Below are positions 1-42,085 of a DNA stretch of 42,085 nucleotides, one piece after another. The DNA is taken from the IMG/VR virus record IMGVR_UViG_3300042261_000294, positions 1 to 42,085 of that record. One strand, 5' to 3'. The notes below the pieces were generated by a model that saw only the letters and a list, made by a program, of their open reading frames with translations, made no database searches and was not told the DNA's origin. A program made the position numbers and the translations under genes. Each line of letters begins with the position of its first letter. Position 1 is the stretch's first letter. Origin of the DNA: a virus.

Positions 1-1281
1 AGGTACAGGCTCTCTGTGGAAAACGCCATCAAGGGATTGAGACTCTACAGATACGCCAGATCCAAGAAGTACTCGCAGACGATGTCTGCAAGGTACGCCA
101 TTGTCTGCATGGAAAGAAATTGGCACAACGGCGGAACGATCGATCTCATACCGAGGTCTAAGCTTCACGGCAAGCCTCGGTGGATGACCACCACGCGCAT
201 AGACACCTCTAAGAAGAGGTTCATTCGTTTGCTGCGTGCCACCTTCAGGTACAACGTCACATGGAAGGATCTTGACTCTGGAACAGACCCGTGGAAGTGG
301 ATCAAGAAAGGATACAAAGATTCTCCCACTAGGACCTACCAACTCGCTCTGAGGGCCGTACAGAATGTGCGGACCATCTACGGTTCTAAGATACAGTTTC
401 TTAGTAGAAACAGTCAACGGCTTTCACAGGCCAAGATCGATGAGACTCTGTTGTGGCGGTTCTTCTTTTACGCTGATATTCGCAAAGAGTGGTTGAAGTG
501 CCGCAGAGGACGAGACCTTTTCGTACTCTGGCCCTTTAACATTCCTGAGGCCATTTCTGAGGCTGACGGCACTAGAGCCACGATGTGGTACGTCGTTAGT
601 CCCAACGAGATCTCCGCCAGGGCTTATGGCATTCAGGAGGGAATGCTGAGACATATTCTGCACTACCGTCAACTGACAGAGTACATCAAGCGGTGGCGTG
701 ACTGGTTCAGGGCCGAGGATCGGTTGAACATCACTGATGAGATCTACATCTTTCTGCACTGTAGTGAACACTGGAGTGTTGACGGTGGATGCGGTGTATA
801 CCCAGAGTATCAGATCGATCAATCTATGCACCCTGAGTGTCTGCTGAGGATTTGCAGACAGTTCAACGAAGCCTATCACCGGCGAGAAGGGGCTTGGCAG
901 CGGAGGGCTCCTGCACGACCACAACCCAAGCCAGAGGACACATACATTCACCACGAGCGATTCAAGGAGTACAAATACAAAGACTACACACTAAGACCGA
1001 TCATGACCTATGGTCGTCTGAAGATGGTCGGTGAGTCATTACATAACTGTGCCGCCACCTACCACTACCCGATCGTTGATAAAGAGAGTGTGCTGGTAGA
1101 GATGGCGGACGCAGACGACAAGCCCATCGCCCTCGGGCAATGGAAACTGCAACACGAAAATGGAACCGGTCAGTGGATGCAGATCTCCAAGACCTGCAAC
1201 AAGAGACCTGACAAGTTCATGAGCGAAGCGTTTAAGGGTTACGAACAACAACTGATGACATGGGTTGAAGGAGTGAAGTGA
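1..1281 (+). CDS. PcfJ-like protein (5' end outside window)
   Basis: The frame is open from base 1 and the first possible start in the window is a GTG at 16, so the gene very probably begins upstream. About 426 codons are visible. The C-terminal part holds the conserved core of the PcfJ-like family: a 'GESLHNCAATY' segment, then an acidic strand, then 'GQWKLQ' and a terminal helix. PcfJ-like proteins were named from conjugative plasmids and are widespread in phages; their biochemical role is not established. The N-terminal two thirds is rich in Trp, Arg and Tyr and looks like a folded, basic domain. Its TGA overlaps the start of the next gene by one base, implying one transcript. Family assignment rests on the C-terminal pattern only. 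Confidence 0.7.
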   Translation, partial: RYRLSVENAIKGLRLYRYARSKKYSQTMSARYAIVCMERNWHNGGTIDLIPRSKLHGKPRWMTTTRIDTSKKRFIRLLRATFRYNVTWKDLDSGTDPWKWIKKGYKDSPTRTYQLALRAVQNVRTIYGSKIQFLSRNSQRLSQAKIDETLLWRFFFYADIRKEWLKCRRGRDLFVLWPFNIPEAISEADGTRATMWYVVSPNEISARAYGIQEGMLRHILHYRQLTEYIKRWRDWFRAEDRLNITDEIYIFLHCSEHWSVDGGCGVYPEYQIDQSMHPECLLRICRQFNEAYHRREGAWQRRAPARPQPKPEDTYIHHERFKEYKYKDYTLRPIMTYGRLKMVGESLHNCAATYHYPIVDKESVLVEMADADDKPIALGQWKLQHENGTGQWMQISKTCNKRPDKFMSEAFKGYEQQLMTWVEGVK

Positions 1282-1472
1282 TGGAGTTCACCTACGAACT
1301 GGTTGTGGATGACGAAGTGCGCGGCATCATGAAGATCGTGGTAAACCCGATCGGGGCTGGCATCACCATTGACGGTGACGTACAAGCTCGGCTCGTGGAG
1401 AACCAACCGCCGCAGCAGATGGAAATGCCGCCGGTCCTCCAACAGAGGATGAGGCCCCCGAGATTGCGGTAG
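1281..1472 (+). CDS. small hypothetical protein (63 aa)
   Basis: ATG at 1281 shares one base with the upstream TGA, and a GGAG lies about 8 bases before it, so translational coupling is likely. The protein starts with a beta-rich stretch (MEFTYELVVDD) and ends in a Pro/Gln/Arg-rich tail. I do not recognise it. The tail reads into the GC-rich non-coding element that follows, so the last residues may be recruited from the repeat rather than ancestral. Confidence 0.55.
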   Translation: MEFTYELVVDDEVRGIMKIVVNPIGAGITIDGDVQARLVENQPPQQMEMPPVLQQRMRPPRLR

Positions 1473-1535
1473 CCCCCCTATTGCAATGGGTGCGCCGCTA
1501 GGGTACAATGTGGCTTTTACCAAAACCCCTAACCG
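1460..1535 (+). repeat. GC-rich dispersed element, copy A (short)
   Basis: This gap before the helicase holds GAGGCCCC, TTGCGG, CAATGGG, CCGCTAGGG and AACCCCTAACC blocks. They occur in the same order and the same orientation relative to transcription as in the copies near 6.6 kb and 20.6 kb. It is the least conserved of the three. It overlaps the 3' end of the small upstream gene. Confidence 0.45.
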
Positions 1536-1546
1536 GAGTCTTGCAA

Positions 1547-3490
1547 ATGGCAAGGAAGAGAAAAGATCCTGCAAAGGCTTGCATGATCTGTGGTGAGGAC
1601 GCCACGGAGGGCAAGATGATCGGTAGCATACTCGCCTGTGGAGCGTGCATTGAGTTGGCAAAGATCAACAAAGAATGGAAAGAGAACACGGAGAAAGTAA
1701 AGGAGAAGGAGACATTCGCCTCTAAGGCCAAGTCGGCCAAGGGTGGTGCAAAGAAGCCCACCAAAGAGCAGGCCGAGATTATAGAGATCTCCAAGAGTAT
1801 ACTCAGAATGAAGGGTGGCTTGCGTGCCCTGATGATCGAGGCTGGAGCAGGGACCGGCAAGACCACACAACTGAGGATGTTGGCGGACGTGTTGCCTGGA
1901 CGTGGTCAATACACCGCTTTCAACAAAGCCCTGGTCGAAGAGACCAAGACCAAGTTCAACGGTACAAACGTCGCGTGCAATACAACGCACTCGCTTGCCT
2001 TTCGAGCAATCGGTGCGAAGTATGCACATAGGTTGGATAGCCATCGCATGCGCAGCGACCAGATTGCGAACATCCTCGGCCTGGACGATGTCGAAATCAC
2101 GCTGCAAGGTGGCGGCAGCAAACGTCTGTCCCGTGGATTCCTGGCGTTCCTGTGTATGGAGGCCATCAGGCTGTTCTGCCAAAGTGCGGACTTTGAATTG
2201 GGTACCAGTCACTTCAAGTACATTGACGGAATTGATAAACCCATGGACGACGGCAGGCGAGGATATACGAACAACCGCCGTCTGCGTGAGTACATGCTGC
2301 CCTTTGCCGAGAAGGCTTGGGTAGACATACAGAGTCTAGATGGTCAGTTGCCGTTCAACGCTGACCATTATGTGAAGATCTGGCAACTCAACAGCCCCGT
2401 TATCTCGGCGGACTATATCCTCCTCGACGAAGCCCAGGATACTGCCCCTGTGATGCTCAGCATACTGGAGCAGCAGAAGTCGGCAGCCCTGTTCATCGTG
2501 GGTGACAGTGCCCAGCAGATATACGAGTGGCGCGGTGCCGTTAATGCACTGGCGGCATTTCCAGGAGCTCCACGTAAGTTTCTCAGTCAGAGCTTCAGGT
2601 TCGGCCAAGCCATAGCAGATGTGGCTAACATCGTGCTTGGAAGCCTGGAGGAGAAGACGCCGCTACGGTTGAAGGGGTTGCCGAGCATACAGAGTCGGGT
2701 TGGACACATAGAAAACCCGCGAGCAATCCTGTGTCGTACCAACGCCTCGGCGGTTGGCAAACTCCTGGCAGCGATGGCCAACGACAAGAAGCCCTACCTC
2801 GTAGGCGGCGGATCAGATGTCATCGCCTTTGTCAACGGTGCCAAGTCCTTGCAGCAAGGTCAGGCCACACAGCATCCTGCCTTGGCTTGCTTCAGTACGT
2901 GGGTGGAGGTCCAAGAGTACTCCAAAATGGACGAGGGTGAAGACCTTCGTTTGATGGTCAAGCTGATTGACTCGTTTGGTGCCCAGGTGATCCTGGACGC
3001 CTTACACAACATGCCGCCGGAAGAAGAGGCGGACTTTGTCATCAGTACGGCACACAAAAGCAAAGGCCGTGAGTGGGACTCGGTTGAACTGGCGGAGGAC
3101 TTTCCAACCCTTAGCAAGAGTGATGACTCAGACCTGCGACTGCTCTACGTCGCGGTTACACGAGCCAAGCTCGAGCTGAACGTGGATAAGTGCCCCGCGT
3201 TTAACGGTGACGACAGTTTGGATATCGAAAAGGTCATTGAGGCAACGGCTGGAGCGGTGCTGGAGGCCGTACAGCAGACGGACAACCTCATTCCTCCAGC
3301 ACCCAGTGAGGAACCACCCGCTGAGTTCCAGTGGGCAATGGATAAGGCTACGGGAAAGTGGGCAGTGAAAGGAGCCTCGGGTAACAGCGGCAACGTAGTG
3401 ACCGTTGTGAGAAAGGATGGTAGCACAAGCTCGAGGCGGTTAGGATCGGTTATTTGGGAACGAGATGGAATCTCTCTTTACAGGGTTTGA
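1547..3490 (+). CDS. UvrD/Rep-like superfamily 1 DNA helicase
   Basis: An ATP-dependent 3'-5' DNA helicase of the SF1A type, probably acting in phage replication or recombination. From the ATG at 1547 (GGAG about 9 bases upstream; an in-frame ATG at 1508 is less well supported) it is 647 aa. Visible elements in order: a zinc-ribbon-like Cys quartet C12-x2-C15...C31-x2-C34; a Q-motif glutamine near residue 75; Walker A AGAGTGKTT at 99-107; motif Ia with NTTHSLAF; Walker B ILLDEAQD; motif III VGDSAQQIYEWRGA; motif IV SQSFRFG; motif V ISTAHKSKGREWD; motif VI LLYVAVTRAK. The arrangement resembles the FBH1/UvrD-like phage helicases. The zinc ribbon at the N terminus is an addition to the bare helicase core. 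The C-terminal ~100 residues are Pro/Glu-rich and then beta-rich, without a recognised domain. Confidence 0.93.
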   Translation: MARKRKDPAKACMICGEDATEGKMIGSILACGACIELAKINKEWKENTEKVKEKETFASKAKSAKGGAKKPTKEQAEIIEISKSILRMKGGLRALMIEAGAGTGKTTQLRMLADVLPGRGQYTAFNKALVEETKTKFNGTNVACNTTHSLAFRAIGAKYAHRLDSHRMRSDQIANILGLDDVEITLQGGGSKRLSRGFLAFLCMEAIRLFCQSADFELGTSHFKYIDGIDKPMDDGRRGYTNNRRLREYMLPFAEKAWVDIQSLDGQLPFNADHYVKIWQLNSPVISADYILLDEAQDTAPVMLSILEQQKSAALFIVGDSAQQIYEWRGAVNALAAFPGAPRKFLSQSFRFGQAIADVANIVLGSLEEKTPLRLKGLPSIQSRVGHIENPRAILCRTNASAVGKLLAAMANDKKPYLVGGGSDVIAFVNGAKSLQQGQATQHPALACFSTWVEVQEYSKMDEGEDLRLMVKLIDSFGAQVILDALHNMPPEEEADFVISTAHKSKGREWDSVELAEDFPTLSKSDDSDLRLLYVAVTRAKLELNVDKCPAFNGDDSLDIEKVIEATAGAVLEAVQQTDNLIPPAPSEEPPAEFQWAMDKATGKWAVKGASGNSGNVVTVVRKDGSTSSRRLGSVIWERDGISLYRV

Positions 3491-3492
3491 AC

Positions 3493-3753
3493 ATGAGACT
3501 ATTTGTAGCAGACGAACAGGGCTTGAAGGTTCTTGAACTTATCGGAGTGGGTACGGTCGATCCAGAGACGGGTAAGATCACACAAGAAACTGTGATTACC
3601 CCAGAGATTCGTGAGGAGATCAGAACGTCCGCCAAGGAAGGCATGTACGCTACGCATGTGTGGTTCGAGGACGAGATCGGTACGGCATTGGATCCAGTGG
3701 GTGGTCCGCTGGCCGTATATGGAGCCAAGGCTCAAAGTGCGGGGAATAACTGA
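3493..3753 (+). CDS. small acidic protein, paralogue of the 4195-4425 product
   Basis: ATG at 3493 is two bases after the helicase stop and has AGGG about 8 bases upstream; a longer in-frame start at 3454 would overlap the helicase and is less likely. The 86-aa product has no family I recognise. Its segment 'Y-A-T-H-VWFEDE' matches 'F-T-A-Y-VWFEDE' in the product of 4195-4425, with similar preceding residues (I/F-T/P-E-x-x-RE). The two look like diverged duplicates. No membrane segment or signal peptide is visible. Confidence 0.65.
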   Translation: MRLFVADEQGLKVLELIGVGTVDPETGKITQETVITPEIREEIRTSAKEGMYATHVWFEDEIGTALDPVGGPLAVYGAKAQSAGNN

Positions 3754-3755
3754 CC

Positions 3756-3929
3756 ATGAACAAGGAAGAGTTTATCAACTATCTGGAAGACACGTTGATT
3801 CCAGACTTGATTGAGAGTGGTCACGAATGTACGGCAGAAGACTTCCGTGCTTGTATCGCTTTTATGCGAGGTGCGGAAGAGGTCACGTTTGACAAGGAGA
3901 GTGGAAATGAGTTACATGGAAACGGCTGA
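3756..3929 (+). CDS. small conserved phage protein (57 aa)
   Basis: ATG at 3756 follows the previous TGA by two bases. The product starts MNKEEFINYLEDTLIPDLIE and ends at TGA 3927-3929. It is all-helical and acidic, and resembles a short phage protein family with the pattern 'F-I-x-Y/F-L-E-x-T-L-I-P-D-L-x-x-S-G' that I remember without a function. It overlaps the next gene by 23 bases in another frame. Support comes from coding character, tight spacing and the family-like pattern. Confidence 0.6.
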   Translation: MNKEEFINYLEDTLIPDLIESGHECTAEDFRACIAFMRGAEEVTFDKESGNELHGNG

Positions 3930-4182
3930 GGAGATTCGCAAGGTAGTGGTCGAGATCATGGAGTTGCTGCCGCCCAGCATGGCAGACTGTGACAAGAAGA
4001 TCCTTGCGGAGAAGTTGGGGTTCGTGGTAAACCTCGCAGTACGAGCATGCCCGCGCGGCGTGCAACATACTGTGCGGCGCAACATTGTTTCCAAGGCCGT
4101 ACAGGACTACTGCTACGTGAGCATGTCCGAGGTCGAGGACAATGGGCGTACCTTTCACAAGATCTCCATCTCTTCGAAGTAA
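3907..4182 (+). CDS. hypothetical protein (91 aa)
   Basis: ATG at 3907 has AAGGAG about 8 bases upstream, inside the 3' end of the preceding 57-aa gene. The 91-aa product has a helical N terminus (METAEEIRKVVVEIMELL) and a C-terminal strand ending 'FHKISISSK'. It is mixed charge with no membrane segment. I do not recognise the family. It belongs to the run of small early-type genes between helicase and ligase. Confidence 0.6.
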   Translation: MSYMETAEEIRKVVVEIMELLPPSMADCDKKILAEKLGFVVNLAVRACPRGVQHTVRRNIVSKAVQDYCYVSMSEVEDNGRTFHKISISSK

Positions 4183-4194
4183 GGAATGTTCGCT

Positions 4195-4425
4195 ATGGAT
4201 GGTAAGGTGTTTATCTGTAAGCCCGAGGTGCCGGAGAGTGATGAGTTCCTCCAGGTGAAGGTGGTTAACTTCACAGAAGAAAACCGCGAAGCCTTGAGAT
4301 GGCACATCCAATCCACATACTTCACGGCTTACGTGTGGTTTGAGGACGAAGAGCCGCCTGATGCCTTTGTAGAGGCAGCGGTGAAATGTGCAGAAGGAGA
4401 ACCAGAGGATGACGAGCTCGCTTGA
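4195..4425 (+). CDS. small acidic protein, paralogue of the 3493-3753 product
   Basis: ATG at 4195 is chosen because AAGGA lies 9 bases before it; the in-frame ATG at 4186 overlaps that ribosome binding site. The 76-aa product shares 'VWFEDE' and its upstream context with the 3493-3753 product, and ends in a strongly acidic tail (EGEPEDDELA). The function is unknown. Very acidic small early phage proteins can be inhibitors or DNA mimics, but nothing here shows that directly. Confidence 0.62.
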   Translation: MDGKVFICKPEVPESDEFLQVKVVNFTEENREALRWHIQSTYFTAYVWFEDEEPPDAFVEAAVKCAEGEPEDDELA

Positions 4426-4744
4426 GCTCCGCATTCTCCAGGAGCAGTTGCGGCGGACGCAGGAGAGGATTCGAGAACTGTCGGGCCTCCCTGCTCCGCC
4501 CATGCCTGGAGATACTATCGAGAACTCTCGGTACTTAAAGCACGAGCCGGTACACTCCGGCCCGGACTACCTGTACGTGAAGAGTTCGTGTTGGACCTTT
4601 GAGAAGGTTACGAAGCATGGAACTGTGCAAACCTACGACGAGGCGCGTGCCCTCGCCGAGAAGCACGGGTATAAAGGAATAAGGGTCGTACGCAATGACG
4701 CCGAGTTTGAGAATTGCGAAGCCGATGCTGGCAGGGACCTGTAA
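4409..4744 (+). CDS. hypothetical protein (111 aa) with N-terminal coiled coil
   Basis: ATG at 4409 follows AGAAGGAGA by about 8 bases and overlaps the previous gene by 17 bases. Residues 1-25 form a likely coiled coil (ELRILQEQLRRTQERIREL), then a Pro-rich hinge, then a compact alpha/beta C-terminal region. The 3' end overlaps the ligase start by 50 bases. I do not recognise the family. Confidence 0.6.
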   Translation: MTSSLELRILQEQLRRTQERIRELSGLPAPPMPGDTIENSRYLKHEPVHSGPDYLYVKSSCWTFEKVTKHGTVQTYDEARALAEKHGYKGIRVVRNDAEFENCEADAGRDL

Positions 4745-5606
4745 GGACCTGTCGAAACTCAAGTATCCCGTCCTGGCAACGCCCAAGCTGGACGGGATCC
4801 GCTGCCTGATCACACGGATCAACGGTGAAACCGTGGCAGTGAGTCGTAACTGGAAGCCCATTCCCAACGAACACATCAGGAAGTGGCTCCAGGAAAACTG
4901 CCCTGTCGGGTTTGACGGGGAGTTGATCGTGCCCAAGGGTACCTTCCAGGAGACTTCCTCCGCCGTCATGTCTCGAAGCGGTGAGCCGAAGTTTCAGTAT
5001 CAGGTCTTTGACTGGGTCGCAGAAACCACGTTGGAGCCGTACAACAAACGCATCGACCGCATGATCGAGTACCAGCAGGAAGAGGATCGTGGAGTAGACC
5101 ATCCAGTTCGTTTGGTGTTGCCGGTACCGGCATATACCAGGAACTACCTGGAAATGTACGAGCAATACTGCCTTGTGGACGGTTACGAGGGAGTGATGGT
5201 CCGTCAGCCTGACAGCCCCTACAAGAACGGCAGGAGTACCGAACGTGAGGGATGGCTGCTCAAGATCAAGCGGTTCCAGGACAGCGATGCCGTGGTGATC
5301 GGTTACGAGGAGAAGATGCACAACGCCAACGAGCTCACTCGTGATGAGCTTGGTCGTGCCAAGCGTACCTCACACAAAGAAAACAAGGTACCGATGGATA
5401 CCTTGGGAGCGTTGCGCGTGAAGGACGTTATCACTGGCGTCGAGTTCAACATTGGTACGGGCTTCACCGATCAGATGCGTGCAGAGCTCTGGGCTATCCG
5501 CACACAACTCATCGGCAAGATGGTCAAGTACAAGAGTCAACCCAGCGGAGTCAAAGATGCTCCGCGATTTCCTGTATTTTTGGGGGTACGCTCGTCATTG
5601 CCCTAG
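4695..5606 (+). CDS. ATP-dependent DNA ligase (T7-like)
   Basis: Seals nicks in duplex DNA via a covalent lysyl-AMP intermediate; in phages it joins Okazaki fragments. The 303-aa product has the nucleotidyltransferase motifs in order: motif I TPKLDGIR with nucleophile K31, motif III FDGELIV at 73-79, motif IV YEGVMVR at 164-170 and motif V WLLKIKRF around 187-194. The C-terminal OB-fold ends 'KDAPRFPVFLG', the usual end of T7-type ligases, so the 3' end is complete. It is shorter than T7 ligase, mainly at the N terminus. An alternative start at ATG 4725 would remove ten residues before the catalytic core. A structured non-coding stretch and an HNH gene follow it. Confidence 0.93.
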   Translation: MTPSLRIAKPMLAGTCKDLSKLKYPVLATPKLDGIRCLITRINGETVAVSRNWKPIPNEHIRKWLQENCPVGFDGELIVPKGTFQETSSAVMSRSGEPKFQYQVFDWVAETTLEPYNKRIDRMIEYQQEEDRGVDHPVRLVLPVPAYTRNYLEMYEQYCLVDGYEGVMVRQPDSPYKNGRSTEREGWLLKIKRFQDSDAVVIGYEEKMHNANELTRDELGRAKRTSHKENKVPMDTLGALRVKDVITGVEFNIGTGFTDQMRAELWAIRTQLIGKMVKYKSQPSGVKDAPRFPVFLGVRSSLP

Positions 5607-5621
5607 TTGATAGAGTGGTGT

Positions 5622-5690
5622 AAGGTGAATAGACGGCTAGGCTCATTACCGAAAAGTCAGCTCCGCACTGACCTGCCGTTTATTCACTTT
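5622..5690 (+). other. structured RNA or terminator-like element between ligase and HNH gene
   Basis: Bases 5622-5637 pair with 5675-5690 in a 16-bp stem with only two G-U wobbles (AAGGTGAATAGACGGC with GCCGTTTATTCACTTT). Nested inside is a second hairpin, GTCAG 5656-5660 with CTGAC 5668-5672 and a 7-base loop. The outer stem ends in TTT, so it could work as a weak terminator of the ligase transcript. It could also be a folded leader for the HNH gene or mark the insertion border of the HNH cassette. Confidence 0.5.
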
Positions 5691-5694
5691 GCGG

Positions 5695-5711
5695 GTTACT
5701 AGCGGAGTAAC
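5695..5711 (+). promoter_or_regulatory. hairpin masking the HNH ribosome binding site
   Basis: GTTACT at 5695-5700 pairs perfectly with AGTAAC at 5706-5711 around the loop AGCGG. The Shine-Dalgarno GGAG of the HNH gene lies at the junction of loop and 3' arm, eight bases before the ATG at 5716. Folding should reduce initiation. Free-standing homing endonucleases of phage T4 are known to be controlled by similar hairpins. The GGA in the loop is also a CsrA-type target, and csrA is the next gene. Confidence 0.45.
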
Positions 5712-5715
5712 TTCT

Positions 5716-6246
5716 ATGCCACTGATGCCTAGTGTCGTTGCCAAGTTCTGGGATCATGTTGACAAGAGCACAGGACCCATACATCCAATCCATGGAAGAT
5801 GTTGGATGTGGACTAGATCAGGTAATAGATATGGACTCATGAGAGTCGGAAAGATTCATATGAGAGTCCATCGACTAAGCTGGACTATCCACTTTGGAAA
5901 GATTCCAGAGGGTTTATGCGTGTGTCATCGTTGTGACAACCCGTACTGCGTTAATCCAAGTCACTTATGGCTTGGTACCAACGCTGAAAATACGAAAGAC
6001 CGGGATCTAAAGGGCAGACATTGGGCACCGTCTGGAACAGATCACTGGTCTAAAAGAATGCCAGAAAAGATAGCCAAAGGAGAAAGACAGGGCAGTTCGA
6101 AGCTGACTGAACAAGATGCACTAGAAATCAGAAGGCTCTATAGGGAGAACATTTACAATCAATCAGCCCTAGGAAGAATCTTTGGAGTTGGTCAAGTTCA
6201 AATAGGAAGAATAGTTCGTAGAAAGCAGTGGAAACACATTTCTTGA
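5716..6246 (+). CDS. HNH homing endonuclease
   Basis: A selfish DNA endonuclease. The ATG at 5716 is preferred over the TTG at 5689 because GGAG sits 8 bases before it. The 176-aa protein has an N-terminal region with paired Trp/Arg (CWMWTRSGNRYGL), a central HNH_3-type zinc finger motif 'VCHRCDNPYCVNPSHLWLG' followed by 'NAENTKDR', and a C-terminal helix-turn-helix-like segment (residues ~130-170, 'YNQSALGRIFGVGQVQIGRI') typical of DNA-recognition tails in these enzymes. The gene is visibly more A/T-rich than its neighbours, as expected for a recent arrival. It sits free-standing between ligase and csrA, not inside a split gene. Confidence 0.9.
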   Translation: MPLMPSVVAKFWDHVDKSTGPIHPIHGRCWMWTRSGNRYGLMRVGKIHMRVHRLSWTIHFGKIPEGLCVCHRCDNPYCVNPSHLWLGTNAENTKDRDLKGRHWAPSGTDHWSKRMPEKIAKGERQGSSKLTEQDALEIRRLYRENIYNQSALGRIFGVGQVQIGRIVRRKQWKHIS

Positions 6247-6258
6247 AAGGATTGCCAG

Positions 6259-6453
6259 ATGCTCGTATTGTCACGACACGTAGGTGAGTCGATCATGATC
6301 GGAGACGACATCACAATTACCATCTCCGAGATACGCAATGAGCGTAAGGTGCGGGTGGCCATCGAGGCTCCCAAGGACGTACCAGTGCATCGCCGTGAGG
6401 TGTACGAGGCCATTCAGCGTAACGGTGGAGTACAGAGTAAGAAGGAGAGCTAG
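6259..6453 (+). CDS. csrA: CsrA-family translational regulator
   Basis: A 64-aa RNA-binding protein that normally binds GGA motifs in hairpin loops near ribosome binding sites and blocks or stabilises mRNAs. Nearly the whole length matches the family: MLVLSRHVGESIMIGDDITI at the N terminus, then 'VRVAIEAPKDVPVHRREVYEAI'. The RNA-binding residues Leu4 and Arg44-type positions (VHRREV) are present. ATG 6259 has AAAGGA about 7 bases upstream. It is the last + strand gene before the convergent region. In bacteria CsrA controls carbon storage, motility and flagellin; a phage copy could reprogramme host mRNAs or its own. The GGA in its own ribosome binding site allows autoregulation, an inference. 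Confidence 0.96.
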   Translation: MLVLSRHVGESIMIGDDITITISEIRNERKVRVAIEAPKDVPVHRREVYEAIQRNGGVQSKKES

Positions 6454-6536
6454 TAACAAGGGAGGGAGGCAGCGGCCCCATCAACGGCGGAGCAAGAACC
6501 GTGAGAGACCGCTGCCTACCCTTACCCTACCTTTGG

Positions 6537-6750
6537 GCACCCACTAACCCCCCGCTAGGGGTACCCGCGTTTAAGGCCCCTAGCAAGCCCTACAATGCAC
6601 GCTTGCACCTTAAAGGTGCTGCCATACCAGCCCCTTTGCCGCGCTTACTAGGCGCAACGCTAGGGGCCTTGCTGGCCTTGCCCATTGGGGGCTTGGCTGG
6701 CCATAGCTACCCCTGCAAGCCCTACCCCACATTGGGGGGCAAAGCACTCT
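6537..6750 (-). repeat. GC-rich dispersed element, copy B (longest)
   Basis: Between convergent csrA and the GT2 gene lies GC-rich sequence dominated by CCCCTAG/CTAGGGG words. It contains a perfect 12-bp inverted repeat, AAGGCCCCTAGC at 6573-6584 with GCTAGGGGCCTT at 6659-6670. It shares the exact 18-mer GCGCAACGCTAGGGGCCT (6652-6669) with the copy near 20.6 kb, plus AAGGCCCC-AGC-GCCCTA-CGCTTGC and TGCCCATTGGG blocks. On the - strand this element follows, and partly forms, the 3' end of the GT2 gene. It may act as terminator or RNA-stabilising structure for both convergent transcripts. Bases 6454-6536 show no gene. Confidence 0.7.
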
Positions 6751-7550
6751 GGTACCTCCCCTCCATACCTGTGCAGGGCGAGTTTCTCTTGTCGTAATAC
6801 AGCTTCATCGAACCAGGCTTTACGACTTCTCCAGGTCTTTGCTCTAGAACTACGCTCACCGCGATTTTCGTAGTACCTGGTCTTATCCTCAACATTCTCT
6901 TGACTTTTCATAAACCCATAGTGGAAACAGACCGGTGGAAACACATAGGAGTACCCTCCACCAAGATCTCTGACCACTCGGTGCTTCACACGCACGTAGC
7001 CACGCATCAAACTGCGACCGTTACGGCTGGGATGATTGTGGTTGTCCGTGTATCTGTCCCCTCGCCTCACATGCCAGAACCGCGTGTGCGGCACATCGTA
7101 GTATCCACCCGTGATAAAGTGTTTCTGACTGTGCCAGAAGTGGATCTGTGGCACGGTGTAGGCCGAGTACTGAGGATGCCGACGCATGTTGTCAATGAGC
7201 TCACGTAGATCCTGCTTGCGGTAGAACTCATCCGCGTCAATGACAATCAACAGTCCTGGGTCAATGTACTCCATGTATCTGTTGCGCAGCTCACACTTTG
7301 CATTGACGCCACCCATGCTCGTCCAACCGTGTTGGATAAACGTGATCTTGTGATCAGGGTCGGGAAAGCTCTGCACAATCTCTGCGGTGCGGTCCGTACT
7401 TAAACCACGTTCGGTAACACGCTGCGGAGGGTATAGACGATCGGCGCCTTCAACGACCACGATACGGTCTGCGAACTCGTAGTGCTGCTCGAGATTCTTG
7501 CCGAGGTACTCTTCCTCGTTGAGTACAATCATGCCGATGGTTACGGTCAC
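6660..7550 (-). CDS. glycosyltransferase family 2-like protein
   Basis: Transfers a sugar from a nucleotide-sugar donor. The GT-A fold N terminus reads 'IGMIVLNEEEYLGKNL', followed by 'RIVVVEGA' and the metal-binding DxD-type motif in 'VIDADEFY'. Charged, aromatic C-terminal half with 'HFWHSQKHF', 'HTRFWH' and 'CFHYGFMKS' segments as in phage and bacterial GT2 proteins. It starts at GTG 7550 within a GTGA overlap with the methyltransferase. The last ~28 residues (Gly/Ala/Pro/Gln-rich) are encoded by the GC-rich repeat and the stop TAG lies inside it, so the original C terminus was probably replaced. First or last member of the glycan cluster; substrate unknown. Confidence 0.85.
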   Translation of the reverse strand: MTVTIGMIVLNEEEYLGKNLEQHYEFADRIVVVEGADRLYPPQRVTERGLSTDRTAEIVQSFPDPDHKITFIQHGWTSMGGVNAKCELRNRYMEYIDPGLLIVIDADEFYRKQDLRELIDNMRRHPQYSAYTVPQIHFWHSQKHFITGGYYDVPHTRFWHVRRGDRYTDNHNHPSRNGRSLMRGYVRVKHRVVRDLGGGYSYVFPPVCFHYGFMKSQENVEDKTRYYENRGERSSRAKTWRSRKAWFDEAVLRQEKLALHRYGGEVPECFAPQCGVGLAGVAMASQAPNGQGQQGP

Positions 7551-8080
7551 TTCTGAGCTCCTACACCTAAGTTGACTGGTCCGTGGTCATGACCTCTGGT
7601 TTTGTCAAGGTCAAATATACTTGTGAATCCTGCCAGTCGTAGCTTGAAGTGCAGGTGAGATCTATCAAACAGAGCTCTGTGCCACATGGCTTCAATGCCG
7701 TGCTTGGGATAGGAAAACACACGAGCAGCACACCAGTCTGTCGGACTGTAAATCATTCCATGACAGTCCCAGTCATCTGGCAGTTTCTGCTCCAGATAGG
7801 TCTTTACCACAATCTCAAAGTCAACTGTCCAGCATTCAAATACACCCCCAGGTTTGAGAATACGATAGACTTCCTTCAAAGCTCTTTCCGTATTCATCCA
7901 TGGAATGTGTTCGATTACGTGGCTGGCGAAGATCAGGTCGTAGGTATTGTCCGGCAACGGCAGTGGTTCATAACCCCAGCGAGCCATGTGTGTAAGGATG
8001 ACACCCGGATTGGCAACGGCGTCCAGTGTTTCGAAGCCTTCCAGCGGTGCATCACCAGGACCGATTTCTAGTAACCTCAT
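7547..8080 (-). CDS. SAM-dependent methyltransferase (class I)
   Basis: The 177-aa product has the class I methyltransferase pattern: motif I LLEIGPGDAP at the N terminus, motif II/acidic region, 'YDLIFASHVIEHIPW' (post-I/motif IV) and 'LKEVYRILKPGGVFECW' (motif VI). This is a Methyltransf_11-type fold, common in sugar or glycan O-methylation. Start ATG 8080 overlaps the GT4 stop by ATGA, so the genes are translationally coupled. It is compact, with little beyond the core fold. The methyl acceptor is unknown; cluster context suggests a sugar. Confidence 0.87.
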   Translation of the reverse strand: MRLLEIGPGDAPLEGFETLDAVANPGVILTHMARWGYEPLPLPDNTYDLIFASHVIEHIPWMNTERALKEVYRILKPGGVFECWTVDFEIVVKTYLEQKLPDDWDCHGMIYSPTDWCAARVFSYPKHGIEAMWHRALFDRSHLHFKLRLAGFTSIFDLDKTRGHDHGPVNLGVGAQK

Positions 8081-9072
8081 GATACAGCCTCCAGCCAGTT
8101 GGCGGCGTGTACTTCAGGACGGTGATGGTCGGCAATATCCATCGGTATGATCGGCTGCACACGCTTCAGGGCGATGGTCCAGGCACGCAGGTCTCCCATC
8201 GGCACGGTGGTTATCCAACCATTGACTTCAGTTTCCCGAAGGTAGCTGCCCGTGGCTGAGGCAATGACTGGGCGACGGCGGGCGTGAGCTTCTGCCACAG
8301 TCAGGTCGTAACCTTGGGCGTAAGCTGTGGGAACAATAAGTGCGGTTGAATGGTCGTAAATGTGCGGCATGTCCTTGCGTTCATAACCACTGACTATGGT
8401 AAGCTCCACTCCAGCTTCTTGTGCTGCCAGCTTTGCCGTGTCAAACATACGCTCGCCGTGACCAGAGATGGCAGCACAGATAAACCTCTTTGTAGGTGGA
8501 GGCACCAGAGGTTCTCTGAAGAAGATGGGGTCAATCGGGTTATACACAAGCCATGACTGAGGTAGCCCGAACAAGTCTAAGAGCATCCAATGCTCGTGAC
8601 GACTCACACCAATCACACGGTCAAACGTGTTGATGGCGTTACGCTCACGCATCATGTCATTACCGTTGAAGGTAGGGCTACTGCGGCGACCCATGCAGAA
8701 CAGGTTCCACCGCGTTAAGAAGTCTCCCCAGGAGAAGCCGTGTAACGTGACGACCTTCATGCAGGAGAACTCACACCACCAGCGGCGGTTGATATCCAAC
8801 GAGTCGCTATGGATGATGTCGGGGTTGAGTGACCTACACAGATCGTTACACTGCATGGCAAACTCGGCCGAGTACTGCTGCGACAGTACGTTGAGGTGAT
8901 GGACGGTAACGCCGTCGATTTCCCTGGTGCCGCGCAGCGTAGCATGGTCCGTGGTAATCACGTGTACGTCGTGGCCGAGCTTGCTCAACGCCACGGCACG
9001 GTCTTGACACACGAACGGCATACCACCAGGACGATGGGTTGGATACACACGACAGACAGATGCGATCCTCAT
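8077..9072 (-). CDS. glycosyltransferase family 4-like protein
   Basis: A GT-B fold retaining glycosyltransferase of 331 aa. The N-terminal Rossmann-like domain shows 'GGMPFVCQDRAVALSKLGHD' with the usual 'VHVIT' strand. The C-terminal donor domain has 'ALIVPTAYAQGYDLTVAEAH' followed by 'RRRPVIAS', the E-x7-E region of GT4 enzymes. Start ATG 9072 with AAGGG about 6 bases before it; ATGA overlap with the upstream methyltransferase-like gene. Substrate not predictable. Confidence 0.88.
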   Translation of the reverse strand: MRIASVCRVYPTHRPGGMPFVCQDRAVALSKLGHDVHVITTDHATLRGTREIDGVTVHHLNVLSQQYSAEFAMQCNDLCRSLNPDIIHSDSLDINRRWWCEFSCMKVVTLHGFSWGDFLTRWNLFCMGRRSSPTFNGNDMMRERNAINTFDRVIGVSRHEHWMLLDLFGLPQSWLVYNPIDPIFFREPLVPPPTKRFICAAISGHGERMFDTAKLAAQEAGVELTIVSGYERKDMPHIYDHSTALIVPTAYAQGYDLTVAEAHARRRPVIASATGSYLRETEVNGWITTVPMGDLRAWTIALKRVQPIIPMDIADHHRPEVHAANWLEAVS

Positions 9073-9560
9073 AGGTTTCCCTTAAAAGCGGCAGCGAAGT
9101 TGACACAGGTCTGACGGGATCGAAATGAACCGGCGTCATAGTACTCACAGTAGAGCAACTGCTGCTCTACTTGGTTCAGGTTGAACGTGGGCGTACCTGC
9201 GATGGCTGCATGCCATCCATACCGCGTCTGGTCCCCGTCACTGCCCAGACCGTTGAAGCCTCGGTTACGGCAGAACAAATCTTGGATCCACAACTCCCTG
9301 CACGCCTTGAGGGCATTACAGAACCAAGCCATTGGATCCTGCGAGTAGTGGAACACGTTGCACGCCACGATGATATCAAACTTACCTGAACACTCTTTAG
9401 ATAGATCCCAGGTTTCCTTGCCCACACAAACCAATAGGCCAAGAGGTTGAAGGATCTCTATCTGACGATCATCCGGTGAACAGGCTAGAACCTTCGAGAT
9501 TCCTGTACCGCGAAGTTTCACCAGTCGCTGCAATGCCGCGTAGTCTTCGGGAACAGCCAT
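9069..9560 (-). CDS. methyltransferase-like protein
   Basis: ATG 9560 overlaps the upstream TGA in TGATG, with GGAG five bases ahead; GTG 9563 is an alternative. The 163-aa protein has a Rossmann-like pattern with 'ISKVLACSPDDRQIEIL', 'FDIIVACNVFHYSQDPMAW' and 'CRELWIQDLF', resembling a class I methyltransferase. It lacks a clear glycine-rich motif I, so it may be a degenerate or highly diverged member. It sits between the deacetylase-like and GT4 genes. Confidence 0.65.
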   Translation of the reverse strand: MAVPEDYAALQRLVKLRGTGISKVLACSPDDRQIEILQPLGLLVCVGKETWDLSKECSGKFDIIVACNVFHYSQDPMAWFCNALKACRELWIQDLFCRNRGFNGLGSDGDQTRYGWHAAIAGTPTFNLNQVEQQLLYCEYYDAGSFRSRQTCVNFAAAFKGNL

Positions 9561-10174
9561 CACTTCTCCAAGGCAATGAGATGGTCTTTGATCAACGACA
9601 CAAGTTTCTTAGTGGCATCCGTGTCTACTTCCCACGGTACATGCAGCGTAATGACCTGCACACAGTCGTAGGTGCGGTTCTTTTCAATCTGCTTGATGAG
9701 CTCGGCGGAGCGGTCATACAGCAAATCGTTGGCCGAGTAGTGCTTGACCCCGTTGATGTTGATGGGCTGATCACCGAGGTGATGGTGCTGACAGTAGAAT
9801 CCGCCGAGGAATGTTCTGCCGCCGCACTCTGCCCAGTTGATCACATCAGAGATCTGATACGCATTGAAGGGTGGGATATAGATATCAGCCTGGAGCTTGG
9901 TACGGGCGATACCCATTTCACGAAGGGTGACAGCCTTACCACGTACATGATCCCAACCATGTACGGCGCGGCAGTAATGCGGAAGGCTGAGAAAGCAGTA
10001 CAGTCCGTGGGCGTTGACCCACTCAGGCACCAGACCATATACAGCGGGCAAGCCTTCAAGACCGGTCTTGTGGACCCACTCAAAGAAGTGAGTCAGACTG
10101 TGGTCACTGCCACACTCTGGCAGGTCTCCATTGACTCTACCTACGTCATCAACCCTAAGGATGAACTGCTTCAC
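9560..10174 (-). CDS. polysaccharide deacetylase-like (NodB/DUF2334-type) protein
   Basis: GTG at 10174 overlaps the upstream stop as GTGA and has AAAGG upstream; it is preferred to the longer ATG at 10231, which would overlap the previous gene by 61 bases. The 204-aa product starts 'VKQFILRVDDVG' with the paired Asp 9-10 expected of the metal/catalytic site, then 'HGWDH' with His 72 and 76, then 'IPPFNAYQIS' and a closing 'VITLH'. This order fits the carbohydrate esterase family 4 / DUF2334 barrel. It would remove acetyl groups from a glycan. Activity is inferred from pattern and neighbours only. Confidence 0.72.
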   Translation of the reverse strand: MKQFILRVDDVGRVNGDLPECGSDHSLTHFFEWVHKTGLEGLPAVYGLVPEWVNAHGLYCFLSLPHYCRAVHGWDHVRGKAVTLREMGIARTKLQADIYIPPFNAYQISDVINWAECGGRTFLGGFYCQHHHLGDQPININGVKHYSANDLLYDRSAELIKQIEKNRTYDCVQVITLHVPWEVDTDATKKLVSLIKDHLIALEK

Positions 10175-11901
10175 AAAACTGCCTTTCCATACCGCACGAG
10201 GTCGTTGAACGGTTCTGCCATAGTTGCCCAACTGTGAGCCATTGCCCAGTCACGAGCTGACTGGCTGGCTTGGATAATCTCCTTGCCGTGCCAAGTCTTA
10301 CACAGCTTCACGAGATGCTGCACGCTGGGAGTATACCAGTCGACCGGTCGCTCGACACGACGCTTCTCCACCATACTGTCAATACGCTCCAGGGCAGGTA
10401 TCTCATTCCAGGGTCTACCGTTGGTGGTGATCACCGGCATACCGCAGGTCATTGCCTCGTGAGCTTCCAGGCCGATGCCGTCCACCGAGTGGGGACTGAT
10501 CAACACATCCCCCTCATTGTAGAGCTCACTGTTACACTTGGTCGTGCCCAGTCGCTTGGCGTTACCCCAGTTACCGTTCATCTGGTCCCGTACCAGCAAG
10601 GGCATTTCCGGCCAGAGCTTCAACGCCTCGCGTACAACGTCACCACCCTTGCGACCATGCCAGCCCCCGTGACCGTTGAGGAATAGGAAACGCTCACAGA
10701 CCGTGCGCTGCTTGAAGATGAAATGGTCGGGGTCTGTTGGCCAAGGAAAATGCACGCACGGTATCACGTGAGCGAACTGGTCGTAGCAGTGCTCGGTAGG
10801 ACAGAGGAAGAGGTTGGTTTCCATCGGCCATCCCTTGGCTCCAGGAGGCATCCACTCCATCATGGGGATACACACGATACGCTTGCCGAGACGGCGGCAT
10901 GTTTCCACAAGGTTGTCATAGTATGGACGCTCACAGAACACCACGACGTCCACGGACTTAACAAACTCTGTGACCTTCACGCCGGTAGGACAGACCATAC
11001 AGTCTACGTCGTCCGGTGGCTCTTTCATACCGAACTTGGGATGGGGCTTGATCAACCAGCGATACACATCGGCGTACTTGGCTATCTGTCGGTTGAGCTC
11101 GCCGAGGCCCGAATCAACATGAAAGCCCACTAGCCCTATGCGGGGCTTGCGCGGCGCATTACCACTGGTAATAATTTCCACCGGAATCTGAGTGCCTTTG
11201 GGCAGAAGGTTCATGGCGTCGTAGTCTTCGCCAAGAAAGGTGCTGGCGTGTGCGTGCTTGCCGTTGCCGAGTGAGCTACGGTCGCCCGTATGCTGAGTCA
11301 GCGAGGGCATGTGGATATACTCCTTGAATCCTGCCAGTCGCATGGCTTCTACGATACCACCGTCGATCAGCTTCCACAGGCGATTAGGATTGTCCGACGT
11401 ACTGGCTGGACGCCCTATCCAGTACGAGCTCTTCAACAGGGCTTGACATGCCTCGTTGTCAAATACCAACGCAACGGCACCCTTGCCAAGTTGGTTACTG
11501 AGGTACCATCCCTGGGACTCTGCCTTGCGTTGGTTGAGATCAAACAGATAAAGGTTGAGGTATCCCTTGGTTGGATACGGAGAGAGCTCCAGGAACTGAC
11601 GAAGGTTCCTGTAGGTAACAAAGTCATCCTGGAATATGGCATAGCGATCCGCCTGAGTATTTCTGATGAACAGTTCACTCAAGGCAAGGTGGAAGTTGCC
11701 GTAGATACGCAACGCTGGATAGTGACAGGTGTGGTTGAGAGCTCTCACCATAGGTGGGGCAGTATCTAGAGTTACTGCACCATCCACGAATAACCACGGG
11801 TCGGTGAACCCTGCCTTATCCAGCGATGCCAGAGTTCGCTCCAATAGACCGTTCTTGATACGCTCTGCAACGGTCGTTACACCATACGCCCAGGTGATCA
11901 T
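10171..11901 (-). CDS. two-part glycosyltransferase (576 aa)
   Basis: The N-terminal ~230 residues look like a GT-A-type domain ('MITWAYGVTTVAER', 'AIFQDDFVTYRNL' with an acidic DxD-like site, 'GYLNLYLFD'). The C-terminal ~330 residues look like a GT-B/GT4 domain: 'RIGLVGFHVDSGLGELNRQI', then 'RFLFLNGHGGWHGRKGGDV', 'VLISPHSVDGIGLEAHEAMT' and 'GMPVITTNGRP'. The second half has the E-x7-E-type region. It is thus a probable bifunctional enzyme adding two sugars. ATG 11901 lies in an ATGA overlap with the preceding small gene. Acceptor unknown. Confidence 0.85.
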   Translation of the reverse strand: MITWAYGVTTVAERIKNGLLERTLASLDKAGFTDPWLFVDGAVTLDTAPPMVRALNHTCHYPALRIYGNFHLALSELFIRNTQADRYAIFQDDFVTYRNLRQFLELSPYPTKGYLNLYLFDLNQRKAESQGWYLSNQLGKGAVALVFDNEACQALLKSSYWIGRPASTSDNPNRLWKLIDGGIVEAMRLAGFKEYIHMPSLTQHTGDRSSLGNGKHAHASTFLGEDYDAMNLLPKGTQIPVEIITSGNAPRKPRIGLVGFHVDSGLGELNRQIAKYADVYRWLIKPHPKFGMKEPPDDVDCMVCPTGVKVTEFVKSVDVVVFCERPYYDNLVETCRRLGKRIVCIPMMEWMPPGAKGWPMETNLFLCPTEHCYDQFAHVIPCVHFPWPTDPDHFIFKQRTVCERFLFLNGHGGWHGRKGGDVVREALKLWPEMPLLVRDQMNGNWGNAKRLGTTKCNSELYNEGDVLISPHSVDGIGLEAHEAMTCGMPVITTNGRPWNEIPALERIDSMVEKRRVERPVDWYTPSVQHLVKLCKTWHGKEIIQASQSARDWAMAHSWATMAEPFNDLVRYGKAVL

Positions 11902-12251
11902 GACTGCTCCGCTAACTTGATGGCCTCGTTCAACAGTCCAGGCAATGGATCAAGCGGGTTGAGCTTGAAGATCCAGCCCAGCAACACCGCGTTCTTCGCC
12001 GCACGAAAGTAGTCCTTCCAGCCGTACTTCTCCTGGTTCTTACTCATGAGCTTGAGGAGGGTTTCCTTCTGTTCACGACAGCCCTGCGGACCTAGCGTGT
12101 TCATAATGTCTGCCAGCAACACGCAGGAGCATTGGGCGTTGTTGTGGATACCCAGACGCTTGAGCAGTCGCCAGAGTTGTGAGCCGACACCGTTGCCGTT
12201 GACCACTTCCTGGTACATCTGCTCGAGAGCTTCACGGTCTTCAGGGGTCAT
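11898..12251 (-). CDS. small glycan-cluster-associated protein (117 aa)
   Basis: ATG 12251 shares a base with the upstream TAA (TAATG) and has GGAG about 7 bases ahead; the in-frame ATG 12266 is less likely. The helical product has a short Cys pattern 'LGIHNNAQCSCVLLADIMN' then 'GPQGC', which I remember from small proteins or domains beside glycosyltransferases in planctomycetes. Function unknown. The C terminus is helical and hydrophobic in part ('AVLLGWIFKL') but not a clear membrane anchor. Confidence 0.7.
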   Translation of the reverse strand: MTPEDREALEQMYQEVVNGNGVGSQLWRLLKRLGIHNNAQCSCVLLADIMNTLGPQGCREQKETLLKLMSKNQEKYGWKDYFRAAKNAVLLGWIFKLNPLDPLPGLLNEAIKLAEQS

Positions 12252-13222
12252 TACAATACTCCACAAGCTGCCAGTAGTTGCTTCGAGTCAACAGAGTCCA
12301 AGGCTTCTCTGTTTCGTTCAATAAGCTGGAGCAGTTCTGCGTGGTCAGGGTGATTTGAGTCGCAGACGTTGGCTGACTGATATTGATACGTCGTATGCCA
12401 GAGGGGCAGAAAGGCTTTAAGCTCAATACGGTCTGCTCCAAATTTCTTACCAAGGTCAATAAAGGCTGGGATGTCCCTCCAATTCTTAGAGTAGACAGTC
12501 ATGTTGAGCCATAGGTCAATAGGGCGAATGACCTTCTCGTTGGCTATTACTGACAGTCCATTAAGCAATCGATGCCAGTCACCACCACGGACCATCTGAT
12601 AAGTCTGCTGAGTTCCGGCATCCATTGAAATCATTACTCGATGAATCAACGGGCGACACTTGAGGGAAGTCCAGTTGGAAGCAAGCAGCAGACCATTGGT
12701 GAACAGTTCAATCTTCAAGTTGGGGTAACGGTCCCAGTTGAGATCAAGTAGCTGGCGATCGGCGGCTGAAATAAATGGGTCACCTGCATGGCTGAAACTC
12801 AACTGTTCTGCCGTTGGTAGAAACTCATCGAGGATCAACTTCTGTGCCGCCACAATGCAAGGATCGTTGTCGATGATATGATTTTCTCGACAGATCCAGC
12901 ATTTCAACTGGCAACTACGATCATTACCCAGAGAAATCGACTTGGGACCGACAGTCATCTCAGGCTGCCAGTGCTCTGGAAATGGAGCCTCGTATACATG
13001 ACCCAACTTCGGTCTTGGGCATGTAACACATTGCTCCCATCGCTGCTCCAAGATGCAGGCCCTCAACGCTTTGAGACTAACGTGGTTCCATACGTCCCAG
13101 GCTGTCTTAGGAGACAGAACTCTGCCATAGTATCTCAGGTCAGCCCAACCGTTGCAGCAAGTGCTGTAGATGTGGCCGACGTTGGCAAAGAGATATTCAA
13201 ACGGAAAATTGCAGCGGAGCAT
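12251..13222 (-). CDS. radical SAM protein with N-terminal SPASM-like Cys region
   Basis: A 323-aa radical S-adenosylmethionine enzyme. The [4Fe-4S] motif is C104-QLK-C108-WI-C111 (CxxxCxxC), followed by 'FSHAGDP' (GGE-like), 'ELFTNG' and 'MISMDAGTQQTYQMVRG', all standard for the TIM-barrel core. Before the core, residues 1-70 carry 'STCCNGW', 'AWDVWN', 'LRACILEQ' and C65-VT-C68, which resembles a SPASM auxiliary-cluster region placed N-terminally instead of C-terminally. Coupled by TGATG to the PRTase-HAD gene. The substrate is unknown; a sugar or a peptide of the virion is plausible from context. Confidence 0.85.
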   Translation of the reverse strand: MLRCNFPFEYLFANVGHIYSTCCNGWADLRYYGRVLSPKTAWDVWNHVSLKALRACILEQRWEQCVTCPRPKLGHVYEAPFPEHWQPEMTVGPKSISLGNDRSCQLKCWICRENHIIDNDPCIVAAQKLILDEFLPTAEQLSFSHAGDPFISAADRQLLDLNWDRYPNLKIELFTNGLLLASNWTSLKCRPLIHRVMISMDAGTQQTYQMVRGGDWHRLLNGLSVIANEKVIRPIDLWLNMTVYSKNWRDIPAFIDLGKKFGADRIELKAFLPLWHTTYQYQSANVCDSNHPDHAELLQLIERNREALDSVDSKQLLAACGVL

Positions 13223-14133
13223 CAGTTGTAGACCTTCGCGATGGCTGGGCAGATTACGCGCTTGAGGGTACGTGCAGCAATCAGTTCTGCTTGAACTGGA
13301 TCTGACTCTACAAAGATTGTAGCACGGGATTCACCGTAAGCTCGGGCCTTCATTTCTCCAGGGTTGTTCAATTCCCAGTCGTCTTGTGGAAACACCAACT
13401 GCTCGTATCGTATGCCTCGTGTTGCAAGCCAGTCCTCTGTGTGCTGACGGTAACGACGCTTGCGGCCTGTGGCGATCAGCGGTACGACAGACCTTACAGG
13501 ACGCTGGAGCAAAGGCGCGGCCTGGATGTACTTTTCATACTTACAGTCTGTCCACTTAGGATCAGGATCTGGGCACAGGATGCCGTCGATGTCCAAACCT
13601 AGACTGGCCGTGTACACACTGTTGAAGAGATTCCATTCCAGGTAGTGAGGAATAGGTAAGAGCCGACCTATCAGCTCGACCTGCTTTCGCTGCTCTGGGC
13701 TGACGTAGATAGCAGACAGAATGTAGTCACGCTTGATACCAAGCTCTTTGATCCTTTCCATAGAACGACCTGTGGCTACAGTATCGTCTACGATCAGCAG
13801 GCGACCAGTATCTCTATCGTTACGCAGTCTCCATCCATGAGGCACAGGCTCTAGTCCGCAGGACTCGTGAACCATGAACAGGTCCAGATGCAGAAGCTCT
13901 GCAATGATCGAGGCGGAGGTCATTCCGCTACGAGGTATACCAGCGACTGCGGTTACATCTACAGGCACGCGCCCTGCAAAGTCCAATATGTCAGTCATGC
14001 GTTGTGCAGAGCTGATCCACTGAAGACGCGGTGGTTCTTTCTCGTCACAGATACGTACTGCGGTTCTGGATCTCTTATTACCGCAGCGAACGCAGATGAC
14101 ATAACCTGGATACTCACGATACTCGCAGAACAT
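13222..14133 (-). CDS. phosphoribosyltransferase-HAD fusion protein
   Basis: Two enzymes in one chain of 303 aa. Residues ~40-160 form a type I phosphoribosyltransferase with the PRPP loop 'LLIVDDTVATGRS' (112-124) and the PPi loop near 'GIPRSGM'. Residues ~175-300 form a HAD-like phosphatase: motif I D181-I-D183-G, motif II IATGRK, and a late 'VESDPVQAELIA' acidic motif. A Cys pair (C14, C17, possibly with C3 and C29) precedes the PRTase and may bind zinc. Start ATG 14133 overlaps the cysteine-rich gene's TAA. The fusion would make or break a nucleotide or sugar phosphate; the exact reaction cannot be read from sequence. Confidence 0.85.
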   Translation of the reverse strand: MFCEYREYPGYVICVRCGNKRSRTAVRICDEKEPPRLQWISSAQRMTDILDFAGRVPVDVTAVAGIPRSGMTSASIIAELLHLDLFMVHESCGLEPVPHGWRLRNDRDTGRLLIVDDTVATGRSMERIKELGIKRDYILSAIYVSPEQRKQVELIGRLLPIPHYLEWNLFNSVYTASLGLDIDGILCPDPDPKWTDCKYEKYIQAAPLLQRPVRSVVPLIATGRKRRYRQHTEDWLATRGIRYEQLVFPQDDWELNNPGEMKARAYGESRATIFVESDPVQAELIAARTLKRVICPAIAKVYN

Positions 14134-15026
14134 TAAGCTGCCCTAACGTGAAACGTAACTCCTGAAGCGTCACACTCAACACGATTAGAAGTACAGGTAC
14201 TACTGTCGAGGGTCAGATAATCGTCCAGCAACATACAGTCAATCTTGCCGGTGTACGCTTTGCTGAAAGTGCCGCAGGACCAGTAACGTGTCGTTCCAAT
14301 ACCTTCGTCAAACCGCCCAAAGCTGACTACTCCAGATATGGTGGTTGTGTTGGTCAGCGTATTGTAGGAGATCTGCACGGACACTGAAATATAGGTTACG
14401 CACCATCCTCCGCTGAGAGCTCCAGCAATCAACCAGGTACAAGCCGCGCTCTTGCTGTTGATAGGTAGTACGAAGGTTCTGTTGGCAATTGAGCAATCAC
14501 ACGCCCCGTCCACAAAGCCTGTGAGCGTGACTTCCAGCTCGTCTGGGTAGGTATTGCTCAGACAGCCTTGACAGTAGCTTGGATTGGTCTCACCGCAGAT
14601 AGCTTCCAGCGTGATGGTGGAGCCTGACCAGTCGCAGTAGGTATCATCGTCCGTGACATTGGTAAGTACCAGTCCGTCCAGTTCATCACAGCAGTTCAGT
14701 GGTATGTAAGACTCTACTGAAACTTGCCATACGGCTGCAAGGGTTGTACCACGATAGAGAGATACCTGAGCCGTCAGGTCCCCAGCGATCTCTACAAGTT
14801 CAAACTGCCACCAGTCTGCGGTACCACACGGACCAGAAGCAAAGCTCCATGACCAGAAGCACACTTCTGAGTAGGAGAGTACGATAGAAGTGTTGTGATC
14901 ATCGCAGTCACTGCACGTTTGATTCGCTGCCCCCGCAATCGTGATACGAATCTTTTCAGGATTCTTGGGATCACAGTTGATACAGGGAACAGGTCCACAG
15001 CATCTACCACCAGGAGAGAATCTCAT
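14133..15026 (-). CDS. cysteine-rich virion/tail protein with two tandem repeats
   Basis: The start is ATG 15026 (ATGA overlap) or ATG 15032 (AGGAG 4 bases upstream); about 297 aa. The N terminus is 'MRFSPGGRCCGPVPCINC'. Two ~125-residue copies follow, each beginning with a strand like 'ITIAGAANQTCSDCD' or 'VTLTGFVDGACDCS', then an 'NxTFVL'-type strand, a Trp-rich middle and a final 'L..D/L..SxxC' strand. The beta-rich, disulphide- or metal-rich design resembles repeated domains in planctomycete proteins (memory). Being last in the tail block suggests a receptor-binding or tail-tip role. No enzyme motif seen. Confidence 0.75.
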   Translation of the reverse strand: MRFSPGGRCCGPVPCINCDPKNPEKIRITIAGAANQTCSDCDDHNTSIVLSYSEVCFWSWSFASGPCGTADWWQFELVEIAGDLTAQVSLYRGTTLAAVWQVSVESYIPLNCCDELDGLVLTNVTDDDTYCDWSGSTITLEAICGETNPSYCQGCLSNTYPDELEVTLTGFVDGACDCSIANRTFVLPINSKSAACTWLIAGALSGGWCVTYISVSVQISYNTLTNTTTISGVVSFGRFDEGIGTTRYWSCGTFSKAYTGKIDCMLLDDYLTLDSSTCTSNRVECDASGVTFHVRAA

Positions 15027-15628
15027 TCGCATTGAGCTCCTGTGACATAGTACAATCCATTGAGAAACAGTGCAGCTACGACCTTTGTGCCAGCCGCAAC
15101 AGTTTGTCCGCTGCTCAAGAGCCAATCGTAAACCTCCACGTTCACCGTGGTGTCACTGGTACCATCCCAGACGCTCATCGTGGCTGAGCCTTCGTAAGCC
15201 AACTCCTCGTCTAGCTTACCAAGAAGGTTTGAGCTTCCAGGACCAGTCACGACCCAGTTGCCAAACTTGTCACGACTGACCAAACGAAACTTGTCGTTAC
15301 CAGAGGCGTAGATGATTCCAGTGGAGAGGTTGTAGACCTTCTCTGTAAAGCCAGTCAAGGCATAGAGCTTGCAATCGTCCGTATCACTTTGCCTGGTCCA
15401 GATGCTGTAAAGGTTGCAGACGGCGTGTCCTGGAATGTAGTCACTGCCACTCTTGGTCAGCCCAGGTATCCCCGCCGTCGGTATCTCAACCACGTAGACC
15501 TCAGGGGCTCCAAGGTCATTGCCTTGAGGCATTCTTGGGCCGTCCTTGCCGGTAAGACCCTTGTGAGTCTGTGCTAGCCTACGAACAATCTCAGCATCTT
15601 CTTCAGAAAGGTAGAAAGCCTTAGCCAT
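15023..15628 (-). CDS. virion protein, probably distal tail (201 aa)
   Basis: ATG 15628 has GAGG 6 bases ahead. The N-terminal ~35 residues are helical (MAKAFYLSEEDAEIVRRLA) and the rest is beta-rich with many Gly/Asn/Ser ('VYDWLLSSGQTVAAGTKVVA', 'NGLYYV'), as in tail or fibre proteins. It lies between the tail block and the Cys-rich protein. I recognise no specific family; position suggests a tail-tip component or fibre adaptor. Confidence 0.68.
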   Translation of the reverse strand: MAKAFYLSEEDAEIVRRLAQTHKGLTGKDGPRMPQGNDLGAPEVYVVEIPTAGIPGLTKSGSDYIPGHAVCNLYSIWTRQSDTDDCKLYALTGFTEKVYNLSTGIIYASGNDKFRLVSRDKFGNWVVTGPGSSNLLGKLDEELAYEGSATMSVWDGTSDTTVNVEVYDWLLSSGQTVAAGTKVVAALFLNGLYYVTGAQCE

Positions 15629-15631
15629 GTC

Positions 15632-16159
15632 TTACCTCGGAAATAGGCAGACCTGTAGAGCAGCGGTACCGTGAAGGCACTGAAGTCTGACCGGTCCACT
15701 GGGCGGCAGGCACCCTAGAAATGCCATACCGTTGGGATGAATTTCGAAGCCGTTGATCATGACCACTCGACGGTCAATGTCAAGCTGCTCCTCTGTCGTG
15801 GGGTTGCGCTTGAGCTTGGTGCCCTCAAGGTTGACGATCATTACGTAACCGACCTTGTCTCGAGGGATATCACCCAGAGGCAACTCCATTTCCTCAGTGG
15901 TCACGCGTACCTTTCTGATGTAAGGCTCCAACCCTACTGTGCCAAGCTGCTGACTGGCGATGATGGTGCGTGAGACGGGGTCTTCCATAACCGACTCCCA
16001 TGACATATCCATACGCATGGTTAACCGATCGTGGTCGTCGGTGAGTTGAATGCGGTTGGCCCCGATAAGAACCGTAGTGGCTTCTTGGGCGGCAATCCTG
16101 GGTAGTTCGTCTTCTCTGGCCTGAGCGATGTACGCTCTGGCGGCATCTAAGTTGTCCAC
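15632..16159 (-). CDS. virion protein, probably tail-tip associated (175 aa)
   Basis: GTG 16159 is used because AAGGAG lies 8 bases before it. The 175-aa product has an N-terminal helix and a beta-rich body with 'LTMRMDMSWESVM' and 'GYVMIVNLEG', and ends with 'HGTAALQVCLFPR'. Short intergenic gap to its neighbours. No recognised family; by position a minor tail protein. Confidence 0.62.
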   Translation of the reverse strand: MDNLDAARAYIAQAREDELPRIAAQEATTVLIGANRIQLTDDHDRLTMRMDMSWESVMEDPVSRTIIASQQLGTVGLEPYIRKVRVTTEEMELPLGDIPRDKVGYVMIVNLEGTKLKRNPTTEEQLDIDRRVVMINGFEIHPNGMAFLGCLPPSGPVRLQCLHGTAALQVCLFPR

Positions 16160-16170
16160 TGTCTTGCTCC

Positions 16171-17085
16171 TTACAGTGTAACCGGAACGCCTAAAGCTAG
16201 AAAGTTACTTGCCCCATAGAGTTGAATCGGGGGAGTGAGTACGTGTCGATGGTTGTAAGGATCCGTACACTCACTACCATACCCGTCCAACAGCACGTAG
16301 GGTACAGGATTTCCGAGGGGATCACGAGCCCTGGTGAAGTTGGCGAGGTTTGTACGGTCAATAGATGGATTAGCAGCTACCAACTTGGGATCAACAACAC
16401 GATGGCCCATATCCACCACCTTGTACAGATCAAACGTGTCGTAGCGAATGTCAAACTCCAGGGTACGCTCGTAGTAGAACGTGCAGACGCCCCACACCAT
16501 GCGACGCCATGCGACGTTGCGCAGCTTGATGCAGCGAGCACTCAGTCCCCATAACGGAGACGAGTTGAGAGTATTGATCATCGGGGCAAACAGATTGAGC
16601 TCCAGGTTCAACCGAGTCTGCGTAATGTTGACCGTGGGGCGGACCAGATCTTTCTGGGTCCAAACAGGCTCAAGGCTGGAGCTTAGAATGATTGACCCAT
16701 CGTACCGCTGACAGGTGTCCTCCTGGTAGGTGCCAAAGCTGCCGCTGATAACGTCAGGGTTGCTAAGAGGACTGATGAAGGGATTGGTAGCACACACCTT
16801 CCAGGGTTTGGTGGTAAAGTTGTACTTGAGGATCCACCAGAAGTTGCTTTCGTTTTTGATGACCGACTCGCAGTCAACGATGGGCGTGCAGCGTGCTCCG
16901 GCGTCGTAGTCGTTACCGATGTTCCAGGACGAGCCGATGGTGGGTAGATCCGGGGCGAATGTGACTTGCTGCGGACCATCTTCCTCATCGTCGGTCTCCA
17001 CAAGGAACCGTGCGTAGTAGTTGCGGTTCATCTCCATGTCACGACCGCCACCCCACTCCAACACGCCAAGATTACGCATAACCAT
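16171..17085 (-). CDS. distal tail / minor tail protein (304 aa)
   Basis: ATG 17085 shares its A with the tape measure TGA and has GGGAG 8 bases upstream. The 304-aa protein starts 'MVMRNLGVLEWGGG' and is beta-rich with paired Cys (C67/C72-type, 'ARCTPIVDCES'). Segments such as 'LWGLSARCIKLRN' and 'VCTFYYERTLEF' recall phage proteins that line the tail tip. Directly downstream of the tape measure gene is the usual place of distal tail proteins in siphoviruses. Specific function inferred from order. Confidence 0.68.
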   Translation of the reverse strand: MVMRNLGVLEWGGGRDMEMNRNYYARFLVETDDEEDGPQQVTFAPDLPTIGSSWNIGNDYDAGARCTPIVDCESVIKNESNFWWILKYNFTTKPWKVCATNPFISPLSNPDVISGSFGTYQEDTCQRYDGSIILSSSLEPVWTQKDLVRPTVNITQTRLNLELNLFAPMINTLNSSPLWGLSARCIKLRNVAWRRMVWGVCTFYYERTLEFDIRYDTFDLYKVVDMGHRVVDPKLVAANPSIDRTNLANFTRARDPLGNPVPYVLLDGYGSECTDPYNHRHVLTPPIQLYGASNFLALGVPVTL

Positions 17086-19736
17086 CAGGCTGCTCCCAAA
17101 GCTAAAGCTTCAAATGAGATCGGCACACGGTTTGCCAGCTTTTCCGTAGAGACCGCGATACGTTCCAGGCGTATGATCATTTCCTGCTGTGGATTGCCTG
17201 GGCTGGGAGCAGGTGCCCCGTCCTTAGGAGCAGGACCTCCAGGACCAGGTACACCGGGACCAACACCCGCTGGAGCTCCTGGACCTGCCTCGGCTGCTCC
17301 GGCACGCCTTGCTGCTTCAGCTTCAGCCTTGAGCAAACCCTGCATCTTGGCCTGACGCTCCATAGCTTCATTGACCATCTTGCGGTGTTGAGCTGAGCCA
17401 GCCTCTACGGCGTCCAGACCTGTAACGGTAAAGTTAACATTGACCTCGAAGTTGGTCTCCTGCAACTCCGTACGAATGTCACGCAAGGCGTCCTGATAAA
17501 CCTTGCTGTCCCGCTCGCTGCCCTTGAAAGCCTCGTTGAGCTCCTTGATCTTCTTCATGTAGGAGTTGATGGGATCGTAGCGATCTTTGTACTGCTGCTG
17601 GAGCTGGTCACGCTTGAGACGCTCTTCGTTTTCGGCCTTGGTTGCTGCAACAATGTCCTTGGCTACACCAGCTCGAGCTTCCTCTGCATCGAGGGCAACT
17701 TTCTTCGCTTCAGCTTGAGCGAGACTCTTCTTAAGAGTCTCTTCCTCAGTTTGCAGTTTATTGGCAGCATCTGCATCACCCTTGGCTAAGAGCTCCAGCC
17801 TTTCCTTTTCCAGTTCGATCAGTTTGTTAGCATATCCCGTCATGCGTTCGTTTAGAGCGGCTTGCTTTTCGCCCTGCTTCCACAGCATCTCATCATGCTT
17901 CTCAGCCTGCTTTCTTTCGTGCTCAGCCTGCCGATCAGCATTGGCCTTTCTGGCAGCATCACGCCGTGAGGTCGGCTCAGTAACATCTTTGGCCGATGTT
18001 TCGGCTCCAGACATTCTGTCCATAGCATTCTTGATTGCCGCGTTCGGACCTATGACGCCAGCTTCCGCAATAGCGCGAACACCACCCGCAACATCTCCGG
18101 CCCCCTTCGTAGCCATATTAATCGCAGTCATTACGCCACCTAGGATATTTCCCATGTCCGCACCGATGACTGCAGTCAAACCCGTAGCAGCAGTTTTAAG
18201 AACCTTGAATGCTCCACCCATCAAGGTGATAAACTGATCAACAAACACGGAAGCTGCTGCGAACGTTGCTCCGAAGGTGGCATTCCACGTGGCAAGAAAG
18301 AACGAACCGAGACCTTCAAAGAAGTCTCTTACGGACACCCACTTGTTGATAACCCACTCGGCAACGTCTCCGAAGATGGCACGCATTTCCTCGAACACGT
18401 TCTGAACGATCAGCCATGCGTCTTCCAGTGCGTCCGTAACCGTATCCCAGATCTCAAGCCCTTTGACCATGATGTCGGTAAAGATGGGATCAAGGTCTTT
18501 GAGGAGCTTGGTCCACAGGGTGACGATTTCGTTAAGGGCTGCCTGAGCCGCTGCTTTCCAGTTACCCGCCGACAGGTTCTTGAAGATGGCCCCGAAACGT
18601 TCGCCCGTAATGGCGTTCATTTCGTCCAGGGACTTCATCCAGGCGACCTTGGCACCCGACCAGGCAATCTTCACAGCGAGCTCAAGGTTGCCAGCCTTCA
18701 ACGAGTTGAAGATACCGCCCATGATCTTGTCAATGTACTCGATGATCTGCTTGCCATAGGCGACTACGGTACTGGCAAACTTCTTGATACCTTCAGAGTA
18801 CTGCTCCCAGACTTCACCTGCACCACTGTTTAGGAACTTTCCCGTAGCAGTATCCCAGGCGAGCCATGCAGCCGTCGCCGCAGTGATCATACCAATCAGC
18901 GGGCCGAGGAAGGTGCCGATGGTAGTCAATGCCGTACCGATACCAACAAGGATACCGCCAAGGTAGGTGAGCTTCTGAGCAAGGTTCATGGCCGAGTCGA
19001 TCAGCTCGCGGTGGGACTGCACCCACTTGGTAGCCCAGGTAACGAGACCGATGATGGTCTTGTTGAACTCCGTCAAGCGTTTGGCTACCGAGGCACCGAT
19101 CTGGTTCCAGAAACCTTGAAGGGCTTGCTTGACACGGTTCCAACTGTCGGCCAGATCTTCACCCGCCTTGACAGCGTCCTTGCCAACGACCAGCCCGAAC
19201 CTCTCCGCCTCCTTACGCCACTTCTCGTACTCGGCTGAACCTACGCGAATGGTCTTTGTGAGGTCTTCCATTGACTCACCAGTACGCTCCATCATCATGG
19301 CATACACTTGGGCCTGCTCGCTGGTGAGCTTAACGACCAAGCCGAGTTGTCGATAAGCCTCGGTGTTCTTGAGCAGATACTTCTGTTCCTCAGCAGCAGC
19401 ACGAGCCATCTTTTCAGAATCACGGATCATGTCCGTAATACTCTTGCTGTAAGAGGAGAAGTCGGTGCCTGCTTTGGTTAACGGCGCACTGATGGCGGCA
19501 CTCATGCCCAGACTGGCAGCACCCGCCTTCTGCATGGCGGAGCCCATCCCGGTCATCATGTTCTGGGCAGCTTTGAAGGCGTCGCTGAAAGCCTTAGTGA
19601 TGCGTGATCCTTGACGCTCACCCCAGGCTGCGGACTGTTCCGTCTGCTTCTCAACGTCCTTGAGCATCTTCTGGTATTCGACCTGGTTACCCACGAGCCG
19701 AACCACCATACGATCAACTTCAAATTCAGATGCCAT
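17085..19736 (-). CDS. tail tape measure protein
   Basis: Sets tail length and helps DNA entry. ATG 19736 (AAGGA 8 bases upstream) gives 883 aa; the longer frame to 19838 overlaps the chaperone gene and is not needed. The product has an N-terminal domain of phage-tail type ('ASEFEVDRMVVRLVGNQVEY'), long helical/coiled-coil stretches, hydrophobic segments in the middle ('GGILVGIGTALTTIGTFLG', 'GMITAATAAWLAWD'), an Ala/Lys/Glu-rich coil and a Pro/Gly-rich C-terminal linker. It starts inside the end of the frameshift product, as in lambda G-T/H. No lysozyme or peptidase motif is evident. Confidence 0.93.
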   Translation of the reverse strand: MASEFEVDRMVVRLVGNQVEYQKMLKDVEKQTEQSAAWGERQGSRITKAFSDAFKAAQNMMTGMGSAMQKAGAASLGMSAAISAPLTKAGTDFSSYSKSITDMIRDSEKMARAAAEEQKYLLKNTEAYRQLGLVVKLTSEQAQVYAMMMERTGESMEDLTKTIRVGSAEYEKWRKEAERFGLVVGKDAVKAGEDLADSWNRVKQALQGFWNQIGASVAKRLTEFNKTIIGLVTWATKWVQSHRELIDSAMNLAQKLTYLGGILVGIGTALTTIGTFLGPLIGMITAATAAWLAWDTATGKFLNSGAGEVWEQYSEGIKKFASTVVAYGKQIIEYIDKIMGGIFNSLKAGNLELAVKIAWSGAKVAWMKSLDEMNAITGERFGAIFKNLSAGNWKAAAQAALNEIVTLWTKLLKDLDPIFTDIMVKGLEIWDTVTDALEDAWLIVQNVFEEMRAIFGDVAEWVINKWVSVRDFFEGLGSFFLATWNATFGATFAAASVFVDQFITLMGGAFKVLKTAATGLTAVIGADMGNILGGVMTAINMATKGAGDVAGGVRAIAEAGVIGPNAAIKNAMDRMSGAETSAKDVTEPTSRRDAARKANADRQAEHERKQAEKHDEMLWKQGEKQAALNERMTGYANKLIELEKERLELLAKGDADAANKLQTEEETLKKSLAQAEAKKVALDAEEARAGVAKDIVAATKAENEERLKRDQLQQQYKDRYDPINSYMKKIKELNEAFKGSERDSKVYQDALRDIRTELQETNFEVNVNFTVTGLDAVEAGSAQHRKMVNEAMERQAKMQGLLKAEAEAARRAGAAEAGPGAPAGVGPGVPGPGGPAPKDGAPAPSPGNPQQEMIIRLERIAVSTEKLANRVPISFEALALGAA

Positions 19737-20546
19737 GACGTCGTTCCTTTTGGTGAGCTTCAGCCGCTCGTACACCACCCATCCAGATAGCCTTGGACCG
19801 AGCAATCTTTGCTTCTCGAGTTTCCTCTGCTGAGGCACTCAAGTTGAAGTCGATGATCTGGTCCTTCAGAGAGACCGGCTTCTTGTTCCACTGGCTATGA
19901 ACACGCTGAGCAACACGCATGAGATAGTAGTCCGTGCGGTTTGGAACATTCCACTGTTCGTGCAACCAAGCCTGGACCAGTCTGCATTGTCGGTCGGTCC
20001 ATTTACCCATAATGTCAAACGGGTCCAGGCCAAACTCGTGAGCTACGTGGAACCATCCTCCGTAGCTCTTCAGGAGTTTTTTGGCGACTGCTCGGGTTCC
20101 TCAAGCAGACTCTTGAACGAGGCGTACTCGCTACCCTCCAGCGTGGCTGCCCAGGCACGAAGCGTTGAGAGATGAACTGGAGAGTCATCACGGCTGAGGG
20201 CCTTTTCGAGAGATGCCTTGGCGATCGAGTCCTCACCGAAGTCTGACAGTTCCTTGGCCTTGTCGTAGAGGAGTTTCTTGACGCGGGCTGGCCAACCCTC
20301 GATTACTGCCAATGGAGGATTGCGCCCCTGCTCGTCCCACATGCAGTTGACAACGAATTTGGCCTCGACTGCGGCGAGGTCCTTGATGCCGGTGATCTTG
20401 CCGTCCGGTCCGAACTGCGATGAGGCAATGATCGAGTTGCGATGCTCAGTGGCTGTCCGACCATTAGCCTCGCGCAACGTGTAGTGCTTGCCGTCAGGAC
20501 CAACAACAGGCTCTTCCCTCAATACGATCGATCCAAAATCCAACAT
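19726..20546 (-). CDS. tail assembly chaperone, -1 frameshift product (G-T type)
   Basis: Ribosomes slipping one base back at A AAA AAC (20082-20076) leave the 158-aa frame and continue in a frame open from 20076 to the stop at 19726-19728, giving about 273 aa. The extension reads 'LLKSYGGWFHVAHEFGLDPF' and then 'MGKWTDRQCRLVQAWLHEQW'. The T-type extension has no Shine-Dalgarno before its own ATG (20010), supporting expression only by frameshifting. In lambda-like phages G and G-T coat the tape measure protein and recruit tail tube subunits. The 3' end overlaps the tape measure start by 11 bases. Confidence 0.88.
20040..20082 (-). promoter_or_regulatory. programmed -1 ribosomal frameshift site with stimulatory hairpin
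   Basis: On the - strand the heptamer A AAA AAC occupies 20082-20076 in the correct phase (CCA AAA AAC), two codons before the zero-frame stop TGA (20072-20070). A 7-base spacer (20075-20069) separates it from a perfect 8-bp stem, GAGCTACG (20068-20061) with CGTAGCTC (20047-20040), around a 13-base loop. Heptamer, spacer and stem all fit known -1 frameshift signals. Confidence 0.9.
20070..20546 (-). CDS. tail assembly chaperone, short form (G type)
   Basis: The 158-aa zero-frame product. ATG 20546 has AGGAG about 7 bases upstream. It has a beta-rich N terminus ('MLDFGSIVLREEPVVGPDGK') and a helical C-terminal half, and ends soon after the slippery site. Located between the major tail protein and tape measure genes, the fixed position of this chaperone. 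Made in excess over the frameshifted form in related phages. Confidence 0.85.
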   Translation of the reverse strand: MLDFGSIVLREEPVVGPDGKHYTLREANGRTATEHRNSIIASSQFGPDGKITGIKDLAAVEAKFVVNCMWDEQGRNPPLAVIEGWPARVKKLLYDKAKELSDFGEDSIAKASLEKALSRDDSPVHLSTLRAWAATLEGSEYASFKSLLEEPEQSPKNS

Positions 20547-20571
20547 AGCTTGCTCCTAGGTAACTACTGCT

Positions 20572-20690
20572 AACGGGGGGTGCGTAACCAAGGCCCCCAG
20601 CGTGCCCTATAACGCTTGCCTGCCCCCTTTGGGGTGGTACTGCCCATTGGGCGGCAGCGTGCATTACGCGCAACGCTAGGGGCCTCAAAC
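20572..20690 (-). repeat. GC-rich dispersed element, copy C
   Basis: This 159-base gap lies between tail genes otherwise spaced tightly. It contains the exact 18-mer GCGCAACGCTAGGGGCCT (20668-20685) also found at 6652-6669, TGCCCATTGGG (20641-20651), and an AAGGCCCCCAGC block near 20592. The last pairs with GCTAGGGGCCT as in copy B; on the transcribed strand the one changed base becomes a G-U wobble, so the stem would persist in RNA. No gene is seen in it. It lies downstream of the tail tube gene and may set its mRNA level. Confidence 0.68.
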
Positions 20691-20705
20691 AGGGTGCTTA
20701 AAACC

Positions 20706-21170
20706 TCAGGTGCCCGTGCCTTGCTCGGCCACTTGGTACGCAGTCTCAACTCCGGAGATCTGACCCGTGGGGATAATCTCCAAAGTTCCTTCGAGAGGAT
20801 TCCCTTCCTGAGCCTGTCCCGGCTGAAACGCCTTGAGATAGCCAGGGAACGAGTACTGAGTACCGTCCGGCCACTTCACGGTGATCCATCCGTTGACGTT
20901 GATCAAGGCGTACACCTGATCAATCGTGCCGCTGCTGAACTTGCCCTGCACTTGGAACGGAGTGTGTTCCTTGAGCTTGCGAGGAGCCTTGGTCCGAACA
21001 GCCGTGTTGTGCATCGTGGTGGTAGGAACGGGATCACCGCCGTCGATGCCGGGGGCACCTACGACAGTTTCCCAAAACGAAAGATTGGAGTCCGCCGCAA
21101 ACGTGATAAGGGATTGATAGCCCTCATCAAACGGCGTTCCAGTCGGCGTAACACGATCAGTGTGGGTCAT
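20706..21170 (-). CDS. major tail (tube) protein
   Basis: ATG 21170 has AAGGGAG upstream. The 154-aa product is beta-rich with 'FQVQGKFSSGTIDQVYALIN', 'GWITVKWPDGTQYSFPGYLK' and 'FQPGQAQEGNPLEGTLEIIP', the strand/loop pattern of TP901-1/lambda-V-like tail tube proteins. Position immediately before the frameshifted chaperone is the standard one. Followed by the GC-rich element, which might separate its highly expressed message from the genes after it. Confidence 0.82.
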   Translation of the reverse strand: MTHTDRVTPTGTPFDEGYQSLITFAADSNLSFWETVVGAPGIDGGDPVPTTTMHNTAVRTKAPRKLKEHTPFQVQGKFSSGTIDQVYALINVNGWITVKWPDGTQYSFPGYLKAFQPGQAQEGNPLEGTLEIIPTGQISGVETAYQVAEQGTGT

Positions 21171-21185
21171 TGGCTATCTCCCTTG

Positions 21186-21689
21186 TTAGGAACCGGTTCC
21201 AGTCTCAATGGCTTCGCTCGAAACCCACTCGATTGAAGCCAACACATTTCCTGAGTAAAGGTATCTGCGACCGTCTACACCCGCTGGCAATGCCATACTC
21301 ACGCGAGTGATCGAGTTCACGCGGTAAGTGTGGTTCATCGTGCCAGCACTGTTGGTGAGAGTGACCTCAGTACGGATCACATTCTCATCAAAGTATTCTA
21401 ACAACGACTTGATCTTGCGGTAAGGTGCCGCCACATCCTCTGAAGAGCGGGCAAGTATCTGGATCCCGTAGTGCTCACCCGTCACGCCTGTCACGTGCAT
21501 GCGACGGTGTAGGCGGCCTGAGGTGTCCATCACTGCCAGCACTTGATCAGGTGCCTCGGGCATATGCAGAGGATATACGGTCCAACCCGTTTCAATACTA
21601 CCCAACGAATCAGGCAGGTTGGCCAGACCGTAGTCGTCCAATAACTGGGCAATGATGTCCGAGGGATTGTGGTAGAGCTTGCCGCTCAT
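21186..21689 (-). CDS. tail terminator / minor capsid-like protein
   Basis: The 167-aa product has an N-terminal helix ('DIIAQLLDDYGLANLP'), a strand, then 'GEHYGIQILARSSEDVAAPY' followed by a helix 'RKIKSLLEYFDE' and closing strands. This is the fold order of the phage minor capsid / tail terminator family (lambda gpU-like role), which caps the tail tube and joins the head. ATGA overlap with the HK97-gp10-like gene. Confidence 0.75.
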   Translation of the reverse strand: MSGKLYHNPSDIIAQLLDDYGLANLPDSLGSIETGWTVYPLHMPEAPDQVLAVMDTSGRLHRRMHVTGVTGEHYGIQILARSSEDVAAPYRKIKSLLEYFDENVIRTEVTLTNSAGTMNHTYRVNSITRVSMALPAGVDGRRYLYSGNVLASIEWVSSEAIETGTGS

Positions 21690-22102
21690 CGCTTTTCCTT
21701 TGCTCGTTTGGCTAATGTCGCTAGGCGAGTGGCTTCACCCTTGGCGTGGGCTTCGGCTGCTGCCTGATCAAGTTGTTCTTGAACCGTGGTAAACGCACTC
21801 GCTTTAAGGGCTGAGGTATCGACCGGCACGAGCTTCTGGCTTTCACGCTGAATGAGCAGCCCTGCCTTGAGCATGGCTTCTGCCATCTTCTTGGTCTTGA
21901 CACCTTCGCGTAAGAGCTTAACGACCTCGGGTTGCGTGGCGCGTGCTGCTGTTTCGAGATACTTCGCCTGCCCTACGCGGTGCTGAACGTCAGTACGCTC
22001 ATGCACTTCTAGGGCATAGTTCTGCGAGTAACCGACCACGACAACGACCTTGTCTTTGTCCTGTCGGTCACGACAGTATTTGCGGAGTTTCTCAAGGGCC
22101 AT
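21686..22102 (-). CDS. HK97 gp10-like head-tail joining protein
   Basis: ATG 22102 shares a base with the upstream TGA (TGATG) and is preferred to the longer frame from 22132. The 138-aa product contains 'NYALEVHERTDVQHRVGQAK' followed by YLETAA, the signature of HK97-gp10-like minor tail/neck proteins. Further on 'LIQRESQKLVPVDTSAL' is also typical. Its place among tail-completion genes agrees. Confidence 0.85.
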   Translation of the reverse strand: MALEKLRKYCRDRQDKDKVVVVVGYSQNYALEVHERTDVQHRVGQAKYLETAARATQPEVVKLLREGVKTKKMAEAMLKAGLLIQRESQKLVPVDTSALKASAFTTVQEQLDQAAAEAHAKGEATRLATLAKRAKEKR

Positions 22103-22470
22103 CACGCACCTGTGATTGCAGCCACGCCGCACTGAGAATGTTCAACGTTCAAGATCACCGCGTTGGTTGCAGGACTGGTCGTGCCGCTGTCGGCCACTTC
22201 AGTAGTGACTCTGAAGGAGCATGCCGTGGCAAACTCCAACCCCTCGAAGTTGATGGTAAAGCCCGCACCTTCTGCTCCACCGCTGGTCGGAATGCAGTAG
22301 GTAGCGACCGGCGTGTCTGCCTGAGTGGCACTGGCTTTGTTGTAGAGCTTCAGGTAGACAGCCACCGTGCCCACGTTGATGGCGTGAATAGACCAGAGGA
22401 TACGCGGTCCCGTGCCGACGTTTTCCGCCGTGGCTCCAGCATTGATGCTACGCTTGTTGGAAGAGAGCAT
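22102..22470 (-). CDS. beta-rich virion protein (122 aa)
   Basis: ATG 22470 has AAGGAG 9 bases upstream. The product has Gly/Ala/Ser-rich strands ('MLSSNKRSINAGATAENVGT', 'ILWSIHAINVGTVAVYLKLY') and ends 'ILNVEHSQCGVAAITGA'. Such jelly-roll-like small proteins are common beside phage fibres. No recognised family; probably structural. Confidence 0.62.
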   Translation of the reverse strand: MLSSNKRSINAGATAENVGTGPRILWSIHAINVGTVAVYLKLYNKASATQADTPVATYCIPTSGGAEGAGFTINFEGLEFATACSFRVTTEVADSGTTSPATNAVILNVEHSQCGVAAITGA

Positions 22471-22473
22471 GAG

Positions 22474-22818
22474 TTACTCCTTGATGAGTTTCCTGGAAAG
22501 CCCTTTCTGGCGAGTTACCAGAGCAGGGATGTTTTCGTGAACGTCGTCTACGGCGAGCAGTTCCTTGCCCTTGGCTGTATCGGTGGCGAGTTTTCCTCGT
22601 CGCAAAAACATAGCAATTGCTGCCTGATCTTGTCGCTTGGCGATCCAGCCCACGACCGCGTATTCGTTCTTACCAGCGTCCGTGAAGAAATTAAACTTCA
22701 CAGGCCAGCCGACCTGTCGTGACAGAGCTTCTTCTGCCTCCGCAATACGCTTCTTGTCTGCGGCGGTCTTGGCTCGCAGCATCAGGGTGATCGGTTTTGA
22801 CTTGTGTTCTACTTTCAT
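22474..22818 (-). CDS. hypothetical protein (114 aa) after the giant fibre gene
   Basis: ATG 22818 overlaps the fibre stop by ATGA. The product is highly basic and mixed alpha/beta ('MKVEHKSKPITLMLRAKTAA', 'KFNFFTDAGKNEYAVVGWIA'). No recognised family. Coupled translation with the fibre suggests it may act in fibre assembly or attachment, which is inference. Confidence 0.6.
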   Translation of the reverse strand: MKVEHKSKPITLMLRAKTAADKKRIAEAEEALSRQVGWPVKFNFFTDAGKNEYAVVGWIAKRQDQAAIAMFLRRGKLATDTAKGKELLAVDDVHENIPALVTRQKGLSRKLIKE

Positions 22819-25800
22819 GAGATTCCGTACCTTCGCTTCCAGTGGCGAGTGAGTTGGAACATGCGGATGTCCGTAAGGGTATCCACGAACGGTTCCGCTA
22901 TCTTACCATCAAACCAATTGCTCGCGGTAGCGTTGGAGTACCGTCCGAACAGCGTTGTGGAGTCCAGACCTGTCAGCGTGGCAGGGGTCACTTCCGTACC
23001 CGCACGCGCTACGGTCTGAGTGATGCCGTTGATGTAGAGTTGCCAGTTGGAGCCGTCCCACTTCGCCACGAGGATGTAAGTCGTGGCATCTGACAGTACC
23101 GTGCTCGCCGTAACGCTGAACGCGGTGCCAGCGTTATTTCCCTGGATGGTAAACTTGCCGTCCGTGCTGATGCCCGCCCAGAGGAAGTTATTGGCACTCG
23201 CCTCGTCCTGCACGGCAATCAGGGCTTGGTTGGCAGGGCTTGCGAGGATCACATCATCAGGCTTGCATACGATACCGATGGTCGGGTTGGTAATGCACAT
23301 GCCCGTGATGCTCGCCACCCGCATGATGTCGTTCGCGCCGTCGCCTTCTTCCGCAGGGCAGCCATTGATGCCGGTAAGACGATGCACGACTCGATTCGCT
23401 GCGGTTCCGTTGACCAACTGGTAGCGATTGCCCTCCTGGCTTTCCCATCCCCACACCGCATCGCCGTCGCTTGGTTGTCCAAACGGACCCTCGTCAAATC
23501 CGATACGAAGGACGGGCGTTGCACCCGTGGCTTCTGTACCGGCGTAGAGTTCTGCGATTTGTGCTGGGGAGAGGACAGAGTTGTAGATGCGAACGTCGTC
23601 AATCAACCCGTTAAATGCACGGTCTAGTGCCGCACGATTACCAAGCATCGGCGTCGTTGTGGATGCGGCAGGAGTTCCGCTGTTTTGGTTCGCAGTTCCA
23701 GATGCTGCACCATTTACATAAAGGTTCGTCACACCAGCGGCAGTCCGCGTGACGGCAACGTGCAACCACACACCGAGCGACAGTGATCCTGCTGCTGAAT
23801 CTGCGTTGGTACTGGCGTCGCTAACGAATGACAAGGCCGCATTCTTGACCAACAGGTTGGATTTTCCGTTGTCGAAAATTCTTCCTAAACCACCATCACC
23901 CCATCCGCTCAACTTGATCCACGCGCTGATCGTCAACGCACCGCTCCCCACTGGATCGGTGCCGAATGTAACTCGATCATCGCTTCCATCGAACGTCAGC
24001 GAGTACCCTCCCGCACAGCTTGGAACGGACCTGGGCACGTCGTAGCCAATAGCTTTTAGTACGGGCGTTGCACCAGTTGCCTCAGAGCCGCTACCCAATT
24101 CGGCAATCTGATCCGTAGATAACGCGCTCGTGTACATACGAACGTCAGCAATCAACCCCGAGTAAAATGCACTTGCTCCGTCGTGGGCTGCACCGATAGC
24201 AACTGCGGATGTGGAGTCGTATGTTATGTAGTCGGTCATCTCGCAAAACGATAATCCACCGCTCAGTGCACCGTCCTCATATATTGTCGCAGTTGTTCCG
24301 TGTAGACTGACTACGATGTGATGCCAGTCACCGTCATTCGGGGTCGATCCGAAATCCCCCCAGACTCCACCATTTTTATAGGCCAACTTATTGGATGACT
24401 CTCCTCTCCAGGCAATGATACGCTGCCCTCCGATGTTTATTAAATGAACCTCACCCGATAGTGCCGCAGACGACTTGCACCACATACTGAACGTGATATA
24501 CGACCCAGGCATATCAAGACTTCCAGTCGGCATCTTGATATAGTCGTTTACACCATCCAGGCGAAGGGAGTGTGTTATTTTCCCAGCCAGGACTGACGGG
24601 ATGTCGTTATCATGCGATGCACGTACATCGGCAAACCCTGTCATTACACCGTCGTAAGCAGTGCCCGCTGATCCTTGATTCGCCACCGTCGATGAATATG
24701 AACCATCGGGAGTATTGGAGCTATACGCGGTGACTTTCTGAGCAGCGGTGAATCCCATCAGCGTACCGTCGAGATTCGATCCGCTGCCGGTGTTACGAGC
24801 CACTGCTTCCGCTGGTCCGTTGCCCACGGCAATCGCGGCGGATTTGCAGGAGACGGTGTCGAACGTCGTAGTTGACGACGGACTATCACCTGATCCGATT
24901 AGAAATGTTGCAGAACCGGCACATACGCCACTGACCGTCTTTTCTGCAAACGAAGAATTTAACCCAGTAAGCGATATCGCAGTTGATCCCAAATATATGT
25001 AACAACTCGTGTATGTTGATTTCACAAATGCCGTTATGGTATACGCACTTCCAACAGTCAAAACCGACTGCGTACTGTAACACGCGCTTAACGCTGCATC
25101 TTTGAAATAACGCATCGACAGATTACCCGCTTGTGGCGAAACGGTTTCGATGTCAATGCGAGAAAATCCAGCGGTTGCTTCCGTCCACCCCCCAAACACG
25201 TCCGCGTCCGAGTGGCAGGGGATCGAGGAGGGACGGAGGACCACATTGTCGAGCGTTGCTATGGTGTCAGCACCGGCAGTAAACAGCACGGACGCACTGC
25301 CAGATGCTGTTATAGTGGACGTTTTCGATCCTGTTGTCGTCCAGTTCGCGGCAGAACTTGTGTTGCCAACGTACACGCGAAGGTAATCAGCAGTGATCGT
25401 AACATCGCCCGCTACCGTGTAGTTGCGTCCAGCAGTAACAGCTACCGCTTGCGCGAGATTACTGAACGTCGTCTGCGAGCCGTCAACCGCTGCGACATTG
25501 GAGTCAGCATTATCAACGGTCCAACCAGTTCCTTTCGTCCAGTCTGTATCTGTGGTCATTTCTCCATTGGTCACGAGATTCGTAGCCAGCACTTCGCTCA
25601 AATCATTCGTGCCAGGATTCACAAAATTACGTCGCGTGCCTGATGATTCGGTCAGGTCGTAGAAGACGGACCAAGCTAACGCTGTTTTATCTGCGGACGA
25701 TTGTTCGTTGTAGTATTGGCCGAGTCCACCCGTACCGGCAGTATTCGTAATCGCCGTCGCCACCGCAGCGGCAGTTACGTCGGCGGGCTTGCCGATGCCC

Positions 25801-27545
25801 AACATCGCGATTCTGCCGTCGTGATAATACGTCGCCACGCCACTTTGCCCGACATAGAACTTGCCCGTGTTGTCGAGCGAAGTGGTGGTGTCGAGGATGT
25901 GGATGTGAGGTTTGCAGGAAATGTTATCAACATACAGTGGATCAGTCCCACCGTAAGTTATGATGCCAGTTGCACCAGAGTTGGCAGATATTGCAGTGTG
26001 TGTGTATGTGGCATACGCATTGGTTGTGGTTTTACTAGCACTGTCACCAGTGCTATTATCTAGCATGAATTTGAATGTGGCAGAGCCAGCATTGCTTTTT
26101 ACTCTTGCTGTCATCGTATATTTTGCATTGGCTTTTAATATTCCGTTTTGTTGTACTAATGAATAAGTGTTGTCGGCTGTTCTATTAAACTTTACGGCAT
26201 GTGATCCAGTATCAACAGTAGTCGTTTCATCAGTTATAGTTGCACTTCCACCAGACACTACTTCGGACCAATTAGCAAAAATATCAGCACCACCAGCACC
26301 GGCGGTTTCAAATCCCGTGTTGCTGAGTTGCTCCACGCTATACGGACTGAGCGAGAAGTCCTGCGAGACGCCGTTGACGTACATCTTGCAGTTGGCAATG
26401 TTGTTGCGGTCAACGACTAACTGACAGTGGTATTTGGTTGTGGTGGAGGAGAGCGCGGTCGTGGAGGCGACTAGGTTCATTACAATTGTTCCACCAACAA
26501 GTGAAACAAATTCGAGATAATTGGATGAATTGATGAACCATCGCCACCGATTATTCGCGTCTTGATACTTTCCACAAATTGTCTGATTCGTCCCAACACT
26601 CGTGCGATACTCATTCGCATTAAGGACAAAATCCCCCGTCCCCAGATTGAACGCCGCCGCATCAGCCGCCTCAAAGTTTGACTTATCGCCCGCTGCGAGG
26701 CTCGCGCCGGTAACGCCGGTACGAGTCTCGAAGCCGGTGTTGGTTAACAACTCTGCGCCAGTGCGGGTAAGGTCTAGCGTCCCTGCCTGATCGATCAAAC
26801 CAGCGGTAGGATCGGTTTCGTTGCAGTTGTAGTAGAAACCCGTGCGAGATGCGTTGGAGATAAGAGACGTTGCGAGACTGCCGCCGCGTGCTTCCACTTC
26901 AGCGTAGGTCAATCCGTTGCCGTTGTTGTACAAAGCCGTTACGTCGGCTTGCGTGGGAACGTAGCCTTCGCCGTAGCCGATCTGGGAGATGGAACCGCCG
27001 AGGAACGAGTCACCTATTACGTCATTACACGCAACGGTTGGGTATCTAGTTCCAGCAGTAATAAGAGAGTTCCCATTTAGGGAACTAATGATTAGTGTTC
27101 CTGCCACCGCGCCGTTAATGTAGAACGTCGCGTTTCCGTCACGATCCGCAGTCACTACGATATGCGACCACGCGCCAGCGGTTACCGTCCCTGTCGAATT
27201 TCCAGTTACTATGCCTGTTCCACTTGATAAAGACAATTCAATATTCGCGCCATTCAGCAGAATGTGGAATCCACGGACATTGTTGTTGCCACCATCCCAA
27301 AATAGGTACTGATATCCACTGACGGCAGTTGGATTTACCCATAGCGATACCCAGAAATCCACACCAGCGATGCGTGTCGTATTACGAACGGTTCCTATGA
27401 ACGCACTCTTATCGCTTGCCTTGAGCGTCCTGCTGCCGCCCGTGAACACGCCGGAATCGGGCCGGAGCCAGAAAGAGGGAGCCGTGCGAAGAGGAGACAG
27501 AAGTCCACGCAGCGAGGGTCCAGCACCCAGGGTCATTAGCGACAT
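22815..27545 (-). CDS. giant multi-LamG adhesin or tail fibre protein (1576 aa)
   Basis: A surface-exposed carbohydrate-binding protein. I see about five concanavalin A-like/LamG units: residues ~45-210 ('FWVSLWVNPT', 'WSHIVVTADRDGNATFYING'), ~290-400 with its end at ~550-600 ('KFYVGQSG', 'DGRIAMLGIG'), ~990-1150 ('WHHIVVSLHGTTATIYEDGA'), ~1180-1345 ('LTISAWIKL', 'WLHVAVTRTAAGVTNLYVNG') and ~1370-1560. CBM/jelly-roll-like units with 'TNGEMTTDTDW' or 'NTGFET' starts lie at ~405-545, ~650-770 and ~780-900; the first splits the second LamG unit. A 'QIAEL..G.EATGATPVL' linker occurs twice. The N terminus and the C terminus 'RMFQLTRHWKRRYGIS' look like conserved anchors. No Shine-Dalgarno is obvious before ATG 27545. 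Confidence 0.82.
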   Translation of the reverse strand: MSLMTLGAGPSLRGLLSPLRTAPSFWLRPDSGVFTGGSRTLKASDKSAFIGTVRNTTRIAGVDFWVSLWVNPTAVSGYQYLFWDGGNNNVRGFHILLNGANIELSLSSGTGIVTGNSTGTVTAGAWSHIVVTADRDGNATFYINGAVAGTLIISSLNGNSLITAGTRYPTVACNDVIGDSFLGGSISQIGYGEGYVPTQADVTALYNNGNGLTYAEVEARGGSLATSLISNASRTGFYYNCNETDPTAGLIDQAGTLDLTRTGAELLTNTGFETRTGVTGASLAAGDKSNFEAADAAAFNLGTGDFVLNANEYRTSVGTNQTICGKYQDANNRWRWFINSSNYLEFVSLVGGTIVMNLVASTTALSSTTTKYHCQLVVDRNNIANCKMYVNGVSQDFSLSPYSVEQLSNTGFETAGAGGADIFANWSEVVSGGSATITDETTTVDTGSHAVKFNRTADNTYSLVQQNGILKANAKYTMTARVKSNAGSATFKFMLDNSTGDSASKTTTNAYATYTHTAISANSGATGIITYGGTDPLYVDNISCKPHIHILDTTTSLDNTGKFYVGQSGVATYYHDGRIAMLGIGKPADVTAAAVATAITNTAGTGGLGQYYNEQSSADKTALAWSVFYDLTESSGTRRNFVNPGTNDLSEVLATNLVTNGEMTTDTDWTKGTGWTVDNADSNVAAVDGSQTTFSNLAQAVAVTAGRNYTVAGDVTITADYLRVYVGNTSSAANWTTTGSKTSTITASGSASVLFTAGADTIATLDNVVLRPSSIPCHSDADVFGGWTEATAGFSRIDIETVSPQAGNLSMRYFKDAALSACYSTQSVLTVGSAYTITAFVKSTYTSCYIYLGSTAISLTGLNSSFAEKTVSGVCAGSATFLIGSGDSPSSTTTFDTVSCKSAAIAVGNGPAEAVARNTGSGSNLDGTLMGFTAAQKVTAYSSNTPDGSYSSTVANQGSAGTAYDGVMTGFADVRASHDNDIPSVLAGKITHSLRLDGVNDYIKMPTGSLDMPGSYITFSMWCKSSAALSGEVHLINIGGQRIIAWRGESSNKLAYKNGGVWGDFGSTPNDGDWHHIVVSLHGTTATIYEDGALSGGLSFCEMTDYITYDSTSAVAIGAAHDGASAFYSGLIADVRMYTSALSTDQIAELGSGSEATGATPVLKAIGYDVPRSVPSCAGGYSLTFDGSDDRVTFGTDPVGSGALTISAWIKLSGWGDGGLGRIFDNGKSNLLVKNAALSFVSDASTNADSAAGSLSLGVWLHVAVTRTAAGVTNLYVNGAASGTANQNSGTPAASTTTPMLGNRAALDRAFNGLIDDVRIYNSVLSPAQIAELYAGTEATGATPVLRIGFDEGPFGQPSDGDAVWGWESQEGNRYQLVNGTAANRVVHRLTGINGCPAEEGDGANDIMRVASITGMCITNPTIGIVCKPDDVILASPANQALIAVQDEASANNFLWAGISTDGKFTIQGNNAGTAFSVTASTVLSDATTYILVAKWDGSNWQLYINGITQTVARAGTEVTPATLTGLDSTTLFGRYSNATASNWFDGKIAEPFVDTLTDIRMFQLTRHWKRRYGIS

Positions 27546-27554
27546 GATGGTATC

Positions 27555-27587
27555 TCGGTAGTGTCAGAACGTCGGTAGTGTCAGAAC
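27555..27587 (-). repeat. 17-bp tandem duplication upstream of the giant fibre gene
   Basis: TCGGTAGTGTCAGAAC occurs at 27555-27570 and again at 27572-27587, a 17-base period within the 46-base gap before the fibre start. It ends about 10 bases upstream of the ATG at 27545, where a ribosome binding site would be expected but is not evident. Confidence 0.7.
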
Positions 27588-27592
27588 AGTGA

Positions 27593-28195
27593 TCAGGAGC
27601 GTTTCTTCGTCACTTCCAGAAGTTCGGTGAGTTTCTGGTTCGTCTCATCCTGCTTCTTGAGTGACTCTTCTCGTTGACGCGGTACGGGCTCCATGAGCTT
27701 GGAGGCCGAGTCCATCACACTCACGATCTTACCAAGCTGATCGATCTGGATGGCGTGGGTCTTGGTGACGCCTTCGAGAATCTCGACCTGCTTCGTATTC
27801 AGGGCCTCGTTACGCTTAGTCATCTCCATGTGTGAGTTGATCAGAGCGATACCTGTCTTCTCGTCGCTCTCGCGCTTGGTTTCCATGGAGGACATGTTGC
27901 GTTCGATCAGTACCAGCGTCTCGGCGTTCTTGGCGAGGTTGGCCGTCAATGCCTCGTTGGTACGCACGGTTGACTCAAGGAGCTTCTGCTGGTTGTCAAT
28001 CATCCACTTGCCGACGAAACCCAGGATGCCCATGAGGATCAGAGCCGTGGCTACGGGAAAGCCAAACTCCCGTATCGCTCGCAAGACCCATGGATACTCA
28101 CGGTCATCTGAACGCTCAATGTGGATTTCTCTGGTGATTTCGTCGGTGTTCGTCACAGGCAGTTCCTCTGCTTCTAACGGGTCGATATTATCCAC
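27593..28195 (-). CDS. membrane-anchored coiled-coil protein (holin-like candidate)
   Basis: GTG 28195 with GGAGGG 7 bases upstream is chosen; the longer frame to 28366 overlaps the peptidase gene by 150 bases. The 200-aa product has an acidic N terminus, one clear membrane segment ('FPVATALILMGILGFVGKWM', about residues 52-72) and a long C-terminal coiled coil rich in Glu/Lys/Thr. The topology suits a holin-like, spanin-like or other accessory membrane protein. It is next to a papain-like peptidase, supporting a lysis or envelope role without proving it. Confidence 0.65.
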   Translation of the reverse strand: MDNIDPLEAEELPVTNTDEITREIHIERSDDREYPWVLRAIREFGFPVATALILMGILGFVGKWMIDNQQKLLESTVRTNEALTANLAKNAETLVLIERNMSSMETKRESDEKTGIALINSHMEMTKRNEALNTKQVEILEGVTKTHAIQIDQLGKIVSVMDSASKLMEPVPRQREESLKKQDETNQKLTELLEVTKKRS

Positions 28196-28212
28196 GGATA
28201 CGCCCTCCACTG

Positions 28213-29091
28213 TTAAGCAGCGAGAGAGATCCACGGAAAGATGTTTACACTGCGAACAGCCCACGCTCCACGGCTGACCATCGTTGCAATCTTGCGGCGG
28301 GAGTCGCGGCCAAAGCCCTTGCTCTCTCCCGTCCAGATCTTGCGGCTGAATCCCCACTGCCCCCATGAATTCACATAGTCGCTGAAGACGTCACCGTCCC
28401 ATACAGGCCGACAGTGCATGATGCTATGTCCATCACGCCCGCCGATGCACGGGTAGCCCTTGCACAGTGCCGTGACCCATCCCGCCACACTTGTGATCTT
28501 GAGATACTCATCAACGCGGAAAATCTTGGCCGTGTCTTTCCAGCCCTCTTGGAACGACTGACCGTAGCCCGTGAATGGATGCGTGTGCTTGAACAATCCC
28601 TGCTTAACGAGCTCGAGGTTCTTCTCGGTTCGTGCTGGGAGCTGCCCTACCTCACGCAACCAGTTCAACGCTCCCGCTACACTGGAGCCGCTGTACCGCG
28701 TACCGTTCCAGCGATAAGAGGACATGGGCGAGAGCAGAATGACGTTGTCCGGGCCGAACTGTACTGCCTGTCGTACGTGTTGCCCTTGGGCCGAGGCATT
28801 GTGAACACAGGATGGTTCACTACTCTGGTTAAGGATCCAGACAATCATCCGCTCCAGCCAACCATCAGGGTTGGCGTCGATTTCGGCGATGCGGTCCTTC
28901 CATGTTTCCTCGGCGTAGAGCTCTTCCACAGCTTCGAACAGCGTTGCCCCTGCGAGGTCGTCCGGGTCTGGCTGCCAACCGAAGCCCAGCTTGCCGTCTT
29001 CCATCTCGCAGCCGTGCTCCTCGGCGTAGTCCATGAAGTCAACGTCGATGAAGCTATCAGAACCAGCAATGCTCGGCGAGCAGTAACTCAT
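28213..29091 (-). CDS. papain-like cysteine peptidase
   Basis: ATG 29091 in an ATGA overlap gives 292 aa. The papain-like triad is visible: Cys95 in 'SEPSCVHNASAQGQ' followed by a helix, His222 in 'GRDGHSIMHC', and Asn241 in 'NSWGQWG', the same N-S-W-G-x-W-G signature as in papain. 'GSSVAGALNWLREVGQLP' between them is the usual second helix/loop. The N-terminal ~85 residues are acidic and may be a pro-region or docking part. Roles could be lysis, degradation of host surface protein, or virion maturation. Phages of proteinaceous-walled or peptidoglycan-poor hosts might use a protease here; that is speculation. Confidence 0.8.
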   Translation of the reverse strand: MSYCSPSIAGSDSFIDVDFMDYAEEHGCEMEDGKLGFGWQPDPDDLAGATLFEAVEELYAEETWKDRIAEIDANPDGWLERMIVWILNQSSEPSCVHNASAQGQHVRQAVQFGPDNVILLSPMSSYRWNGTRYSGSSVAGALNWLREVGQLPARTEKNLELVKQGLFKHTHPFTGYGQSFQEGWKDTAKIFRVDEYLKITSVAGWVTALCKGYPCIGGRDGHSIMHCRPVWDGDVFSDYVNSWGQWGFSRKIWTGESKGFGRDSRRKIATMVSRGAWAVRSVNIFPWISLAA

Positions 29092-29819
29092 CGCATCAGC
29101 CCCCATTCTTTCATGAGCTTGTCGAGATCGTCTTCCGTCTTGGGCATCTCAGCGTGTTTAGCGAACCCGCCTAAAGAGTCCACGGCGATAATACGTGGGA
29201 GCGCGGCTCCGTTGACGTACTGGGTTGCTGCTTGCACGATCTTGTTCAGCGTTTCGTCGTAGTTCCTCCCATTCTTGTCCAGAACCAATAACAGCTTCCC
29301 AACGTCCTTGTTCACCCGGAGGTGCTGCACCAATTTCTGAAAGAGTTGGGTATCCTCGTCGTTCTCGTGCAGGATCAGTGCCCTCGTCAGCGTCTGCACC
29401 ACCGGCTTGACGGGGTCCGTCGTAGGGTTTACGGGTGGTACCACCGGAACCGTAGGATCTTCAGGACAGGGATAGAGTGGCTTGACCACAACGTCATGAA
29501 AGGCAATGTCGATATCCACTCCGCCGCTGCTGTTAGCTGCCGCCACGGCAAGCATGAAGCGATAACGAGTCTCTTTGCGTACACCGGCACTGAAGCCGAT
29601 CTGCATGTCGGTGTCTTTGCCGAAGAACGCCTTATCTGCTTGACCAGGCTCCAGGCAGAGACGCCACTTGAACTTCGTACCCTGCGACTGCGAGGCATCC
29701 AGTGACACCATATCGCCGCTGATGGTTTCCTTCTGGCCAACGATCACGGCCTTCGGCGTCATCTGAGCCATTGCTGCCGTGGCTAAGAGCAGCCACACGG
29801 CGAGAACGTTGCGAATCAT
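29088..29819 (-). CDS. secreted protein with PKD-like domain
   Basis: ATG 29819 with AAGGAG upstream. The N terminus 'MIRNVLAVWLLLATAAMAQ' is a classical signal peptide with an Ala-x-Ala cleavage site. Residues ~20-115 form a beta-sandwich with 'VSLDASQSQGTKFKWRL', typical of PKD/Ig-like folds. A Pro/Val/Thr linker (~118-140) leads to an alpha/beta C-terminal domain ('TRALILHENDEDTQLFQKLV', 'GKLLLVLDKNGRN') of unknown type. The phage expresses this as an exported factor, presumably for the envelope or for lysis. Confidence 0.75.
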   Translation of the reverse strand: MIRNVLAVWLLLATAAMAQMTPKAVIVGQKETISGDMVSLDASQSQGTKFKWRLCLEPGQADKAFFGKDTDMQIGFSAGVRKETRYRFMLAVAAANSSGGVDIDIAFHDVVVKPLYPCPEDPTVPVVPPVNPTTDPVKPVVQTLTRALILHENDEDTQLFQKLVQHLRVNKDVGKLLLVLDKNGRNYDETLNKIVQAATQYVNGAALPRIIAVDSLGGFAKHAEMPKTEDDLDKLMKEWGLMR

Positions 29820-29830
29820 CAGTTTGCTCC

Positions 29831-30019
29831 TTACGATTCGGCGGGCAGTTTGATTCGGACTTTCACTGACTCGGTAACGTATTTTCTGAGGAAGTCGTTG
29901 TTGACCTCGATCTCAAGCTCCACAAAGCCTTGCCGCAGGGCGTCGTCAAGCAGTGTGTTCAACCTACGCAGGAGGAAGTTTGACTCACGGATCGGTCCAC
30001 CATCAAGATCGCTGTCCAT
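29831..30019 (-). CDS. small hypothetical protein (62 aa)
   Basis: ATG 30019 with GAGGAG 8 bases upstream. The product is acidic, helical at first ('LLRRLNTLLDDALRQGFVEL') and ends in a strand 'VKVRIKLPAES'. No membrane segment and no family I recognise. Part of the accessory block between secreted and membrane proteins. Confidence 0.6.
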   Translation of the reverse strand: MDSDLDGGPIRESNFLLRRLNTLLDDALRQGFVELEIEVNNDFLRKYVTESVKVRIKLPAES

Positions 30020-30029
30020 TGATTACTCC

Positions 30030-30140
30030 TCAGGTAAAGTAACGCAGAACCAGCGTGAACACCATCAGAACAGTCATGATAACAGCAATCTCTTTAGCCT
30101 TCGCCTTTTGTCTCGAGCCATAGAGCAATCGCCTGATCAT
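30030..30140 (-). CDS. tiny membrane protein (36 aa), overlapping its neighbour
   Basis: ATG 30140 to TGA 30030-30032 encodes a peptide with a basic N terminus 'MIRRLLYGSRQKAKAKE' and a single hydrophobic segment 'IAVIMTVLMVFTLVLRYF'. It overlaps the 3' end of the gene at 30094 by 47 bases and fills the gap before the next gene. A GAGAG lies upstream as a weak ribosome binding site. Size and topology suit a small holin or antiholin. Support is limited. Confidence 0.4.
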   Translation of the reverse strand: MIRRLLYGSRQKAKAKEIAVIMTVLMVFTLVLRYFT

Positions 30141-30486
30141 CAGAGAGCTCTCGGACCTTCTTGAGCATGGCATTGGTGATCCTCTCAGAGTCAACGGACA
30201 TATCAGGCGGCAGCATACGAGCCCTGATTTCCTGCGATACCTTACGGCGCAGGCTGATACGCTGGATCCAGGTGGGATTCTTGAAATGCTTCTTCCAGCA
30301 CTCCATGTCCTTGATGTGGTCGAGGTACAGTCGTGCCGCCCCGATGATGATGGAGATGATCATAAGGGCCACGATGACGTCGCCGTCTTTGGGTTGTTGC
30401 GCATACGCATCTCGAACAGTTGACTCATCGAAGCTCGTAAGCTCTGAGGCAACGGAGATCGCAGTATCCTCGAGGAACGACGTCAT
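30094..30486 (-). CDS. membrane protein (130 aa)
   Basis: ATG 30486 (AAAGGG about 9 bases upstream) is preferred to 30507. The product has an N-terminal soluble helix, one membrane segment 'VIVALMIISIIIGAARLYL' (about residues 38-57), and a basic C-terminal part with 'RISLRRKVSQEIRARML'. It resembles no family I know. In the lysis/accessory block; a class of holin-like or channel-associated protein is possible. Confidence 0.62.
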   Translation of the reverse strand: MTSFLEDTAISVASELTSFDESTVRDAYAQQPKDGDVIVALMIISIIIGAARLYLDHIKDMECWKKHFKNPTWIQRISLRRKVSQEIRARMLPPDMSVDSERITNAMLKKVRELSDDQAIALWLETKGEG

Positions 30487-30499
30487 CGTGGCTAACCCT

Positions 30500-30784
30500 T
30501 TATGCACCGCACATCTGAAGGAAGAACGTTTCGACCGAGGACAGGATCATGCCTGCCAGGATCGGGTTCGTCAACTTGGCGGCAACGAACAGCCGAATGG
30601 CTTCCATGATCTGGTCGCGGTAATCGCAGCCGAGCAGCTTGAGCCACTCGCCCGCCTTGGTCATGATGGCGTACACCGACGGCGGAACGGTCAACGCCGC
30701 TACGGTGTCACCACACATGAGCTCTTCGCCCTGGATGCTGCCGAAGTCAGCACAGAGCTCTTCGAACATCTGATCACGATTCAT
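30500..30784 (-). CDS. hypothetical protein (94 aa)
   Basis: ATG 30784 with AGGAG upstream, overlapping the zinc-ribbon gene by 11 bases. All-helical product with paired Cys ('LCADFG', 'ELMCGDTV', 'LLGCDYRDQI', 'FLQMCGA') and a moderately hydrophobic C-terminal helix 'PILAGMILSSVETFFLQM'. No recognised family or enzyme motif. Confidence 0.58.
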   Translation of the reverse strand: MNRDQMFEELCADFGSIQGEELMCGDTVAALTVPPSVYAIMTKAGEWLKLLGCDYRDQIMEAIRLFVAAKLTNPILAGMILSSVETFFLQMCGA

Positions 30785-31010
30785 ACCTTCGCTCCTTTAC
30801 CTTGGTGGCGGTATCGTAAACAACACATCTTGAACGGTCTTCCCTCAGACACTCTCCACGTGCGTCCTTGATGGCGGAGATCACCGTAGGAACGCGAGGA
30901 GTAGTTCCTTCTTCACTTGACTCAACCAGCGTACCGCACATACGACAGTGAAAGGTCGGGTACGTGGCAGGGATCATCTTCAGTGAGCCATTGCAGGTCG
31001 GACATGCCAT
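30774..31010 (-). CDS. zinc-ribbon protein (78 aa)
   Basis: TAATG overlap with the upstream gene. The N terminus 'MACPTCNGSLKMIPATY' followed by 'FHCRMCG' gives CxxC...CxxC spaced for a treble-clef/zinc ribbon. The C-terminal half is basic and unstructured. Small zinc ribbons of this kind are common in phages and may bind nucleic acid or a host protein; the actual partner is unknown. Confidence 0.65.
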   Translation of the reverse strand: MACPTCNGSLKMIPATYPTFHCRMCGTLVESSEEGTTPRVPTVISAIKDARGECLREDRSRCVVYDTATKVKERRYES

Positions 31011-31378
31011 TAGACAGTCTCCGCAAGGGTCTTTGATGCCTTCTGCAAAGTGAGGTTGTAAACGGGATGGCGACCCTTAATGTCTTCGATCTTGTTGATG
31101 GCGACGACTTCAAAGTAGGTGGGACTGGAGCCAAGGTCAGCAATCTTACCCTTGGCAATGTAGCTACCCAAGGGAACAGCCTTGGCAATGCGAACGTTGC
31201 GTGGATAGGCTTCTGAGGTAGTAGCCTGAGAGGGCATGGACTGGTCGTTGATAATCCAGCGACACTTCATCTCGACTGGCGTACTGCTCACACGCGCTTG
31301 ACCATAGCGTGTCAAGGTGTCCTGGCGTGCCCAGACTGTACACCAGTTCGTCAGCCCTACGTGTGAGATGTCAGGCAT
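31010..31378 (-). CDS. head closure / connector-like protein
   Basis: ATG 31378 in a TAATG overlap (not the in-frame start at 31417). The 122-aa product is beta-rich ('GLTNWCTVWARQDTLTRYG', 'VRIAKAVPLGSYIAKGKIAD', 'YFEVVAINKIEDIKGRHPVY'), resembling head closure or stopper proteins in size and strand pattern. It follows the adaptor-like gene, the usual place for such a protein. Family not certain. Confidence 0.6.
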   Translation of the reverse strand: MPDISHVGLTNWCTVWARQDTLTRYGQARVSSTPVEMKCRWIINDQSMPSQATTSEAYPRNVRIAKAVPLGSYIAKGKIADLGSSPTYFEVVAINKIEDIKGRHPVYNLTLQKASKTLAETV

Positions 31379-31809
31379 TAGTACGGATCCTCTGAATGGT
31401 CCTGCCACCCGATCCATGTGGTCTTAGAGACAGCCTTGCCCTCCTGGGCTTCTTTGTTGCGCTTGGTCAGCATGCCCGTGATATCCATCAGCATGGCGGT
31501 CTGACCGTAGTGCGTGGCTTGCAGCGAGTAGCCCGTGGCTCCAGTGTAGTTGCCGGAGGCTCCATCCGTACTCTTACCCTGCAATTGAGGGTCACGCTGC
31601 ACGGAGTAGAAGTGAGCAGCGAGCTGAACCTCTATCTCCGTGAGCATGTCCTCGCTGAGCTCGTTGTCCGTGTCCTTGCTCTGCAGCCAGTCCACCATCA
31701 CGTGGGCTTGGCGTATAAATGGCGTGAGCGAGATGGCTGGCGATTCAGAGATCGTACCATCTTCGTATTCCACCACTTCTGCGACAAGGGCTTCTGTAGC
31801 ACGAGCCAT
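31378..31809 (-). CDS. head-tail adaptor-like protein
   Basis: ATG 31809 with AAGGA upstream. The 143-aa product has helical hairpins with 'SLTPFIRQAHVMVDWLQS', 'LSEDMLTEIEVQLAAHFYSV' and 'HYGQTAMLMDITGML', typical of HK97-gp6/DUF4054-type connector proteins (helix bundle, 'AAHF/L' segment). It forms the ring below the portal. Order capsid - small domain protein - adaptor - closure supports it. Confidence 0.72.
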   Translation of the reverse strand: MARATEALVAEVVEYEDGTISESPAISLTPFIRQAHVMVDWLQSKDTDNELSEDMLTEIEVQLAAHFYSVQRDPQLQGKSTDGASGNYTGATGYSLQATHYGQTAMLMDITGMLTKRNKEAQEGKAVSKTTWIGWQDHSEDPY

Positions 31810-31821
31810 GAGTTACGTTCC

Positions 31822-32199
31822 TTACGCGGCGTCCATTGCTTGGCGGATAGCGTTGACGATTTCGGACTTGCCGTTGCAGGTCGTCAGGTCAACTGGCGGT
31901 TCCATTTCGGCGGCGAGCTGACGTAGTTCTTTGACGGACTTGCGATCGAGGTCGTCGCCCTCTTCCTGCTGCACTTCCACTACCGGAATCTGTGCCTCAA
32001 GGGCTTTGATACGTGCCCGCAGATCTTCCATGCTCTCTTGACCTTCCTGGTCAATGAGTTCCCAACGCTCAGCCCCGTAGAGCTTTACCAGGTCAACGTC
32101 GGTGCTAAACTTCTGTCCAGCCTCGATCGTGACATTACGCGGTCTGTCGTAGTGCGAGCCACTACGGAGACGAAAGGTGTACTTGAATTCTTGACTCAC
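31822..32199 (-). CDS. HeH/SAP-like protein next to the capsid gene (125 aa)
   Basis: GTG 32199 with AGGAG 8 bases upstream is preferred to ATG 32214, which lies before that site. The N-terminal ~50 residues form a small beta unit ('QEFKYTFRLRSG'), followed by a coil and a C-terminal helix-extended loop-helix like SAP/HeH/LEM domains ('KSVKELRQLAAEM', 'NGKSEIVNAIRQAM'). Such domains occur in phage head proteins and Rho termination factors. Role perhaps DNA or capsid binding. Confidence 0.6.
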   Translation of the reverse strand: MSQEFKYTFRLRSGSHYDRPRNVTIEAGQKFSTDVDLVKLYGAERWELIDQEGQESMEDLRARIKALEAQIPVVEVQQEEGDDLDRKSVKELRQLAAEMEPPVDLTTCNGKSEIVNAIRQAMDAA

Positions 32200-32221
32200 G
32201 AATTTGCTCCTCATGAGAATA

Positions 32222-32255
32222 GAGGGGCCGGAGCCTTGGAGACCTCCGACCCCTC
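32222..32255 (-). terminator. hairpin terminator after the major capsid gene
   Basis: GAGGGGCCGGAG (32222-32233) pairs with CTCCGACCCCTC (32244-32255) as a 12-bp stem with one G-U wobble and a 10-base loop, about 22 bases past the capsid stop on the - strand. It is followed by a weak T-rich stretch (TATTCTC). It would trim or partly terminate the highly expressed capsid message. Confidence 0.68.
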
Positions 32256-32276
32256 ACACCGCCGCCGCGAAACAGA

Positions 32277-33530
32277 TCAACCCGTGTGGGTTCCGATGCA
32301 GATACCGGTCTTCGCCGTGGTCGTGTTGGGACCAGTGAAGCGAGAGCGGATTTGGGGAACCTGGATGCACATCACCTTGAAGTTCAAACGCATGCCGCCC
32401 ATGGACGGCCACTGAACCGTGGTGATCTCCATACCGTTGACGGCACGAGCCGTTTCCGGCGTCATCTGCACCCAGATGGTGGTGAACGGATACGACGCGC
32501 TGGTCAAGTAGTCCAGTCGGCGAATGTCCTGGATGTCGGACACTTCCAACAGACGCTTGCGCAACGTACCCGCCGACGGTTCCAGCGTGCTGAACAGGTT
32601 GTCCAGGTACTGATCCCAGTCCGTCGAGGTGTAGACGATGTACGGGCCGAAGAACTTGTTCTGGTACAACTGCTCGCGAATGGCGAGCCAGTCGGCCAGG
32701 ATCGTTCCACCGTTCGTACCCGTCGGGGACGTGAGGCCGCTGACCGTCAAGCGATCCGGGTGATTGAGATACCCGTACACGCGACTCGGGTTGGCATACG
32801 TGTACTTCGTACCCGCTGCCTCACCGAAGGTCGAGCTCGCGGTCAGACCGATCGTGACCTGCTCGATGTGCTCGCCGATACGACGGCCAGCCATCTCCGC
32901 ACGAACCGTGTCCATCGGCTGCGACTTGTTCTTGCTCACGGCCAAGAAGCGGCTCGAGAGGAAGAAGTCGCTGTGCGTGATGGGCAGGGGCATGCCCTGC
33001 AAGTCGAACTTCGGAGCAAACGAGCGAGCCTCGGTCATGCCGTCCATGTCCTCGATGGCCTCACCGACGTCCGTCATACGTTCGAACTCGAGAATGGGGT
33101 TGGCCATTCCGTCGAATCCGCCGTAAGTGTTGGACGCTCGAAGGTCGGCCCATGCACGCAGACGATTGCGGGCCGCTTCCAGCACCGCGTTGTCCAGCAT
33201 GACCCACGCTTCCTTCGTGAGCAGATTGCCGGTGTTGATGGTCGGGACCGGCAAGCCACGCGACGCACGTTCCGAGAGCAACTGCTTTTCCATCACGGGG
33301 AACATCTGCGGCATGCCGAAGGCGTTCGTGATGAAGCCGCCACCCTTGGGGTCACGACGAGGTTCTTTGCGACCGGTATTGATCGTGACACATGCGCGAC
33401 CCTGACTGTCGAGATACGGACGCATCAGGCCCGGATCCCAAACAGTACCACGGTCGCGGACGAGATCGAGTGCATTGCCCAGCGAATCACCGGACCAGCC
33501 CTCGTTCTGGATAAAGGAGTCAACAAACAT
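32277..33530 (-). CDS. major capsid protein
   Basis: A 417-aa HK97-fold/encapsulin-like shell protein. ATG 33530 has GGAG 8 bases upstream. Features: N-terminal 'MFVDSFIQNEGWSGDSLGNA', E-loop region with 'PVPTINTGNLLTKEAWVMLD', the central 'LPITHSDFFLSSRFLAVSKN' and 'AGRRIGEHIEQVTIGLTA' segments of the DUF6260/linocin-like capsid families, and 'RRLDYLTSASYPFTTIWVQM' and 'TARAVNGMEITTVQWPSMGG' near the end. Flanked by a decoration gene and a terminator hairpin. Codon use is among the most regular in the window. Confidence 0.9.
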   Translation of the reverse strand: MFVDSFIQNEGWSGDSLGNALDLVRDRGTVWDPGLMRPYLDSQGRACVTINTGRKEPRRDPKGGGFITNAFGMPQMFPVMEKQLLSERASRGLPVPTINTGNLLTKEAWVMLDNAVLEAARNRLRAWADLRASNTYGGFDGMANPILEFERMTDVGEAIEDMDGMTEARSFAPKFDLQGMPLPITHSDFFLSSRFLAVSKNKSQPMDTVRAEMAGRRIGEHIEQVTIGLTASSTFGEAAGTKYTYANPSRVYGYLNHPDRLTVSGLTSPTGTNGGTILADWLAIREQLYQNKFFGPYIVYTSTDWDQYLDNLFSTLEPSAGTLRKRLLEVSDIQDIRRLDYLTSASYPFTTIWVQMTPETARAVNGMEITTVQWPSMGGMRLNFKVMCIQVPQIRSRFTGPNTTTAKTGICIGTHTG

Positions 33531-33562
33531 TGAATTTCTCCATGAGACGTTGTCTGTGAAGG

Positions 33563-33584
33563 CCGACTCAGTTCGCTGAATCAG
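33563..33584 (-). other. hairpin between decoration and capsid genes
   Basis: CCGACTCAG (33563-33571) and CTGAATCAG (33576-33584) form a 9-bp stem with two G-U pairs around a CGAA tetraloop on the - strand. It overlaps the decoration stop codon. It could be an RNA processing or stability element upstream of the capsid gene. Confidence 0.4.
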
Positions 33585-34066
33585 TTGCCGGTGAACTGAA
33601 CGTGGACCAAAGTCCCCGCTGCCGTGACGTCAGCCACGGTTTCCATAACCTCGAACGGCTCCGCTTCCGGAGAGCCCGTGGTCTTGATGAAGTCGCCGCC
33701 GCTGGTGATGATCAGCTTGTCGCCGATGGCCAGCGAATCGCCCGTGCCCGTGCCCGTGGCACTGACGCGGACCATGAGCTCGTCGCCCGGAATGGGGCAG
33801 TACATGCGAATGCGCTGACCCGTCGCGATCTCGTCCTCGGGGCCTTTGCCGATCATTTCGTTTTCAAGCAAGATGGCGATGAGCTTGCGCTTGCCCGTGG
33901 ACCCGCTGAAAACTCGCCACGTATGGCGACCGCCGACCGGCTCCGTTGCCGCGACAACTTCCATTCCAAAGCCAGGCTTCGATGCACCGGACAGGATCCC
34001 TTCCAGGAACCTACCGGCCGGAGCCGCAGAAAGAACAATCACGTTGTGACTGTCAGACATTGCCAT
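33581..34066 (-). CDS. head decoration / capsid cement protein
   Basis: The 161-aa protein lies directly upstream of the capsid gene, with ATG 34066 and AAGGAG about 9 bases ahead. It is beta-rich, with Gly/Asp/Thr-rich turns ('MVRVSATGTGTGDSLAIGDK', 'GFGMEVVAATEPVGG', 'RHTWRVFSGSTGKRKLIAIL') and 'RIRMYCPIPGDELMV', as in lambda gpD-like and other cement proteins of DUF-type families. The ordering scaffold-decoration-capsid is common. Confidence 0.76.
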   Translation of the reverse strand: MAMSDSHNVIVLSAAPAGRFLEGILSGASKPGFGMEVVAATEPVGGRHTWRVFSGSTGKRKLIAILLENEMIGKGPEDEIATGQRIRMYCPIPGDELMVRVSATGTGTGDSLAIGDKLIITSGGDFIKTTGSPEAEPFEVMETVADVTAAGTLVHVQFTGN

Positions 34067-34116
34067 AACTCAAACTCCTTGAACAGTTGTCTTGTGGAAA
34101 ACCACGACGCCGGTGA

Positions 34117-34830
34117 TCACTCGCGTTCGAAGTTCAACACCGGAACCGTGAGGATGTCTTCGCGATCGACGTTGGCCTGATTCAGTACCGGACCGCCAGC
34201 GGCACCGACATAAACGGCATTGTTGCGACGAGGAGCAGCAAGGTCCGCGAGGGCCTCGAGCTCGTCCAAACCCTTGGTCATCAAGAAGCCCGCACTCATG
34301 CGATTTCGGCTGTTGGCCGTGATCGTCGCGACGAGTTGCTTCTTCTGGGCCTGCTCGAACTTCATGGCGTTGATCACCACGCTGCGAATACGGGGCGGGG
34401 CGTAAGACAGCCATTCGTTTTCAGTCACGTTCTCACCGTCGGCCTTTCCTTCCGGGCATGATGTTTCGTTACCGTCCTCGTCCCAGCACTTCTTCGGCTG
34501 GTCTTTCTCCTCGTCCTGCTCAACGTCGGTGCCCTTTTCGCCGACGTCGCCGTCGCCCACTTCCTGCTCGTCATCGGCGTCTTCGGTTGAACTGTTGAGT
34601 TCGTCCGAGGAAGACGGTTCGAGCGAGTCAGGCATGTTGCCCGTGGACTCGATTTCCTCACCGGAGGCGTTGGCGATCAAGTGAGCGCAACCCTGAGCAT
34701 GTGCCCAGATCTTCTCGTCGCTCATGTTGACCAGCAACTCGATGTCCTCGGCGTCCCAACCCGCACAGTTCGTCACCAGTGCGGAGATGAGCTCACGCCT
34801 TTCCGATTGATTCAGGGTCAAACTGGCCAT
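34117..34830 (-). CDS. scaffold-like acidic head protein
   Basis: ATG 34830 with AAGGAG upstream. The 237-aa product has a helical start ('LNQSERRELISALVTNCAGW'), a very acidic Asp/Glu/Ser region (residues ~58-135) and a helical C-terminal portion with 'RSVVINAMKFEQAQKKQLVA'. The composition and place before decoration and capsid genes fit an assembly scaffold. The segment 'RSVVIN-A' matches the hydrophobic-Asn pattern seen in other head-block proteins. Confidence 0.65.
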   Translation of the reverse strand: MASLTLNQSERRELISALVTNCAGWDAEDIELLVNMSDEKIWAHAQGCAHLIANASGEEIESTGNMPDSLEPSSSDELNSSTEDADDEQEVGDGDVGEKGTDVEQDEEKDQPKKCWDEDGNETSCPEGKADGENVTENEWLSYAPPRIRSVVINAMKFEQAQKKQLVATITANSRNRMSAGFLMTKGLDELEALADLAAPRRNNAVYVGAAGGPVLNQANVDREDILTVPVLNFERE

Positions 34831-34890
34831 TTAGGCTCTCCTTCTTGAAACGATTATAGACGAGCCACGATGGTCGTCTGTTAATGCAAA

Positions 34891-35403
34891 TCAGTCCCGA
34901 TTGCGACGAGCAGCCAACGCTGCTCCGGCACCACCAACGGCAGCACCACCACCGATCATCGCGGCGGTCTTGCCAGGATTCTTCTTCATCCACTGTCCAC
35001 CGGCGACCGCTCCAGACTTAACGGCCTTTCCGGCCTTACCGGCACGAAGCATACCGCGTTGACCCTGGATCTTGGCGACTTTGCCAGCACGACCGATCTT
35101 CTGTCCCATCTTCGACGAAGCAATGGCTCGACCAGCCTTTCCAGCCGCTCCCTGAACCTGACCCACAGCGCGACCAGCCATTGCGCTGGCCTTTCCACCG
35201 AGGCCGAGGTTGCTCTTGGTGATGGCTCTGTAGCCACCACCGCCACCGCCCGCTGCCAGACGTCGGGCACCTTGGAAGATCTTGGCCGCAGCACCGTTGT
35301 CCACGATCATTTCACGCGGCTCGTACTGAGCAGCGAGAGCGTTGAGGACAAGCCTTCGCTCCACCATTCGCTGCTGGGAGTTGTCGATCGTAACCTTGGT
35401 CAT
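34891..35403 (-). CDS. basic Gly/Ala/Lys-rich head-block protein
   Basis: ATG 35403 with AAGGA upstream. After an N-terminal helix with 'VERRLVLNALAAQYEP', the 170-aa protein has repeats of the type GKAG/GRA in residues ~65-150, ending in a glycine-zipper-like 'AAMIGGGAAVGGAGAALAA'. It resembles histone H1-like or injected pore-forming proteins in composition. Located next to the giant protease protein, it could be packaged with DNA or help entry. No homologue recognised. Confidence 0.6.
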   Translation of the reverse strand: MTKVTIDNSQQRMVERRLVLNALAAQYEPREMIVDNGAAAKIFQGARRLAAGGGGGGYRAITKSNLGLGGKASAMAGRAVGQVQGAAGKAGRAIASSKMGQKIGRAGKVAKIQGQRGMLRAGKAGKAVKSGAVAGGQWMKKNPGKTAAMIGGGAAVGGAGAALAARRNRD

Positions 35404-35413
35404 GTGTTGTTCC

Positions 35414-38400
35414 TTACCTTATGCGAATTCTCTTGAGGAGATCGATCACCTTTCGTCCCATTCCAGGCTTCCAGGCAGTAAGCATAGCATCGCCTACTGT
35501 GGGTCTCTTTGCAAATGACTGAGCCACACGCTTAGTCAAACCCTTGGCGGAAGCATTGGACTTTTCGGCCAGCTTGGCTCCTGCCCCTGCACCGATACCA
35601 CCGATTGAACCGGCAATGATTCCCCCGGCGATGCCATGATCACCGAGTTCTTTGACGCCTTCTTTTTCTCGCTGGATGAATCCATGCTTGACACCGCCTC
35701 TGAGCCTTCGTGACTCAGCGGACTTCTTGCGAGCCTCCTCAGTCCAAGCATTGGTAGCCATCGGAGGCTTGGGTATACGAGGTTTCTTCGGAGCGGGATT
35801 CGGAGGAGCAGCCCCAGGCTTTGGAACTCTCGGAGCTCGTGGTTGATTGGCGGCAGCGATCCGATCACTCGAACCTCCTACCTTATCGAGAGCCATCGAG
35901 GTTCCTGTGTAAGTCCCAATATCCGCAGCGAGTTTACCAGTGCCCTTAGCAAACCTCGCCACCTTTCCGGCCTTTACCGCAGTGCCCGCTACCTTGGTTG
36001 CGCCTGCCCCTGCACCGACGCCCATAGAGCCCACAATGCTGCCAACGTCCGAGGCATTGGCGGCACCCTTGCCGTACCGTGCGCTCTGCCTACGAGCTGC
36101 CCAGGAGCCTATAGCGGCACCCGCTGCACCCCCCACGAGAGTGCCCACTACGGGCATCGCTGTCGAGCCTATCGCCGCCCCTGCCAAGGCTCCGCCGGCT
36201 CCAGCAGCGGCTCCACCGGCACCGTGTGCAGCCCAGCGTGCCCCCGTCTTCATCTTGGACTCGCCTTGCTTTGGTTTTCCGATGGCTTTGTACATCATCC
36301 CTGTCGTGGTGTAATCACTCATGGCGTTGCGAGTGACTTTCGGAAGCTTAACTCCTACTGGCTTTGTAGCCTTGGCTTTCTTCTTACCAAGAGCATAGCC
36401 GCCCGCTCCGATGGCTCCACCCGCTACAGCAAGGCGACCTGTGCGAGACTTGAGTACGCTTGCTCCGACGCCACCCACTCCACGAGCTGTGGTAGCAAGA
36501 CCTCTGCCGATACGTCCAACAGAGCTCAGGATCCCAGCGTTGCCAACCACTGCAAGTTCTTTACTGTAGGTTGGAGGAAGCTGAGACCTCTTGGCCAACT
36601 TACTAATGAGGTTACTGATCTCGTGTCTCTTGGCTGTCTCATCCACTTCAGCCGCTGAAACCTTGGGTTGTCTTGCCATGCCCTTGGCTTTGTATCTCCA
36701 GGTAGGAGTTTTCTTGGCTGTCGCATGCATCTTTAGAGCCCGATCAAGATTTTTCTGACTCTCCACCGACACATCATCCCAGTCACTAAGAGTCGTTTTG
36801 GGCTTGGCTGTCAAAGCCTCTGTATTGGCTTTCCTCAACATACTTTGAGCATCGTGGGTTGCAGACCTTGTACGCCCCAACAGAGCTCTCTTGTACTTCG
36901 CAGCTTCCAGAAGCTTCTTGCCACCGAGGATTCTGCGAATGGCTCGCTTGGCTCGGCGTGCGATTGCTGAAGCAAGGCGTGCAGCGTCACTCCAGCTATT
37001 GCCGACCAGATCACCGTACTCGTCGTACTCAACATTGACCAATGATCTGGCAGTGTTTCCGACGATAAGGGCACGAAGCTCTCTGACCTGTGGGCTTACA
37101 AGCTTGTTAATCAACACCCCACAACCATCTTTCAGGCTGCATGCGCCGCGACTTCCGAGGAGAATAGCCAGGTGATCGGGTCGGTAGTTACGGGCAACGT
37201 AGGTGTAACGGCGACCATTCCACTCGCCTTCGCTGGCCTCGTTGTCGGTGAACAGACCCGTGCTGAGCTCGATCGGCTTGTTGTTGACCAGATGCTCGTA
37301 GATGCCTACATTGGTCTTGCGTGTACGGTCTACATCAAACCAACCCTCGGCCACGAGCTTTCCGTTGTACCGCGTGTTGAACACGGTGCCGATCTGATAC
37401 TTCTCCAGCACACTGGGACTACGTGCCTCAACAGGCATACCGTCCTTCATCGGGTGGTTAACCACGATGGGCATGCCGTTCCATGCGTTGGGATTCTTGC
37501 GTACTTCCTCTTCGGGGTACAGCAACGGACCCTTGCTGCCCGCCAACACGCCAGGAACAATCATGGTCAGCGGTGCCACGAGGTACTCACGGTCATGCAG
37601 CCTTTCGCGTCGTACTTCGCCCGTGACGTTTGCTGTGGGCTGCTCCATAAAGTCAGTAGCTTCGGCGTTGGTGGTGTTCTGCTGAGCTTCTTCAGCTTGC
37701 TTCAACTGCATGCCAAATCTTAGCAGATCGTCTGCAGAAATGTTTGGCCTTCTGCGAGATGAGCCGGTGCTGGAGCCAGAGGAACTCGGCATCTTCAGGC
37801 CAAGCTCGTTAGTCCATTTGCTTCTGGAGGAGAGCATTTCCTCTTTTGCAATCTCGTCCTCGGCCTTACGCATGGCTCGGTAATCTTCAAAGTCCAGATC
37901 ACGACCACCGCGCACTAGACGCTTGCCATGTTCTGCAGCGCGTGCCTGAGCAGACTGAGCGGCTTTCTTACCCACCCATTTTGCAGTTTCACCCCAACCG
38001 AACTTCTGTCTGGAGACTGCATCCGCCTTCCTCATGATGCTAGAGCGAACGGCTCCTGTGTACTTCATGGCTCGTTCGCGTTCCTGCTCAGCAAGCCTTT
38101 GGTGATGGCCACTCATCTGCTTACCTTTCTCGTAGCCACCGCGAATACCTTCGGCCACGATGTCGCCTGCGGTGGAGCCGAGGTGCTGACCAACCTTCGC
38201 AGTGACCTCTTCCACCGAGCCGCCGATAAGTCCTCTGAGGAAGGACTGGCCAAGGCTCTTACTCAACGCACCGCCTGTGTGGCGACGGTTGATACGATCA
38301 CTGTATTCCTGAGCCTTCTTGGCATGGTAGTGAGCTAGATCGAGTCGCTGTTGCTGGGCTTCGATTGAAGAGTCTTCCATGAGCGTCGACTGGTCAGCAG

Positions 38401-39487
38401 CTTCATAGAGGTGCTGGGCAGCACGACTGTGAGTGTCGATGAGATCCTTGAGTTCTGCATGCTTCAGCGGCAACCACTTGCGGCGTCGCTGGGCTTCGAG
38501 CTTCTTGGCATGCGACGTATAGAGCTCAGCCAGCTTGGCAGTCTTGGTCATGTGCGTGCGGATGTTTTCACGACGCTCGTCAGCCGACAGCGACTTGTAG
38601 CCGCTCGCCGAGGGTACACCCAGCACATTGCGAGGGCTGACGATCATTGCTCCGCTCTTAGCAGCAGAACCACCCCGATGCCCTGGAATGCCCTTGTGTC
38701 CGTGATTGCCAGAGCCTGGACCACCGTTGAGTACGGCGATGATCGTGCGGACGTTGGCCGTAGCGAGTACAGGCGTGGCAGGAGTCTGATCCGCTCCACG
38801 ACGCATTGCCTTTTCAAAGCTCTTCTTCTTGTGTTCCATGTGCTTCTCACTTAGTACGGGACCGCCTTCCTTGGCAGCCTTGGCTTGACGTCGCTCCGCC
38901 GCACGGAACTGGTTGAACTTCTTGATGTACTGCGGCAGGAAGCGATTGGCGTCTTGACAGTTCTTCTTGAAGAGGTTGTAGTGTGGACCCTTCAACTCAC
39001 GCTTGGTGCCGTCCGGAGCCGTCTCCACCAAACGTCCCTGCGTGTAGCCCGTGACGACGTTGCCTGGAGAGCCTTGAAAGTCGTAACGGTAGCCCGTGCG
39101 CTTGTCCACCCAACTTGCATGATCAGCCGTATGACCACTGATCTTTTCCATCAACTGGATGATGCCAAGTGCACGACCACCCCTGGTGATGGCTCGCATA
39201 AGTCCGCTGGCAAAGGGACGGTTCTGCCGTACCAGACGGTCCTTGAACTTGATGAGCTTGGGATCGAGTTGATCACCTCTGAGCTCGTTATCCTCTTCCC
39301 ACTTGTTGACCCACTTCGGCTGCAGAGCGTTGTGGTCTCGTTTCGTGTACTTGATGTACCCCGGACCACCCTTGGCCATCGCCTTACGACGACGGGCCTC
39401 GATGGACGCTGCACGAGCAGCCTCGGACCATTCGTTTACAATCGCTATGCGAGCCAGACGCGCTGTTTGGTTTGATACGAGTTTCAT
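35414..39487 (-). CDS. giant multi-domain protein with DUF2213 prohead protease (1357 aa)
   Basis: Domains in order: residues ~8-37 a leader and motif 'IVNEWSEAARAAS'; ~110-185 a segment with 'TADHASW' and 'NLFKKNCQDANRFL', resembling a permuted papain (LRAT/NlpC-P60) domain; 253-275 'LNGGPGSGNHGHKGIPGH' then RGGSA, a motif I remember from many phage head proteins; ~300-600 helical, basic; ~630-795 the DUF2213-type protease with 'LVAPLTMIVPGVLAGSKGPL', 'WNGMPIVVNHP', 'KPIELSTGLF' and 'RPDHLAILLG'; 829-840 'GNSWSDAARLAS'; ~1083-1130 a long glycine zipper; 1245-1260 'TNAWTEEARKKSAESR'; ~1286-1305 another glycine zipper. The chain is far longer than a single protease of this family and looks like a polyprotein. 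Weak ribosome binding site before ATG 39487. Confidence 0.78.
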   Translation of the reverse strand: MKLVSNQTARLARIAIVNEWSEAARAASIEARRRKAMAKGGPGYIKYTKRDHNALQPKWVNKWEEDNELRGDQLDPKLIKFKDRLVRQNRPFASGLMRAITRGGRALGIIQLMEKISGHTADHASWVDKRTGYRYDFQGSPGNVVTGYTQGRLVETAPDGTKRELKGPHYNLFKKNCQDANRFLPQYIKKFNQFRAAERRQAKAAKEGGPVLSEKHMEHKKKSFEKAMRRGADQTPATPVLATANVRTIIAVLNGGPGSGNHGHKGIPGHRGGSAAKSGAMIVSPRNVLGVPSASGYKSLSADERRENIRTHMTKTAKLAELYTSHAKKLEAQRRRKWLPLKHAELKDLIDTHSRAAQHLYEAADQSTLMEDSSIEAQQQRLDLAHYHAKKAQEYSDRINRRHTGGALSKSLGQSFLRGLIGGSVEEVTAKVGQHLGSTAGDIVAEGIRGGYEKGKQMSGHHQRLAEQERERAMKYTGAVRSSIMRKADAVSRQKFGWGETAKWVGKKAAQSAQARAAEHGKRLVRGGRDLDFEDYRAMRKAEDEIAKEEMLSSRSKWTNELGLKMPSSSGSSTGSSRRRPNISADDLLRFGMQLKQAEEAQQNTTNAEATDFMEQPTANVTGEVRRERLHDREYLVAPLTMIVPGVLAGSKGPLLYPEEEVRKNPNAWNGMPIVVNHPMKDGMPVEARSPSVLEKYQIGTVFNTRYNGKLVAEGWFDVDRTRKTNVGIYEHLVNNKPIELSTGLFTDNEASEGEWNGRRYTYVARNYRPDHLAILLGSRGACSLKDGCGVLINKLVSPQVRELRALIVGNTARSLVNVEYDEYGDLVGNSWSDAARLASAIARRAKRAIRRILGGKKLLEAAKYKRALLGRTRSATHDAQSMLRKANTEALTAKPKTTLSDWDDVSVESQKNLDRALKMHATAKKTPTWRYKAKGMARQPKVSAAEVDETAKRHEISNLISKLAKRSQLPPTYSKELAVVGNAGILSSVGRIGRGLATTARGVGGVGASVLKSRTGRLAVAGGAIGAGGYALGKKKAKATKPVGVKLPKVTRNAMSDYTTTGMMYKAIGKPKQGESKMKTGARWAAHGAGGAAAGAGGALAGAAIGSTAMPVVGTLVGGAAGAAIGSWAARRQSARYGKGAANASDVGSIVGSMGVGAGAGATKVAGTAVKAGKVARFAKGTGKLAADIGTYTGTSMALDKVGGSSDRIAAANQPRAPRVPKPGAAPPNPAPKKPRIPKPPMATNAWTEEARKKSAESRRLRGGVKHGFIQREKEGVKELGDHGIAGGIIAGSIGGIGAGAGAKLAEKSNASAKGLTKRVAQSFAKRPTVGDAMLTAWKPGMGRKVIDLLKRIRIR

Positions 39488-39550
39488 GAGATTACTCTAT
39501 GTCGTTGAAATCTAAACAGCAACGATAGACAGATCAGCCAAAGGCTTTAC

Positions 39551-39805
39551 CTAAGCACGACCATCGTAGGGCGAGTTGAGCAGCCTTACGTGACGATAGT
39601 ACAGGTTGCGATGATAGTACTCGCAGATGATCTCCTCACCACGGACTCTTATACGCTTGCGAATATTGGACACGTGCATCTGAACCGCAGTACGTGACGC
39701 CAGATCATCTGAGAGACAGGCGTGTAGTTCCTCTCGCTTGTGAGGCATGCCGTCGCTTAGAAGATCAACAATACGTTGTTCGGTCGGCGTGTAGTTGTCA
39801 CTCAC
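39551..39805 (-). CDS. winged-helix DNA-binding protein (84 aa)
   Basis: GTG 39805 overlaps the MuF stop by eight bases (GTGAGTGA) and gives 84 aa; the longer frame to 39928 would lie inside MuF. The sequence reads 'YTPTEQRIVDLLSDGMPHKR', then 'AVQMHVSNIRKRIRVRGEEI' and 'NLYYRHVRLL', the order of an OmpR-like wHTH. Similar short wHTH proteins occur beside head genes in phages I remember. It may regulate late genes or bind packaged DNA. The following 39488-39550 is a 63-base gap without a clear promoter. Confidence 0.68.
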   Translation of the reverse strand: MSDNYTPTEQRIVDLLSDGMPHKREELHACLSDDLASRTAVQMHVSNIRKRIRVRGEEIICEYYHRNLYYRHVRLLNSPYDGRA

Positions 39806-40832
39806 TGGTCGGCCTGACCCTTGAGATGGTCTTGGATGCTCCGATCCACCGCTTGTCACCGCTGGCTGATCGTTCAATAGCCCCACGAATCCTCTTTGCG
39901 TCACGGATTTGTCCAACACTTTTCTCACCTACATTCGCTGGGATAAGCGTACACATGCAGTTGGGATGCCGAGGAAGTAAGCCACGAGCCTCTTCAATAC
40001 TGAGGACTAGTCCTGCGAGCGGTGCACACTTCTTACACGGCGAAGGATTGCCCAGGCGAGTAACGCCCATTCCGCTCGTCGTCCATTCCACAGCCACGCC
40101 GAGAGCCTTTGCCCCCAGGTTTTCGTAGCCATCCAAGGCTCCTTCGTTAAAGGCCCGAACGATCTCTGTTCGTGCGATGGTCGTGCTTCTACTACTGTAC
40201 CCATCCACAACGCTACCCAACTGCTCACCGATCTTACGAGGTGATAGGCCATTGACGATTCCGTCCAACAGAGTCCTACTCAACGTCGTATTCATCTGTT
40301 CGGTAAGCCCGCCCAAGTCGTTGTACGTGCGAGTGGCTAAGACTCTGACACGTTCCATTGGTGTAGGACCACCAAACGATTGACGCATGAACTCTGCCAT
40401 GCCTCCCTGCTGATAGGCTGCCCCTGCTTCTTTGCTCATGCGGATGGTCTGTGTGGGGCGGCGATAACTGTTGTACGACTTCTGCAGTCCTCGTTGATAG
40501 GCTTGGTTGATGTAGTTGCCCAGCCAGGACTGAGCAGAGTCTTCCATGCTGTTCTTCAGAAATAGTTGGCCGACCTTGTACTGCAACCACTTCTTCATCT
40601 CTTCGAGCTTACGATCATTGCTGAAGAAGCGGAACTCCTCCGCATTACGCACTACATGATGGTGATGATCGAACAACCACACTGGACGCTCACGACCCAG
40701 CCCGAACGCGTCCTCCTCGATGACGAGTCGCTTCAGCTCCTTCTTGAGCATACCGAAGCGCACGTTGAACGCGGTGCTGAGGCGACCCCTCAGACGATGA
40801 GTTCTTGTGGGGTCAAGTAGTAGAGGATTCAT
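39798..40832 (-). CDS. MuF-like minor head protein
   Basis: The 344-aa protein carries the Phage_Mu_F domain: 'TTIARTEIVRAFNEGALDGY', then 'VEWTTSGMGV' and 'PCKKCAPLAGLVLSIEEARG' with 'RHPNCMCTLIPA', the conserved Cys/His metal-binding part. ATG 40832 has an excellent AAGGAGGATCT ahead. It links portal and DNA packaging and is often the carrier for C-terminal effector domains in phages; here the effectors are separate neighbouring genes. It overlaps the upstream HExxH gene's stop by 20 bases. Confidence 0.9.
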   Translation of the reverse strand: MNPLLLDPTRTHRLRGRLSTAFNVRFGMLKKELKRLVIEEDAFGLGRERPVWLFDHHHHVVRNAEEFRFFSNDRKLEEMKKWLQYKVGQLFLKNSMEDSAQSWLGNYINQAYQRGLQKSYNSYRRPTQTIRMSKEAGAAYQQGGMAEFMRQSFGGPTPMERVRVLATRTYNDLGGLTEQMNTTLSRTLLDGIVNGLSPRKIGEQLGSVVDGYSSRSTTIARTEIVRAFNEGALDGYENLGAKALGVAVEWTTSGMGVTRLGNPSPCKKCAPLAGLVLSIEEARGLLPRHPNCMCTLIPANVGEKSVGQIRDAKRIRGAIERSASGDKRWIGASKTISRVRPTSE

Positions 40833-41511
40833 AGATCCTCCTTAGTACGGCCATGATCTCGTTAGCAGTCGGCGGCTTGTATTTCACGAACGTTCCACGA
40901 GGCACGTCGTAAGCGTCCTCAGCCATGCGTGCCAAGCGACGCATCTTACGGCCAGAGAGTTGAAGCATCTTCTTGTTCTGTTCAGCCCATTTCCAGGCTT
41001 CAGTCTCCTGAGCATCCCTGACTGATTTAGGTGTGGTTGATAAACCCCAGTGACCATGCACATGATGACCAACCTCATGAGCAGCCACTTCTCTGGCGAA
41101 CTTTCCACGAGTAACCTTGATGTAGGGAGGACTTTTCATATTCTGATGATCAGCTATCGCCTTCCATACATCATCAGGATACATACTGGGACTCAACCCC
41201 TTCAGTGTAGCAATCTGCTTGGCTATCTCAGGAGTTACTTTGAGGTTCATTGCACCCTGGATCATCTCAGGTGAACGTCCAAAGTGAGCTGGAGCATGGT
41301 ACGTGATCTTCTGATCACCGGCCACCTGTTGTAAAGCCTGATACTGAGCCTTGACGTACTGAGGCTTACGCTTCCTGCGTTGTAGAGCCTCGGTGATGAC
41401 ACTCCCAGTCATCTTCTTGCGTTTGCGTGCCTCTGCTGAAGCCTTACGCGCTGCATCTGTCCAGGCGTTGACGATCAAACCGCGTGTGAATGGATTGATG
41501 AGTGTCGTCAT
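40813..41511 (-). CDS. HExxH metallopeptidase with capsid-block leader motif (232 aa)
   Basis: Starts 'MTTLINPFTRGLIVNAWTDA' and continues ARKASAEARKRK. The catalytic zinc motif is H145-E-V-G-H149 in 'REVAAHEVGHHVHGHWG', with E169 or E171 in 'ETEAWKWAEQN' as likely third ligand, resembling ImmA/IrrE-type peptidases. Residues ~80-130 are helical. ATGA overlap with the paralogous gene upstream. It sits in the head block directly before MuF, suggesting a virion-packaged or host-targeting protease. Activity is inferred from motif. Confidence 0.78.
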   Translation of the reverse strand: MTTLINPFTRGLIVNAWTDAARKASAEARKRKKMTGSVITEALQRRKRKPQYVKAQYQALQQVAGDQKITYHAPAHFGRSPEMIQGAMNLKVTPEIAKQIATLKGLSPSMYPDDVWKAIADHQNMKSPPYIKVTRGKFAREVAAHEVGHHVHGHWGLSTTPKSVRDAQETEAWKWAEQNKKMLQLSGRKMRRLARMAEDAYDVPRGTFVKYKPPTANEIMAVLRRIYESSTT

Positions 41512-42083
41512 CTTATAGTCCTCGCGAACTTTTTTCCCAAGCCAAATAGTGTTCCAGCAGAAACTCCAGTAGCAGCTTCAGCAGAACGAAGAGCTTGAAA
41601 CAGCTTACGCTTGGATACTCTTAAACGGTTTCTGTTTTTGATTGCCCACTTCCAAGCATCACTTTCCATTCCTATGTAGTCCTTGACCTCTCCAGGTACG
41701 TGCTTCAGAGTCGCATGTCCAACTTCATGGGCAGCAATAGCTCTTTCAAGCCTGTGACCTTTTCCCACCATGATCCTAGGGGGATTGAGAGGAATCTTGT
41801 ATTGCCTAAGAAACTCTTCGTCTAATCCTATTGCTCTACCTGCGTCAACTGTAGACGGAGCATAATGACCCCACATCTTTCTAGTGTCATCAGCCAAACC
41901 AATCGGATTTTGGTCAAGATATTTGATTTCGACATCCCCAGCCGCAGACTGCAAAGCTCCGTAGGCTTTCTTCATGTTAGACTTACGTTTTCTAGAGGCA
42001 GCACTGGCTTTTCTAGCAGCCTCTGTCCAAGCGTTTGTCAGCATGAACTGTCTGGTGAATGGATTGGAGATGAGGTTGTTCAT
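41508..42083 (-). CDS. HExxH metallopeptidase with capsid-block leader motif (191 aa, paralogue)
   Basis: Starts 'MNNLISNPFTRQFMLTNAWT' followed by EAARKASAASRKRK, then a 'GALQSAAGDVEIKY' segment that matches 'QALQQVAGDQKITY' in the neighbouring gene. The zinc motif is H119-E-V-G-H123 in 'RAIAAHEVGHATLKHV', with E140 in 'MESDAWKWA' aligning with E169 of the paralogue. The start lies two bases from the window edge; its upstream ribosome binding site is outside. Clearly a duplicate of the 40813-41511 gene, with shorter C terminus. Confidence 0.76.
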   Translation of the reverse strand: MNNLISNPFTRQFMLTNAWTEAARKASAASRKRKSNMKKAYGALQSAAGDVEIKYLDQNPIGLADDTRKMWGHYAPSTVDAGRAIGLDEEFLRQYKIPLNPPRIMVGKGHRLERAIAAHEVGHATLKHVPGEVKDYIGMESDAWKWAIKNRNRLRVSKRKLFQALRSAEAATGVSAGTLFGLGKKFARTIR

Positions 42084-42085
42084 GA

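Follow-up and report, generated by a model that had tools for sequence, protein, structure and literature searches.

Integron attC sites combine conserved ends with a variable, self-complementary interior and lie 3' of genes, and T4-type phages carry promoter-early stem-loop (PeSL) cassettes, intergenic stem-loops for which movement from site to site has been proposed. Short palindromic repeats have been amply documented in the chromosomes of bacteria; Rickettsia palindromic elements (RPEs) reach tens of copies there, often inside ORFs (PMC10969869), and the RNA of Correia elements can be cleaved by RNase III at the element ends (PMC10969869). Among open-licence papers, a search for phage MITEs or palindromic elements returned nothing on phages, and we found no description of a palindromic repeat that is confined to tailed phages and common to unrelated ones.

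The element analysed here lies in an IMG/VR phage record of 42,085 bp (the window, analysed over its whole length) and in other viral contigs. Its terminal inverted repeats measure 12 nt (AAGGCCCCTAGC/GCTAGGGGCCTT) and the length between their outer ends is 97–99 nt, below the 500 bp MITE criterion. With RPEs and their Wolbachia equivalents it shares a palindromic structure of roughly 100–150 bp, a divergent interior and possibly, going by one copy in the related phage G002, the ability to sit in frame inside a coding gene, but it occurs one to three times per contig, mostly in spacers, was not found in cells and has unrelated ends. The Correia and ERIC MITEs are likewise short, with terminal inverted repeats, a transcribed intergenic position and a predicted long hairpin, whereas the phage element is virus-confined, constant in length and low in copy number. 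PeSL cassettes are also stem-loops in phage intergenic regions, but they differ in sequence, no early promoter was shown here and the present carriers are not T4-type only. The conserved ends, variable self-complementary interior and location 3' of genes recall attC sites; in contrast to these, the element has a fixed length, forms no cassette array and lacks the integrase core motifs GTTRRRY and RYYYAAC, the ends in all copies being variants of AAGGCCCCTAGC/GCTAGGGGCCTT. Because no target-site duplication, parent transposase or insertion sequence, or cellular copy was found, we do not assign it to the MITE, ERIC, Correia or RPE groups.

Two copies in the window

The plus strand of the window carries genes for a helicase, a ligase, an HNH protein and a csrA-like protein, and the minus strand carries glycosyltransferase, tape-measure and virion genes. 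The element is present as two copies, B and C.

6573..6670, unstranded: element copy B, 98 nt, arms AAGGCCCCTAGC / GCTAGGGGCCTT
6573..6584, unstranded: left arm of B
6659..6670, unstranded: right arm of B
20590..20686, unstranded: element copy C, 97 nt, arms AAGGCCCCCAGC / GCTAGGGGCCTC
20590..20601, unstranded: left arm of C, one mismatch
20675..20686, unstranded: right arm of C, one mismatch

Across the whole window, B and C match each other best (score 44, with no other place above 26); they were also paired by a repeat search of the window and align by blastn with E = 4e-4 in this within-genome comparison. Both hold the exact 18-mer GCGCAACGCTAGGGGCCT, as the initial annotation had reported for two of its three copies. 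The covariance model scores B at 72.1 bits (E = 8e-17, B itself being in the training set) and C at 62.3 bits. B folds end to end, with −44.7 kcal/mol as the plus strand and −53.0 kcal/mol as the minus strand. The stem AGGCCCC-AGC/GCT-GGGGCCT noted earlier is present in both copies, not as an isolated long-range pairing but as the base of this end-to-end hairpin.

The supposed third copy near 1.5 kb (1450–1510) is no better than chance (rank 162 among 688 windows when compared with B, 187 among 690 when compared with C) and gave no covariance-model match even at E ≤ 5. A good sigma-70-like promoter match (TTGCAA-17-TACAAT, 1481–1509) lies there, just upstream of the helicase gene, and is probably part of what had been read as a copy. 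The extent first given to the 6.6-kb element (6537–6750) also shrinks, to 6573–6670; GC-rich stretches on either side (6537–6568 and 6671–6760) fold as separate hairpins, the right-hand one having the string TGCCCATTGGG in common with the interior of C. The earlier observation as a whole is real but misframed, and is partly confirmed here.

The genes around the two copies are as follows.

6259..6453, plus strand: csrA-like gene upstream of B (Pfam CsrA, E = 2e-23)
6660..7550, minus strand: glycosyltransferase-2 ORF converging on B
17085–19838, minus strand: tape-measure gene, after 20070..20546
20070..20546, minus strand: gene downstream of C, 55% identical in G002
20706..21170, minus strand: putative tail-module gene upstream of C, 81% identical in G002, product without Pfam or PHROG match

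B lies between convergent genes, and the mechanically assigned stop codon of the glycosyltransferase ORF is a TAG within its right arm. C lies between two minus-strand genes, 19 nt past one stop codon and 43 nt ahead of the next start, so that C, besides following the 3' end of one gene as had been proposed, also lies 5' of the next. Directly after the csrA-like gene there is a second conserved hairpin of about 50 nt (window 6460–6520; about 12160–12212 in contig L004), with the stem GGCAGCG...CGCTGCC, the inner loop CGGAGCARGA and compensatory stem changes between the two phages. With GGA in its loop, this hairpin could be a candidate CsrA-binding or autoregulatory site, or a terminator.

The same loci in a related phage

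A search with the helicase returned two viral contigs, G001 and G002, whose element sites look identical and which are probably the same phage. The G002 proteins around the element loci are 55–81% identical to those of the window, and G002 carries the element at both window loci: after csrA, and between the homologues of 20706–21170 and 20070–20546. The gene beyond the csrA copy differs, being a glycosyltransferase in the window and a radical SAM gene in G002. A search for further relatives with the locus of C yielded no contigs beyond G001 and G002. Retention of both copies at this level of protein divergence suggests function rather than the drift of a selfish element; since they are kept at two orthologous loci, the resident copies appear to be useful, or at least not lost.

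A third G002 copy (53289–53385) lies within an ORF (53230–54606) whose start codon is 2 nt past the upstream stop and is preceded by a plausible ribosome-binding site. The reading frame stays open across this one copy. We searched for a homologue of the ORF without the insert and found none.

Copies in unrelated phages

Neither close nor distant blastn searches of 50,697 phage records gave matches, and the 18-mer GCGCAACGCTAGGGGCCT has no exact match in other viruses. Scanning viral contigs for both arms at variable spacing did reveal unrelated carriers.

G003: 65 kb contig
G004 and G006: relatives of each other, with terminase and thyX in G004
G005: T7-like RNA polymerase, two copies of the element
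G010: viral contig with the element
G011: tail sheath and tail chaperone
G012: sigma-factor-like gene

Copy number is low (one to three per contig), which sets the element apart from most MITEs; G004 and G006 each have a second, more diverged copy nearby. Apart from the pairs G000/G002 and G004/G006, the carrier contigs have very few gene families in common, and whole-genome common descent therefore does not explain the shared element. Its gene neighbours differ among unrelated phages. The typical position is between co-directional genes, 12–27 nt past a stop and 22–47 nt ahead of a start, and some of these spacers adjoin tail-structure genes. Similarity thus persisted once more copies were added, the point on which the initial annotation had staked its claim.

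Three observations concern individual carriers. In two unrelated phages the element is upstream of a sigma-factor-like gene (L075 8119–8216 in G012, L106 5588–5685 in G003). Both G005 copies (L039 7050–7148, L072 489–587) have the T7-type-promoter-like core GTRACTATAGGGT; the perfect string occurs in these two copies only and nowhere else in G005, and we rejected a T7-like promoter as a general feature of the core. Contig G012 also contains an int-alpA RNA match (RF02996, L117 9139–9200), a hint of a temperate or integrative element there.

Length and ends

In a scan that allowed 92–104 nt, all 11 matches (about nine distinct elements) measure 97, 98 or 99 nt; no TAGC-armed copy falls outside this range. 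The arm sequence was the search key for most copies and its conservation is in part by construction; the length was not keyed. The length background is shown by a looser scan allowing 94–102 nt, in which matches without the TAGC arm end scatter across 94 to 102 nt. Weaker symmetric signals at flank positions −9, −7 and −3 (binomial p between 4e-7 and 2e-6) run about 9 nt past the arms, and the full element could span about 116 nt.

Other palindromes with AAGGCCCC ends (L079–L085, L087–L095) were set aside as different families or chance, with lengths of 94–102 nt and no TAGC. They include a different hairpin family (L085 3102–3199, L094 5972–6069, L092 3956–4052, L095 6928–7021); in L085, L092 and L094 the 3' arm overlaps a possible Shine–Dalgarno stretch just ahead of ATGGCTCGCAA and may hide the ribosome-binding site. 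A 99 nt palindrome in the 193 kb contig G013 (L086 1435–1533) has arms AAGGCCCCTAGA/TCTAGGGGCCTT, TAGA ends and mirrored flanks ACGCT/AGCGT; its interior does not fold end to end, and it is a possible divergent family member.

Fold and strand

With few exceptions, a copy folds over its whole length into a single imperfect hairpin. Arms pair better with their own partner than with one taken from another element, in the outer and the inner half alike (p = 0.0005 for nt 13–30, 0.008 for nt 29–47 and 0.0002 for nt 13–47), and a MAFFT alignment contains a 24-bp helix with 79.5% paired cells, in which pairing falls to 41–59% when the partner is slid by one column. The covariation score was matched in 0/500 shuffles, and the arms covary, with the caveat that template switching can keep the arms of a DNA palindrome alike and that both arms have one consensus. 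Outside the arms, the interiors from unrelated phages are more alike than shuffles (mean z about 2; z = 7.2 for G002_53k against G012), a likeness of sequence that supports a common origin.

No match was found in Rfam 15 for the window at the gathering threshold or for 6440–6800 at E ≤ 1, nor at the element in the other carriers. No rho-independent terminator was called at B, and no T run follows the element: GCTGGC follows the arm of B, and none follows C on either strand. Judged by the missing T run, the element is not a classical terminator.

Origin of the element

Three origins had been offered: a mobile MITE/REP-like repeat, a host-derived element and a phage RNA. The first fits best, given carriers with almost no detectable shared genes, constant length, terminal inverted repeats and one copy inside an ORF. 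We give about even credence to the reading that B and C are phage-confined palindromic MITE/RPE-like elements that spread horizontally and now lie mostly in spacers as an intercistronic hairpin. Movement between phages is indicated by the common ends and similar interiors together with the fixed size, by the lack of kinship among carriers and by the confinement to viruses. It would spread between co-infecting phage genomes as a non-autonomous unit, similar to a MITE or a Rickettsia palindromic element, its inverted ends being recognised by a recombinase or transposase, and would settle where tolerated, in gene spacers and once in frame in a gene. In spacers it would be co-transcribed to give a long intercistronic hairpin, a possible site for processing, stability or pausing; such a role would explain its retention. 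Inspection by eye of the sequence around 12 elements found inverted signals but no direct repeats of the kind left by a target-site duplication, which old copies may lose. No empty site was seen, and no gene family, transposase or recombinase is common to all carriers, whose contigs are fragments; the only recurring partners are HNH endonucleases, in four of nine contigs.

A possible but less likely explanation is that the element is a cis-acting RNA hairpin with a function in phage mRNAs (an RNase III processing site, 3'-end stabiliser or attenuator between genes), inherited and horizontally shared for its function and not mobile. Its location mostly between co-directional genes, including the spacers next to tail-structure genes, agrees with this, as do the two syntenic copies kept over large divergence, the covarying arms and the close pair G004/G006, which differs by changes that keep or improve plus-sense pairing. 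However, G–U wobble cells number 25 in the sense and 35 in the antisense, with no preference for the transcribed strand, and selection for a coding-strand RNA hairpin is therefore not demonstrated. Overall, sense and antisense strands fold with equal stability, one of the copies falls within an ORF, B and the csrA copy of G002 lie between convergent genes, no match to Rfam was obtained and no U-tract terminator was called at B. The initial annotation had the copies in the same orientation relative to their transcript; with B between convergent genes and 12 elements compared, orientation is not clearly conserved, the best common orientation agreeing with presumed transcription in 9/12 copies, with some senses uncertain and the csrA pair in disagreement.

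We consider it improbable that the element is instead a DNA-level site, an inverted repeat or extruded or single-stranded hairpin that a phage protein would bind or cleave in replication initiation, packaging or attC-like single-strand cassette recombination. A strand-symmetric palindrome without sense bias, conserved ends with a variable yet self-complementary interior of fixed length, the position at gene boundaries and the different genes beside the csrA copy in the two relatives (glycosyltransferase or radical SAM) would all suit such a site. Against it, neither attC core motifs nor a common recombinase were seen, the one to three occurrences per contig are at unrelated positions and no DNA-binding protein is common to the carriers.

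Acquisition of a bacterial host repeat by phages is very improbable, even though REP/ERIC/MITE-like anatomy is common in bacteria (PMC10969869). A both-arm scan of 84,980 prokaryote species genomes (257 Gb) gave three matches, of 100, 100 and 92 nt and none of 97–99 nt, a stricter pattern gave 0 matches in the same 257 Gb, and the covariance model had no match in 398 Pseudomonadota genomes (a weak test, as few candidates were scored per genome); the host-derived option is accordingly disfavoured. Chance sharing of short blocks among GC-rich spacers is scarcely credible: the carriers do have such spacers, and AAGGCCCC ends are also seen on other hairpins, but fixed length, covariation and interior similarity refute it.

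Significance

Returning to the reading as a mobile, phage-confined element, we tentatively propose that B and C represent a group of virus-only palindromic mobile elements, moved among unrelated tailed phages by an undescribed phage-encoded recombination, in which insertion gives the recipient an intercistronic hairpin or an in-frame peptide. If confirmed, the element would serve as a marker for genetic exchange between families of phages and would point to a possible new transposition or homing activity, and it would provide phages with a ready-made RNA hairpin able to change the expression of neighbouring genes.
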